This document shows, piece after piece, positions 1 through 64,000 of a DNA stretch of 64,000 nucleotides. Position 1 is the first letter of the stretch. Every line of letters begins with the position of its first letter. Source of the stretch: an uncultured Pelagibacteraceae bacterium (GTDB lineage: Bacteria; Pseudomonadota; Alphaproteobacteria; Pelagibacterales; Pelagibacteraceae); assembly GCA_902587215.1 (NCBI GenBank), contig CACIKJ010000003.1, positions 1 to 64,000 on the forward strand. Reading direction: 5' to 3'. Under the pieces are notes generated by a model. The model worked only from the letters and a program-made list of their open reading frames with translations. It had not been told where the DNA came from and searched no databases. The position numbers and the translations under genes were made by a program.

Positions 1-1516
1 TTTTTTAAAAGTTAAAAGAAGAGAAGAGACAGATATAAGTAGTGAAATAATAAATGAAAAAATTTCATCCGAAAATAAAGGTGAAAAATCTAGAATACAA
101 GATAGTTTACCATTCGAAAATAAAATTGATACAAATAATGTAAGATTTATTATTCCAGATATAAAATTTCTTAAATCACCAACAAAAAATGAAAAGTCAG
201 CTAAAAAGAACGATGATATAAATGAAAGTTATTTAGAAAAAGTTCTAATGGACTTTGGTGTTGAAGGTAAAATAAAAAAAATAAATTATGGACCTGTGGT
301 AACACTTAACGAGTTTGAGCCTGCTGCTGGTGTAAAAGTTTCAAAAATAATTAATTTATCTGAAGATATTGCTAGAAACACCAGCTCAGAGTCTGCCAGA
401 ATTTCTATTATACCTGGAAGCAATACTATTGGAATAGAACTACCTAACTTAACTAGAGAAAATGTTTATCTTAGCGAAGTAATTAAAGATGCTCAATTTA
501 AAAAAAGAGAAATAAAACTTCCAATTGCTTTAGGGAAAAGTATTTCAGGTAATCCGGTCATCGGAGATTTAAGTACAATGCCACACCTTCTAATCGCAGG
601 AACTACTGGGTCTGGTAAGTCAGTTTGTATTAATACAATTATCTTGTCTCTAATATACAGACACACTCCCGATAGATGTAAATTTATACTTATTGATCCA
701 AAGATGTTAGAATTATCAACATATGAAGGAATTCCAAATTTATTGTGTCCTGTAATTACTGAAGCAAAAAAAGCTGCATCTGTTCTAGGTTGGGTAGTTA
801 AAGAGATGGAAAATAGATATAAGTTAATGACTAAAGTAGGTGTAAGAAATATTGACGGTTATAACTCAAAACATAAGACATTTATGCCTTATATAGTTGT
901 AATAGTTGATGAGATGTCAGACTTAATGCTAGTGTCAGGTAAAGAAATAGAGAATTATATTCAAAAACTTTCACAAATGGCTAGAGCAGCTGGAATACAT
1001 ATTATCATGGCTACACAAAGACCAAGTGTAGATGTAATAACAGGAACTATAAAAGCGAATTTTCCTACAAGAATTTCATTTCAAGTATCCTCAAAAATTG
1101 ACAGCAGAACAATACTTGGAGAGCAAGGTGCTGAACAATTGTTGGGCAAGGGCGATATGCTATTTATGTCCTCCGCAAATAAAATAACTAGAATACATGC
1201 TCCGTTTGTAACCGAGGAAGAAATAGAAAAAGTAAATAATTTTTTAAGATCACAAGCAGAGCCAGATTATGTTGAAGAAATATTGGAGTTTTCTGAAGAA
1301 GCAGATAAAGATACAATTAATTCCGAACTTAGCAGTAAAGATGAGCTTTATCAAAGTGCTTTAGAAATTGTTAAAAATGAGGGCAAAGCTTCTACGTCGC
1401 TATTGCAAAGAAAACTTCAAATTGGGTACAATAGAGCTGCAAGAATTATAGATATGATGGAAGAAAATGGAATAGTTAGTAAAGCTAATCATGTTGGAAA
1501 AAGGGAAATCTTATAA
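1..1516 (+). CDS. ftsK: DNA translocase FtsK, C-terminal part (5' end outside window)
   Basis: Walker A GTTGSGKSV, VDEMSDLM, MATQRPSVDVITG and C-terminal winged-helix (gamma) domain. The frame stays open from base 2, so the ORF-track start at 248 is internal. Confidence 0.95.
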   Translation, partial: FLKVKRREETDISSEIINEKISSENKGEKSRIQDSLPFENKIDTNNVRFIIPDIKFLKSPTKNEKSAKKNDDINESYLEKVLMDFGVEGKIKKINYGPVVTLNEFEPAAGVKVSKIINLSEDIARNTSSESARISIIPGSNTIGIELPNLTRENVYLSEVIKDAQFKKREIKLPIALGKSISGNPVIGDLSTMPHLLIAGTTGSGKSVCINTIILSLIYRHTPDRCKFILIDPKMLELSTYEGIPNLLCPVITEAKKAASVLGWVVKEMENRYKLMTKVGVRNIDGYNSKHKTFMPYIVVIVDEMSDLMLVSGKEIENYIQKLSQMARAAGIHIIMATQRPSVDVITGTIKANFPTRISFQVSSKIDSRTILGEQGAEQLLGKGDMLFMSSANKITRIHAPFVTEEEIEKVNNFLRSQAEPDYVEEILEFSEEADKDTINSELSSKDELYQSALEIVKNEGKASTSLLQRKLQIGYNRAARIIDMMEENGIVSKANHVGKREIL

Positions 1517-2067
1517 TGAAAACAATTTTTTTTTTTTCTATAATTTTTTTTTTTTTACAAAATAGTGGATATGCATCAAATAAAGATAATATAGTAAAAA
1601 AATTAAATTCTATTAGTAATTTAAGTTTCAACTTCATTCAAACTATTGGTGATAAAGACGAAGAGGGTGAATGTATTATTCAGTATCCTAAAAAAATTTT
1701 TTGTAAATATACAAAAAAAAATAATAAGATAATAGTTTCTAATGGAACTAGTCTTGTTATTAAGAATAATCAACAATATTATAGATATCCTATAAAAAGC
1801 ACCCCTTTTGAATTTATTTTGGACAAACAATTTTTAATCAATAAAATTAATTCCTCTAGATTAAACGAGTTCCAAGAAAAATACTTATTTATTCAAATAT
1901 TTGAAAATAATAATAATATAAGTGTTTTTTTTAGTAAAAAAAATTTTAATCTGGTGGGATGGCAAGTTGAAGACATTTATCAAAATCTAGCTGTTACTTA
2001 TATTTTTGATACAACTATAAATAAAAATATAGATGAAAAAATATTTAATTTGCCTTTAAATGATTAG
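1516..2067 (+). CDS. lolA: Outer-membrane lipoprotein carrier protein LolA-like
   Basis: Signal peptide, LolA-like pattern (NLSFNFIQTIGDK...GECIIQYPKKIFCKY), position directly after ftsK. Confidence 0.7.
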   Translation: MKTIFFFSIIFFFLQNSGYASNKDNIVKKLNSISNLSFNFIQTIGDKDEEGECIIQYPKKIFCKYTKKNNKIIVSNGTSLVIKNNQQYYRYPIKSTPFEFILDKQFLINKINSSRLNEFQEKYLFIQIFENNNNISVFFSKKNFNLVGWQVEDIYQNLAVTYIFDTTINKNIDEKIFNLPLND

Positions 2068-2570
2068 TTAACATTTAAATTAATTGTTTCCTCTTTAAAA
2101 ATTTTCATACCTCTACTCAAATAATTTTTGAGAGCGTGTTTATGATCTAGTGTACATGTGTGAACCCATACTCTTTTAGAGTTAAGATTGAAGCAAATTT
2201 TTATAGCTTCTGACAAAAGAAATCCGCCCATTTTTTTTCCAATATAATCATCTAAAAGTCCAAAATACGCTATTTCTGAACTATTTATTGCCCTATCTTC
2301 AATTACCTCGAAGTATCCTGCTAAATCCTCATGTACTTTCAATACATAAGTTTGAACATTTTCATTTTCCAAGTATGAAGTCCATTTTAAATTGTCCCAA
2401 CTTAATCTGTCTATCCATCTACAGTTTTTTCCAACATTTTTATAAAAGAACTTATTTAGTTCTATATTTGGGGGAGTTACTTTTTGTATAGTCAAATTTT
2501 TGTCAGTGGATGCAACTTCGCTTAAGCTTTTTAGTGAATTAATCTCTAAATAATATCTTTCTACTTTCAA
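2064..2570 (-). CDS. GNAT family N-acetyltransferase
   Basis: GNAT-like pattern: AGYFEV...EIAYFGLLDDYIGKKMGGFLLSEAI...RVWVHTCTLDHKHALKNYLSRGM. Confidence 0.75.
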   Translation of the reverse strand: MKVERYYLEINSLKSLSEVASTDKNLTIQKVTPPNIELNKFFYKNVGKNCRWIDRLSWDNLKWTSYLENENVQTYVLKVHEDLAGYFEVIEDRAINSSEIAYFGLLDDYIGKKMGGFLLSEAIKICFNLNSKRVWVHTCTLDHKHALKNYLSRGMKIFKEETINLNVN

Positions 2571-2572
2571 AA

Positions 2573-2938
2573 TTATTGAACCATTTTGCCAATTTTTTCA
2601 CCACCAAACAAATGAAAGTGTAAGTGAGGAACTTCTTGACCTCCATCCTCACTAATATTTGCAAGAGCTCTGTAACCTTTTCCAGTATCTACTGAAATTC
2701 CTAATTTTTTAGCTACTGCATTAATTCCCTTCAATAATCCAACCATTTCATCAGGAGAAGCTTTTTGGGAAAAATCATCTAAGTCTACGTATTTTCCCTT
2801 AGGGATAACTAGAGCATGTATTTTTTTTTGTGGATTTATATCATAAAAAGATAAAATAAATTCGTCTTCATAGATTTTTTTGCAAGGTATTTCTCCTCTA
2901 AGAATTTTAGCAAATATGTTATTTTCGTCGTAACTCAT
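2573..2938 (-). CDS. HIT family protein (histidine triad hydrolase)
   Basis: HIT motif VPHLHFHLFGG; IFAKILRGEIPCKKIYEDE. Confidence 0.95.
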   Translation of the reverse strand: MSYDENNIFAKILRGEIPCKKIYEDEFILSFYDINPQKKIHALVIPKGKYVDLDDFSQKASPDEMVGLLKGINAVAKKLGISVDTGKGYRALANISEDGGQEVPHLHFHLFGGEKIGKMVQ

Positions 2939-3207
2939 TTTTTTCTCTTATTTAATTCTTCCATTACATCTTCAATTTTAACATCATTAGACTCTAAAAA
3001 CATAATTAAGTGGTAAAAAACATCTGCAGCTTCATGAATTTTATTGGTATTTTTTTCAACAGCTTCTATTAATTCATTGATTTCTTCAATTACTTTTTCT
3101 TTACTTAAAGATTTATCACTTAATAATTTATTTGTATAAGAACCATCCACTGGATTATTTTTTCTATCTCGTGCAAGTTTGAAAAGGTTTTCTAGTGATT
3201 TAAGCAT
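2935..3207 (-). CDS. hisE: Phosphoribosyl-ATP pyrophosphatase HisE
   Basis: KVIEEINELIEAV...HEAADVFYHLIMFLE. Start revised from 3333 to 3207 (MLKSLENLF), because the longer ORF overlaps hisF. Confidence 0.9.
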   Translation of the reverse strand: MLKSLENLFKLARDRKNNPVDGSYTNKLLSDKSLSKEKVIEEINELIEAVEKNTNKIHEAADVFYHLIMFLESNDVKIEDVMEELNKRKK

Positions 3208-3208
3208 A

Positions 3209-3964
3209 TTAAATCCTAACAGGTATTCCTTTTGAGTCCAAATATTCTTTAGCTTCTTTAACAGAATATTTGCCATAGTGAAATATAGAAGCTGCCAAAA
3301 CAGCGCTGGCATTTCCAAGTTTAATACCATCAACTAAATGATCTAAATTTCCTACACCACCTGATGCAATTACAGGAATATTAACATTTGAAGATATTTT
3401 TGACATTAATTCAATATCGTAACCAACCTGAGTTCCATCTCTATCCATAGAAGTTACTAACAATTCTCCTGCTCCGCTCTCCTCCATTTTTTTTGAAAAT
3501 TGTATTGCATCAATTCCTGTTTTATTTCTACCTCCATGAGTAAATATCTCCCATTTATTTCCACTTCTTTTTGCATCAATTGCAACAACAATGCACTGTG
3601 ATCCAAATTTTTTAGAGCTATCTTTAACAACTTCTGGATTTTTAACTGCCGCTGTATTTATAGATACTTTATCTGCCCCACAGTTTAATAATTTATTTAT
3701 ATCTTCAAGGCTTCTAACTCCCCCACCAACAGTTAATGGAACAAAGCATTTCTTAGATGTTTTCTCTACAACATCGTAAATAGTATCTCTGTTTTCATTA
3801 GAAGCAGTAATATCTAAAAAACAAATCTCGTCAGCACCACCATCACTATAAATTTTAGCCTGTTCAACAGGGTCTCCTGCATCTTTAAGATCAACAAAGT
3901 TAATTCCTTTTACTACTCGACCATTCTTGACATCCAAACATGGAATTATTCTATTTTTAAGCAT
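3209..3964 (-). CDS. hisF: Imidazole glycerol phosphate synthase subunit HisF
   Basis: [23 protein letters not shown], full-length TIM barrel. Confidence 0.98.
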
Positions 3965-4673
3965 CTTCTTTTACTAGTTCATCTAATTGAATATCACCAT
4001 CATAAATAGCTTTGCCAACTATTATGCCTTCAATATTTTTTAATTTCTTAGCTTTTTTAATATCATCTATTGATGAAACTCCCCCAGAAATAATCACAGG
4101 ACAATTTGATTTCTCAGCTACTCTCGATGTTTCTTCAAAATTTGGACTTTGTTTCATCCCATCTCGATTAATATCTGTATAGATTATTCTACTGACACCA
4201 TAATCGTTAACTTCATTTAAAAAATCTAAAGTTAATTTATTAGAATTTTCTTTCCATCCAGATACAGACAAAATTCCATCTCTAGCATCTAATCCTAAAG
4301 CAATTTTATTTGGAAATTTTTGACATGCTTCTTTTAAAAAAGTTTTTTCTTTGATTGCGGCACTTCCTAAAATAACTTTATCAACTCCTACGTCAGTATA
4401 TTTTTTTATACTTTCAAAGTTTCTTATGCCTCCACCAATTTCGACTTTTAGATCGATTTTACTAACTATATCCTTAATAATATCTAAGTTTGCTGTTTCT
4501 CCTGTTACCGCACCATCTAAATCAACAATGTGTAAATTTTTGAAACCATGATCTTTATATTTTCCAGCCTGTTCAACAGGTGACATTGAATATTCAGTTT
4601 TATTACCAAAGTCTCCTTTGACTAACCTCACACACTTTTTGTCTTTAATATCTATTGCAGGGAATATTTTCAT
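3957..4673 (-). CDS. hisA: ProFAR isomerase HisA
   Basis: [19 protein letters not shown]...EIGGGIRNF; his operon context. Confidence 0.98.
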
Positions 4674-4677
4674 TTTT

Positions 4678-5304
4678 TTATAAATTTATAAAATTACTAA
4701 TTATATTTAATCCAGTTTTATCACTTTTCTCAGGGTGAAATTGGGTTCCAAAAATATTTTCCTTTTCTACTGCACAAACTAAATTTGATGAATAATCTGT
4801 AGTGGCTGAAATTACATTTTTATCTTTTGGAATAAATTCATAACTGTGAACAAAATACATGTGGGAATTATTTTCTATACCTTTAAAAATACTACTTTCT
4901 TTGATTATATTTATTTGATTCCAACCAATATGAGGAAGTTTGTATTTTCCATTTTGATTATCAATTTTTGAAACTTTTCCAGAAATCCAACCAAGACCTT
5001 TTGTTTCTGTCTCTTCATACCCAATGTCTGCGAACATTTGTAACCCAACACAAATACCAAGGAGTGGTTTCTTAACATTTATTACAAATTCATTTAAAGT
5101 ATCAACTAAGCCATTGATATTGTTAAGTCCATCAACACAACTTTTAAACGAACCTTGTCCAGGTAAAACAACTTTGTCGCTTAATTTAATTTTATTAATA
5201 TCAGAAGTTACTTCGATTTTTACTTTATCTTTAGTTACTTCGTTAAACGAATTAATAACAGAGCTTATGTTGCCCGATTTATAGTCGACAATTGTAATAT
5301 TCAT
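4678..5304 (-). CDS. hisH: Imidazole glycerol phosphate synthase subunit HisH
   Basis: Class I glutaminase motif GICVGLQMFAD and FHPEKS; operon context. Confidence 0.97.
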   Translation of the reverse strand: MNITIVDYKSGNISSVINSFNEVTKDKVKIEVTSDINKIKLSDKVVLPGQGSFKSCVDGLNNINGLVDTLNEFVINVKKPLLGICVGLQMFADIGYEETETKGLGWISGKVSKIDNQNGKYKLPHIGWNQINIIKESSIFKGIENNSHMYFVHSYEFIPKDKNVISATTDYSSNLVCAVEKENIFGTQFHPEKSDKTGLNIISNFINL

Positions 5305-5310
5305 TAAAAT

Positions 5311-5901
5311 TTATAATGAGCCTTTGGTAGATGGTATAGCGTTTTTAGTTCTTGGATCTATTTCTAAAGCACTTCGTAAAGTTCTAGCCAATCCTTTAAA
5401 GCACGACTCTATTATATGGTGACTGTTATCTCCATATATATTTTCCATATGAAGTGTAACACCGGCTGACTGAGAAAATGCTTGGAACCATTCTTTAAAA
5501 AGCTCTGTGTCCATTTCACCAAGTTTTTCAACTTTTAAATTTACTTTCCAAATTAAGTAGGGTCTATTTGATACATCTATTGCAACTCTTGAAAGAGTTT
5601 CATCCATTGGAATCATTGCATGTGCGTATCTTTTAATTCCTTTGAATTTATTTGAAGCTTTTTTAATACACTCACCTATTGCAATTCCAACATCTTCAGT
5701 CGTATGGTGAAGGTCAATATGTGTGTCACCTTTTGCTTTAACATTAAGGTCAATTAAAGAGTGCTTTGATAGTTGCTCAAGCATATGATTTAAAAATCCT
5801 ATGCCTGTGTCAATTTTATATTTACCTTTACCGTCAATATTTACTTCTACACTAATTGATGTCTCTTTAGTTTTGCGGCTAATTTTTGCTTTACGTTTCA
5901 T
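5311..5901 (-). CDS. hisB: Imidazoleglycerol-phosphate dehydratase HisB
   Basis: [37 protein letters not shown]. Confidence 0.98.
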
Positions 5902-5992
5902 TATAAAATATACGTATATATAGATTATTTGAGGATATCAATATTTCTAATTAAGCTCTTGAACTATAAAAATTAGTATCCACCTAAGAGTC

Positions 5993-6508
5993 ATGACAAC
6001 AATAGCATTGGTGCGAAAAAATAATGAAGTAGTAGTGGCTAGCGATGGCCAAGTTAGTATGGGAAATACTGTCATAAAGAAGACTGCTAATAAAGTAAGA
6101 AAGATTGAGAAAAGAAATGTGATAGCTGGATTTGCTGGATCTACCGCTGATGCACTAACTTTATTTGAAAGATTAGAGTCAAAACTAGAAAAACATGCTG
6201 GAAACCTATCTAGATCTGCTGTTGAATTGGCAAAAGATTGGCGGACAGATAAATATCTAAGAAGACTGGAAGCATTAATGGCAGTAGCAGACAAAGAGAA
6301 AAGTTTTATAATTTCTGGCACTGGAGATGTATTAGAACCTGAAGGTGATGTAATTGGGATTGGATCAGGTGGAAATTATGCTTTAGCCGCAGCGAAAGTG
6401 CTTATGAGCTCTAATATGTCAGCCGAAGAAATTGCAAAAAAAGCAGTGGAAACAGCTTCTGAGATATGTGTCTTTACAAATAATAATATTTCCACAGAAA
6501 AAATATAA
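5993..6508 (+). CDS. hslV: ATP-dependent protease subunit HslV
   Basis: N-terminal Thr (MTTIALVRK), [29 protein letters not shown]. Confidence 0.97.
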
Positions 6509-7875
6509 TGGATAAATCAAACGTAACAACTTTAGTACCTAAAGATAAAAAAGAAAATAAAAATAATCTATCAGACTCCTTGTCTCCAAGAGAAATAGTT
6601 TCAGAGTTAGATAGATTTGTTGTGGGGCAAAATAAAGCAAAAAGAGCAGTTGCAATAGCCTTAAGAAATAGATGGAGAAGACAAGCAATTGAAGGTGAAA
6701 TGAAAGATGAAGTTTTGCCTAAAAACATACTTATGATGGGACCAACTGGTGTTGGAAAAACAGAAATTTCAAGAAGACTTTCAAAATTAGCAGAGGCACC
6801 ATTCGTAAAAGTTGAGGCAACAAGATTTACAGAGGTTGGTTATGTAGGAAGAGATGTTGAACAAATAATTAGAGATTTAATTGAAATTGCAATAGCTATG
6901 GAGAGGTCAAAAAAAAGAAAAGAAGTTCATACTAAAGCACAAAAGCTTGCAGAAGAAAGAGTTTTGGACGCATTGGTAGGCAACAATGCAAGTGTTGCAA
7001 CTAGAGAAAGTTTTAGAAAAAGATTGAGAAATGGAGATCTTGACGATAACGAGATTGAAATTGCCATTAGTGAAAATAGTCAAATGCCATCATTTGAGAT
7101 TCCAGGAATGCCTGGAGCAAATATAGGAATGATAAATATATCTGATGCTCTAGGAAAATCACTTGGTCAAAAACCTAAAAAGAAAAAAATGTCAGTAAAA
7201 GAATCTCATGAAATTTTAATTAATGAAGAATCTGATAAACTAATAGAAGAAGATAAAATAATTAAATCTGCGAAACATACAACTGAAAATAATGGAATAG
7301 TTTTCCTAGATGAGATAGATAAAATTTCTGCGAGAACAGATAGGGTTGGAGGAGATGTTTCTAGAGAGGGTGTTCAAAGAGATCTTCTTCCATTAATCGA
7401 AGGTACTACTGTTAATACTAAATACGGTCCAATAAAGACAGATCACATATTATTCATTGCCTCTGGTGCTTTTCAATTAGCTAAACCATCAGACCTTTTA
7501 CCAGAATTACAGGGAAGACTCCCAATTAGGGTTGAGTTGGATGCTTTGAATAGCGAAGATTTTAAAAGAATTTTAAAAGAACCAGACAATAGTTTAATAA
7601 AACAATATAAAGCGTTATTAAAAACAGAAAATGTAGAACTCGATTTCAGTGAAGATGGAATTGATTTAATTGCAACTATAGCAAGCGAGGTAAATAATAC
7701 TGTTGAAAATATTGGCGCAAGAAGACTTCACACTATAATAGAAAGAATTTTAGACGAAATTAGTTTTACAGCATCTGATAAATCGGGTGAAACAGTTATT
7801 GTGGATGCAAGTTACATCAAAAAACATATTGGAGAACTTGTTAAAGATACCGATTTATCAAAATTTATTTTATAA
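6508..7875 (+). CDS. hslU: ATP-dependent protease ATPase subunit HslU
   Basis: [33 protein letters not shown], Walker [10 protein letters not shown]-terminal DLSKFIL. Confidence 0.98.
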
Positions 7876-8422
7876 TTTTGTATTCAAAATTTTGAGTCTC
7901 ATCATTTACTTGAATCTCATCTGCCCCATTTTTCAAATGAAAATTTCTTGCCATTTCTGTCAGAGGAGAAAGTGTTACAAGTCTATTTAAATGATTAGAT
8001 TTCTTAATCATTTTAAAAACTTCTTTAACTATTAATTTACCTCCGCCTTTTTTATTTGACCAAACTGTATATGCAATTGCTATTTTCCCTACATTTTGAT
8101 CACGTGTTGCACTTTGTAGAAATGCATCCCTACTAAATAAATCTAATTCATATACAGTTTTTGGTATTTGGTTTGTAAATGCAAAACACATTACTGCGTG
8201 AATTTCATTTTTATACTTAACACCATATATTTTACGACCATAACTTGTTCTAAATTCATTATCTAATTCAGGTCTAACTGGATCTCTTTGTGTGTCACAT
8301 TCTTTAAGCTCAACTAATTCTGCACCCTTCACCCAGTCAAAGAAGTTCTTAAGGTTTTTATTTATATTTTTTTTACCTTTTATAATTCTTGCTTTGATAT
8401 TTCTTGAAAATTTTTTAACCAC
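7865..8422 (-). CDS. GNAT-like N-acetyltransferase, tentative
   Basis: GNAT-like strand/helix pattern ([30 protein letters not shown]...[17 protein letters not shown]). Confidence 0.45.
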
Positions 8423-8834
8423 TTTTTTTTTTTAAAATAATATTAAAATTACCTTTTGAGGGATTTTCGACAGACTCGTAGTCTATTTTTAAAATTTTGT
8501 TCATTAAGTTTTCGTTTTTTTTTATATAATTAGGGACCGAATGTTTAAGTAAACTCAAATCTTTTGATTGGTAAGGATCTTCAAAATTCTTTGATCTACT
8601 TCCTTTTCCAGTTATTACGTTTATTTTAGTTATATGATCTTCAAAACATGAGTGAATAAATTTCTCAATTGTTTTGTTAGCATCATCTAGTGAGAAACCA
8701 TGTAAATCTATACTCTTCTCAACATTAGATAATTTACTTTTTATATGGATTTGATCTTTGTTAAAAATTCTTTCTTTAGAATTAACAAATCTTTCCCACG
8801 CTTCTTTATCTTTATCTGATATTTTTTTATTCAA
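8415..8834 (-). CDS. Smr domain protein
   Basis: IDLHGFSLDDANKTIEKFI...INVITGKGSRS. Confidence 0.9.
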   Translation of the reverse strand: MNKKISDKDKEAWERFVNSKERIFNKDQIHIKSKLSNVEKSIDLHGFSLDDANKTIEKFIHSCFEDHITKINVITGKGSRSKNFEDPYQSKDLSLLKHSVPNYIKKNENLMNKILKIDYESVENPSKGNFNIILKKKSG

Positions 8835-9422
8835 TTAAACTTCAGTTTCAACTAACTGCCAGTTAGGATTTTGAGATTTGATATTTCTTGAAAATTTCCA
8901 AGTATCATTAACTCTTTTAACTTTTTGTGGATCTCCTGATATTATTTTATTTTCTTTATCTTTAATACAAGTGATAATTTCACTAATAAAATTTACACTT
9001 ACTTCCAATAAATCGTTTGTCTGGTTGTGTTCTTTAATTTCAGCAGAATTAATTCCTATAAATGTAGTTTCATTTTTAAGTTGTTTTGTTGATCTTTCTT
9101 TTATTGCCTCGTTAAACGAGTTATAAACGTCCCTGTTTAATAGTGATTTAATCTCACTTATTTTACCATTTGCAAATGAGGTTATAATTGTTTCATATGC
9201 AATTTGTGCGCCTTTTAAAAATTCTTTTTTTGCATCATCGTCAAATTCATATTTTTCCTTTTTTACTGAAGGTTTTTTAAATTCGAAATCATGAGGAAAA
9301 CTTGAAGTTATATCTTCCTCATGCCCAGTTTTTTTTCCTAATATGCCCCGTAATCTTAGAAAAATAAACCCAGCAATCATTGCTAGCAAAATTATATCTA
9401 TATATTCAAAACTATAATTCAT
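8835..9422 (-). CDS. Tim44-like domain protein
   Basis: N-terminal TM, RLRGILGKKTGHEED, FLKGAQIAYETIITSFANGK; position next to fxsA/secB as in alphaproteobacteria. Confidence 0.85.
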   Translation of the reverse strand: MNYSFEYIDIILLAMIAGFIFLRLRGILGKKTGHEEDITSSFPHDFEFKKPSVKKEKYEFDDDAKKEFLKGAQIAYETIITSFANGKISEIKSLLNRDVYNSFNEAIKERSTKQLKNETTFIGINSAEIKEHNQTNDLLEVSVNFISEIITCIKDKENKIISGDPQKVKRVNDTWKFSRNIKSQNPNWQLVETEV

Positions 9423-9496
9423 TGTAATTTATATATATTTATAATATTTACTAAGTTGGTCTTTTTCAATGACCTAAATTAAAGAATTAAAGACAA

Positions 9497-9910
9497 ATGA
9501 ACTCACTTTTACTAGCAATTATATTAATTCCTACAGTAGAAATTTATTTGTTTATAAAAATTGGTTCTTATATAGGAGCAATTTACACCATTTTATTAAT
9601 ATTTTTTACAGCTTTTATAGGAATTTATTACGCCAGAGCAGAAGGTTTAAATACATTAAACAAAGGTCTGGTGAAATTAGTTAAAAATCAAATACCCGCA
9701 TATGAAATGATTTCAGGTGCTTTAATTGCAGTTGGAGCAATATTCTTAATTATACCTGGGTTTGCAACAGATTTAGTGGGATTTTTAATTATTTTTCCTC
9801 CTACAAGAAAAATGGTTTTTAAAAAATTTTCGACTAAAAATAATAAGCATAATACTAATACAAAGGACTATATAGAGGGAGAATATAAAGACTTAGATGA
9901 CAGAGAATAA
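9497..9910 (+). CDS. fxsA: FxsA family membrane protein
   Basis: EIYLFIKIGSYIGAIYTILLI...GALIAVGAIFLIIPGFATDLVGFLI. Confidence 0.85.
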   Translation: MNSLLLAIILIPTVEIYLFIKIGSYIGAIYTILLIFFTAFIGIYYARAEGLNTLNKGLVKLVKNQIPAYEMISGALIAVGAIFLIIPGFATDLVGFLIIFPPTRKMVFKKFSTKNNKHNTNTKDYIEGEYKDLDDRE

Positions 9911-10331
9911 AAAAGAACAGTACAAAATAATATTAGAATATATAAAAGATCTTTCTATTGAAACTCCTAGCGCGAGTACACTTCTATTTGTTAGAGAAAA
10001 TATTAATAGTTACCAAATGGATATAGATATATCATCACTAGTTTTAAAAAATAAAACTTTAGAAATAACAACAAAATTAATTCTTCAAGATAAAAAAAAT
10101 AGTACTGAAAAAGCTTTTTTTGAAATACAATATGCAACTGTAATATCTATTGATACTTCGATCACTGATAAAAAGGTTATCAGCAGAATAGTTCTTAGTG
10201 ACTTACAAAAATTTATATACCCTAAAATAGAAAAAATATTTTTAGATCTTATAAGAAATGCAGGATATCCAAATATTAAATTTGAAAAAAATGTAGATTT
10301 CGAAAAAATGTATAATGATAAATTTAATTAA
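9897..10331 (+). CDS. secB: Protein-export chaperone SecB
   Basis: YIKDLSIETPSA; C-terminal IYPKIEKIFLDLIRNAGYPNIKFEKNVDFEKMY. Confidence 0.8.
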   Translation: MTENKKEQYKIILEYIKDLSIETPSASTLLFVRENINSYQMDIDISSLVLKNKTLEITTKLILQDKKNSTEKAFFEIQYATVISIDTSITDKKVISRIVLSDLQKFIYPKIEKIFLDLIRNAGYPNIKFEKNVDFEKMYNDKFN

Positions 10332-10992
10332 AATAATTTTTTTTAATCTCTCTTTTAAGAAAATCTTTGTGTAATTTTAATTCAGTTTCGGTAGGTTTAA
10401 CTACATGTTTAAAGTATTCTAAATTTGTACTTACATTATTTTCTTTAGCAATATTTTTTTCAACACTTAAATCTAATTGTGGCTCTTTTTGATCAAGAAG
10501 GTTTATGTAAACTTGGGACAACAATTCACAATCTATTATTGCATTGTGTTTTTCTCTTCTTGAATTATCTATATTGTACCTTTTACACAATGCATCTAAA
10601 CTTGAACTTGACCCAGGAAATTTACTTCTTGCTATCTGCAATGTATCAACTACCTCTTCTTTGATTTTTCCCTTTCCAATTAAACCCAGCTCATTATTTA
10701 AATGCGCTATATCAAACTCAGCATTATGAATAATAAGTTTTTTCCCTTCAATAAATTTTAAAAGATCGTCAACAATTTCTTCAAACTTTTTTTGTTTAGA
10801 TAAAAATTCACTTGTGTAACCGTGAACTTTAAAGGCTTCATCTGAAACCTTTCTTTCCGGATTTAGATAACAGTGGAACTTATTTTTAGTTGGAATTAAA
10901 TCTTTTAATTCTATGCATCCAATTTCAACAATTCTATGTCCATCTAAAACAGACAGCCCAGTTGTTTCTGTATCTAGTATAATTTCATTCAT
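10324..10992 (-). CDS. dnaQ: DNA polymerase III epsilon subunit
   Basis: ExoI motif ILDTETTGL, HNAEFDIAHLN, REKHNAIIDCELL. Confidence 0.95.
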   Translation of the reverse strand: MNEIILDTETTGLSVLDGHRIVEIGCIELKDLIPTKNKFHCYLNPERKVSDEAFKVHGYTSEFLSKQKKFEEIVDDLLKFIEGKKLIIHNAEFDIAHLNNELGLIGKGKIKEEVVDTLQIARSKFPGSSSSLDALCKRYNIDNSRREKHNAIIDCELLSQVYINLLDQKEPQLDLSVEKNIAKENNVSTNLEYFKHVVKPTETELKLHKDFLKREIKKNYFN

Positions 10993-11561
10993 TTTTTAAT
11001 TTTATTTAAAATTATTTTAACGCTTTTTATAGCTGTTTTCTTTTTAAAATCATTTTTAATAACAAAATGAGATCTTTTCCTTTTGTAATCAAGCGGAAGT
11101 TGAATTCTATTGAATTTATTAAAGAGTTTTTTGTTAAAATTTTTTCTCATTTTTAAATTCTTTAAAACATCAGATTTTTTTGTTTCAATAAATATTAAAA
11201 TATCTCTTTTATTTGCAATTTTGTTTTCAAGCAGTAGAGGAATATCTAAAATCACAAACTTTTTATTTTTATTTTTTTTTAGAAAAATTTTCATTTTTTT
11301 TCTCACTTCTGAATGGATTGTTTTATTAATTTTTTTAAGATTATTTTCCTTATGTAATATTGCGTATGAAACTTCCGTTTTATTAATTGGAAACGAATGT
11401 ATATATTTTGGCAACGCTTTTTTAAGTTTGAAAAAAATAGTTTTGTTGTTTTTATATATTTTTAATACTTCTTGATCTGCATTAAAAACAGGATAACCAA
11501 AAAGTTGTGCAATGAAGCTTTTTCCTGACCCTATATTTCCTAAAATCCCAATTCTTTTCAT
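10989..11561 (-). CDS. coaE: Dephospho-CoA kinase
   Basis: RIGILGNIGSGKSFIAQLFG; VILDIPLLLENK; neighbourhood dnaQ-coaE-aroE-maf. Confidence 0.9.
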   Translation of the reverse strand: MKRIGILGNIGSGKSFIAQLFGYPVFNADQEVLKIYKNNKTIFFKLKKALPKYIHSFPINKTEVSYAILHKENNLKKINKTIHSEVRKKMKIFLKKNKNKKFVILDIPLLLENKIANKRDILIFIETKKSDVLKNLKMRKNFNKKLFNKFNRIQLPLDYKRKRSHFVIKNDFKKKTAIKSVKIILNKIKK

Positions 11562-12382
11562 TAATCTAAAAGTTTACTTACTTCCTCATTGATTTCTGGT
11601 TGAATATTGTGCCAAATTTTAAAAGCTTCAGCCGCTTGGTGCAAAAACATTTTTTTTCCATTTTCTGTTTTGTTTCCTAAATTTTTTCCTGTATGGAGAA
11701 AATTTGTTTCTTTGGGATTATAAATTACATCATAAAAAAATTTTTCTCTTCCTACTTTTGAAAAATCCAAACCAAGTTGATCATCTTTTTTTAAACCTAT
11801 GCTAGTTGCATTAATAACAATATCAAATTCTGGCACCACTCCCCAATCTACCGTTGTAATTTTGTTCAGTCCAAATTTTTCAAAATTATTCTGATTGAAA
11901 TAGTTTTTTAGATTTTCAGCTTTTGTTTTTGTTCTATTACATATTGTAAGGGTGGAGATTTTCATATTGTATAATGCAAAAATTAGAGACGGCACGACCC
12001 CTCCCGAACCTAAAATTAATACTTTTTTTCCTTCAAAATTGTAATTTAAATCTTTGATAGAATTCTGAAAGCCTAATATATCTGTATTGTGACCTACAAT
12101 TTTATTATCTGATAGCAAGATTGTGTTAACTGACTGAGTAATTTCAGCTTCTCTGGTTAATTTATCAACATAAGAAATAATATCTTTTTTGAAAGGGACG
12201 GTTACATTTAATCCATTTATTTCTTTGTCTCTAATTCTTAAAATTAATTTTTCTAACTCTTCTCCATTTATTTTAAGTTTATCATACACTCCATTAATAC
12301 TATTTTTTTTTAACCAATAATTATGTAATAGTGGCGACAATGAATGGTCGATAGGATTCCCTATCACTAAATATTTTTTCAT
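11561..12382 (-). CDS. aroE: Shikimate dehydrogenase
   Basis: VIGNPIDHSLSPLLHNYW, LNVTVPFKKDI, INATSIGL. Confidence 0.96.
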   Translation of the reverse strand: MKKYLVIGNPIDHSLSPLLHNYWLKKNSINGVYDKLKINGEELEKLILRIRDKEINGLNVTVPFKKDIISYVDKLTREAEITQSVNTILLSDNKIVGHNTDILGFQNSIKDLNYNFEGKKVLILGSGGVVPSLIFALYNMKISTLTICNRTKTKAENLKNYFNQNNFEKFGLNKITTVDWGVVPEFDIVINATSIGLKKDDQLGLDFSKVGREKFFYDVIYNPKETNFLHTGKNLGNKTENGKKMFLHQAAEAFKIWHNIQPEINEEVSKLLD

Positions 12383-12972
12383 ATTTTATCTTTTAAATAT
12401 TCTTTTATTTTTTTAATTGGTAGTCCCATAATAGTGTTTTCATCCCCTTCTATTTTTGAAAACAAACTTCTGCCCTCGCCTTCTATTTGATATACATTAT
12501 AAGAATATAAGGCTGTATCTGAAATTTTGGACAAATATTCTCTTAATTCGTCTAAACTAAATTTTTTCATTGTTAGTTTTGCTTTATCTGTATAATTCCA
12601 AATCATTGATCCGTTTTTTGCTATTGTCACGGAGCTTATAAGATAATGTTGTTTACCATTCAATTTTTCTAAGATTTTTAAAGCCTCTTCTCTATTTTTG
12701 GGTTTTGAGATAATTGTATTTTCTAGATCAATTACACTGTCTGCTCCTAAAACTATAACATCTTCGTTCAACGAACTAACTTTTGTTGCCTTTATTTCAG
12801 CAAGATTTTTACTAATTAATTCTGGAGAGGCCCCTTCATTAACTAAACTGGCTTTAATGGGTTCCTCATCAGTATTAGAGGCTATAACTTTACATTTAAT
12901 GTTGTTTTTTTCTAAAATCTCTTTTCTTACCTTGCTCTTAGAGGCTAGAATTATTTCATTTTTTGTTAGCAT
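12379..12972 (-). CDS. maf: Maf family nucleotide pyrophosphatase
   Basis: IILASKSKVRKEIL, VLGADSVIDLENTIISKP, LEKLNGKQHYLISSV. Confidence 0.95.
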   Translation of the reverse strand: MLTKNEIILASKSKVRKEILEKNNIKCKVIASNTDEEPIKASLVNEGASPELISKNLAEIKATKVSSLNEDVIVLGADSVIDLENTIISKPKNREEALKILEKLNGKQHYLISSVTIAKNGSMIWNYTDKAKLTMKKFSLDELREYLSKISDTALYSYNVYQIEGEGRSLFSKIEGDENTIMGLPIKKIKEYLKDKI

Positions 12973-13780
12973 ATATTTCGTGAATTTTTATTACAGATGC
13001 CGCTGTTTCTTCCACTGATTTTCTAGTAACATCTATAACTGGCCACTGATATTTTTTAAAAGTTTTTCTAGAATTATCGATTTCGTTTTGTATTGTTTCA
13101 AGTTTAGTATATTTAGTATGCTCTTTCTCCTTAATTGTTGATAATCGATTTTTTCTAACATCATGAAGTCTTGATGCTTCTGCGACTAATCCAATTATAC
13201 AAGAAATTTTCGGATTATTTTTTATTTTGTCTGGTATTGAGTTTTCATTAATTAAAGGAATATTGGATGTTTTGAAACCCCTGTTAGCTAAATAAATAGA
13301 TGTTGGGGTTTTGCTCGTCCTGCTTACGCCCAATAAGATAATATCTGATTTTTCGATATCGATTAAGGAATTTCCATCGTCATGATTCATAGTAAATTGT
13401 ATTGCCTCAATTCTCTTATAATATTCTTCATTTAAAGCATGTTGCCCGCTTGGGATGTTGGTGGCTTTTTGTTTTAAAAGCTTTGAAAAATTTAGAATTA
13501 AGTCACCTAAAATATTAAAGCAGGGTATTCCTTTATTATTAGCCTCTTGTGATAAATACTTTGCAAGTTTATTATCTACAATCGTATAGAGAATTACAGA
13601 ATCTTCCTTTTTTTTTGCCTCTTCTAAAATCTTGGATATTTGGTTTTCGGTTCTTGTAAAGGAATAATGGAACAAATTATGCTCGAATTTTTCAAATTGT
13701 GCTTTAAGAGCAGTAAAAATTCTATCTAAAGTATCTCCCGTTGAGTCAGAAATCAGGTAAATATTATATGTATCATTCAT
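12956..13780 (-). CDS. ppsR: Pyruvate, phosphate dikinase regulatory protein family (DUF299, kinase/pyrophosphorylase)
   Basis: YLISDSTGDTLDRI, LLGVSRTSKTPTSIYLANRGFK; adjacent to hemE/oriC. Confidence 0.9.
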   Translation of the reverse strand: MNDTYNIYLISDSTGDTLDRIFTALKAQFEKFEHNLFHYSFTRTENQISKILEEAKKKEDSVILYTIVDNKLAKYLSQEANNKGIPCFNILGDLILNFSKLLKQKATNIPSGQHALNEEYYKRIEAIQFTMNHDDGNSLIDIEKSDIILLGVSRTSKTPTSIYLANRGFKTSNIPLINENSIPDKIKNNPKISCIIGLVAEASRLHDVRKNRLSTIKEKEHTKYTKLETIQNEIDNSRKTFKKYQWPVIDVTRKSVEETAASVIKIHEIYANKK

Positions 13781-14051
13781 GTATAAAAATTATATTATTT
13801 AATAAAATTTGTCTTATTTTTAAAAATAATAAAAATGTTATTCTACAGGAATAGTTATTAACACATTTAAACAAGTGAAAAAGATATATTAATACTTAGT
13901 AAATTTGTTAATTTTAAATATTTTATCGATAAATGCTTGATTTAAGAGTGTTTTATTGTGAATAAAAATGTGGAAAAATTATGTATGAAGTTTAATTAAA
14001 CTAATTCACAGGATAATAATATAAAGAATAAAGACTTATTTAATTTTATTT
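13781..14051. other. oriC: Putative chromosomal replication origin (oriC)
   Basis: Largest gene-free AT-rich gap noted in the window, in the classic alphaproteobacterial ppsR/hemE context. DnaA-box-like 9-mers: TTATTCACA on minus strand at 13957-13965 (exact TTATNCACA), TTTTCCACA on minus at 13969-13977, TAATTCACA on plus at 14002-14010, TTATTAACA on plus at 13855-13863 (1 mismatch each for the last two). Flanking genes diverge (ppsR-maf-aroE-coaE-dnaQ on minus; hemE-hemH-hemJ-rho on plus). Confidence 0.75.
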
Positions 14052-15056
14052 ATGGGTATTCTCAAAGATTGTATTAAGAATAAGAGACCAGACTCTATCC
14101 CTATATGGTTTATGAGACAAGCAGGAAGGTATTTACCTGAATTCCGAGAGATTAGATCAAGAAACCCAGATTTTATAAAACTCTGTCTAAATCCGGAATT
14201 ATCAAAGGAGATTACTTTACAGCCTCTCAAAAGATTTGCTTTTGATGCTGCGATTATTTTTTCAGATATTCTTTTAATTCCTTTTGCACTAGGTCAAGAA
14301 GTAAAGTTTGAAAAAAATTTTGGTCCTAAATTAGGTGAATTAAATTTAGAAAAACTTAATCAAATTACAGACGAAGTATTCATTAAAAATTTAAAACCCG
14401 TCCATGATTTATTAAAAATTACTGCAAAAGATAAAATCATTAGAGGAAAAGATTTGATAGGATTTGTTGGTGCAACATGGACACTTTTGGTTTATATGTT
14501 AAATAGAAAATCTCCTAAAAAACAAAGTTTAGATATCAATATGTTTAATTATCCTGATCAAGATTTTATAATTGATAAAATTATTCAATCCCAAAAAATT
14601 CATATTAAAGGACAGGTAGAAAACGGAGCTACTATTATCCAAATATTTGATAGCTGGGCTGGTTTATTGGAGGAAGATAAATATGAAAAATACATATACG
14701 AACCAACAAAAAAAATAGTTGATTATGTAAAAACTTTAGGAGTTGAGGTAATTTGTTTCCCAAGAGGTATTAAAAAATATGCGGAATTTTGCAAAATAAT
14801 TAATCCTAGTGCGATTAACATTGATTATGAGACAGATCCAAAAAAAATAGCAGAGCAAATAAATATTCCAATTCAAGGAGGCATAGATCCCAAGAGCTTG
14901 TTGTTTGAAGAAGGAGACATGATTAAGGAAGCAAAAAAGTATTTAGATATATTTAAAAATCATCAGTATATTTTTAATTTAGGGCACGGAATATTGCCCG
15001 AAACCAGCCCAGACAATGTAAAGGCTTTGGTTAATTTTGTGAAAGATTATAAATGA
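14052..15056 (+). CDS. hemE: Uroporphyrinogen decarboxylase
   Basis: IPIWFMRQAGRYLPEFREIR, GFVGATWTLL, NLGHGILPETSPDNVKALV. Confidence 0.98.
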   Translation: MGILKDCIKNKRPDSIPIWFMRQAGRYLPEFREIRSRNPDFIKLCLNPELSKEITLQPLKRFAFDAAIIFSDILLIPFALGQEVKFEKNFGPKLGELNLEKLNQITDEVFIKNLKPVHDLLKITAKDKIIRGKDLIGFVGATWTLLVYMLNRKSPKKQSLDINMFNYPDQDFIIDKIIQSQKIHIKGQVENGATIIQIFDSWAGLLEEDKYEKYIYEPTKKIVDYVKTLGVEVICFPRGIKKYAEFCKIINPSAINIDYETDPKKIAEQINIPIQGGIDPKSLLFEEGDMIKEAKKYLDIFKNHQYIFNLGHGILPETSPDNVKALVNFVKDYK

Positions 15057-16045
15057 ACAATGAACATCCCAAAGTAAACTTTGGAAAAACTGGAGTGCTG
15101 TTAATTAATTTAGGAACGCCAGACTCAACTAGTTGGTGGGATATAAGAAAGTACCTAAAAGAATTTTTATCTGACAGAAGAGTGATCGAAGTAAACCCTT
15201 TCTTATGGCAAGTAATTTTAAATTTATTCATCTTAACCTTTAGACCATCGAAAACCGCAAAGGCATACAAAGAAATATGGATGAAAGATATGAACATGTC
15301 TCCATTAAGATTTTATACAGAAATGCAAGTTAAAAAAGTCAAAGAAAAATTAGAGACCGACAAAATTATAGTTGATTTTGCAATGAGATATGGAAATCCA
15401 AGTATAAAGAGCAAAATCGAAAACTTTCAAAAGGAAGGGTGTGAAAATATAGTTATTTTGCCATTATACCCGCAATATGCTTCTCCTACTACCGCAACAG
15501 TATGTGATGAGGTCTTCAGAGTATTGATGAAAATGAGGTGGCAACCAGCTATACAAATAGTTCCTCATTATGAATCAGAACCATTATACATAGACGCTCT
15601 CGTAAATAGCATTAATAAAAAATTAAACACCATCAAATGGAAACCTGATTTAATCATAGCTTCATATCACGGGATACCAAAAAAATATTTTAAAAAAGGA
15701 GACCCTTATCATTGCTACTGTCAAAAAACCACGAGATTAATGTCAGAGAAATTTACAAAAGTTAAAATAATGACAACCTTCCAATCAAGATTTGGACCTG
15801 AAGAATGGCTTCAGCCTTATACAGATAAAACTTTAGAAACATTACCAAATGATGGAATTAAGAATGTACTAGTCATATCACCTGGTTTTGCATCGGATTG
15901 TGTTGAAACTTTAGAAGAAATCTCAATTCAGGGAAAGGAGAGCTTCGAGAAAGCTGGAGGAGAGAATTTTGATTTTGTGCCGTGTTTAAATGACAATGAT
16001 GACCATATTAAATTATTAGAACACCTTATTAAAAAAAAATTATAA
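15053..16045 (+). CDS. hemH: Ferrochelatase
   Basis: GVLLINLGTPDS, YPQYASPTTATV, SYHGIPKKYFKKGDPYHCYCQKT. Confidence 0.98.
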   Translation: MNNEHPKVNFGKTGVLLINLGTPDSTSWWDIRKYLKEFLSDRRVIEVNPFLWQVILNLFILTFRPSKTAKAYKEIWMKDMNMSPLRFYTEMQVKKVKEKLETDKIIVDFAMRYGNPSIKSKIENFQKEGCENIVILPLYPQYASPTTATVCDEVFRVLMKMRWQPAIQIVPHYESEPLYIDALVNSINKKLNTIKWKPDLIIASYHGIPKKYFKKGDPYHCYCQKTTRLMSEKFTKVKIMTTFQSRFGPEEWLQPYTDKTLETLPNDGIKNVLVISPGFASDCVETLEEISIQGKESFEKAGGENFDFVPCLNDNDDHIKLLEHLIKKKL

Positions 16046-16047
16046 AA

Positions 16048-16482
16048 ATGAATATTTATTTAATAGTCAAATCCCTTCATTTAATAGCAGCAATTTCTTG
16101 GATGGCTGGATTATTATATCTTCCAAGAATATTCGTTTACCATGTTGAAAATTTTGAGAAAAAAGAGACAACAAAAATTTTTGAGCTAATGGAGAGACGA
16201 CTTTACAATTATATTATGAGACCAGCTATGTTGTTTTCTTGGATATTTGGCATTGTTTTAATTTATTTAAATGGTTTAGATGTATTAACAAATTTATGGT
16301 TACAGCTAAAACTAGTTTTAGTTATTCTTTTAAGTATTTATCATGAGTATCTAGGAAAATGTCTAAATCGACTTAAAAATAATACTAATACCTACTCTTC
16401 AAAATTTTACCGTTATTTAAACGAAGTACCAACGGTATTGCTTATATTGACAGTATTTATAGTAATAATTAAACCTTTATAG
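16048..16482 (+). CDS. hemJ: Protoporphyrinogen oxidase HemJ
   Basis: KSLHLIAAISWMAGLLYLPRIFVYH; W..LKL...L..YH; heme cluster. Confidence 0.93.
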   Translation: MNIYLIVKSLHLIAAISWMAGLLYLPRIFVYHVENFEKKETTKIFELMERRLYNYIMRPAMLFSWIFGIVLIYLNGLDVLTNLWLQLKLVLVILLSIYHEYLGKCLNRLKNNTNTYSSKFYRYLNEVPTVLLILTVFIVIIKPL

Positions 16483-16537
16483 GGTTGTAATTTATAAATA
16501 TAATATTATATTAATTTTATCTAATTAAATAACCTCC

Positions 16538-17809
16538 ATGAACATTCAAGAATTAAAAGGAAAAACATCAGAACAGCTTATCGATGACGCTGAAAAGTTA
16601 GGTATTGAAAACGCAAGCACCCTAAGAAGACAAGAAATACTTTTTGCAATACTTAAAAAACATGCTGAGAAAGGAGAAGAAATCACCGGAGGAGGAGTGC
16701 TTCAGTTGCTCCAAGATGGCTTTGGTTTTCTTCGTGCAATGGAGTCTAATTATCTTCCAGGACCAGATGATATTTATGTTAGTCCGAGCCAGATAAGAAA
16801 ATTTGGATTAAGAACCGGCGATACTGTAGAGGGACCAGTAAGAGCGCCGAAAGATGGAGAAAGATATTTTGCATTACTTCAAGTAAGTAAAATTAATTTC
16901 GAGGAGCCAGAAAAAGCAAGGCACAAAATTGCTTTTGACAATTTAACACCACTTTACCCAAATAGCCAACTCGTAATGGAGTCTGAAAAAAATAAGGTTG
17001 AAAAAAATCCAGATCTAACTCCAAGATTAATTGACTTAGTCAGTCCAATTGGAAAGGGTCAAAGATCATTAATTATTTCACCACCTAAAGCAGGAAAAAC
17101 AATGATATTACAAAGCATCGCTAATGCAATCACAGCAAATCATCCAGAGTGTTACCTAATGGTTTTGCTTATCGATGAAAGACCCGAGGAGGTAACTGAT
17201 ATGCAAAGAACTGTTAAAGGCGAAGTTATAAGTTCTACATTTGATGAACCCGCGCAAAGGCACGTGGCTGTTGCGGAAATGGTTATAGAGAAGGCAAAAA
17301 GATTAACAGAGCATAAGAAAGATGTTGTAATACTGTTAGACTCTATAACAAGGCTGGGAAGAGCTTATAATGCTGTTGTTCCTAGTTCAGGAAAAGTATT
17401 AACAGGTGGTGTCGATGCAAATGCTCTTCAAAGACCAAAAAGATTTTTTGGAGCCGCGAGAAATATTGAAGAAGGCGGATCTTTAACAATAATTGCAACT
17501 GCACTAATAGATACTGGTAGCAGAATGGATGAAGTGATATTTGAAGAATTTAAAGGGACTGGAAATAGTGAATTAATCCTTGATAGAAAGATATCTGAAA
17601 AAAGAATTTACCCAGCAATTGATATTACTAAGTCAGGCACAAGAAGAGAAGAATTAATTTTTGAGAAAAGTGATCTTCAAAAAATGAATGTACTTAGAAG
17701 AATAATTGCTCCAATGGGATCTATGGATGCAATTGAATTTATTAATTCTAAATTGAAAAATACTAAAAGTAATTCAGAGTTTTTTAATTCAATGAATAAA
17801 CCTGGATAA
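16538..17809 (+). CDS. rho: Transcription termination factor Rho
   Basis: [53 protein letters not shown]. Confidence 0.99.
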
Positions 17810-17810
17810 T

Positions 17811-18647
17811 TTAATCTAGATATCCGAGTAGTTTCATCTCTTTATAAAATTTCTTTTCAATTTTATCTAATACCTTCTTTTCTAAAACTTTTTCCCAATC
17901 ATTTTTAAAGCCTTGATTAAAAAAAGGTATTTTATGATCCTTACTCTTAGAGTAAACAGATTCTACAAACCCCTCCTCACCTTCTTTTTTTTTTAAAAAA
18001 CTAAATTTAGTTGTTTCCAATGCTTTTATAAATTTTTGATGGTCTATACCCTCGTTACTTCCAATAAGATTATTTATATACCTAATTAAATTAGAAAATA
18101 TTTCTTCATTGCTTTTTTCCAAGTCCTCGTATTTGATTAGTATTGATTTTATGGTTTTTAAGTTATTCCAGGAATTATAATGATTACACCAGCTACTCAA
18201 AAAGGAGTATGTTGCCAAATTGCCATCAGAAGATTTTATACCTCTGTCTTCATCAAATAGCATTTCTGCAGCCTCAAACTGATCCATTGAAAAATGGTTC
18301 ATAATAGAAGTTACTATACTTCTAGGGTCTCTAACAATGTATACACTTCCCAAAGTTGTTTCAGCATTTGTAAATTGATTATTATTGAAGGAAATGAAAG
18401 CCGAGTGGGTTTTTAAAAACCTTGTTTTATTGGTTTTAATTAAATCTTTTTGTATCGATAGCCAGCTTTTAGAGGCATCATCTATGTTATCTATAAACCC
18501 GTTAAAAAACTGTTTATCTGGAAATTGTTCTATATTTTTTAACAGTTTAAAATCAAAATTACCGGTATTAGTAAAAAAGTAAGCACTTAAAAATGACCTA
18601 ATATAAGTATTTCCGCTTTTAGGATATGATGCTATCCAAATAATCAT
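17811..18647 (-). CDS. Sulfotransferase family protein
   Basis: PAPS-binding 5'-PSB motif IWIASYPKSGNTYIRSFLSAYF; SVYIVRDPRSIVTSIMNHF. Start moved from 18710 to 18647 (MIIWIASYPKSG), because the longer ORF overlaps the mnmE start. Confidence 0.88.
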   Translation of the reverse strand: MIIWIASYPKSGNTYIRSFLSAYFFTNTGNFDFKLLKNIEQFPDKQFFNGFIDNIDDASKSWLSIQKDLIKTNKTRFLKTHSAFISFNNNQFTNAETTLGSVYIVRDPRSIVTSIMNHFSMDQFEAAEMLFDEDRGIKSSDGNLATYSFLSSWCNHYNSWNNLKTIKSILIKYEDLEKSNEEIFSNLIRYINNLIGSNEGIDHQKFIKALETTKFSFLKKKEGEEGFVESVYSKSKDHKIPFFNQGFKNDWEKVLEKKVLDKIEKKFYKEMKLLGYLD

Positions 18648-18688
18648 AAAAAAACTATATAATATTTTAAAAAGTAAAAATATCAAAT

Positions 18689-20020
18689 ATGACAGTATAC
18701 GCCCTATCATCTGGACCTGGCATTTCTGGTATCGCTGTAATTAGAGTTTCAGGAAGCAAAACAGAGGAAATTATTTTATCCCTGACCAATGGTAGTCTAC
18801 CTAAGACAAAGGAGGCAACTTTAAAAAAAATAATTAATCCAAAAAATGGTGAATTGATAGATGAAGGATTAGTTATATTTTTTAAAAGACCAAACAGTTA
18901 TACAGGCGAGGATATGGCCGAGTTTCATGTTCACGGTAGCAAGGCAGTTGTTCAAGAAGTATTAACTGTACTTGAAGGTTTTGATGATTGTAGATTGGCA
19001 GAACCTGGTGAGTTTACTAAAATTGCATTTCAAAATAATAAAATAAATCTATTAAAAGCTGAAAGTATAGGCGATTTAATAGCAGCAGAAACTGAGCTTC
19101 AAAGGAAACAGGCCTTAAGAATAATGTCTGGGGACAGCTCTAAAAAATTTAATTTTTGGAGAGAAGAATTGATTAATATTCTGGCTGATATTGAGGCAAA
19201 GATTGATTTTCCAGAAGAAGATATCCCAGAGAATCTTTCTCAAAATATAAAAAGCAGATGCGAAAAAATTAAAAATGAGATTCAAGTCACTCTAGATGAT
19301 AATAAAACTGGAGAAATAATCAGAGAAGGGTTTAAAATTGCAATAGTGGGTCCTCCGAATGTAGGAAAGTCTAGCCTTCTTAATTATCTATCAAAAAGAG
19401 AAGCTGCTATTGTTTCAGAAAAAGCTGGAACCACCAGAGATGTTATTGAATGTCATCTAGATCTAGAGGGGATACCTGTTATCATTTCAGATACAGCAGG
19501 AATAAGAGATTCAAGCGATGAAATAGAGACAAAGGGAGTAAATTTAGCAATAAATAGAGCAGAGGAAGCAGATCTTATTATTATTCTACTAGATCCAAAA
19601 AAGCTTGATTTTAAAGGGTTTTTTAACGAAAAATTACATGATAAATCAATCCTAGCAATTAACAAATCAGATTTGCTAATTGAAAGCATAAACAATAAAG
19701 AATTTAAAATTGAACCACATATAATTTCTATAAAAGATAATAAGAATTTAGATAAATTAATAGAAGCTGTAAAATTAAAATTAAATAAGCAATTTTTAAA
19801 AACAAATAATGTTTTAATAACTAGGTCGAGACACAGATTACATTTAAAGGAATGTCATAAACATTTAAAAGTATTTTTGGAGAAAAAAAATAATCAAGAA
19901 TTTGACCTGGCGGCTGAAGATTTAAGATTATCAATTCGACACTTAGGCACAATAGTTGGGAAAGTTGATGTTGAAGAAATACTTGGGTCAATATTTGATA
20001 ATTTTTGTATTGGTAAATAA
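18689..20020 (+). CDS. mnmE: tRNA modification GTPase MnmE
   Basis: TVYALSSGPGISGIAVIRVSG, GPPNVGKSSLLNYL, C-terminal IFDNFCIGK. Confidence 0.98.
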   Translation: MTVYALSSGPGISGIAVIRVSGSKTEEIILSLTNGSLPKTKEATLKKIINPKNGELIDEGLVIFFKRPNSYTGEDMAEFHVHGSKAVVQEVLTVLEGFDDCRLAEPGEFTKIAFQNNKINLLKAESIGDLIAAETELQRKQALRIMSGDSSKKFNFWREELINILADIEAKIDFPEEDIPENLSQNIKSRCEKIKNEIQVTLDDNKTGEIIREGFKIAIVGPPNVGKSSLLNYLSKREAAIVSEKAGTTRDVIECHLDLEGIPVIISDTAGIRDSSDEIETKGVNLAINRAEEADLIIILLDPKKLDFKGFFNEKLHDKSILAINKSDLLIESINNKEFKIEPHIISIKDNKNLDKLIEAVKLKLNKQFLKTNNVLITRSRHRLHLKECHKHLKVFLEKKNNQEFDLAAEDLRLSIRHLGTIVGKVDVEEILGSIFDNFCIGK

Positions 20021-20067
20021 GACTTCTCATAGCTTGTAAAATATAAAATCAGTAATAAATTAATTAT

Positions 20068-21939
20068 ATGAAAAAAGATTTGACATTTGATGTTGTTGTT
20101 ATTGGTGGTGGTCATGCAGGATGTGAAGCCGCTGCAGCTGCTGCGAGACTTGGAGTTAATACAGCCTTATTTACACACAAGTTTGAAACAATCGGAGAGA
20201 TGTCTTGTAATCCAGCTGTGGGAGGTTTAGGGAAAGGTCACTTAGTTAGAGAAATAGATGCGCTAGATGGTGTCATGGGAGATGTTGCAGATAAATCAGG
20301 TATACAATTCAGACTATTAAATCGTAGCAGAGGACCAGCGGTAAGAGGGCCTAGAACACAAAGTGATAGATCATTATATAAGAAATATATGCAAGAAAAA
20401 CTTGTAAACTATTGTAATTTAACGATATTTTCTGATCCTGTAATTGAGTTTATATTTAAAAAAAACGTTATAAGTGGTTTTTTTACAAGAGATGGGAAAA
20501 AAATTACATCTACTAAGCTAATACTTACTACTGGCACTTTTTTGAATGGTGTAATACATATTGGACAAAATCAAACACCTGCAGGCAGGTACAACGAAAA
20601 ACCAACAACTGGTTTAAGTGACCAATTAAAAAAGTTCGATTTCAAAATGGGAAGGCTTAAGACAGGTACTCCTCCTAGACTAGACTCTAGAACTATAAAT
20701 TTCAAAAATCTAGAGGAACAGTTCGCAGACGATGAACCATACTTCTTTTCATTTTTGACCTCAAAAAATATTAATAGGCAAGTGTCGTGCAGGATGACTT
20801 ATACTAATGAAGCTGTACACAAAATTATTTCTAAAAATTTAAATAGGAGCGCAATGTACTCAGGTAATATCAAAAGTATAGGACCAAGGTACTGTCCCTC
20901 TATAGAAGATAAGATAGTTAAATTTTCAGAAAAACAAAGCCACCAGATCTTTTTAGAGCCAGAAGGGCTCAAAGACTATACGGTTTATCCAAATGGTATT
21001 TCAACATCTTTACCTTATGAGGTTCAGCAAGAAATATGTAGTAAAATCAATGGTTTAGAGGATGTTAAAATTATTAGGGCTGGTTATGCTATAGAATATG
21101 ACTTTATTGACCCTAGAGAGCTTTTTTTAACTTTGGAGACTAAAAAAATTAAGAATCTTTATCTAGCTGGTCAAATAAATGGTACGACTGGATATGAAGA
21201 GGCTGCCGCACAAGGACTGATAGCTGGCATAAATGCAGCTCTGTCTATAAAGGGATTAGAACCATTTATTTTAAATCGCTCGGAAGCGTACATTGGAGTC
21301 ATGATTGATGATCTTGTAACCAAAGGCGTTGCAGAGCCATACCGAATGTTTACTTCTAGAGCTGAGTACCGATTAAGTCTAAGGGCAGATAATGCTGACC
21401 TAAGACTTACAGAAAAGGGTATTAAAATTGGTTTAGTTAGTGATGAAAGATCAAGAATATTTAAAGAAAAATCATTTAATCTTAAAAAAATGGATAAATT
21501 AATAAATGAATTGAAAATTAGCCCATCAAAAGCTTCTAAATATCAAATAAATATTGCAAAAGACGGTGTTTTAAGAAGTGCTAGTCAAATATTGAGTCAA
21601 AAAGGTGTAAACATGGGTAAGATTCGAAAGATATGGCCTGAAATACCATATTTTTCAAGAGAAATTGATGATCAGGCTGAAATTAATGCGCATTATAAGG
21701 GTTATTTAACTAAACAAAATGCCGACATTCTTGCTTTTAAAAGGGATGAAAACCTAATTATCCCAGAAAATATTAATTATAGCAATTTATCTGGACTATC
21801 TAACGAAGTTAAAGCAAAATTTAAGGAAATTCGCCCAAAAACCTTGGGTCAAGCCCTTAGAATTGATGGAATCACGCCTGCCGCCGTTTATATTTTGTTG
21901 TCTCATGTCAAAAGAAAGTCTATTAAGCATATAGCTTGA
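20068..21939 (+). CDS. mnmG: tRNA uridine-5-carboxymethylaminomethyl modification enzyme MnmG
   Basis: [44 protein letters not shown]. Confidence 0.99.
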
Positions 21940-22571
21940 TTGATTCGAATTTTTTAAATTATTCCTATTTGGAACCTCTGAATGTTTCACGTGAAACATT
22001 TCCAGAATTAGAACAATTTCGTCAAACAATAATAGAAAAAAACAAACATATTAATTTAATAAGTAAGCACACAGAGGATATATCTAGAGAAAGACATATA
22101 ATCGATAGTGCACAAATCATTGATTTTATTGATTTAAATGCGTCTGTATGCACAGATATTGGGTCGGGTTCAGGACTTCCAGGAATAGTATTAGCAATCA
22201 TTATGAAGCATAAAAAATCAGATATGAAGTTCAGATTGTATGAAAAGAGTTTTCACAAAAGTAAATTTTTAAAAGAAGTAACAAGCAAATTTAATTTAAA
22301 CGTAGAAGTTTTCCAAAAAGACATCTTTAAAGAAAAAAATTTAAGTTCAAATATAATTGTAGCCAGAGCATTTAAACCTCTCCCAGTCATTTTAAATCTT
22401 ATTAAAAATAATTTTAAATATTTCAATGAGGTAATTTTATTTCTGGGAAAAAGTGGAAGAGAAATTATTAACCAAGCATCGTTGGAATGGGAAATTAAAT
22501 ATGAGATAAAAAAAAGTATAACTAATCAAGACTCGTTAATATTAAAAATAAAAAGCTTAGAAAAAAAATGA
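21936..22571 (+). CDS. rsmG: 16S rRNA (guanine527-N7)-methyltransferase RsmG
   Basis: [35 protein letters not shown]; mnmG-rsmG-parA order. Confidence 0.95.
21983..21998. promoter_or_regulatory. parS: parS centromere site
   Basis: Perfect 16-bp palindrome TGTTTCACGTGAAACA (extends to 20 bp AATGTTTCACGTGAAACATT, 21981-22000), inside rsmG encoding NVSRETF, just upstream of parAB. Confidence 0.96.
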
Positions 22572-23368
22572 GACAAAAGATTATATCAATTATAAATCAA
22601 AAGGGTGGAGTAGGGAAAACTACCACAGTGATTAATCTTGCTGCCGGTTTAAGCTTACATGGAAAGAAGGTTTTGGTAATTGATTTAGATCCACAAGGTA
22701 ATGCTACTACAGGATTAGGATTATCAAATTTAGAAAATACTGAAAAATCTATTTATAGTGTTCTAAATGGAACACATAAAATATCTGACGTAATTGAGAA
22801 AACTAATTTTGAAAATCTTGACCTGATAACTTCTAATGTAGATCTATCAGGTTTAGAGGTCGAAACAGCTGGTGACAATAGAAGAGCCTTTATATTGAAG
22901 GAGCAAATAATGGCTTATTTAAACGATTCTGGAGCTATATATAGCCATATATTAATAGATTGCCCACCATCTTTAAGTTTGCTTACAATTATGGCTTTAG
23001 TAGCTTCGGACTCTCTTTTAGTGCCTCTTCAAACCGAATTTTTTGCCTTAGAGGGTGTTACACAGCTCATGAAAACAATCGAAAGAATTAAAAATAATCT
23101 TAATCCAGAACTTTTTATTAGAGGAATCTTATTAACTATGTACGACAAAAGAAACAAGCTTTCAGCTCAAGTTGAGAGAGAGGCGAGGGATTATTTTAAG
23201 GATAAAGTATATCAAACTATAGTTCCTAGAAATGTAAGATTATCCGAGGCTCCCTCACATGGAATGCCAGTTTTATTTTATGATAAATTATGCCCAGGTA
23301 GTAAGTCATATTTTAGTTTTACAGACGAGTTTATAAACCAAGAAAAAATAATGGAGAGTGCTGCATGA
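22568..23368 (+). CDS. parA: Chromosome partitioning ATPase ParA
   Basis: INQKGGVGKTTTVINLAAGL, DLDPQGNATTGLG. Confidence 0.98.
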   Translation: MRQKIISIINQKGGVGKTTTVINLAAGLSLHGKKVLVIDLDPQGNATTGLGLSNLENTEKSIYSVLNGTHKISDVIEKTNFENLDLITSNVDLSGLEVETAGDNRRAFILKEQIMAYLNDSGAIYSHILIDCPPSLSLLTIMALVASDSLLVPLQTEFFALEGVTQLMKTIERIKNNLNPELFIRGILLTMYDKRNKLSAQVEREARDYFKDKVYQTIVPRNVRLSEAPSHGMPVLFYDKLCPGSKSYFSFTDEFINQEKIMESAA

Positions 23369-24207
23369 CAAATACATTAAAATTGAAGAAAGGCTTGGGT
23401 AGAGGTCTATCATCTTTAATAGGTGACAATAATTCTTCACCTAAATCAAATATGGTTTCAATAAGCTCTATTATAAGAAATAAACTTCAACCAAGAAAAA
23501 ATTTTAATAAAGAACAAATGGAAGATCTTACTAATTCAATTAAAGAAAGAGGGATAATTCAGCCAATAATAGTAAGAAGACAGTCAGACAAATATGAGAT
23601 TATAGCTGGAGAAAGAAGGTGGCAAGCTGCCCAAAATGCTGGCTTGCATGAGGTTCCAATCGTTGAAGTGCAAGCTGATGATTTAAAATCTTTAGAGTTT
23701 GCAATCGTTGAAAATGTTCAAAGAGATGATCTTAATCCAATAGAAGAGGCGAACGGATACAAAAGGTTGATAGATGAATTTAAATATGATCAGGATAAAG
23801 TTGCAAAATTTATTGGAAAGAGCAGAGCGCACATAACAAATTGTTTGAGACTTTTAGTACTGCCTAGTGAAGTTATTAGATTTGTTGAGGAACAAAAATT
23901 ATCACAAGGACATGCCAAAATACTTGTAGGTTTAGAAAATGCCAACCAAATTGCAAAAAAAATTATTGATAAAAAATTATCAGTCAGACAGGCTGAAAGT
24001 TTGGTAAGAATTTATAAATCCCCAAAAAAATTCAAGCTAATTACAAAAGATAGTAATATTAAAGCTTTAGAAAAAGGGCTTGAAGAGAAAACTGGACTCA
24101 AAGCTAAAATTCACCATAAAAAAAATAATAAAGGGTATTTATCATTTGAATATAACAATACAGATCAGCTCGATAGATTAGTAATGATTATAAAAGCTAA
24201 CTATTAG
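23365..24207 (+). CDS. parB: Chromosome partitioning protein ParB (CTPase/clamp)
   Basis: GLGRGLSSLIGD, IIAGERRWQAAQNAGLHEVPI, ENVQRDDLNPIEEA, GKSRAHITNCLRLL. Confidence 0.98.
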   Translation: MTNTLKLKKGLGRGLSSLIGDNNSSPKSNMVSISSIIRNKLQPRKNFNKEQMEDLTNSIKERGIIQPIIVRRQSDKYEIIAGERRWQAAQNAGLHEVPIVEVQADDLKSLEFAIVENVQRDDLNPIEEANGYKRLIDEFKYDQDKVAKFIGKSRAHITNCLRLLVLPSEVIRFVEEQKLSQGHAKILVGLENANQIAKKIIDKKLSVRQAESLVRIYKSPKKFKLITKDSNIKALEKGLEEKTGLKAKIHHKKNNKGYLSFEYNNTDQLDRLVMIIKANY

Positions 24208-25192
24208 ATCTAATTGATGTATTCAGCAAAAGGTCAAAAATTAAATTATTGCTTAAATCGTAATTCTTCTTAAAGCTTATCTCTAGCATTGTTACTTTAT
24301 CAAGCAATTTAAAGACTTTTTGAGATGACCAGACTTCCATCTGTCTTTGAACAATTTCTTTATCTTTCCAAAATATTGGAGGTTTAAAAGTATTAATGGT
24401 TTCTTTTATATCTCCTTTTTCTGCATAAAGTTTTTTAAGCTCTATTAGTCTTTTAATTCTAGACAAAAAAGATCTTATCAAAATAATAGAGTCGTTTTTA
24501 CTAAAAGATTTATTATTAATAATTTTACAAACTTTAGTATGATTTTTAGATAAACAGCTGTCAATTAATTCAAAATAATTTTCATCTTCATATAAATTAA
24601 TTAATTTAAGTATCTCCTCTTGAGATACTTTATTTTTCTTAAAAGAGTAATTTAAAATTTTATCCATCTCATTTTTAAGATTTCTCCTATCGCCAGAACA
24701 TTGTTCAACTATTAAATTAATATTTTCACTTGAAATCGAGATATTGTTTTTTTTAAAGAAATCATTAGCTATTTTAAAAAGAGACAAGTTATTATCTTGA
24801 TAAAAAGGTATACAAACCAAACTTTTATCTTTTTCAAAAAGATTTCTTATCTTTGATTTTTTATCCAATATTCCTGCATTAAAAATAATTTTTTTATTTT
24901 CGACTTTTTTCTCAATTAAATCTTTTATAATTTCAAATAATTTAGATGTTACTCTTAAAACAATTATAATTTTTTTACTTTCAAATAAAGATTCGTTTAA
25001 ACAAACTTCATAGAAAGATTCTTTATTTTCCAAAATTTGTTTTTCATCGTACTTGATAATTTCACCCTTAAAACCTTTCAAGAAAAAATTCGATATTATT
25101 TCATCTTTTTGACCTTCATTTTCTCCGTAGCAAAGACAAAATTTAAAGTCATTATTCTTTAACTCGCTTAGACTAAATGTTTTGATTATCAT
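24197..25192 (-). CDS. holA: DNA polymerase III delta subunit
   Basis: CLCYGENEGQKDEI, EQCSGDRRNLKNEMDKIL; next to lptE/leuS. Confidence 0.88.
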   Translation of the reverse strand: MIIKTFSLSELKNNDFKFCLCYGENEGQKDEIISNFFLKGFKGEIIKYDEKQILENKESFYEVCLNESLFESKKIIIVLRVTSKLFEIIKDLIEKKVENKKIIFNAGILDKKSKIRNLFEKDKSLVCIPFYQDNNLSLFKIANDFFKKNNISISSENINLIVEQCSGDRRNLKNEMDKILNYSFKKNKVSQEEILKLINLYEDENYFELIDSCLSKNHTKVCKIINNKSFSKNDSIILIRSFLSRIKRLIELKKLYAEKGDIKETINTFKPPIFWKDKEIVQRQMEVWSSQKVFKLLDKVTMLEISFKKNYDLSNNLIFDLLLNTSIRSNS

Positions 25193-25195
25193 GTG

Positions 25196-25660
25196 TTACT
25201 GATTTATTAAAAAGAAAATTATATCTTTACCAATTAGTTCAGATAAATCTTTTATATATTTTTTTTCTAATTCTCTTTCGTCAATCTTTTTATCTTGAGC
25301 AGATAATGAAATATTTTTTTCGAAGTTATTATTTGATTTTTGACCATCACTTGAGGTCACAACGACATTTGCTTTTATCTGTAAGTTATAGTTTTTTGGA
25401 TCACCCGACTCATCTTTATTAGTAATTGTCTTTTTATAGGTCGATGTAATATTAAGATTAAATTTTTTAACTTCATTTTTTGTGCTTGTTTGATTTCTTA
25501 AGCTGTTCTCAATATAATTATTAATTTTTCTATCTCCTTCAAAATTCAAATCAACAATATTAAAATTTATTTTGTCGGAATTTAATAACGGAGTGTATCC
25601 ACAATTAGTTACAAAAGTAAAAAAAACTATTAAAATAAAGTTTATAAAATTTCTTCTCAT
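25196..25660 (-). CDS. lptE: LPS-assembly lipoprotein LptE-like
   Basis: N-terminal lipoprotein signal ...TNCGYTPLL; holA-lptE-leuS order. Confidence 0.75.
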   Translation of the reverse strand: MRRNFINFILIVFFTFVTNCGYTPLLNSDKINFNIVDLNFEGDRKINNYIENSLRNQTSTKNEVKKFNLNITSTYKKTITNKDESGDPKNYNLQIKANVVVTSSDGQKSNNNFEKNISLSAQDKKIDERELEKKYIKDLSELIGKDIIFFLINQ

Positions 25661-28195
25661 TTAGATTAAAAAATTAATTAGTCTATTTCTTACATATATT
25701 TGTTTTTTAATTGTATTATTTTTTAAATATTTATCAAAAGTTTTACTTTCAAATATTTCTTTAACCAAATCCTCCTCTGGACTATCTTTCTTTATATCAA
25801 TAATTCCTCTTTTTTTGCCATTAAATTGAACAACAACACTGACATTTTCCTCAATTAAAAACTCTTCATTGATCTCAGGCCATTCGTATTTGTTAATATT
25901 TAATTGATTTAAACATTCACTTGAGAGGTGAGGCACCACAGGAGAAATTGAAACCAAAAACTTAATATAATCTTCAGTTAAATTTTCATAGTTCAGTTCT
26001 TTTTTTGATAATTGATATAAAAAAGCATAAGCCTCGTGAATATTTGCTATAATGACGTTATAACTAAAATTAGATAAATTTTTTTCTATTTTTAAAAGAT
26101 ATTGATTAATAAATTTAGATAGTTCAAGAGAAGGCTTTGTTTTATCATTATTTTTAATTGATTTTATTTTTTCATTTAAAGTAAATAATTTTTGTACAAA
26201 TTTGTAAGATGACAACATACCCTGGTCTGACCATTGCACATCTTTTTCTGGAGGGCTATCAGACAAAATAAATAATCTAACTGCATCAGCACCATAAAGA
26301 TTAATTATTTTCTCAGGATCGATAGTATTTTTTTTTGATTTAGACATAGACTCTGACGGGCCTACCATTACTTTTTCTGAATTATTGGATTTTAAAAAAT
26401 AATTTTTACCATCTTTAGTCTCTACTTCCTCTGGACTTCTCCAATTATTACTCTCATCTTTATATGTATGATGACAAACCATACCTTGTGTAAATAGTCC
26501 TTTAAATGGCTCCTTTAAACTAAAATTCTTATTTTCATACCCAATTGCTCTCATAAAAAATCTCGAATATAGAAGATGTAATATAGCGTGCTCAACCCCA
26601 CCAATATATTGATCTACCGGCATCCAATAATTTATTTCATCTTTATCAAATGCTTCCTTTCGATTGTTTGGAGAACAAAAACGTAAAAAATACCAAGAAG
26701 AGTCTACAAATGTGTCTAAAGTATCAGTCTCCCTTAAATAAATTTTTCCATCAATTTTAACTTTCTTCCATTCCTCAACACTTGAGAGAGGATTTCCCTT
26801 TGTATTAAGGTTTATATTTTGTGGAAGTTTGACTGGTAGGTCACCTTCAGGAACTGGTTTATATGAACCTTTCTCATCGTAAAGAATAGGAATTGGACAA
26901 CCCCAATATCTCTGTCTAGAAACACCCCAATCTTTTAAACGGAAATTAATTTTCTTTTTACCTAATTTTTTGTTTTCTAAAATTTTTATTGTTTCGAGTA
27001 TAGATTCATCGGGAGCTTGAAGACCATTTAAAAATTCTGAATTAATAATCTTGCCAGATCCTGTAAACGCTTCCTTAGTTACTTCAAAACCGTCTTCCTC
27101 GTTTGTAGGTTTCACAACAGTTTTGATTTCTAAATTGTATTTTTTTGCAAAATCAAAATCTCTTTGATCGTGAGCTGGACAACCAAAAACTGCACCAAAA
27201 CCGTAATCCATAAGCACAAAGTTTGCAAAATATACAGGAACTTTTTTTTCTTTGTTTAAAGGATTTATTGCAAGAAGATTTGTTTTGAAACCGATTTTTT
27301 CAGCGTTTGCTATTGATTCTTCAGTTGTGCCAGACTTAGAGCAATTTTCTTTAAATTCTAAAAATTCACTATCATTTTGGTAAAACTTAGATAATGGATG
27401 ATCAACAGAGAGCGCCAAAAAAGAAAAACCAAAAAGCGTATCAGGTCTTGTTGTGAAACATTTAATTTTACTAACTTCAGGCCGACCAATTATTTCAAAG
27501 TCAATCTCACAACCAAATGATTTTCCTATCCAGTTCTGTTGCATAACTTTTACTTTATTTGGCCATTGATCAAGGTTATCAAGTTCATTTTGCAAATCAT
27601 CTGAAAATTTTGAAATATTAAAAAACCACTGACTTAATTTTTTTCTTTCAACAACAGCACCAGATCTCCATCCTTTACCATCTATGACCTGCTCATTTGC
27701 TAAAACTGTTTCATCGATTGGATCCCAGTTTACATAATTTTCTTTTTTATAAACAAGACCCTTATTGAACATGTCAATAAAAAATTTTTGTTGATGTGTA
27801 TAATATTCCTCAGAGCATGTCGAAATTTCTCTATCCCAATCAATTGACAAACCCAATTGTTTAAGTTGTTTTTTCATTGTCGAAATATTATTTTCAGTCC
27901 AAACTTTAGGATCTAGATTATTTTCCTTAGCTGCATTTTCTGCAGGCATACCAAAGGAATCCCACCCCATTGGATGAAGAACATTAAAACCTTTTAAAGA
28001 CTTAAACCTTGATAAAACATCTCCGATTGTATAATTCCTTACATGTCCCATATGTATTTTGCCAGATGGATAAGGAAACATTTCTAAACAGTAAAATTTT
28101 TTTTTATTCTTATCTAATTTAGTTTTGAAGGAATTATTTTTGACCCAATATTCTTGCCACTTACTTTCAATTAATTTGAAGTTATATCTTTCCAT
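25661..28195 (-). CDS. leuS: Leucyl-tRNA synthetase
   Basis: [35 protein letters not shown]. Confidence 0.99.
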
Positions 28196-28201
28196 GGAAT
28201 A

Positions 28202-28786
28202 CTAATTTCCATCTTTATCATCTAGTTGAGCATTATTATATGGATTTTTCTTTTTGTTTAAATCTATACCCTCTTTCTGATACTTTGCAGCCCTTTTTAA
28301 AATACTCGATCTAAGTTCACTTCTTAAGTTTCCTTGACTTTCATTGATTACACAATTTTTGTTTTGATCACAATTTTTTATAAAAACTTTTATATTTAAA
28401 GCATCCGTTCTAATTTCATTACTCACAAATCTAATTGATATTTTTATAGATTCATCTTCATTTCCACTTTCGGAATACCAATCAGTAATTACTATTCCTC
28501 CACTGTAATTAGCTGACACAAGAGGCATAAAATCAATCGTATCCAAAGCAGCTCTCCACAGAGGATTCGAACTTGCGAAATCAAAAGTGCCTCCTTTTTT
28601 TCCTCCCATTATTCTAAATCCTCTTCCTTCCTCAATATTTTTTCTAACTCTATCTTTAGGATCTGGTGAAACTTCTCTTGCATCAACGGGCTTATATTTA
28701 AGTGCTTGACACGAGGCTAAAAATGGAAGCATGATTAAAATCATCATATAAAAGGCCAAGGGTCTTAAATTGGAGTATTTTTTCAT
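28202..28786 (-). CDS. DUF3576 family lipoprotein
   Basis: Lipobox LASC; NPLWRAALDTIDFMPLVSANYSGGIVITDWY; next to leuS as in alphaproteobacteria. Confidence 0.85.
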   Translation of the reverse strand: MKKYSNLRPLAFYMMILIMLPFLASCQALKYKPVDAREVSPDPKDRVRKNIEEGRGFRIMGGKKGGTFDFASSNPLWRAALDTIDFMPLVSANYSGGIVITDWYSESGNEDESIKISIRFVSNEIRTDALNIKVFIKNCDQNKNCVINESQGNLRSELRSSILKRAAKYQKEGIDLNKKKNPYNNAQLDDKDGN

Positions 28787-28975
28787 TGATTTTTTTTAAA
28801 CCTACTATTTATCATCTAAACTAAAATTGAAATATTTAAATATGTAAACTGGCCTAATTTTCTTAGCTTTTTTAGTATTATACTTTGATGTATTTTTGCA
28901 ACACTTAGGCAAAATATTAGATAATTCAATATTTTTTAGGATTAAATATACTTAAATTTGTTATTAATCACCATA

Positions 28976-28993
28976 ATTATAATTAATTATAAT
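28976..28993. repeat. 18-bp perfect palindrome ATTATAATTAATTATAAT in the porin leader
   Basis: Read directly; sits 4 nt upstream of the AAGGAG Shine-Dalgarno (28998-29003) of the porin. Confidence 0.7.
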
Positions 28994-29009
28994 AATTAAG
29001 GAGAAAACA

Positions 29010-29957
29010 ATGAACAAACTAAAAACAGTAGGTTTGACAGCTCTTGCTGGTACATTTGCAGCAACTTCTGTTCAAGCTTTAGAAATGTCTGTTTCAGGTG
29101 GTGTTGGTATTACTTACGCAACATCAGATACTACTGAGGTTACAGGTAACAGAGTATCTTTCGGTGATAGTTTAACTTTCTCTGGTTCAGGTGAAACTGA
29201 CCAAGGTTGGACTATAACTGCTAGTATCGAAGCAGATGGAGCATCTTCTACTACTTACTATGACGATAGATCAATTACTATCGACATGGGTGACAGTGGT
29301 ACAGTACATGTTCAACAATCAGGCGCTCAAGGAACACCGGGTAGCTTAGTACCTAATACATACGGTTCAGCTGGTTACTCACTTGCAGGTTCATCAACAA
29401 CTGGTAAACACGTTGCTGACGGATTATCTTCAGGTGCAAACAGCGATACTAACATTGGTTATTCAAATACTTTTGCTGGTATCAGTGTAGCTGCAGGTAT
29501 AACTCCAGGTGCTACTGGTGGTTCTGACGTTGCAGTTAACTTAAAATATGCTGACCTTGTAGATGGTTTAACTATCTCTGCAGGTATGTCAGACCTAAAC
29601 CCTTCTCAAGCTAATGGTGCAGGAGAGATTTCTTTATCTGCTAGCTATGTAATGGGTGGTCTAACAGTTGGTGTAACTGATTACCAATACGATGATGATG
29701 CAGCTAATGGAACAGACTACGATGCAATGCACTACGGTGTATCATTCGCAGTTAATGATGACTTAAGCGTATCATACGACAGATCAATATCTGATAAGTC
29801 TACAGCAGACACTGATGAAACTATCAATTCACTTCAAGCTTCATACACAATGGGTTCTATGACTGTAAAAGGTCATATTACAAAAGCTGATGATGAAGGA
29901 TATTCAGCAGGTGCTTCAGACGAACACAAAGCGATCGCAGTATCTTGGTCGTTCTAA
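29010..29957 (+). CDS. Outer-membrane porin (Gram-negative general porin-like)
   Basis: Signal peptide MNKLKTVGLTALAGTFAATSVQA, amphipathic beta strands, terminal Phe (VSWSF), acidic Cys-free sequence, strong SD. Confidence 0.88.
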   Translation: MNKLKTVGLTALAGTFAATSVQALEMSVSGGVGITYATSDTTEVTGNRVSFGDSLTFSGSGETDQGWTITASIEADGASSTTYYDDRSITIDMGDSGTVHVQQSGAQGTPGSLVPNTYGSAGYSLAGSSTTGKHVADGLSSGANSDTNIGYSNTFAGISVAAGITPGATGGSDVAVNLKYADLVDGLTISAGMSDLNPSQANGAGEISLSASYVMGGLTVGVTDYQYDDDAANGTDYDAMHYGVSFAVNDDLSVSYDRSISDKSTADTDETINSLQASYTMGSMTVKGHITKADDEGYSAGASDEHKAIAVSWSF

Positions 29958-29981
29958 TTTAAAGAATTATCTTTAAAAATT

Positions 29982-30013
29982 AAAAGGCCTCATTTTATGG
30001 GGCCTTTTTTTTT
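29982..30013 (+). terminator. Intrinsic terminator of the porin gene
   Basis: 12-bp stem AAAAGGCCTCAT-TTT-ATGGGGCCTTTT (one G-U) followed by 9 T. Confidence 0.92.
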
Positions 30014-30536
30014 ATTCAAAATAAGTTATTCCAGCAAAGCCTCTAAAGTTAACTAGCTTTAATAACTTAACATTTTTTTTGTTTATACCTCCAAGAGCAA
30101 TTTTATCTTTTTTAAAACTATCAAATAAATGTTTTAATTTGTATATACCGAGAGCTTGATTGGTTTTTTTTTTAAACACAGGGGCAAAAAATAACTCTTC
30201 TACATTCTGGTTTTTTTTAATTCTAATTTCTTTTAAATTATGTGCAGACCCGATTATTTTAAAATCTTTAAAAAGACCGTTGTAATTATAAACTAATTTG
30301 TAATTATTTGCAGATATATATACTCCTTTTAATTTTAATTTAATTGCCAAGCGAATATTGTTTGAAATGTAAAAATCAAAATTATTTTTTTTACAGAATT
30401 CAGAAGTTTTAATTATCTCAAGTTTATCGTTTACTTTAGATTTATTTCGCCAAATTAAAGATATATTTTTTTCAAGTTTAATTAACAAATTTGGTTTATA
30501 TTGATTTATAAAATAATATTTTTTTAAACCATGCAT
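30012..30536 (-). CDS. ThiE/TenI-like thiamine phosphate synthase family protein (short)
   Basis: GVYISANNYK...IIGSAHNLKE...FFAPVFKKKTNQALGI...IALGGINKKNV resembles ThiE/TenI core motifs. Confidence 0.65.
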   Translation of the reverse strand: MHGLKKYYFINQYKPNLLIKLEKNISLIWRNKSKVNDKLEIIKTSEFCKKNNFDFYISNNIRLAIKLKLKGVYISANNYKLVYNYNGLFKDFKIIGSAHNLKEIRIKKNQNVEELFFAPVFKKKTNQALGIYKLKHLFDSFKKDKIALGGINKKNVKLLKLVNFRGFAGITYFE

Positions 30537-31193
30537 AAAAATGTTAAAAATCTAATTGATTTAACCACGGAAGTTAAGGAAAAAATTAATACCATTGGTA
30601 AAAAAAACTATGAACCTAAAATAATTGCAGTTTCTAAAACATTTTCATTAGAATCCATAAACCCTTTGATTGATTATGGTCATATCCATTTTGGAGAAAA
30701 TAAAGTCCAGGAAGCAACACAAAAATGGCTTAATTTAAAGGGTGTAAATAAATCAATCAAACTTCATATGCTTGGAAAGCTTCAAACGAATAAAGTTAAA
30801 CAAGCAGTTGCTATTTTTGACTATATTCATTCTGTTGACAGTATTAAGTTGGCAACAAAAATAGCTAACGAGCAGATAAGACAAAATAGAAGTCTAAAAA
30901 TTTTTTTGCAAATTAATATTGGCGAAGAAAGTCAAAAAAGTGGTGTTTTATTAAATGAAGTTAATCAATTAGCTGCTGAATGTAAAACTTTAAGTTTAGA
31001 TGTTGTAGGATTAATGTGTCTACCACCAATATCCACCGACGTTTCTAAATATTTTTCTTTAATTAAAGAAAAAAATGATGAGTTAAAATTTAATGAACTA
31101 AGTTTAGGTATGTCTAGTGATTATTTAGAAGCTATAGAATTTAATACTACTTTTATTAGGGTTGGAACTAAAATATTTGGAAAAAGATACTAA
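30531..31193 (+). CDS. yggS: YggS family PLP homeostasis protein
   Basis: IIAVSKTF, HFGENKVQEATQKW, HMLGKLQTNKVKQAV, LSLGMSSDYLEAIEFNTTFIRVGTKIFG. Confidence 0.97.
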   Translation: MHKNVKNLIDLTTEVKEKINTIGKKNYEPKIIAVSKTFSLESINPLIDYGHIHFGENKVQEATQKWLNLKGVNKSIKLHMLGKLQTNKVKQAVAIFDYIHSVDSIKLATKIANEQIRQNRSLKIFLQINIGEESQKSGVLLNEVNQLAAECKTLSLDVVGLMCLPPISTDVSKYFSLIKEKNDELKFNELSLGMSSDYLEAIEFNTTFIRVGTKIFGKRY

Positions 31194-31684
31194 AAAATTC
31201 TAATTCTATCCTTTTTGTTTATAAGTTTAAGCATTATCAAAAAATCTTTTTTTTTTAACGCTACACACCCTAAAGTAGGTTTGTAATCTGAGGTTAAATG
31301 AAAAAAAATAGCACTACCTTTATTTTTCTTAGTTTTCTTATAATTGTATTTTATAGGAATAAGTAAATCGTATAATCTACCTTTTCTAAATAATTTTTCA
31401 TGGGAATATTTAAAATTTTTAGTGATCTTTACTAAACGATTGTATTTACTTGAGTTAGAATCATCACACCAACCCATATTTCTTTTTATTTTAACTTTTT
31501 CTAGTTTTGTTACAAAATTATCTATTCTGTCTTGTCTATATAAAAGCTTACCAATTGAAAAAATCCCTTTTGGCGTAATTTTATCACCTTCTCTATTTTT
31601 TATTTTGATTCCACCTTTTCCTACTGAACATTTTAGTTTAAACTCATTTAGGAAAATTGTATTTTTTTTTAACTGAATTATCAT
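31190..31684 (-). CDS. L,D-transpeptidase (YkuD) family protein
   Basis: TPKGIFSIGKLLYR; HLTSDYKPTLGCVAL catalytic His/Cys motif. Confidence 0.88.
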   Translation of the reverse strand: MIIQLKKNTIFLNEFKLKCSVGKGGIKIKNREGDKITPKGIFSIGKLLYRQDRIDNFVTKLEKVKIKRNMGWCDDSNSSKYNRLVKITKNFKYSHEKLFRKGRLYDLLIPIKYNYKKTKKNKGSAIFFHLTSDYKPTLGCVALKKKDFLIMLKLINKKDRIRIF

Positions 31685-31690
31685 ATAATT

Positions 31691-32257
31691 ATGAGTAAAC
31701 TTAACGTTGCACTTTATAAATTACCAGTATTATACGAAATATTATCTGAGTTTAAATCAGAATTAAATTTTAACTTGTTTAATTTTAATAAAAATGATGA
31801 AATTTTTAAAAATTTTATAAAAAATAACCCAGAAACTTTGATAATTTCATCTGAGCTAAACAAAAGTTTTAAAAATTTAATTTATTACCAAAAAGCACTT
31901 AAAGTCAAAAATCTATTTCAGCAAATTAATGTTTATTTATCAAAAAGTAATTATGTGGCAAAAGCTAATATTTTAATAGGAAAATACAAGGTTGATACTA
32001 ATTCAAGAATCATATCTAACGAACATGCCAAATTGAAACTTACTGAAAGGGAAATTGATTTATTAGTTTATTTAAGTAATGAAGATAAAGAAAAAACAGC
32101 ATTGGATCTACAAAAAAATGTATGGAAACACTCAAAAGATCTCGAAACCCATACTGTTGAAACACACATCTATCGTCTTAGAAAAAAAATACATGACTGT
32201 TTTGATGATGAAAAATTTATTATAAGTAACAAAAATGGGTATAGGATTTTGCAATGA
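31691..32257 (+). CDS. OmpR/PhoB-type winged-helix regulator with degenerate receiver domain
   Basis: C-terminal LKLTEREIDLLVYLS...VWKHSKDLETHTVETHIYRLRKKI...NGYRI; N-terminal half shows no obvious phospho-acceptor signature. Confidence 0.85.
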   Translation: MSKLNVALYKLPVLYEILSEFKSELNFNLFNFNKNDEIFKNFIKNNPETLIISSELNKSFKNLIYYQKALKVKNLFQQINVYLSKSNYVAKANILIGKYKVDTNSRIISNEHAKLKLTEREIDLLVYLSNEDKEKTALDLQKNVWKHSKDLETHTVETHIYRLRKKIHDCFDDEKFIISNKNGYRILQ

Positions 32258-32385
32258 AAAAAAGAAATTTTATTGCAAAAGATTTATTATCGAGAAAATT
32301 TAGTCAAAAAAAAGTAAAACCGAAAAAAGGTAAAGGAAGTTTTAAAAGAAAAAAAACTAAAGTCTCGCACCAATTTGCTGAATAA
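32254..32385 (+). CDS. Small basic protein, ArfA-like (alternative ribosome-rescue factor) candidate
   Basis: Absent from ORF track (43 aa): MKKRNFIAKDLLSRKFSQKKVKPKKGKGSFKRKKTKVSHQFAE. Core matches the ArfA pattern (E. coli [19 protein letters not shown], recalled). ATGA coupling to the upstream gene. Confidence 0.65.
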   Translation: MKKRNFIAKDLLSRKFSQKKVKPKKGKGSFKRKKTKVSHQFAE

Positions 32386-33286
32386 CCTTAGAAGACATTT
32401 CAGTACCTTTGTTTAAACTTTCTTCAATCGATAGATTATTGACATAACCATGGAGAAAACCTGCGGCAAATAAATCTCCTGCACCTGTAAGATCTACAAT
32501 TTTTAGATTTTTGTTAACACCACATTCAATAATATTTTCACCTTTAATTGCTATAGCACCTTTTTCTCCTCTAGTAATAACTATTAATTTATTCAGTTGT
32601 TTAGAAAAATTTACCACTTCCTCAAAATTTTTAGCCTCTATAAGAGAGCTTATTTCTTGCTCATTAGCAAAAGTGACATCTAGTTTGTTTTTTACTAATT
32701 CTAAAAAATGAGGTTTGTGTCTATCAACACAAAACTGATCAGACAGCGACATCGCGACTTTCCTTGCATTACTAATTGCTTTATCAAACGCTTTTTTAGG
32801 TTCCCCCTCATCCCAAAGATAACCCTCCAAGAATATGATTTCACTTTTTCTAATTGCATCCGAATTAACATCATTTTCATCTATTTTTCCAGCAGTTCCT
32901 AAAAATGTGCACATCGTTCTTTCAGAGTCTGGTGTAACTAATATCAAACAAGTTCCTGTAGGTAATTCTTCTTTTTTTTTTGAATAAAAATACTCTACGT
33001 TTTCTTTTTTTAGTCCCTCCTCATATTTGCTACCAAAATCGTCATCAGAAACTTTTCCTATAAAACCTACTTTGTTTCCTAGCTGTGCTATACCAACAAT
33101 AGAATTCGCAACAGATCCACCAGAGACGGTTTTTTCAATTTTAAGATTATTTAATAAATTTTTGAATTCACTTTCGTCAAAAATTAATTTCATAGTACTT
33201 TTTGTAAGACCATTTTGATTAATAAAATTTTCATCAACTTTGCAAATGACATCGACGATTGCATTTCCAATTCCTAAAATTTTCAT
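32357..33286 (-). CDS. PfkB family carbohydrate/adenosine kinase
   Basis: GGSVANSIVGIAQLGNKVGFIGKV, DLTGAGDLFAAGFLHG. Confidence 0.93.
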   Translation of the reverse strand: MKILGIGNAIVDVICKVDENFINQNGLTKSTMKLIFDESEFKNLLNNLKIEKTVSGGSVANSIVGIAQLGNKVGFIGKVSDDDFGSKYEEGLKKENVEYFYSKKKEELPTGTCLILVTPDSERTMCTFLGTAGKIDENDVNSDAIRKSEIIFLEGYLWDEGEPKKAFDKAISNARKVAMSLSDQFCVDRHKPHFLELVKNKLDVTFANEQEISSLIEAKNFEEVVNFSKQLNKLIVITRGEKGAIAIKGENIIECGVNKNLKIVDLTGAGDLFAAGFLHGYVNNLSIEESLNKGTEMSSKVIQQIGARL

Positions 33287-33288
33287 AA

Positions 33289-33945
33289 TTAAGCTTTCTT
33301 AGTTATTATTGGTTTTTTTCTTTTAGGATAACAACTAGTACAAATTTTACAAGATATTCCATAACAATCTCTCGCCTTACAATATTCTCTTCCATAATAA
33401 ATAATTTGTAGATGGAGTTTATTCCAACATTTTTTTGGAAATAAGCGCTTCAAGTCCTTCTCTGTTTGCACAACGCTTTTTCCACTTGTAAGTCCCCATC
33501 TTTGAGCAAGCCTGTGAATATGAGTATCAACCGGAAAAGCTGGATAGCCAAAACCTTGGGACATTACCACACTAGCAGTTTTATGCCCCACACCTGGTAA
33601 CTCCTCTAATTGGTCAAAAGTTTTAGGTACTTTGCCTTTGTATTTTTCTACCAATGTTTTAGATAAATTATAAACGCTTTTGGCCTTAACTCTAAATATA
33701 CCAATGCTTTTTATTAATTTTTCAATTTTTTTTCTTCCAAGTTTAACGAAATGCTTGGGTTTATTATACTTTGGATAAATATTTTTTGTTACATTATTTA
33801 CATTAACATCGGTACATTGAGCAGATAAAAGAACAGATATTAATAGGGTAAATATATTTCTATGTTTAAGAGGAATTGGAGTTGTTGGGTAAGTCTTATT
33901 TAAAATTTTAAGAACAATCTTTGCTCTTTGAATTTCATTCATCAA
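33289..33945 (-). CDS. nth: Endonuclease III
   Basis: LLSAQCTDVNVN, LPGVGHKTASVV, FPVDTHIHRLAQRWGL, four-Cys Fe-S cluster CYGISCKICTSCYP. Confidence 0.97.
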   Translation of the reverse strand: MMNEIQRAKIVLKILNKTYPTTPIPLKHRNIFTLLISVLLSAQCTDVNVNNVTKNIYPKYNKPKHFVKLGRKKIEKLIKSIGIFRVKAKSVYNLSKTLVEKYKGKVPKTFDQLEELPGVGHKTASVVMSQGFGYPAFPVDTHIHRLAQRWGLTSGKSVVQTEKDLKRLFPKKCWNKLHLQIIYYGREYCKARDCYGISCKICTSCYPKRKKPIITKKA

Positions 33946-34718
33946 TTAAAATTTAAAAGATTTCGCATAGAATACAGGCCAGGCTTCTTATTTTTAAGCC
34001 ATTTTGCCGCTGTTAAAGCTCCCTCAGAGTAAAGAGCTCGATCGAAAGCTTCATGGTTAAGAGTAATAATTTCTTTACCACTTGAGAATTTTACTTCATG
34101 TTCACCGATTATTTCTCCCTTTCGAATTGAATTAAAATTAATCTTATTTCCATAGGGAAAAGATTTTTTATTCAAATATTTTTTTCCAATTATTTTGTAA
34201 AAATTTTTATTTTTGCCAACTGCAATGCCTTTCCCTAACATTAGAGCAGTGCCAGACGGATGATCTTTTTTGTGTCTATGATGAACTTCGAAAATTTTGC
34301 TGAGATAATTACTCCCAAGAGATGCGGATGTGATTTCTGTTAAGTACATTAAAAGATTAATACCTAAGCTCATATTTCCTGCTTTTAAAATTGGTATTTT
34401 TTTTGAGTATTTCTTAATTATATTTTCTTCTTTTTTTGTAAAACCAGTTGTTCCAATAACTACTCTCTTTTTCATTTTAGCAGCTATCTTTAAAATTTCT
34501 AAAGTACATTTTGGAATTGTAAAATCAATTATAACATCGGTATTTTTAAAAGTTTTTTCATTGTTTATACTCATACCAATTCCATGAATTTTTTTATTAA
34601 CTAATTTACTTTCAGTAACAGCAGAAATTTCAAAATTATTATTTGATTTTGCAGATTTAATTATTTGCTTACCCATTCTTCCCATACATCCAGTAATTGC
34701 TAATTTTATTTTTTTCAT
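33942..34718 (-). CDS. dapB: 4-hydroxy-tetrahydrodipicolinate reductase
   Basis: ITGCMGRMGKQII, VIGTTGFTK, EVHHRHKKDHPSGTAL. Confidence 0.97.
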   Translation of the reverse strand: MKKIKLAITGCMGRMGKQIIKSAKSNNNFEISAVTESKLVNKKIHGIGMSINNEKTFKNTDVIIDFTIPKCTLEILKIAAKMKKRVVIGTTGFTKKEENIIKKYSKKIPILKAGNMSLGINLLMYLTEITSASLGSNYLSKIFEVHHRHKKDHPSGTALMLGKGIAVGKNKNFYKIIGKKYLNKKSFPYGNKINFNSIRKGEIIGEHEVKFSSGKEIITLNHEAFDRALYSEGALTAAKWLKNKKPGLYSMRNLLNFN

Positions 34719-34755
34719 TTGATAGACTTAATATGATTAGACTATATAAAATAGT

Positions 34756-35883
34756 TTAGTTTTTCCAGAAACTTTTGGCTTTTTGGAAGAATTTTTTAAT
34801 GCTTGGATTAGATCTTTCATTTTCAATTTCTCTAAATTTTTCAAGCAATTCTTTTTGTTTGTTGTTAAGATTAACTGGAACTTCAGTATTTACTTGAACA
34901 TAGAGATCTCCATATCCACTGCCTCTTATCAAAGGCATTCCTTTTTCTCTTAATCTAAATTGTTTTCCAGATTGCGTTCCTGCAGGAATTTTAATTTTGG
35001 CTTTACTGCCATCTATTGTTGGTATCTCAATTGATGTTCCAAGAGCTGCATCTGCAATAGATATGGGAAATTCAAAGAAAAGATTTTCGTCTGATCTTTT
35101 AAATAGTTCGTGAGAATAAACATTTATAAACAAATATAAATCTCCATTTCCTGCTCCTCTTGATCCAGCCTCACCTTTTCCAGATAGTCTAATTCTAGTA
35201 CCGTCGTCTACTCCTTTAGGAATAGTCACAGATAATCTTTTAGTTGCTTGTTTTTTTCCTTGTCCCCCACAACTCGTACAAGGATGAGTTATTTGTTCTC
35301 CTGCACCTCCACATTGTGGGCAAGTTTGTTGAACAGTAAAAAAACCTTGATTGGTTCTTACTTGTCCTCTTCCACCACACATAGAACATGAACCTGCGTC
35401 GTGACCAGGTTTTGATCCACTTCCAGTGCAAGTATTACATTTTTCTGATGTAGAAAATTTGATGTCTTGTTTTTTACCCTTGTAAGCTTCTTCTAAAGTT
35501 ATTGATAAATCGTATCTTAAATCTGATCCTCTATAGTTTGTTCTCCTACCTCTTCTGCGTCCGCCACCAAATCCCTCTCCAAAAAAATCTTCAAAAATAT
35601 CTGAAAAGTGACTTGAGAAATCAAAGTCTGAAAATCCACCTTGGCCTCTTCCACCGTTTTCAAATGCTGCATGACCAAAATTATCGTAGCTTTGCTTTCT
35701 CTCCGAGTTTGATAATACGTGATAAGCTTCAGATGCTTCTTTAAATTTTTCTTCAGCAGATTTGTCATTGGGATTTTTATCTGGGTGATATTTTACTGCG
35801 AGCTTTCTATAAGCTGACTTAATTTGATCTGCCGAGGCTGATTTATTAATGCCTAAAACTTCGTAGTAATCTCTTTTTGCCAT
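34756..35883 (-). CDS. dnaJ: Chaperone DnaJ
   Basis: J domain with HPD, G/F region, four CxxCxGxG zinc repeats. Confidence 0.99.
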   Translation of the reverse strand: MAKRDYYEVLGINKSASADQIKSAYRKLAVKYHPDKNPNDKSAEEKFKEASEAYHVLSNSERKQSYDNFGHAAFENGGRGQGGFSDFDFSSHFSDIFEDFFGEGFGGGRRRGRRTNYRGSDLRYDLSITLEEAYKGKKQDIKFSTSEKCNTCTGSGSKPGHDAGSCSMCGGRGQVRTNQGFFTVQQTCPQCGGAGEQITHPCTSCGGQGKKQATKRLSVTIPKGVDDGTRIRLSGKGEAGSRGAGNGDLYLFINVYSHELFKRSDENLFFEFPISIADAALGTSIEIPTIDGSKAKIKIPAGTQSGKQFRLREKGMPLIRGSGYGDLYVQVNTEVPVNLNNKQKELLEKFREIENERSNPSIKKFFQKAKSFWKN

Positions 35884-35909
35884 AAATTAATTATAGACAA
35901 ACAGTTGTT

Positions 35910-37829
35910 TTAAGCGCTCTTCTCTTTATTTTCGTCTTTTACTTCCTCAAAATCAGCATCAACAACATTATCGTCTTTTTTATCACCTTTATTTGAATCG
36001 TTTTTATTTTCAGGTTTGGCACTTTGTTGTGATTTATATATAGCCTCACCTAGTTTCATTGATGCCTGAACAAGATCTTGAGTTTTCTTTGTAATTTCCT
36101 CAACATCAGTTCCTTTTAAAGCATTTCTCAAGTTAGCAGACGCATCTTCAATAGCTTTTTTATCAGTTTCAGAAACTTTAGATCCATGTTCTTTAAGATT
36201 CTTTTCTGTTGAATGAAGAAGAGTATCAGCTTGGTTTCTTGCATCTACTGCTTCCCTTTTCTTTTTATCTGCATCTTTATTTGCTTCAGCTTCTTTAACC
36301 ATTTTGTTTATTTCTTCGTCGCTTAATCCACCAGAAGCTTGAATTTGAATTTTTTGTTCTTTACCAGTTCCTTTATCTTTAGCAGAAACGTTTACAATTC
36401 CGTTAGCATCAATATCAAATGTAACTTCAATTTGTGGGACACCTCTTGGTGCAGGCGCTATACCAACAAGTTCAAAGTTTCCTAATAACTTATTGTCTGA
36501 TGCCATTTCTCTTTCTCCTTGAAGAACCCTAATTGATACAGCGGGTTGATTATCTTCGGCGGTAGAAAAAACTTGGCTTTTCTTGGTTGGTATTGTTGTA
36601 TTCTTATCAATTAATTTAGTCGATACACCCCCAAGTGTTTCAATTCCTAACGATAAAGGTGTTACATCTAATAAAAGAACATCTTTTACATCACCTTGTA
36701 AAACACCAGCCTGGATAGCAGCTCCCATAGCAACAACTTCATCTGGGTTTACAGATTTATTTGGGTCTTTACCAAAAAAACTTTTAACTTCCTCAATCAC
36801 TTTTGGCATTCTAGTCATTCCGCCAACTAAAACTATTTCATCAATTTCACCCGCTGACAGACCCGCATCTTTTAATGCAGTTTTGCAAGGTGGAAGAGTT
36901 TTGGAAATTAAATCTTCAACTAAAGCCTCAAGTTTTGCTCTAGTCATTTTTAAATTTATGTGTTTTGGTCCAGTTTTATCGGCTGTAATAAACGGTAAAT
37001 TTATTTCAGTTTGTGTGGCAGATGAAAGCTCAATTTTTGCTTTTTCAGCAGCTTCCTTTAATCTTTGTAATGCAAGTTTATCAGACTTTAAATCTATACC
37101 ACTTTCTTTTTTAAATTCGCTTAATAAATAATTTACAATAGCATTATCAAAATCTTCACCTCCTAGAAAAGTATCTCCATTAGTAGATTTAACTTCAAAA
37201 ACACCATCACCAAGCTCAAGTATTGATACATCAAATGTTCCACCACCTAAGTCATACACAGCAATTTTCTTATTTGTTTTTTTATCCAAACCATAAGCAA
37301 GTGAAGCTGCAGTTGGCTCATTAATAATTCTTAAAACTTCAAGACCAGCAATTTTTCCCGCATCTTTTGTTGCTTGTCTTTGAGCATCATTGAAATAGGC
37401 AGGCACTGTAATAACGGCCTTACTTACTGCTTGACCTAAATATTTTTCGGCTGTTTCTTTCATTTTTTGTAAGACAAACGCTGATATCTGTGAGGGAGAA
37501 TATTTTTTACCTTTAGCTTCTATCCACGCGTCGCTATTGTCTGCTTTAATTATTTTGTATGGAGCAGTTTCAATATCCTTTTTAACCGTAGGATCTTCAA
37601 AATTTCTGCCAATCAATCTTTTTACTGCAAAAATTGTATTTTCAGGATTTGTAACTGCCTGTCTTTTTGCTGGTTGTCCTACTAGTTTTTCATCTTCGTC
37701 ATTAAACGCGACAACTGAAGGAGTTGTTCTTGCACCCTCAGCATTTTCTAAAACTTTAGCTTGTGCACCGTCCATTATTGCTACACAAGAGTTTGTTGTT
37801 CCAAGATCTATTCCAATTACTTTACTCAT
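35910..37829 (-). CDS. dnaK: Chaperone DnaK (Hsp70)
   Basis: [39 protein letters not shown]-terminal [11 protein letters not shown]. Confidence 0.99.
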
Positions 37830-37846
37830 TATTTTTACTCCATTTC

Positions 37847-37874
37847 ATATATGTTCAATTTTTTTAACTACAAG
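37847..37874 (-). promoter_or_regulatory. Candidate RpoH-type heat-shock promoter of dnaK
   Basis: Minus strand CTTG-N17-CATATAT, one mismatch from the alphaproteobacterial sigma-32 consensus CTTG-N17/18-CYTATNT (recalled); a GGAG SD lies between it and the dnaK ATG. Confidence 0.4.
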
Positions 37875-37878
37875 TCAT

Positions 37879-38508
37879 TTACTCACTTTTTTTGGTCTCT
37901 TTTTCCTTGTTTTCACTTAAATTGTCGTCTTTTTTAACTGTTTTTTTCGCTACACCAACTAATGAAGGTCGTAAAAGTCTATCTTTCATCATAAATCCTC
38001 TTTGGATCTCTTGAACAATTATACCATTTTCCTTACTTTCATCTTCGATTTCCATCATTGCCTGATGCAGGTTTGGATCCATTTTTTTACCTAAAGCCTC
38101 GATTGGATAGATATTATTTTTTTTAAGAATAGACATCATGTCTTTAAATATAATTTCTAAATGATCAATTATTTTTTTTGATGCCTCTGAATTCTTTATA
38201 CTTTCATCACTCTCAATAGTGGTCTTGGATCTCTCAAGATTATCAATTAGGTTTAGTGTTTCTTTAGCTAAGGAAAATCCACCGTACTCAAAGGCATCAT
38301 CTCTCTCTTTTTCATACCTTCTTCTTTGATTTTCCATCTCTGCATATTGCCTTACAATTTTCTCCTCTAATTCTAAAATTTTATCTTCATTAGATATTTC
38401 TTCAATTTTTTCTCCCTCGGCTTTTTTGGTTTGTTCAACAGACTCATCTAATTTATTGTTTTCATTAGAGTTTGAATTTATCAGATCTTCAGTCTTTTCT
38501 TTTTCCAT
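37879..38508 (-). CDS. grpE: Nucleotide exchange factor GrpE
   Basis: RQYAEMENQRRRYEKERDDAF, NLHQAMMEIED, IVQEIQRGFMMKDRLLRPSLVGVAK. Confidence 0.97.
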   Translation of the reverse strand: MEKEKTEDLINSNSNENNKLDESVEQTKKAEGEKIEEISNEDKILELEEKIVRQYAEMENQRRRYEKERDDAFEYGGFSLAKETLNLIDNLERSKTTIESDESIKNSEASKKIIDHLEIIFKDMMSILKKNNIYPIEALGKKMDPNLHQAMMEIEDESKENGIIVQEIQRGFMMKDRLLRPSLVGVAKKTVKKDDNLSENKEKETKKSE

Positions 38509-38549
38509 AATCGGTATATGGTAAGAAAATTCACAATTTCCAGATATAT

Positions 38550-39143
38550 ATGAAAAAAATTAATGAATTGATTTTAGGCACAAATAATCAAGGAAAAGTA
38601 AGAGAAATTAAGAAATTACTACCAAAAAAAGTGTCTATAGAAACTCCAAAAGGACTTAATATAAAGAGTCCCAAAGAGACAGGAGTTTCATTTTTAGAAA
38701 ATTCTCTTATCAAAGCCAAATACTTTTCAAAAAAAACTCAAAAAGTCTGTTTAGCCGATGACTCAGGATTAGAAATAGATATTTTGAATAAATTACCAGG
38801 TATATATTCTGCAAGATGGGCAGGTCCACAATCAGATTTCAAAATAGCAATTAGAAAGGTTTACAGGGAGCTTAAAAGAAAAAAAGTAAATTTAAAAAAA
38901 AATATTAAATGTAGATTTATTTGTGCACTAACTATTTATTGGCCAGGTGGAAAATTTTATCAATCTCAAGGAATCATAAATGGTAAAATATCTGTTAAAT
39001 CAAAAGGTACAAGAGGTTTTGGTTATGATCCTATATTTATTCCAAAAGGATATAAAGTCACTTTTGGTCAAATGTTATTTTCAAAAAAATCTAAGATAGA
39101 TCACCGGTATAAAGCATTTAAAAAAATTAAAAAATTTTTTTAA
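38550..39143 (+). CDS. rdgB: RdgB/HAM1 family dITP/XTP pyrophosphatase
   Basis: LILGTNNQGKVREIKKLL, LADDSGLEIDILNKLPGIYSARWAG, GFGYDPIFIPKGY. Confidence 0.96.
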   Translation: MKKINELILGTNNQGKVREIKKLLPKKVSIETPKGLNIKSPKETGVSFLENSLIKAKYFSKKTQKVCLADDSGLEIDILNKLPGIYSARWAGPQSDFKIAIRKVYRELKRKKVNLKKNIKCRFICALTIYWPGGKFYQSQGIINGKISVKSKGTRGFGYDPIFIPKGYKVTFGQMLFSKKSKIDHRYKAFKKIKKFF

Positions 39144-40278
39144 TTTGTTTATTATCAATGACATAAAAATTTAACTTGTGAGTTATAATGTTTTTATCAA
39201 TTTCAAAAATTCCAATTTTTCCTTTAAAGGAATTTTTCTTATAAAAAATATCTTTGTTTAAAACAAAATTATTTTTAAAAAGTAAATAGTAAACTAAACC
39301 AGTTAAGTCATAACTTAGAAAAGCAATTTGATTTGAGTTACTATCAAAATTTTCTTTATATTTTCTCAAATAATCTGCATAATTTTCGTAATTTACTGAT
39401 GGAAAATATATAGGCTGTATCATGTACTCATTAATTAAACTTTTATCGAACCATTGATTTAAAGTTATATATTTAACTCTAGTGGGTGGTATATCGGTAT
39501 AAATTAATGAAGTAGCAACACTCTTCAATGACTCTTCAAAATCTGCAATTATTACTGAGTCAAAATTAATTCCTCCAATTGTATCAAGCATTTCAAGTTG
39601 AGCTATTTTCTTTTCTTTGTTTGAATCACTAGAATTCTTAACTCTTTTTATTTCATCTAATAAATTCTGTTTTCTAATTCTATATCTCGTAACATCCTCA
39701 ATTTGTTTTGTGATTAGTGTTGGGTCTTGATCATAATAAAATTTATCTTTAAGTTTTATTTTAGATTTTTTCACGCCAGTTTTAATTTCACTCAAAATAT
39801 CATTATTGGGTGCAAATAAATAACTTCTTTCAATTTCTTCTAAAGTTTGGAATTTTTTTATTGCATTAAATTGAGATATAGAATTAACCCCGGCACTTAT
39901 AATATTTTTCTTAGTACTATCGATTTTATTAGTAAATGATAAAAAAATTAAATCATTGTTGAGAGCATCTAATTTAATTGTATTTTTTTTAAATATTGGA
40001 CCGATTATTATTTTAACACCTTCTTTATACAACTGTTGAGAAACTTCAAAAGTATCATCAGGATTATTTTTGCTATCTTTAGGTATTATGACGATTTTAC
40101 TATCATCAATATCATTTATGGCTAGTCTCACAGACTTTAAAATACTATCCCCAAGATTTTTAAATTCCCCGGATAAAGGTACTACTAAACCAATTTTAAT
40201 TTTATCATTTGCATATGTATTAAATGAAAAAAATATTATAACTGTAAGAAGTGTAAAAAATTTAATTAGATATTTCAT
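39127..40278 (-). CDS. Penicillin-binding protein activator / LppC-type periplasmic-binding protein
   Basis: KIGLVVPLSGEFKNLGDSILKSVRLAIND; signal peptide; adjacent to rsmI as in alphaproteobacteria. Confidence 0.8.
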   Translation of the reverse strand: MKYLIKFFTLLTVIIFFSFNTYANDKIKIGLVVPLSGEFKNLGDSILKSVRLAINDIDDSKIVIIPKDSKNNPDDTFEVSQQLYKEGVKIIIGPIFKKNTIKLDALNNDLIFLSFTNKIDSTKKNIISAGVNSISQFNAIKKFQTLEEIERSYLFAPNNDILSEIKTGVKKSKIKLKDKFYYDQDPTLITKQIEDVTRYRIRKQNLLDEIKRVKNSSDSNKEKKIAQLEMLDTIGGINFDSVIIADFEESLKSVATSLIYTDIPPTRVKYITLNQWFDKSLINEYMIQPIYFPSVNYENYADYLRKYKENFDSNSNQIAFLSYDLTGLVYYLLFKNNFVLNKDIFYKKNSFKGKIGIFEIDKNIITHKLNFYVIDNKQIKKIF

Positions 40279-40305
40279 TTTATTATAAATATTATAGCCT
40301 AGGTT

Positions 40306-41160
40306 ATGACAGTTAAAGAAGACAAAAATAAGATTGAAAGCGGATTATATATTGTTTCGACACCTATAGGTAATCTAAAAGACATAACACTAAGGGCTAT
40401 CGATATACTTAAAAAGTCCAATCTAATTCTATGTGAGGACACCAGGGTTTCAAAAAAGTTATTATCTTTTTATGAAATAAAAACTAAAATTATTTCAAAT
40501 CATAAATTTAATGAAAAAAGCAATTTGCAGAAAGTCTTAAACATTCTAAAAGATGATCAAATTGTTTCAGTTATTTCTGATGCTGGAACGCCTGCCATTT
40601 CTGATCCTGGTAGATTACTAATAAGTAGTTGTATAAAGGAAAAAATATCAATTTTTCCAGTGCCTGGACCATCTGCAATCCTTGCGTCCTTGTCTGTATC
40701 TGGTTTCTCAGACCAATTCTACTTTCACGGTTTTTTACCTGACAAATTAAATTCAATAAAAAAAGATTTTGATTTTTTTAAAAATATAAATACTTCTATT
40801 GTTTTTTTCATTTCTGCGAGAAAGTTATTTAAAATTTTTGAAGTATTGAAGGAATATTTTGCTGATAGAGAAATATTAATTTCTAGGGAGATAACTAAAA
40901 TGCATGAAACTTTTTATAGAGGCAGAGTATCAGAAATTGATAATTTTAATTTTAATCCTAAAGGAGAGGTGACTATTGTAATTTCAGAAAAAAAAGATCA
41001 AAATAATAAACAAAATTTAAGCGAATCAGATAAAAAAAGAATTGAAAAATTAATTATTAATAAATCAATAAAAGATATAGTTCGCATAATTTCACAAGAA
41101 AAAAATATTTCAAAATCAAAAATTTATAATTATTGTCTAAAAGTTAAAAATGAAAAATAA
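40306..41160 (+). CDS. rsmI: 16S rRNA (cytidine1402-2'-O)-methyltransferase RsmI
   Basis: GLYIVSTPIGNLKDITLRAIDIL, CEDTRVSKKLL, SDAGTPAISDPG. Confidence 0.97.
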   Translation: MTVKEDKNKIESGLYIVSTPIGNLKDITLRAIDILKKSNLILCEDTRVSKKLLSFYEIKTKIISNHKFNEKSNLQKVLNILKDDQIVSVISDAGTPAISDPGRLLISSCIKEKISIFPVPGPSAILASLSVSGFSDQFYFHGFLPDKLNSIKKDFDFFKNINTSIVFFISARKLFKIFEVLKEYFADREILISREITKMHETFYRGRVSEIDNFNFNPKGEVTIVISEKKDQNNKQNLSESDKKRIEKLIINKSIKDIVRIISQEKNISKSKIYNYCLKVKNEK

Positions 41161-41743
41161 TTTTATCATAATAGTACTTATTTCAATTTTTTTGAGCTCT
41201 TGCGTTGGTACCTCTTCTACAGGAGTTTTTGGAACAGGTGTTACTATTGCAATGGATCCAAGGACTTTAGGTACTCAAATTGATGATTCAATAATGGATA
41301 AAACCTTAGATGCAAAACTTATATCTTTAAATAAAAACTATTTACTAAATGTTAGGACAAAAATAATTGATGGAAGAATTTTTATTACTGGTAAGGTTGA
41401 TTCTTTAGAGGAAAAATTAAAAATCACTAAGATTGCGTGGGAAACTAAGGGCGCAAGATCTGTAAAAAATGATTTAAAAATAAAAGATCAGTTCAATTTT
41501 AAACAATCAGCTAAAGATGTTCTTATTACGTCTCAGTTAAGGACAGCATTAATATTCAACAAAAATACAAAAGCTGTAAATTACAATATAGATACATATA
41601 AAAGAAAAATATATATATATGGAATAGCTGAAACCAAAGATGAAAGAGAAGAAGTTATAAAAGAGGCAAAAGAAATATTGGATGTTGAAGATGTTATAGC
41701 TAGCATTTTGCTAGTTGATGACTTAAGAGTAATCAAAGACTGA
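41150..41743 (+). CDS. BON-domain lipoprotein
   Basis: Lipobox LSSC; two BON-like repeats (IIDGRIFITGKVDSLEEK, ...IYIYGIAETKDEREEV). Confidence 0.85.
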   Translation: MKNNFIIIVLISIFLSSCVGTSSTGVFGTGVTIAMDPRTLGTQIDDSIMDKTLDAKLISLNKNYLLNVRTKIIDGRIFITGKVDSLEEKLKITKIAWETKGARSVKNDLKIKDQFNFKQSAKDVLITSQLRTALIFNKNTKAVNYNIDTYKRKIYIYGIAETKDEREEVIKEAKEILDVEDVIASILLVDDLRVIKD

Positions 41744-41747
41744 TTTA

Positions 41748-44030
41748 TTATTTGTTATAATCAATAATTTCAGCTGAATAAGCTGCAACGGAAGCGAGAT
41801 TCAGTATTTCTGAAGTCGATGTTCTTAATGGAGCTATCTCAATTGGTTGTCCTAATCCAATCAACAAAGGTCCAATTACTTTAGCTCTACTCATAGATTT
41901 AATTATTTTAAATGATATAGCAGCCGCATGAAGCCCGGGCATAATTAAAATATTTGCATTTCCAACAATTTCTGAAAATGGGTAAAGTTCTTTAAATATC
42001 TCTTCCAAAGCTACATCTGGTTGCATCTCACCATCATATTTAAAGTTTACTTTCTTTTTATTTAAAATTTCTACAGCCTCCCTCACTTTTGAAGTTCTCT
42101 CAGTAGTTGGTTGTCCAAAAGTAGAATGAGATAAAAATGCAACTTTAGGATCCATGCCAAACAACTTTGCAATTCTTGAAGAAGATATTGCAATGTTTGC
42201 CAATTGTTCTGAGTTCGGCCACTCGTTCACAGCTGTATCAGCAATTAAAACTGTTTTTCCTCTATTGACAACCAAATTTAATCCAAAAATAATTTCTCCT
42301 GGTCGAGCATCCACTACCGTAGATACTTTCTCCAGTGATGCTGAATATCTTCTGGTATTTCCTGTTACCATTGCGTCAGCATCTCCACAGGCAACCATAC
42401 AAGTGGACCATATAACACGATCATTTCTTACTAATTTATCACAGTCTCTTTCTAATAAGCCTTGCTCTCTCTGGAGCTTTTTAAATAAATAATTTGTGTA
42501 TTTCTCACGCTTTGTACTGTTTGTTGAATTTACGATTTCTATATTTAGATTTTCGTTATAACCAATCTCCTTAAGTTTTTTCTTAACTAATTCATCTTTT
42601 GCCACTAATATTGGAATTCCAAGACCACTATTTTTAAATGCAATAGCTGCTTTCAAATTATTCTCATCCTCACCATCAGCAAATACCACTCTTTTTTGTT
42701 TCTTTTTAATAAGTGAGTTTATACCTTGCATAACCGTGACTGAAGGATCTAATCTATTTTTTAGTTGTTCGGCATATAATTCAAAATCTTTGATTTGTTT
42801 TCTGGCAACACCAGTTTTTATTGCAGCCTTTGCGACAGCTACTGGAATTACACTGATGAGTCTTGGATCAAAAGTAGATGGGATAATATATTCTTTTCCA
42901 TATATAGGACGGATGCCTCCCATAGCAGAAGCAACTTCATCAGGCACTCTTTGTTTTGCAAGATTTGCAATTGCATGAGCGGCAGCAACTTTCATTTCTT
43001 CATTAATTGTTTTGGCTCTTACGTCTAATGCACCTCTAAATATATAAGGAAAACCAATTAAGTTATTTACTTGATTTGGATAATCTGAACGACCAGTCGC
43101 AATAATAGCATCTGATCTTACTTCTTCAACTTTTTCAGGAGTGATTTCAGGGTCAGGATTAGCGCATGCAAAAATTATTGGATTCTTCGCCATTGATTTA
43201 ACCATATCTTTTGTAAGTGCATCTTTTGCTGATAGGCCTAAAAATACGTCCGCTCCTTTTATTGCATCTTTCAAAGTTCTAAATTTTGTTTCTACTGCGT
43301 GTTTTGTTTTCCATTGATCTAATTTATCTCTTCCTTTGTAAATAACTCCTTTACGGTCACACATGATTAAATTTTCTTTTTTAACCCCTGAATTTTTAAA
43401 TAATTCTGAGCATGCAATTGCAGATGCACCCGCACCATTTACAACAACTCTTATATCTTTGATTGACTTCCCAGTAATATCTAAGGCATTTATTAATCCA
43501 GCAGTAGTTATAATTGCTGTTCCATGTTGGTCATCGTGAAATATAGGAATATCTACTATCTCTTTAAGCTTTTTTTCAATTATAAAACAATCAGGTGCAG
43601 CTATATCCTCAAGGTTAATTCCACCAAAAGTGGATGAGATATTTTTAATTGTGTTAATAATCTCTTCGTTATTGTTGCTATCAATTTCAATATCGATTGA
43701 GTCAATATCAGCAAATCTTTTGAAAAGAACCGCTTTGCCTTCCATAACTGGTTTTGATGCTGCTGCTCCCAAATTTCCTAAACCTAAAATTGCAGATCCA
43801 TTACTTATTACAGCTACCAAATTTCCTTTTGAAGTATAATCATAAGCTAAATTGATATCTTTACTAATTTCAAGCACCGGTGATGCAACTCCCGGTGAAT
43901 ATGCAAGAGCTAAATCTCTTTTAGTTGTCATTGGCTTAGATGGAGTAATTTCAATTTTTCCAGCTTTTCCTTGAGAATGGAAATCTAAAGCCTCTTTAAT
44001 AGTATAATGTTCTGTTTTATTTTTTTTCAT
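41748..44030 (-). CDS. maeB: NADP-dependent malic enzyme (malic enzyme-phosphotransacetylase fusion)
   Basis: YSPGVASPVLEI, FHDDQHGTAIITTAGLINAL, C-terminal phosphotransacetylase-like half. Confidence 0.95.
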   Translation of the reverse strand: MKKNKTEHYTIKEALDFHSQGKAGKIEITPSKPMTTKRDLALAYSPGVASPVLEISKDINLAYDYTSKGNLVAVISNGSAILGLGNLGAAASKPVMEGKAVLFKRFADIDSIDIEIDSNNNEEIINTIKNISSTFGGINLEDIAAPDCFIIEKKLKEIVDIPIFHDDQHGTAIITTAGLINALDITGKSIKDIRVVVNGAGASAIACSELFKNSGVKKENLIMCDRKGVIYKGRDKLDQWKTKHAVETKFRTLKDAIKGADVFLGLSAKDALTKDMVKSMAKNPIIFACANPDPEITPEKVEEVRSDAIIATGRSDYPNQVNNLIGFPYIFRGALDVRAKTINEEMKVAAAHAIANLAKQRVPDEVASAMGGIRPIYGKEYIIPSTFDPRLISVIPVAVAKAAIKTGVARKQIKDFELYAEQLKNRLDPSVTVMQGINSLIKKKQKRVVFADGEDENNLKAAIAFKNSGLGIPILVAKDELVKKKLKEIGYNENLNIEIVNSTNSTKREKYTNYLFKKLQREQGLLERDCDKLVRNDRVIWSTCMVACGDADAMVTGNTRRYSASLEKVSTVVDARPGEIIFGLNLVVNRGKTVLIADTAVNEWPNSEQLANIAISSSRIAKLFGMDPKVAFLSHSTFGQPTTERTSKVREAVEILNKKKVNFKYDGEMQPDVALEEIFKELYPFSEIVGNANILIMPGLHAAAISFKIIKSMSRAKVIGPLLIGLGQPIEIAPLRTSTSEILNLASVAAYSAEIIDYNK

Positions 44031-44080
44031 TTGATTTAATTAGATATACAAATAGAGCTAAATTAAGACTAATATGAGTT

Positions 44081-45610
44081 ATGAACTTAATTAAGTCAAC
44101 AGGTACATTTAGTGTCTTCATTATAATCAGTAGAGTACTGGGTTATATTAGAGATGTTTTGATTGCAATATACTTGGGATCAGGACCAATAGCAGACGCT
44201 TTTTTTGTTGCATTTAGAATACCAAATACTTTTAGAAGACTTTTTGCCGAAGGTTCCTTTAATGCAGCCTTCGTGCCGAGCTACTCATCAGAGCTAACAA
44301 TAGGAAAGGAAAAAGCAAAAGGATTTGCTAATGATGTTTTTAATTTTCTAATGTTAGGTCTGCTAATATTAGTAATAGTTATTGAAATTTTAATGCCTGG
44401 CTTTGTATATCTGATTGCGCCAGGCTTTTATGAAGATCCAAACAAAATAGAACTAACTACTTTGTTAACTAGGATTACATTTCCGTTCTTACTTTTTATA
44501 AGTTTAGCGTCATTTTTTTCTGCAATACTTAACTCTCATAATAAGTTTGCAGTAGCTGCTGCTGCCCCAATAATTTTAAACTTAATTTTAATTTCAATTA
44601 TTTTTTTAGCAAAAAAATCAAGCGATGAACTAGTAGTTTACTTATCGTATGGTGTATCTGCTGCAGGATTATTACAACTCATCTTTGTTTATTTTTATGC
44701 TAAAAAATTTTTTACACCTGTAATTAATTTTAAACTAAAAGTTACAAAAAAGATAAAAATTTTTTTTGAAAAATTTTTGCCAGGAATTTTTTCGTCTGGA
44801 GTTACTCAAATTAATATTCTTGTGGGCACTATTATAGCATCTTTTCAAGCTAGCGCAGTATCTTACCTATATTATGCTGACAGAATTTATCAAATAAATC
44901 TTGCTATAGCTGGCATTGCAATCGGAACTGTAATTTTGCCAAACTTAAGCAGATATATTAAAACTAGTAACAAAAAAAAAATTAATTTTATTCAAAATAA
45001 ATCTTTTGAATTAAGTCTTTTTTTAAGTGTTCCTGCATCAATGGCGTTGTTGGTAGGATCCGAGCAAATAACATCAGCCTTATTTGGCTATGGTGCTTTT
45101 GATAATAATAGTGTCCAAAATTCTGCAAAAGCGCTTTTTTACTTTGCGCTAGGCCTTCCAGCATTTGCGATAATAAAAATATTTTCAACGTTTCTCTTTG
45201 CTAGAGATAATACAAAATCTCCTTTTTATTACTCTTTAATTTCTGTGTTAATTAATATTACGATTAGTATTATTTTTTTTAAACAAATCGGATTTATAAT
45301 AATACCTATAGCAACAACCATTTCATCTTGGATCAATGCAATTTTGTTATTTATAAAACTTTCAGAGAACAATTTTTTTAAATTAAGAAATATTCTAAAT
45401 TTCTCTAACTTCAAGATTTTTTTAGTATCAAGTTTCTCGATTTATATATTTTATTTGCTTATAAATACTTTTGAAAAATACCTAAGTTACGATAATGAAT
45501 TTAAATTATTTACTATAATTTTATTGGTACTTATTACTATTTTAATTTATATTTCAATATCTTTAATAACTAAAACTTTTAAATATTCTGATATTAAACT
45601 AAAGTATTAA
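44081..45610 (+). CDS. murJ: Lipid II flippase MurJ (MviN)
   Basis: [50 protein letters not shown]. Confidence 0.97.
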
Positions 45611-45614
45611 ATAT

Positions 45615-46616
45615 ATGAGTAAAAAAATTTTTTCTGGAGTTCAACCAACAGGTAATCTTCATTTAGGTAATTATATTGGTGCAATAAAAAATTTTGTTAA
45701 ACTACAAAATGATGATGATAATAGTTGCATTTATTGCGTAGTGGATCTTCACGCAATTACAGTAAAACAAAACCCAAAGGAATTAAAACAAAACATAAGA
45801 GAAACTGCAGCTGCATTCATAGCTAGCGGACTTAATTACAAAAAAAGTATTATTTTTAATCAATCTTTAGTGCCATCACACTCAGAAGGATCTTGGATAT
45901 TAAGTTGTATAGCAAGAATGGGTTGGTTAAATAGAATGACACAATTTAAAGAAAAGGCTGGTAAAGACAAAGAAAAAGCAAGTGTAGGACTATATATTTA
46001 TCCAATATTAATGGCAGCAGATATACTTCTTTATGATGCTACTCATGTTCCAGTTGGGGAAGATCAAAAACAACATCTTGAACTTTCAAGAGATATTGCG
46101 AATAAATTTAATTTAGATTTTAATTCACCTGATTTTTTAATTGCTCCTGAACCCTTAATTCAAAAAAATTTTTCTAGGATAATGAGTTTAAAAGATGGAA
46201 CAAAAAAAATGAGCAAATCTGATCCATCCGAGTTAAGTAGAATAAATCTAAATGACAACAAAGATGAAATATTCAATAAAATAAAAAAAGCAAAAACTGA
46301 TACTGAACCACTCCCAGATAGTGAAGAGGAGCTCTCTAATCGGCCAGAGGCAGAAAATTTATTAGGTATGTATGCTAGCTTAAATGATCAAAGTTTATTA
46401 AGTACTATTAATGAATTTTCAGGTAAAAATTTTTCAGCTTTTAAAGATAAATTGGCCAATTTAATTATAGAAAAAATTTCTCCTATTTCTGAGGAAATAA
46501 ATAAACTGCTTAAAGATCAAAAGTTTATAGATCAGATATTAAGTGATGGTGCCCAAAAAGCTGATAAAATTGCATCAAAAAAAATAACAAATATTAAAAA
46601 AATCATTGGTTTCTAA
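45615..46616 (+). CDS. trpS: Tryptophanyl-tRNA synthetase
   Basis: [28 protein letters not shown]. Confidence 0.98.
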
Positions 46617-46663
46617 TAAGAATTAGAACTTTAAAAATTTATTTTTCTATTTATATAAAAAGA

Positions 46664-47206
46664 ATGTTCGTACAAACTTTAAATACACCAAATCCAAATT
46701 CCCTTAAATTTTTACCTGGAGAAAAAGTGTCATTGTCTGGTCCAATGGAATTTAATGACAAAAAAGATACCGACAATGATTTGGTAAGAAACATTTTATC
46801 TATAAATGGTGTAACAGGTATATTTCTTTCCGACGATTTTTTGTCAGTTAATAAAGAACAAGATAAAGATTGGGAAGATATAAAGCACATAGTTATTTCA
46901 TTAATCAATGAATTTTACGCTGATGGAAATAAATTTGTATTTGAAAAAGAAAATAAAACTAATTCAAATAATGATTTGAATGATATTGAAAAAAAAATTG
47001 TTAAAATCTTAGAAACAAAAATTAGACCAGCAGTAGCAAGAGATGGTGGTGATATAAAGTTTAAGGAATTTAAAAATGGAAAAGTGATAGTAGAAATGCA
47101 GGGAAGTTGTTCGGGCTGTCCAAGTTCAACTATGACTCTAAAAAAAGGTGTTGAAAATTTACTTAGACATTATATTCCTGAGGTAAATGAAGTTGTTACA
47201 GTTTAA
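46664..47206 (+). CDS. nfuA: NfuA-type Fe-S scaffold
   Basis: N-terminal TLNTPNPNSLKFLPG; NifU-like RPAVARDGGDI...GSCSGCPSSTMTLKKGVENLLRHYIPEV. Confidence 0.95.
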   Translation: MFVQTLNTPNPNSLKFLPGEKVSLSGPMEFNDKKDTDNDLVRNILSINGVTGIFLSDDFLSVNKEQDKDWEDIKHIVISLINEFYADGNKFVFEKENKTNSNNDLNDIEKKIVKILETKIRPAVARDGGDIKFKEFKNGKVIVEMQGSCSGCPSSTMTLKKGVENLLRHYIPEVNEVVTV

Positions 47207-47217
47207 AAACAAATTTT

Positions 47218-48375
47218 ATGCTAAATAACATAAAAATTAAATCAATCGATATCAAAACTTTAAGAAAAATACTTAATAAAAAAGGTTTTTTGTTATCAAA
47301 AAAATCAACAATTAGAAAACAGACTAGTCTAATCAACCTTTACAAAATTTGTTTTGCCTCGTTAATAATAATATCTTTTTTTTATATTCTGCCCCCTTCA
47401 TATAAATTCGTTAATAAAAAATTTCAGCCTACTTTAGAGATAGAAAATTCATCTAACCAAAAATTAACTCAAGTTTTAGAGGGAAAAATATTAGATGAAA
47501 CTGATTTTAACAATGAAAATAGTGATAACACGGACCAAGACTTAGTTTATCAAGAACTTTACGGAGAGGTTACTGAAGAAGATACTTTAGAGACTGGAGT
47601 GAGATTAAAAGCTTCAGTTTTATATCAACTGTTCGAAGATACTAACTATAACCTCAAAGACGTAAGATTAAATAAGGTAGCTAAACCTGTTGAGATTGGA
47701 AAACTTCCATATGAATTAAAAGAAATTCAAAATGTTAAAAAAAGAAAAGAATTGTTTATTCAAATTGTTCTTCCTCTTATTCTTGAGGAAAACAATAAAA
47801 TACTTTTAGATAGAAAAAAACTTTTCGCTATTTTAAATAAAAATAATAACTCTAAATCTGATAACGAGTGGCTAAATAAAAAATTCAAACAATACGGAAT
47901 TTCAAAAAGAGACATACCCACACTTAAAAGGAGGATGGATATAATTCCTGCTTCAATGGCAATTGCTCAAGCCGCAAAAGAAACAGGTTGGGGAACTTCG
48001 CGATTTGCTCTTGAGGGCAATGCTTTGTTTGGCCAATGGACATACACCGATAAAGGAATAAAACCTGCAGCAGCAGAAGTTGGCACAACACATAAAGTAA
48101 TGATGTTCAATGTCTTAAAATCATCAGTAAGGGCTTATGCAAGAAATTTAAATACTCATAAATCTTACAAAAAAATGAGATATATAAGAGCAATTCAAAG
48201 AGATAATGCTGGAATATTAAATAGTTTAGAATTAGTCACTTACCTTGATAATTACGCTGAAACTGGGAAAGAGTATACCATTATATTAAAAAAAATTATC
48301 GAGCAAAATTCACTAACAGATTTCGATGATGTAAAAATATTACCTAACAGCGAAGCTGTAAAAAATTTGATTTAG
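47218..48375 (+). CDS. Bax-like membrane-anchored glucosaminidase domain protein
   Basis: N-terminal TM; IPASMAIAQAAKETGWGTSRFALEGNALFGQWTY...SVRAYARNLNTHKSYKKMR. Confidence 0.88.
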   Translation: MLNNIKIKSIDIKTLRKILNKKGFLLSKKSTIRKQTSLINLYKICFASLIIISFFYILPPSYKFVNKKFQPTLEIENSSNQKLTQVLEGKILDETDFNNENSDNTDQDLVYQELYGEVTEEDTLETGVRLKASVLYQLFEDTNYNLKDVRLNKVAKPVEIGKLPYELKEIQNVKKRKELFIQIVLPLILEENNKILLDRKKLFAILNKNNNSKSDNEWLNKKFKQYGISKRDIPTLKRRMDIIPASMAIAQAAKETGWGTSRFALEGNALFGQWTYTDKGIKPAAAEVGTTHKVMMFNVLKSSVRAYARNLNTHKSYKKMRYIRAIQRDNAGILNSLELVTYLDNYAETGKEYTIILKKIIEQNSLTDFDDVKILPNSEAVKNLI

Positions 48376-49436
48376 TTTTCTTTTATATTTTTTACTACAA
48401 ATTGAACACCAAACCAACGCCAACCTTCTTTATCTTTAATAGAGCAATTAATTCTTCCACGTCGTGTATTAAATTTATCTCTAAAATTAATTTTTAAAAA
48501 GTTATTGTTAATTTCGATTTTTGATTTGTCCCAACCGGCACCTTCATTTGAGAAGCAGCTAATATTCGAAATTGATTGTTCTTCAAAAAATTCAACTCTC
48601 ATATGAGGTGGGTTATTATTCTCTATCATTTTTTCTTCTGGATAAACTTTTTTGTATTGGAAAGGTAAAAGATTAACTATAAATTTGAATCTTTCCATAT
48701 CGCCATATTTTTCATTAATAGGAAATCTGGGTAATTCGAATCTATCTTTATTTAAATCAATAACACCTGAATGTTGGCCAAAAGCAAATTCAAAATTTTT
48801 ACTTACAAATTGCTTTTGATACAAGTTCCACTCTCCAAATGGATAGGAAAAAAATACTGGATTATATCCTAGGTTTTTTTTAAAAATTTCTATTGATTTT
48901 ATTATGTCTTTCTTGAACTCTTCGTGAGTAAAGTTGACTAAATAATCATGCGAGTGTGAATGGTTTCCAATTGTCACAAAAGGGTATTTTTCTATTTCTT
49001 TAATTTCATTCCAACCCATGTACCCTTTTTTGCCAACAGCTTCTGTAGATATAAAAATTATGAAGGGAATTTCATTTTTTTTTAGATAAGGCCAAGCATT
49101 ATCATAAAACGAAATGTAACCATCGTCGATTGATAGTAAAAATTTTTTATCCGATTTTTCCTTAAAATAAATATCAGGAAGTATTTTAGCGTTTAAAAAT
49201 GTAAATCCAGAAGACTTAATTGTTTCAATATGATTTTCAAAAACATCCATTTGAATATTTGTAGATGGATATTTAGACTCATTAAATCTATGATACATTA
49301 TAGATATTATACCTTTTTCGTTAGCAAAAAATTTATTAGAAGTTTGGGTTGAATATGATATTTCGCATGTTAGTAAGAATACTATGATTAACTTTATTAT
49401 AGATACATCAAATGAAACAATTTTTTTAAAAATCAT
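48372..49436 (-). CDS. Polysaccharide deacetylase family protein (secreted)
   Basis: SIMYHRFNES, LLSIDDGYISFYDNAWPYLKK, TIGNHSHSHDYL; signal peptide. Confidence 0.9.
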   Translation of the reverse strand: MIFKKIVSFDVSIIKLIIVFLLTCEISYSTQTSNKFFANEKGIISIMYHRFNESKYPSTNIQMDVFENHIETIKSSGFTFLNAKILPDIYFKEKSDKKFLLSIDDGYISFYDNAWPYLKKNEIPFIIFISTEAVGKKGYMGWNEIKEIEKYPFVTIGNHSHSHDYLVNFTHEEFKKDIIKSIEIFKKNLGYNPVFFSYPFGEWNLYQKQFVSKNFEFAFGQHSGVIDLNKDRFELPRFPINEKYGDMERFKFIVNLLPFQYKKVYPEEKMIENNNPPHMRVEFFEEQSISNISCFSNEGAGWDKSKIEINNNFLKINFRDKFNTRRGRINCSIKDKEGWRWFGVQFVVKNIKEN

Positions 49437-49761
49437 AAATAATGATAAAGAATATATTAATAATATTAAGAACAGTAGAGAAAATTTTGACGAATTAGTA
49501 AATATAATTTTTAATTTTCTTTATAAAAATAATATTAATTTGTCCAAAATAGATAATATATTTATTAATCGAGGACCTGGGAAATTTACGAGCATAAGAT
49601 CTGCAATTAGTATCGTAAAGGCTCTTAAAATCTCTAAAAATATAAATATTTATGGCTTCGATTCAGGGCAAATTACCAATAAAAACTACGATATATTGTT
49701 TAAGTTATTGAAAGAAGGAAGGTTGACAAAAAATTTTATTGAACCAAAATATTTAAATTAA
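49384..49761 (+). CDS. tsaB: TsaB-like tRNA t6A biosynthesis protein, unusually short
   Basis: NFIIDTSNETIFLKI, INRGPGKFTSIRSAISIVKAL (TsaB signature), C-terminal EPKYLN; 125 aa. Confidence 0.75.
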   Translation: MINFIIDTSNETIFLKIINNDKEYINNIKNSRENFDELVNIIFNFLYKNNINLSKIDNIFINRGPGKFTSIRSAISIVKALKISKNINIYGFDSGQITNKNYDILFKLLKEGRLTKNFIEPKYLN

Positions 49762-49768
49762 TTTTTTT

Positions 49769-50182
49769 ATGACAGATACAATAGAACAAAAGTGTGTTGC
49801 AAAAGGCGTAAAGCTGACAGAGCAAAGAAAAATAATCGCGAAAGTAATGTCAGAAGCAAATGATCATCCAGATGTTGATGAATTATATACTCGTGTTTCT
49901 CAAATAGACTCTAAAATTAGCATAGCCACAGTTTATAGAACTGTTAAATTATTTGAAGAGGCGGGCATAGTTACAAAACATGATTTTAAAGGTGGAAAAG
50001 CCAGATACGAAGAATTAAGTGAAAGTCATCATGATCACTTAATCGATATAAAAACAGGTGAGATAATAGAATTTGTTGATGATGAAATAGAAAAACTTCA
50101 AAAAAAAGTTGCAGATAAGTATGGATATGAACTTGTAGACCATAAGCTGGAACTTTATGGAATCAAAAAACAAAAAAAATAA
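49769..50182 (+). CDS. fur: Fur family transcriptional regulator
   Basis: GVKLTEQRKIIAKVM, ATVYRTVKLFEEAGIV, SHHDHLIDIKTGEIIEF. Confidence 0.93.
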   Translation: MTDTIEQKCVAKGVKLTEQRKIIAKVMSEANDHPDVDELYTRVSQIDSKISIATVYRTVKLFEEAGIVTKHDFKGGKARYEELSESHHDHLIDIKTGEIIEFVDDEIEKLQKKVADKYGYELVDHKLELYGIKKQKK

Positions 50183-51511
50183 GTGAACAAAAAAATTTTT
50201 ATCAAAACTTTTGGTTGTCAAATGAATGAATATGACAGCAATAGAATTTTAGATATCACAAAAAATATAGGCTACGTAAAATCAAATGATCAAAATAATG
50301 CGGATTGTTATGTTATAAATACTTGCCATATTAGAGACAAGGCTAAGGAAAAAGTATTTCATGAAGTTGGAAGAATAAAGCAAATATACTCAAATAAAAA
50401 AAAACCTATCATGGTAATTGCAGGATGTGTAGCCCAGGCTGAAAATCAAGAAATGATAAAAAGAGAACCATTTATTGATGTAGTTATTGGACCTCAGTCT
50501 TATCATAAGTTAAATAAAATTTTAGAAAATTTTCAAAGAAATAAAAAAGAAGACGAAACAGAATTTGATACGATTGCAAAATTTGATTTATTAGAGAAAA
50601 CAAGAAATTCTGATAGCAAAGTATCTTCCTTTTTAACCATTCAAGAGGGATGTGATAAATTTTGTCATTTCTGTGTTGTTCCATACACAAGAGGCCCAGA
50701 ATGTTCTAGACCATTTCAAACAGTAATTAAAGAGGCTGAGCAACTAATTAGAAACGGATCTAAAGAAATAATTTTATTAGGTCAAAATGTAAATGCTTAT
50801 TCTTATAAGGAGGGTGGCAACGAATACAGAATTTCCAATTTACTAAACGAATTAGAGAAATATTCTGAGTTAAAAAGAATAAGATACACAACATCTCATC
50901 CTTTAGACATGACCGAGGATTTGGTTGAGTGTTATTCCTCAAATGAAAAGTTGATGCCATTTATTCATTTACCAATACAATCTGGATCAAATAAAATGCT
51001 TAAACTTATGAATAGAAAACACAAGGTAGAAGACTATTTAGATATTCATAGTAAATTGATCAAAATTAATCCTTATATTAAATTTTCGAGTGATTTCATT
51101 GTTGGTTATCCAGGTGAAGAAAAAGTTGATTTTGAGGATACAATCAAACTAATCAAACAAATAAAGTTTATAAATTCTTTTTCATTTATTTTTAGTTCGC
51201 GACCTGGAACTAAGGCCTCAAAACTAAAGGAAATAAGCCACTCTATTTCAAAGGAAAGATTAATTGAATTACAATCTTACTTATTCAAAAATCAGATTGT
51301 TCATAACAAATCTCTGGAAAGTAAAGAAATAAATGTATTAGTAGAAAATAAGAATAAAAATCAGAATACATACTTTGGTAGAAATGAATACTTTACTTCG
51401 GTAATTTTCGATGGCGCTAAAAATGATATTGGTAAAATTGTTAAGGTTAAGATAGAAAAAAGTAACCAAAACACACTTTATGGAAAAATTAAAAAAATGA
51501 AGGCTGCATAA
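50183..51511 (+). CDS. miaB: tRNA-2-methylthio-N6-dimethylallyladenosine synthase MiaB
   Basis: IKTFGCQMNEYDS, radical SAM EGCDKFCHFCVVPYTRG; GTG start. Confidence 0.97.
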   Translation: MNKKIFIKTFGCQMNEYDSNRILDITKNIGYVKSNDQNNADCYVINTCHIRDKAKEKVFHEVGRIKQIYSNKKKPIMVIAGCVAQAENQEMIKREPFIDVVIGPQSYHKLNKILENFQRNKKEDETEFDTIAKFDLLEKTRNSDSKVSSFLTIQEGCDKFCHFCVVPYTRGPECSRPFQTVIKEAEQLIRNGSKEIILLGQNVNAYSYKEGGNEYRISNLLNELEKYSELKRIRYTTSHPLDMTEDLVECYSSNEKLMPFIHLPIQSGSNKMLKLMNRKHKVEDYLDIHSKLIKINPYIKFSSDFIVGYPGEEKVDFEDTIKLIKQIKFINSFSFIFSSRPGTKASKLKEISHSISKERLIELQSYLFKNQIVHNKSLESKEINVLVENKNKNQNTYFGRNEYFTSVIFDGAKNDIGKIVKVKIEKSNQNTLYGKIKKMKAA

Positions 51512-51512
51512 T

Positions 51513-52520
51513 TTGAGCAATACTATTTCAAAAAAAATAACATCAAATTTAAAGTTTGTTTACTCTGAAAACAATACAGTGAGTATTATTTTTTCTAAAA
51601 ATGAGGATTTGCTTGGTGTTGCTGGAGAGTTCAATAACAATATTAAGGAGTTAGAAAAAATAACTGATACTTCCATTTATTCAAGAGGTAACTCAATAAT
51701 TTTAAAAAATAATCAAAAAAAAAATGAAATCATAAAAAACGCTATTAGTTTTTTATATGATCAATATATAATTAATGGATCTATTGAAAAAAAGGATATA
51801 ATCTCCTCAATAAGTGAATTTATGATAGATGAAAAAATTAATTCAAAAGAAAATATAAATTATATTATTAAAACTCCCAAGAAATCTGTCATTCCAAGAT
51901 CAGAAAAACAAAAAATTTATGTTAAAGCTCTAAGGGAAAGCGATGTCGTTATATCATCTGGTCCAGCTGGAACGGGAAAAACTTTTTTGGCTGTGGCGGT
52001 AGCATTAACAATGTTATTAGATAAAAAAATCGAGAGAATAATTTTATCTAGACCAGCCGTTGAAGCAGGAGAAAGATTGGGTTTCTTACCTGGAGATATG
52101 AGGGAAAAAGTGGATCCTTACCTTAGACCTTTGTATGACTCTTTATATGATTTGTTAGACTTTGAAAAAATACAAAAAAAAATTGAAGTCGGCGACATTG
52201 AGATAGCACCATTAGCATTTATGAGAGGAAGAACTTTAAAAAATTCTTTTGCTATATTAGATGAAGCACAAAATGCAACAGATACACAGATCAAGATGTT
52301 TTTAACAAGAATTGGAGAAAACTCAAAAATAGTAATTAATGGAGACCCCTCTCAAATTGACCTGCCGAATAAAAACTCATCAGGTCTTGAGAGATCGAAG
52401 ACTATTCTTGGTCACTTACATGAAATATCTATTGTTGATTTTGATCATAAAGATGTAGTCAGGCATCCACTAGTTTCTAAAATAGTTAAAGCATATTCTG
52501 CAAAAAAAAATAATGATTAA
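51513..52520 (+). CDS. phoH: PhoH family ATPase
   Basis: GPAGTGKTFLAVAVA, RPAVEAGERLGFLPGDMREKVDPYLRPLYD. Confidence 0.97.
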   Translation: MSNTISKKITSNLKFVYSENNTVSIIFSKNEDLLGVAGEFNNNIKELEKITDTSIYSRGNSIILKNNQKKNEIIKNAISFLYDQYIINGSIEKKDIISSISEFMIDEKINSKENINYIIKTPKKSVIPRSEKQKIYVKALRESDVVISSGPAGTGKTFLAVAVALTMLLDKKIERIILSRPAVEAGERLGFLPGDMREKVDPYLRPLYDSLYDLLDFEKIQKKIEVGDIEIAPLAFMRGRTLKNSFAILDEAQNATDTQIKMFLTRIGENSKIVINGDPSQIDLPNKNSSGLERSKTILGHLHEISIVDFDHKDVVRHPLVSKIVKAYSAKKNND

Positions 52521-52971
52521 TGCTGAGATACTGGTTGAGTCAAAAAACTGGAAAAAAATTATTAGAAATCCTAAGAGACTAATTTTAAATACTATAAAAA
52601 AGTTTCCAAAAAAACACAGATTTATTAATCAAAAGGTTTATATTTCTGTATTATTTACCACAAATAAAAAAATTCGAGTATTAAATAATCGTTTTAGAAA
52701 AAAAAATGAACCAACCGATATCCTATCATTTCCGTTCTATGATAAAAAAAACATAAAAAAAAACTTTAAAAAAAAAGAATTTTACCTTGGAGATATTGTT
52801 ATTAGTTGTGAGGAATTTTCTAAAAAAAATAAAAGAGATTACAAAAATGGTTTAATTAAAATATTTATCCATGGTTTTTTACATCTTTTAAATTATGACC
52901 ATAGGTCTAATAAAGACTATCTAATTATGAATTCAATGGAAAATAAAATTTTTCAAGAAGTTAAAGGATAG
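52513..52971 (+). CDS. ybeY: Endoribonuclease YbeY
   Basis: PTDILSFPF, LGDIVIS, FIHGFLHLLNYDH. Confidence 0.96.
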   Translation: MINAEILVESKNWKKIIRNPKRLILNTIKKFPKKHRFINQKVYISVLFTTNKKIRVLNNRFRKKNEPTDILSFPFYDKKNIKKNFKKKEFYLGDIVISCEEFSKKNKRDYKNGLIKIFIHGFLHLLNYDHRSNKDYLIMNSMENKIFQEVKG

Positions 52972-52972
52972 T

Positions 52973-54523
52973 TTGAGAGTAAAAAATTATAAAGCTTTTG
53001 TAGAAAATTTTTTCATTTTATTTTTAGGTGCCACAACTTCATTTAGTTTACCACCTTATAATTATTGGTTACTAAATTTCTTGACCTTTAGTTTACTATT
53101 TATAATTTTATTTATAAATAAATTAAAAAATCCAAAAATATTTTTTCTTTATGGTTATATTTTTGGTTTTGGATATTTTATATCAAGCTTATATTGGATA
53201 CCTCTCTCATTAGTTTATGATGAAAACTTTAAATTTTTAATTCCAATTGCAATTATAATAATTCCTGGATTTTTAAGTTTATTCTTCGCTCTAGCATTTT
53301 TGATATTTAAAATTTTTTTTGATCAAAATAGGATCTTTGCAAATATATTAATTTTTTCTTTAGTATTAGGTTTTATGGAATATCTGAGAGGAATGATTTT
53401 GTCTGGCTTTCCTTGGAATCTTTTTGCTTTTTCTTTTTCAGCGAACCTGGAATTTTTACAAATAAATTCACAAATAGGGGTTTATGCATTTAATACATTT
53501 TTAATCACAATATTTGTATTACCAGCAATGTTCTTTTTAAAAAATAAAAAAATTGATTTTTATGGCTTAGTTTTTGTTTTGGCTCTCATTTTATCAAATT
53601 ACATATATGGATATGTTAAACTGCAAAATTTTAAAAACTTAAAAGCAGAGGATCTAACCAGTGAAATTAAAATTTTATCGACTAATATTCCAATTTCAAG
53701 ATTTTACTCGAATTCTGATGACGAGCAAATTTTAATAAAGTTAATCAACCTAAGTAACCCAACCCCAGACGAAAAGATTTTATTTATTTGGCCAGAAGGA
53801 ATAATTCCTAACACTAATTTAAAATCATTAAAAAATGAATATGAATATTTGTTTGAGCAATCCTTTTCAAAAAATCATAAAATTATTCTGGGTGTGAATG
53901 ATGATGAGAAAAAAAATGAAGAAAAAATATTTTATAATACTTTTTCTGTTATAGATAATAAGGTTAATGTAGTATTTAAATATAATAAAAATAAATTAGT
54001 TCCATTTGGTGAGTTTCTTCCTTTAGAAAACATTCTTTCAAAATTTGGCTTAAAAAGCCTAACAAATAATTATCAATCTTATTCATCAGGTACAGAGAGA
54101 AATCTATTTAATGATATTGATAACTCTAAGATTAAAATTTTACCATTGATTTGTTACGAAATTATATATTCAGGACAATTATCTGAAGATAATAATTATG
54201 ATTTTATTGTAAATTTGTCAGAAGATGGTTGGTTTGGAGACTCAATTGGACCACACCAACATTTCGCTCATACTATTTTCAGATCGATTGAGTATGGTAA
54301 ATACACATTAAGATCTGCAAATAATGGCATTTCAGCTGTCGTGGATCCATCTGGATCCATAATAGACAAAATAAATATTAACAATGAGGGCGCTATATCA
54401 ATAAAAAAAATGACAAATGTAGATAAGACGCTATTTTCTATATATGGGAATAAAATCTATTATTTAATTATTTTATTATATATTTTTTTAATTTTTTCAT
54501 TTAAAAAATTAAAAAATGAATAA
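52973..54523 (+). CDS. lnt: Apolipoprotein N-acyltransferase
   Basis: [58 protein letters not shown]. Confidence 0.96.
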
Positions 54524-55685
54524 CTTAAAAAATTATCTTTTTACCAGCGAGTCAGTATCTGAAGGACATCCAGATAAAGTGTGTGATAGAATATCAGATA
54601 TGGTTGTGGACTCTTATTTGTCAGCAGAGCCTCATTCAAGAGTTGCGTGCGAAACATTAACCACCACAAATAAAGTTGTACTTGCAGGTGAAGTTAGAGG
54701 ACCTGAGATAAAGCAAGATGAACTTATTCAAAAAGTAAGAGAATGTATTAAAGATATTGGTTATGATCAAGATGGCTTTACTTGGAGAGAAGCTACGAAA
54801 ATAGAAAGCCATCTCCATTCTCAATCTGCCGATATAGCAATGGGTGTTGACGCATCTGGTAATAAAGATGAAGGCGCTGGAGACCAAGGTATTATGTTTG
54901 GATACGCATGCAGAGAAACAGATGTCCTAATGCCAGCACCAATTCATTTTTCCCACAAAATTTTAAGGTTAATGGCAGAGGATAGAAAATCAGGAATATT
55001 AAAAAATATAGAGCCTGACTCAAAAAGTCAAATAACAATAGAATATAAGGATGGTATGCCATCTAATGTAAAATCTGTAGTTATATCTACTCAACATTCA
55101 GCAGATGTAAATCAATCTCAGGTAAGAGAGCTAGTAAAGCCATATATTGAAAAAGCGATTCCTAAAGAACTTTTAAAAGGATTAGATGAAAAAGAAATTT
55201 ACGTGAACCCTACAGGAAATTTTGTAATTGGTGGGCCTGATGGAGATAGCGGTTTAACTGGTAGGAAAATTATAGTTGATACATATGGAGGTGCCGCTCC
55301 TCATGGAGGAGGAGCATTTTCTGGAAAAGATCCTACCAAAGTCGATAGATCGGCAGCATACGCCTCAAGGTATTTAGCAAAAAATGTTGTTGCATCAAAA
55401 ATTTCAGACAAATGTTTAATTCAGTTAGCGTATGCAATAGGAGTTTCAAAACCTTTATCTATCTACGTGGATCTTTTTGAAAAAGATGAAGAGAAAAATA
55501 GACATGTGGAAAAACTGATAAAAGAAAATTTTGATTTAAGCCCAAGAGGAATAAGAGAAATGTTGGGATTAAATAAAGCAATTTATGAAAAAACAGCAGC
55601 ATATGGTCATTTTGGGAGAGTACCAGATGAAAGTGGTGCATTTTCTTGGGAAAAAACTGATAAAGTTAATATTTTCAGCAAGTAA
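54516..55685 (+). CDS. metK: S-adenosylmethionine synthetase
   Basis: [51 protein letters not shown]. Confidence 0.99.
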
Positions 55686-55691
55686 TTAAAG

Positions 55692-55719
55692 TTGAAAATA
55701 TAAAAAAAATACCTATATT
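55692..55719 (+). promoter_or_regulatory. Candidate sigma-70 promoter upstream of nusA
   Basis: TTGAAA (55692-55697), 16-bp spacer, TATATT (55714-55719). Confidence 0.5.
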
Positions 55720-55741
55720 CTCAACACATTGTTGAAATTTC

Positions 55742-55768
55742 AAAATGGGCCTCGGCCCATTTTTTTTT
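55742..55768 (+). terminator. Intrinsic terminator-like hairpin in the nusA leader
   Basis: Stem AAAATGGGCC-TC-GGCCCATTTT followed by T tract (9 T from 55760); nusA SD GGAG starts at 55769. Confidence 0.8.
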
Positions 55769-55782
55769 GGAGAAAACAAAAA

Positions 55783-57336
55783 ATGTTAAACAGAAGAGCA
55801 GATAAATTAGAATTATTGAGAATTGCCGAAGCTGTAGCTTTGGAAAAATCAATAGATAAAGAATTAATTATCAATTCTATGGAAACTGGAATTGCAAAAG
55901 CAGCAAGATCGAAGTTTGGAACTGAAAACGAAATAGTAGTAAATATAAATAGAGATAATGGAGATATAGAAATTTATAGGAAGCTCATTATCTCAGATAA
56001 ACCAGAAAATCAAAATACAGAAATAAGTCTAACTGACGCCGTTAATTTAGATGAGAAAAATAAGGAAAAAAGTGTTGGTGATGAAGTACTTCAAACCTTA
56101 CCTTCATTTGACTTTGGAAGAATTGCTGCACAAACAGCTAAGCAAGTTATTAGTTTCAATGTTCGAGAGGCTGAAAGAGAAAGACAATTTAATGATTTCA
56201 TTGATAAAAAAGATACTATTTTAAGTGGTATAGTAAAAAGGTTAGAATTTGGAAATGTAATTGTTGATTTAGGTAAAGCTGAAGGCATAATTCAGAAAAA
56301 TGAAATGATACCAAGGGAAAATGTAAAAGCTGGTGACCGAGTTAAAGCATACTGTCTGGATGTTAGAAGAGAGCAAAGAGGACAACAAATATTTCTTTCA
56401 AGAGCGCACCCAAAATTTATGGAAAAATTATTTACATTAGAAGTGCCTGAAATTTATGATGGATTAATAGAAATTATATCATCATCTCGAGACCCTGGCA
56501 GTAGAGCAAAAATTTGTGTAAAAGCAAAAGATAATTCTTTAGATCCTGTTGGTGCGTGTGTGGGAATGCGTGGCAGCAGAGTACAAGCTGTAGTAAATGA
56601 ACTTCAAGGTGAGAAGATTGATATTGTCAATTGGTCTGAAGATCTAGCAATTGTTGCAGCTAGCGCACTGTCACCTGCAGAAATTTTAAGAGTAAATGTT
56701 GATAGTAATCAAAAAAAAATAGACGTCATTTTAACAGATGAAAATTTAAGTAAGGCGATTGGAAGAAGAGGACAGAATGTAAGACTTGCCACTAAGTTAC
56801 TTAATCATGAGATAAACATTTTAACTGATCAAGAAGACTCAGAAAGAAGACAATTAGAGTTTAAAGAGAAAACAGATAACTTTGTAAAAAATTTAGAATT
56901 AGATGAAACATTGGGGCAATTACTTGTTGCTGAAGGTTTTTCAACAATAGAAGATATTAAAGACAGTGATAATGACAAATTAACTAAAATTGAGGGTATC
57001 GAAGAGGATACAGCTAAGGAACTGATAGAAAGGGCAAAAGAATTTTACAAAAAAGATCAAGAAGAGATTTCGAATAGAGTTAAAAATTTAGGACTCGACA
57101 ATCAACTAATTGATTTACCAGGGTTAACTCCAGGTATGCTAGTTACACTTGGAGAGCAAAAAATACTTACTATAAATGATTTTGCTGACTTGGCATCTGA
57201 TGAATTAACCGGAACTTATGACGTAGTAAATGGTGAAAAAATAAAAATTAAGGGTTACTTAGAAGAATTTGCTTTAACAAAGCAAGAGGCAGACAATCTT
57301 ATAATGAGTGCTAGAGATATAGTTTATAAAAATTAA
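55783..57336 (+). CDS. nusA: Transcription termination/antitermination factor NusA
   Basis: RADKLELLRIAEAVALEKSIDKELIINSMETGIAKAARSKFG; S1, KH and tandem C-terminal repeats. Start set at 55783 after SD GGAG; the track start at 55729 runs through the terminator hairpin. Confidence 0.97.
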   Translation: MLNRRADKLELLRIAEAVALEKSIDKELIINSMETGIAKAARSKFGTENEIVVNINRDNGDIEIYRKLIISDKPENQNTEISLTDAVNLDEKNKEKSVGDEVLQTLPSFDFGRIAAQTAKQVISFNVREAERERQFNDFIDKKDTILSGIVKRLEFGNVIVDLGKAEGIIQKNEMIPRENVKAGDRVKAYCLDVRREQRGQQIFLSRAHPKFMEKLFTLEVPEIYDGLIEIISSSRDPGSRAKICVKAKDNSLDPVGACVGMRGSRVQAVVNELQGEKIDIVNWSEDLAIVAASALSPAEILRVNVDSNQKKIDVILTDENLSKAIGRRGQNVRLATKLLNHEINILTDQEDSERRQLEFKEKTDNFVKNLELDETLGQLLVAEGFSTIEDIKDSDNDKLTKIEGIEEDTAKELIERAKEFYKKDQEEISNRVKNLGLDNQLIDLPGLTPGMLVTLGEQKILTINDFADLASDELTGTYDVVNGEKIKIKGYLEEFALTKQEADNLIMSARDIVYKN

Positions 57337-57346
57337 GAGATGACTA

Positions 57347-59569
57347 ATGGACAAAAAAAAATTAAAACTTTCAATATCCGGGAATACCAAAAAAACAATT
57401 AATAATATAGAGCAAGCTAGATCTAACCCGAAAAACTCAGTAATAATTAATAATAATAGAAATTTCCAAAAGAAAAAATTTCATAAAACATCAAATTCAT
57501 CAGATAAATTTAATAAGAATACCTCAAGTTTTGGGACAAAAAGACTATCCCAAAGTTTTTTTCCTAAAAAAGATCTATCAGATTTTGAAAAGAGAAAATT
57601 AGCAGAGCAAAGAGCCACAAAAAGACTAAAAGGAGAAGAAAACAAAGATACCAACAAAGAAAAATCAAGTATTAAAAAAAGAGAGCTTAAACTAACAATA
57701 TCTAGGGCTTTAAGCGGGGAGGATGCAGGTGAAATAAGAGGAAGAAGTCTTGCGTCTATTAGAAGAGCAAGACAAAAAGAAAACAGAGTACAATCCAAAA
57801 GTGATAAACAAGAATTTAAGCCTGTTAAAAGAGAGGTTTCTATCCCGGAAATAATAACAATAAGAGAGTTAGCTAACAGAATGAGTGAACAGTCAAGTAA
57901 TCTTATTAAACATTTGTTATCTATGGGTGTTAAAGCAACAATTAATCATGCTATTGACGGAGATATAGCTGAATATTTAGTAAAAGAATTTGGGCACCAT
58001 CCGATTAAAGAAGAGAAAGCGGAAGATATAATAAAAAAAATTAAAGAACCTAAAAAAGAAAATTTAAAATCTCGGCCACCTATAGTCACTGTAATGGGGC
58101 ATGTAGATCACGGAAAAACATCTTTGTTAGATGTTTTAAGAGAGGCTAATGTAGTAGAGGGTGAGTATGGTGGAATTACTCAACACATAGGAGCATATCA
58201 AATTAAAAAAGAGTCAAATAAAATTACTTTTATTGATACTCCAGGACATGCAGCATTTACTGAAATGAGATCAAGAGGTTCTAAATTAACTGACATTGTT
58301 GTGCTTGTAGTTGCAGCGGACGATGGTGTAAAACCTCAAACTGTAGAGTCAATTAAACATGCAAAAGCTGCAAACGTACCAATAGTTGTTGCCATAAATA
58401 AATGTGATTTACCTGATGCAGATCCAAAAAAAATCAAAAATCAACTATTAGAACATGAACTAATAGCAGAGGATTTGTCAGGAGATACTCTTATGATTGA
58501 AATATCTACGAAAACAAAAAATAATTTAGATAAACTAGTAGAGTCTGTAATTTTACAAGCAGAACTTTTAGATTTAAAAACAGAATATGACACTAAAGCC
58601 AAAGGAATAGTTTTAGAGTCAAAAATTGATATTGGAAGAGGCCCGGTTGTAAACATTATTGTAACATCGGGAAATTTGAACAAAGGAGATTACTTTGTTA
58701 GCGGAAAAAAATGGGGAAAAATAAGAGCTATAATTAATGATAAAGGTCAGAGTATTGATGTAGCTGAACCATCTACACCAGTTGAAATTCTAGGGATTAA
58801 TGGAGCATCTAATGCAGGCGATGACTTCGTAGTTTTATCAACAGAAAAAGAAGCAAAGAATTTAGCTGAGGCTAGAGTTAATGAGGCGAAAGAGGGAATT
58901 AAAAATTTAAATTTTGCAACTAAAGACAATGCGTTTTCTAAAAAAAATTCAGAGGAACTAAATATTATAGTTAAATCTGACGTTCATGGTTCAGCCGAAG
59001 CAATAAAATTTGCTATATCGAATATTAAACATGATGAGGTAAAAACAAAAATTTTGTTGTCAGATATAGGAATGATTACAGAAACAGATGTAACGTTAGC
59101 AAAAGCTTCAGATGCAATCTTGATTGCATTTAATGTCAAACCAAGTAAAGAAGCAAAAAAATTAGCAGAGAAGGAAAATATTAATATACAATCCTTTAAC
59201 ATTATTTACGAATTAATCGATTTTATAAAAAATAAGATGTCAGGACTACTAACACCAGAAATTAATGAGGAAATCACAGGAACAGCAGAGGTTTTAGACA
59301 TATTTAAGGTTTCAAAAGTAGGAAAAGTGGCTGGATCGAAGGTTTTAAATGGAGAGATAAATCAAGATTCTTTAGCAAGAGTTATTAGAGATGGAACTAT
59401 TGTGTTTAATGGAAAGGTTGGATCGATATTCCGAGAAAAAAATCAAGTAAAACAAGTTAATGCTGGCCTGGAATGTGGTATATCTGTTAAAGATTTTAAT
59501 GATTTTCAAATAAAAGATATTATTGAAGCTTACAAATCAAATATTATAGAAAGACAAATACAGTCATGA
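57347..59569 (+). CDS. infB: Translation initiation factor IF-2
   Basis: [37 protein letters not shown]. Confidence 0.99.
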
Positions 59570-59931
59570 GTAAACTAGGTAAACCAATATCTCAAAGACA
59601 ATTAAGAGTTGGTGAAATGATTAAGCAGTCTTTAAGCATGATTTTTTTAAGAGAAGAGACTAAAATACCAGATTTAGATACCAAGTCTGTAACTGTAACA
59701 GAAGTAAGAATGAGTCCAGACTTAAAAACTGCTAAAATCTTTGTAATTCCTTTAGGAGGAAAAGATAAAGAAAAAATAATTGAAAAATTAAAAGAATTTT
59801 CATTTGTAATCAGAAAAGTTCTATCGAAAAAAATAATGGTTAAATTTATGCCGAAATTATTTTTCGTAAACGATGATTCATTTGACTACGCCGAAAAAAT
59901 AGAAAATTTAATTAGGCAAACACAAAAATAA
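59566..59931 (+). CDS. rbfA: Ribosome-binding factor A
   Basis: SQRQLRVGEMIKQSLSMIF, VTVTEVRMSPDLKTAKIFV. Confidence 0.96.
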   Translation: MSKLGKPISQRQLRVGEMIKQSLSMIFLREETKIPDLDTKSVTVTEVRMSPDLKTAKIFVIPLGGKDKEKIIEKLKEFSFVIRKVLSKKIMVKFMPKLFFVNDDSFDYAEKIENLIRQTQK

Positions 59932-59951
59932 AATAAAATATGGAGAAAAAA

Positions 59952-60188
59952 ATGAAAGATATAGCGAGACATGATAAGGATACCGGCTCATCAGAGGTAC
60001 AAATATCACAGTTAACAGCTAAAATTGAGAATTTATCTGATCATATTAAGAAGTTTAAAAAAGATAAACACTCCTCAGTTGGCTTAATCAAAGCAGTAAA
60101 CAGAAGAAAGAAATTATTAGATTATTTGAAGAAGAATAAGATGGAGACGTATAAAGAAATAATTTCGAAATTAAATTTAAGGAAGTAA
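59952..60188 (+). CDS. rpsO: 30S ribosomal protein S15 (short N-terminus)
   Basis: DTGSSEVQISQLTAKIENLSDHIKKFKKDKHSSVGLIKAVNRRKKLLDYLKK. SD GGAG (59942-59945) favours the ATG at 59952 over 59940. Confidence 0.95.
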   Translation: MKDIARHDKDTGSSEVQISQLTAKIENLSDHIKKFKKDKHSSVGLIKAVNRRKKLLDYLKKNKMETYKEIISKLNLRK

Positions 60189-62261
60189 ATGTTTAAAGTA
60201 ATTAAAAAAGAAATAGAAGTTGCGGGAAAAAAGATAAGTTTAGAGACAGGAAAAATAGCAAGACAAGCAGATGGTGCAATAATTGCGCAGTGTGGTGAAA
60301 CGGTTGTTCTTGCAACAGCTGTAGGAGCAAAGAAAGTAAATCCAGAAGTAGATTACTTTCCTTTATCAGTAAATTATCAAGAAAAGTATTATGCAGCAGG
60401 AAAAATTCCTGGAGGATATTTTAAAAGAGAAGCAAGACCTACAGAAAGCGAAACATTAATTTCAAGATTAATTGATAGGCCTATTAGACCTTTGTTTCCT
60501 GACGAGTTTAAAAATGAAGTACAAGTGCTCCCAACAGTAATTTCTTATGACAAAGAAAATGAAGCGGATATTTTATCTATAATTGCTTCATCAGCAGCCT
60601 TAGCGATCTCAGGAATGCCTTTTTTAGGTCCTGTAGGAGCGTCGAGAGTTGGTTTTGTAGATGGAAAATATGTTTTAAATCCATCTAAAGCTGAGCTTAA
60701 AAATTCAAAGTTAGATTTAGTAGTTGCTGGAACTAAAGACGCAGTTTTAATGGTAGAGTCAGAAGCAAGTGGTTTAACTGAAGAAGAAATGTTAGATGCG
60801 GTGAAATTTGGTCACGAAGGATTTGTTCCTGTGATCAAAATGATAGAAGACTTAGCAAATGAATGTAGAAAACCCGATTGGATTGTAGAGAAAAAAGATC
60901 TTTCCGAAGTAAAGAAAAAATTAGAATCTGAATTTACAGCAGAATTGAAAAAAGCTTTTTCGACAAGGGATAAACAAGAAAGATCAAATATGATCTCAGA
61001 AATAAATGATAAAGCTAAAAAACTTTATGAGGAAAATGAAGAAACAACTGATCTAGATGTTAATTCAGAATTAAAAAACTTAGAAAAAGCAATTGTAAGA
61101 ACCGATATTCTTAAAAATAAAAATCGTATAGATGGAAGAGGACTTTCAGATGTAAGACCAATAATGTGTGAAGTTGGAATTTTACCAAGAGTTCACGGTT
61201 CAGCGTTATTTACAAGAGGAGAAACTCAAGCAATTGTAACAACTACTCTTGGAACTTCAGATGATGAGCAAAAAATTGAAAGTTTAGATGGTTTGCAAAA
61301 AGAAAGATTTATGCTTCATTATAATTTTCCACCATTTTCAGTTGGTGAAACTGGAAGAATTGGAACTGGTAGAAGAGAAATTGGACATGGAAAACTTGCT
61401 TGGAGAGCAATAAAATCATCTTTGCCACCAAAAGAAACTTTTCCTTATACATTTAGAATAGTTTCAGAAATCACAGAATCTAATGGCTCATCTTCAATGG
61501 CAACTGTTTGTGGCACTTCATTAGCATTAATGGATGCAGGTGTACCAATTAAGGAGCCAGTTGCAGGTATTGCAATGGGATTAATTAAGGAAGGTGATGA
61601 ATTTAGTGTTTTGTCTGACATTCTAGGTGATGAAGATCATTTAGGTGATATGGATTTTAAAGTTGCTGGAACTAAAGATGGAATAACGTCACTTCAAATG
61701 GACATCAAAATAACAGGTATTACATTTGAAATTATGGAGCAGGCTTTAAAACAAGCTAAAGATGGAAGAATTCACATTTTAGGTGAAATGAACAAAGCTC
61801 TTGCTAAGTCAAGAGATGATGTTGGAAAACATACTCCAAAAATGGAAAAAATATCCGTAGATAAAAAAGATATCGCAACAGTCATTGGAAAAGGTGGCGC
61901 AACGATTAGAGAGATCGTGGAGGTCTCTGGAGCCAAAGTTGATATCAATGATGAAGGAGTAGTGACTGTTGCCGCGCCTGACGAAGATTCTAGAAACAAA
62001 GCAATGCAAATGATTAAAGATTTAACTGCAAAACCAGAAATGAATAAAATCTATAGTGGAAAAGTAATGAAAATTATGGAGTTTGGTGCTTTTGTAAACT
62101 TTTTAGGCAAACAAGATGGACTCGTTCATATTTCAGAACTTGCTGATAAAAGAGTAGCAAAAGTAACTGATGTCGTTAAAGAAGGCGATGAGGTTAAAGT
62201 GAAAGTGATTGGATTTGACAGAGGAAAAGTTAAACTTTCAATTAAACAGGCAGCAGTTTAA
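60189..62261 (+). CDS. pnp: Polyribonucleotide nucleotidyltransferase
   Basis: RNase PH domains, KH ([15 protein letters not shown]) and S1 domain. Confidence 0.99.
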
Positions 62262-62265
62262 AAGT

Positions 62266-62490
62266 ATGCAAGATCAACAGATAATCCAACTAATTGAAAA
62301 TCTTAAGGGTCGCAGAAATTATGAGGAAAAAAAAGCTGCTAAATTAGGTTTCAAATCCCTTTATGCATATTTTGAAAATAAAATCACGAAAGAAAAAGAA
62401 TCTTTTGAAAAAAAGAAGAAAGAATTAGAAGAAATAAAAAGCAACGAAGAAACAATAAAAAAAAATAAAAAAAGCTGTAGTTGCTGTTAA
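62266..62490 (+). CDS. Small charged protein with Cys-rich C-terminus (CSCC)
   Basis: Start revised from 62209 (inside pnp) to 62266: MQDQQIIQLIENLKGRRNYEEKKAAKLGFKSLYAYFENKITKEKESFEKKKKELEEIKSNEETIKKNKKSCSCC. Confidence 0.7.
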   Translation: MQDQQIIQLIENLKGRRNYEEKKAAKLGFKSLYAYFENKITKEKESFEKKKKELEEIKSNEETIKKNKKSCSCC

Positions 62491-62600
62491 CTATTTTTTT
62501 TCTTCTCTCTCTTAACTTTTCTTTTTTCTTTTAGTGTAAGTTTAGCTTTTTTCATTACACTAGAGTCTTTAAATGATTTTCCACTATATCTTTTAGACAT
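62487..62600 (-). CDS. Small basic protein, 37 aa, downstream of fabI
   Basis: Absent from ORF track: MSKRYSGKSFKDSSVMKKAKLTLKEKRKVKREKKKNS; ATG lies 3 nt after the fabI stop. Confidence 0.55.
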   Translation of the reverse strand: MSKRYSGKSFKDSSVMKKAKLTLKEKRKVKREKKKNS

Positions 62601-62603
62601 TGC

Positions 62604-63389
62604 TCAAGTTATATTTTTTGGATCTGGCATACCTACTTTATTGTAGCCAGCGTCTACATAATGTATTTCTCCAGTAACGCCCCCGGCTAAATCACTTAGA
62701 AGGTATAAAGCTGAATTGCCCACATCAAGAATGTCAACATTTCTCTTTAAAAAAGAATGATCTTCATTCCATTTATATAAGAATTTTGCATCCCCAATTG
62801 CTGACGCTGCTAATGTTTTAATTGGTCCTGCGCTTATTGCATTTACTCTAATTTGTTTTGCACCTAAATCTCTTGCTAGGTATTTTACACTTGCTTCTAG
62901 AGCTGATTTACAAACACCCATAACATTATAATTGGGTATAGCTTTTGTAGACTCGTATGTGAGAGTAATCATACTGCCATTTTGTTTCATAATTTTAGCC
63001 GCTTCTTTAGCAACTTCGGTAAATGAAAAACATGAAATAAGCATACTTCTTAAAAAATTTTCTCTGGTAGTATTAAGATATTCACCTGAAAGTTCAGATT
63101 TATCTGAAAAAGCAATTGCATGTACGACAAAATCTATTTCGCCCCAAATAGATTTAATATTTTCAAATAATTTAATTACATCCTCTTTTTTTTCTACATC
63201 ACAACTGAATGTTGTTTTTGAATTAAGTGTTTCAGCTAAAGGAATAACTCTTTTCTTTAAAGCTTCACCTAAGTAAGTAAATGCAAGTTCAGCACCTGCT
63301 TCTGCGAGTTTTTGAGAAATTCCCCATGCAATAGATCTATCATTGGCAACCCCCATAATTAATCCTTTTTTACCCTTCATTAAACTCAT
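62604..63389 (-). CDS. fabI: Enoyl-ACP reductase (NADH) FabI
   Basis: KKGLIMGVANDRSIAWGISQKLAEAGAELAFTY; YNVMGVCKSALEASVKYLARDLG. Confidence 0.97.
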   Translation of the reverse strand: MSLMKGKKGLIMGVANDRSIAWGISQKLAEAGAELAFTYLGEALKKRVIPLAETLNSKTTFSCDVEKKEDVIKLFENIKSIWGEIDFVVHAIAFSDKSELSGEYLNTTRENFLRSMLISCFSFTEVAKEAAKIMKQNGSMITLTYESTKAIPNYNVMGVCKSALEASVKYLARDLGAKQIRVNAISAGPIKTLAASAIGDAKFLYKWNEDHSFLKRNVDILDVGNSALYLLSDLAGGVTGEIHYVDAGYNKVGMPDPKNIT

Positions 63390-63392
63390 TAT

Positions 63393-64000
63393 TTAAACCT
63401 TTTCAAAAATTAGAGTTGCATTAGTGCCTCCAAAACCAAAGCTATTTGACATTACTGCATTTAACTCAACATCCTTTTCTGTTTGTGTAACTATTGGAAA
63501 TTTTTTAGCTTCTTCATCCATATCAATTATATTTGCTGATGCGGTTATGAAATTATTTTTCATCATGATTAAACAGTATATAGCCTCATGAACTGATGCG
63601 GCTCCTAAAGGATGGCCAGATAATGATTTTGTAGAACTTATTTTTGGAATTTCTGTTCCAAATGTTTGACCTACAGCATTCAGCTCTGTAATGTCTCCAA
63701 CTGGAGTTGAAGTCCCGTGGGTATTTAAATAATCAATTTTATTTTTTGAAGTTGCTAAAGCCATTTTCATACATCTTATTGCTCCTTCACCTGATGGAGC
63801 CACCATATCATAACCATCTGAAGTTGCTCCATATCCAGTTAATTCAGCATAAATTTTCGCCCCTCTCGCTTTGGCTCTTTCGTACTCTTCAAGTACTAAA
63901 ACTCCAGCTCCACCAGCAATTACAAATCCATCCCTTGTTTTATCATATGCTCTAGATGCTTTTTCTGGTGTATCGTTATATTTTGAAGATAAGGCCGTCA
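63393..64000 (-). CDS. fabB: Beta-ketoacyl-ACP synthase (FabB/FabF family), C-terminal part
   Basis: [55 protein letters not shown]. The minus frame appears open to the window edge. fabB rather than fabF is inferred from fabI adjacency. Confidence 0.88.

Follow-up and report, generated by a model that had tools for sequence, protein, structure and literature searches.

Where does chromosome replication begin in SAR11 bacteria, and is the short AT-rich gap between the divergent genes ppsR and hemE the place? We asked this of a 64,000-nucleotide stretch of DNA (C3:1-64000, hereafter the window) from a draft genome that is 60% complete and divided into 44 contigs; the named relatives of its HemE protein are Pelagibacteraceae (SAR11), the closest at 69% identity. 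A previous sequence-only reading had put the gap forward as a putative chromosomal oriC. Based on its location, the clustering and conservation of its DnaA boxes, the periodicity of a DnaA-trio repeat in relatives, a GC-skew switch and a nearby parS site, we propose that this gap is very probably the SAR11 chromosomal oriC, homologous in position to Caulobacter Cori.

A conserved gap between ppsR and hemE

The gap and its boundary genes are as follows.

12956-13780, minus strand: ppsR (COG1806, DUF299), left boundary gene (NF003742, 299 bits; cut-off 225)
13781-14051, no strand: predicted oriC, the complete gene-free gap between divergent ppsR and hemE (271 bp, 15.5% GC)
14052-15056, plus strand: hemE, right boundary gene (TIGR01464, 307.4 bits; cut-off 302.95)

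The gap had been described as gene-free, AT-rich and about 270 bp long, with transcription diverging from it, and we find the same: its GC content is 15.5% against 29.5% for the window, ppsR points left on the minus strand and hemE points right on the plus strand. Just one further site in the window, near position 45340, is equally low in GC over 271 bp. Searches of the gap for RNA elements and tRNAs gave no Rfam match and no ARAGORN match. From the gap, the gene order on the left is ppsR-maf-aroE-coaE-dnaQ, and on the right it is hemE, hemH, a small hemJ-like membrane protein, rho, mnmE, mnmG, rsmG, parA and parB (flanking genes without a profile match were named from their translations). An ORF that is sulfotransferase-like by translation alone (17811-18710, minus strand) lies between rho and mnmE and breaks this otherwise conserved origin-proximal row.

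The arrangement ppsR-gap-hemE is retained in all 46 relatives with readable gaps, at lengths of 255-297 bp; these relatives span 12 genera if the window's own is counted. In loci from the family search, ppsR and hemE flank a gap of 261-289 bp in 29 of 29 others, whose HemE proteins are merely 55-61% identical. Further loci were picked to cover other genera, and 17 of these 20 have the same arrangement (255-297 bp). In genus g9 of the same family, hemE is far from ppsR and the gap instead sits between ppsR and rho. The g9 genomes (L159, L160, L161) carry a hemE-like protein elsewhere that is just 33-36% identical or thereabouts, possibly a replacement.

DnaA boxes and a predicted unwinding element

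Within the gap we list the following sequence features.

13855-13863, plus strand: DnaA box R2, TTATTAACA (profile score 12.0 of 12.4; most relatives have TTATTAACA or a form with one mismatch here)
13922-13933: palindrome TTTATCGATAAA, present in the sequence
13957-13965, minus strand: DnaA box R3, TTATTCACA (profile score 12.4, the maximum; position conserved)
13969-13977, minus strand: DnaA box R4, TTTTCCACA (profile score 7.7)
13989-14002: palindrome AGTTTAATTAAACT, present in the sequence
14002-14010, plus strand: DnaA box R5, TAATTCACA, adjoining the predicted unwinding element (profile score 9.7)
14013-14021, plus strand: DnaA-trio-like repeat ATA-ATA-ATA (from the R5 and trio alignment across 43 gaps)

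The four box-like words and the two palindromes of the sequence-only reading are all exactly where it had placed them. An alignment of relatives, together with a site table, reveals five recurring box positions, R1 to R5. R4 has the same orientation as R3 and follows it by 12 bp, roughly one turn of the helix, and relatives retain the R4 position with weaker sequences at a spacing of 11-12 bp from R3. Almost all relatives carry TTATTCACA, or a sequence close to it, in the R5 column. The conserved consensus is TTATT(A/C)ACA and not TTATCCACA, and it occurs in at most five copies at fixed places; the earlier description of the boxes was right about the sites and missed their real consensus. The palindromes fared differently in relatives: each occurs in one of 47 compared gaps, the window's own, so they are probably incidental and we rejected them as functional elements.

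Counting single boxes tells little in DNA this rich in AT. In the window, TTATNCACA is found 2 times against 3.5 expected, and TTATCCACA with one mismatch 17 times against 20 expected, so neither is enriched. We scored clusters instead with a nine-base DnaA-box profile trained on relatives, from which the test genomes, including the genome of the window, were left out. The gap scores 17.7. Its 1000 dinucleotide shuffles have a mean of 2.6 (standard deviation 2.8), and none attains the score of the gap (P = 0.001, the lowest value that this number of shuffles can give). With this held-out profile, no other 280-bp stretch in the window scores as high as the gap, the runner-up reaching 10.3. For the five complete relatives, which were likewise excluded from training and sampled at about 400 kb each (about 2 Mb in all), the homologous gap is the top cluster in every genome, with scores of 18.7-28.8 against 11.2-13.8 for the next best, or 1.4 to 2.6 times the runner-up. 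Conservation of the boxes across relatives, which had been suggested as a check on the origin, is borne out by the five recurring positions and by the held-out profile: 26 of 27 test gaps have P<0.05 against their own shuffles, where a P value combined across the gaps would not be an independent-test probability because the sequences are related.

Alongside the boxes, the alignment uncovers an element that the sequence-only reading overlooked, the DnaA-trio repeat. Across 43 gaps, R5 is followed by four variable bases and then by four (A/C)TA triplets in one frame, with T at 70-84% at positions 6, 9, 12 and 15 after R5, A at 86-93% at positions 7, 10, 13 and 16, and G almost absent. Read on the opposite strand, these repeats are 3'-(T/G)AT-5', which is the DnaA-trio motif. 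Relatives mostly have a 4-nt spacer and then 2-6 triplets; the copy in the window reads TAATTCACA-GG-ATA-ATA-ATA, with a 2-nt spacer and three ATA units. Trio runs are weak in most single sequences, and just the alignment-wide periodicity is convincing. Counting against the oriC reading, the window's copy is among the weaker ones: R1 (minus strand, adjoining ppsR), which relatives possess, has been lost, and the run of just three ATA units is weak alone (P 0.09 against shuffles).

The box and trio arrangement resembles the basal unwinding system (BUS), a box-spacer-trio rule from Bacillus subtilis that is predicted in 85% of 2070 bacterial origins (PMC8287927). As in that system, the window has a DnaA box (at most two mismatches) and, within 16 bp of it, at least three triplets that read 3'-NAN-5' on the complementary strand, and the shared units are GAT and TAT; AT-rich DNA fits this rule easily, and the periodicity seen across species is stronger evidence. 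Unlike the B. subtilis system, R5 often departs from the box consensus, the SAR11 spacer is not GC-rich and the predicted trio of the window has ATA units only. Upstream of hemE in other alphaproteobacteria, a trio-like pattern is found in 16 of 30 loci compared to 12% of shuffles, using a looser pattern chosen post hoc, and is no more than suggestive. We predict that the trio repeat of the window, together with the AT-rich DNA up to hemE, is the first site of unwinding.

From this layout we infer how initiation may proceed. DnaA would bind the boxes as double-stranded DNA, with R3 and R4 arranged head to tail at a spacing of about one turn and R5 in the opposite orientation. A DnaA oligomer starting from R5 would then be guided over the short spacer onto one strand of the trinucleotide repeat, the AT-rich stretch adjoining hemE would melt, and helicase would be loaded there for bidirectional replication. 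ParA and ParB, acting with parS 7.9 kb away, would segregate the new origins.

Could the gap instead be a mere bidirectional promoter and leader for ppsR and hemE, with box-like words that arise from AT-richness? It does separate divergent genes and must hold their promoters, and the lack of enrichment of single boxes in the window fits this explanation. However, the clustering of boxes exceeds dinucleotide shuffles of the gaps themselves, the length of the gap is almost fixed over 12 genera, and skew and parS (see below) indicate the same place. In genus g9 the ppsR gap, upstream of rho, still ends in a box-like and a trio-like sequence (ATATTAACTCTACTAAATAATACTAATA in L159, CCTAATAATACTAATA in L160, and a weaker copy in L161). 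A hemE promoter is not expected to persist once hemE is gone, so the box-and-trio end is not a hemE promoter and g9 separates origin from promoter. Given these findings, we consider the promoter explanation very improbable.

GC skew, parS and the position of dnaA

A GC-skew minimum had been named as a way to check the origin, and we ran this check in relatives, using five complete genomes of the same genus and 20 stretches of 20 kb from each. In all five, mean skew is negative on the left (ppsR) side, from -0.060 to -0.008, and positive on the right (hemE) side, from +0.040 to +0.083. The pooled step contrast has its maximum at the gap (offset 0 kb, 0.0878), with a near tie at -30 kb (0.0873). 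The skew is modest and places the switch to within about 40 kb; it therefore supports the region, and inside that region it is the box cluster that singles out the gap.

Two partition features lie on the hemE side in the window.

21983-21998, plus strand: exact parS TGTTTCACGTGAAACA inside rsmG (0 mismatches; 7.9 kb from the gap)
22568-24207, plus strand: parA-parB chromosome partition pair (ParB domain TIGR00180, 192 bits; cut-off 58)

ParA itself scores below the cut-offs of the ParA-family models that it matches. Four of the five complete relatives have a parS (0-1 mismatch) at a distance of 6.8-8.8 kb from hemE, and their sampled stretches contain no other copy; in those of the fifth, no parS was found.

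The dnaA gene is 60-63 kb from the gap, on the hemE side, in the five complete relatives. That the true origin is at dnaA, with the gap as an origin-proximal DnaA-binding or titration site, is very improbable: many bacteria do initiate beside dnaA, a SAR11 genome paper begins its alignments at DnaA (PMC12421898) and skew contrast declines slowly between the gap and dnaA, but this contrast is lower at dnaA in five of five relatives (0.076 pooled), the best box cluster in the 20-kb stretch of G026 with dnaA scores 12.5 against 23.7 at the gap, parS is 7-9 kb from hemE, and alphaproteobacterial synteny favours hemE. As a separate observation, L002 (G000:C16:423-1073) and one locus per complete relative encode another DnaA-like protein, short at about 220 aa, which matches the DnaA model at a score under the cut-off and is probably an Hda/HdaA-type regulator of DnaA.

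Comparison with hemE-type origins

Cori, the origin of Caulobacter, lies between hemE and COG1806 and contains five DnaA boxes, an IHF site and five CtrA sites, and the hemE/COG1806 boundary is also the origin in Rickettsia (PMC1914354). The SAR11 gap is at this same boundary, as the sequence-only reading had recognized, and ppsR is upstream of hemE in 29 of 30 other alphaproteobacterial hemE loci that we sampled. We find the features of a hemE-type origin in a divergent hemE/COG1806 location, a cluster of DnaA boxes in intergenic DNA that is richer in AT than the genome, and a skew switch in the five sampled relatives. The likeness to C. crescentus Cori and the Rickettsia origin includes the boundary genes, their divergence, high AT content and DnaA boxes. 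It extends on the hemE side to the neighbourhood rho-mnmE-mnmG-rsmG-parA-parB with parS, which is the wider neighbourhood of Cori as well. Together with the conserved boxes and the skew in relatives, this context supports the original proposal of a chromosomal oriC. The origin had also been expected to be very compact; SAR11 gaps (255-297 bp) are indeed all shorter than those of 29 other alphaproteobacteria (304-686 bp).

The SAR11 gap differs from Cori in its box consensus, TTATT(A/C)ACA, and in having no enrichment of CtrA sites. The motif TTAA-N7-TTAA occurs 0.28 times per gap against 0.25 in shuffles over 47 gaps, with none in the window, and we rejected CtrA control at this chance level. 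The best matches to a CtrA model score 127-148 bits against a cut-off of 350, which points to no clear CtrA orthologue, although the sole model tried was Rhodobacterales CtrA and this is not a formal test of absence. CtrA sites are few or absent in several Rickettsiales and do not strictly define the Cori type. Of the 47 gaps, 13 contain the IHF-site motif WATCARNNNNTTR (0.30 per gap, compared with 0.11 in shuffles), the window's gap with one copy among them, and IHF/HU-family proteins are present. GANTC, the CcrM methylation site, occurs in one of the 47 origin gaps (0.04 versus 0.67 per gap, both strands counted). We place little weight on this scarcity because GANTC is depleted genome-wide too (ratio 0.44-0.61, with origin gaps below even that), a depletion reported for alphaproteobacteria in a study that also describes a CcrM homologue in SAR11 (PMC3973325).

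In the literature searched we found no detailed description of a SAR11 origin, and origin databases probably list a predicted one. Beyond the sequence-only reading, the analysis adds the consensus box, the trio element, the persistence of the box-and-trio end without hemE, parS and skew. That the SAR11 gap is a compact new member of the hemE-type alphaproteobacterial origins is well supported. We give about even chances to the broader idea that SAR11 origins are streamlined, CtrA-independent versions of Cori, about 280 bp long, with a lineage-specific box consensus in which the sixth position is A (TTATTAACA) and with just one, directional, box-plus-trio unwinding module. If so, DnaA and its regulators would govern initiation, with no brake from CtrA. 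Our findings suggest that, when control by CtrA is taken away, the box-and-trio module is what forms the conserved core of origins in alphaproteobacteria, and they offer a minimal origin that is short and can be tested. In the ocean, SAR11 rank with the most abundant cells. Growth estimates based on coverage depend on a known start of replication, and a defined origin with a conserved architecture would give peak-to-trough measurements a fixed anchor.
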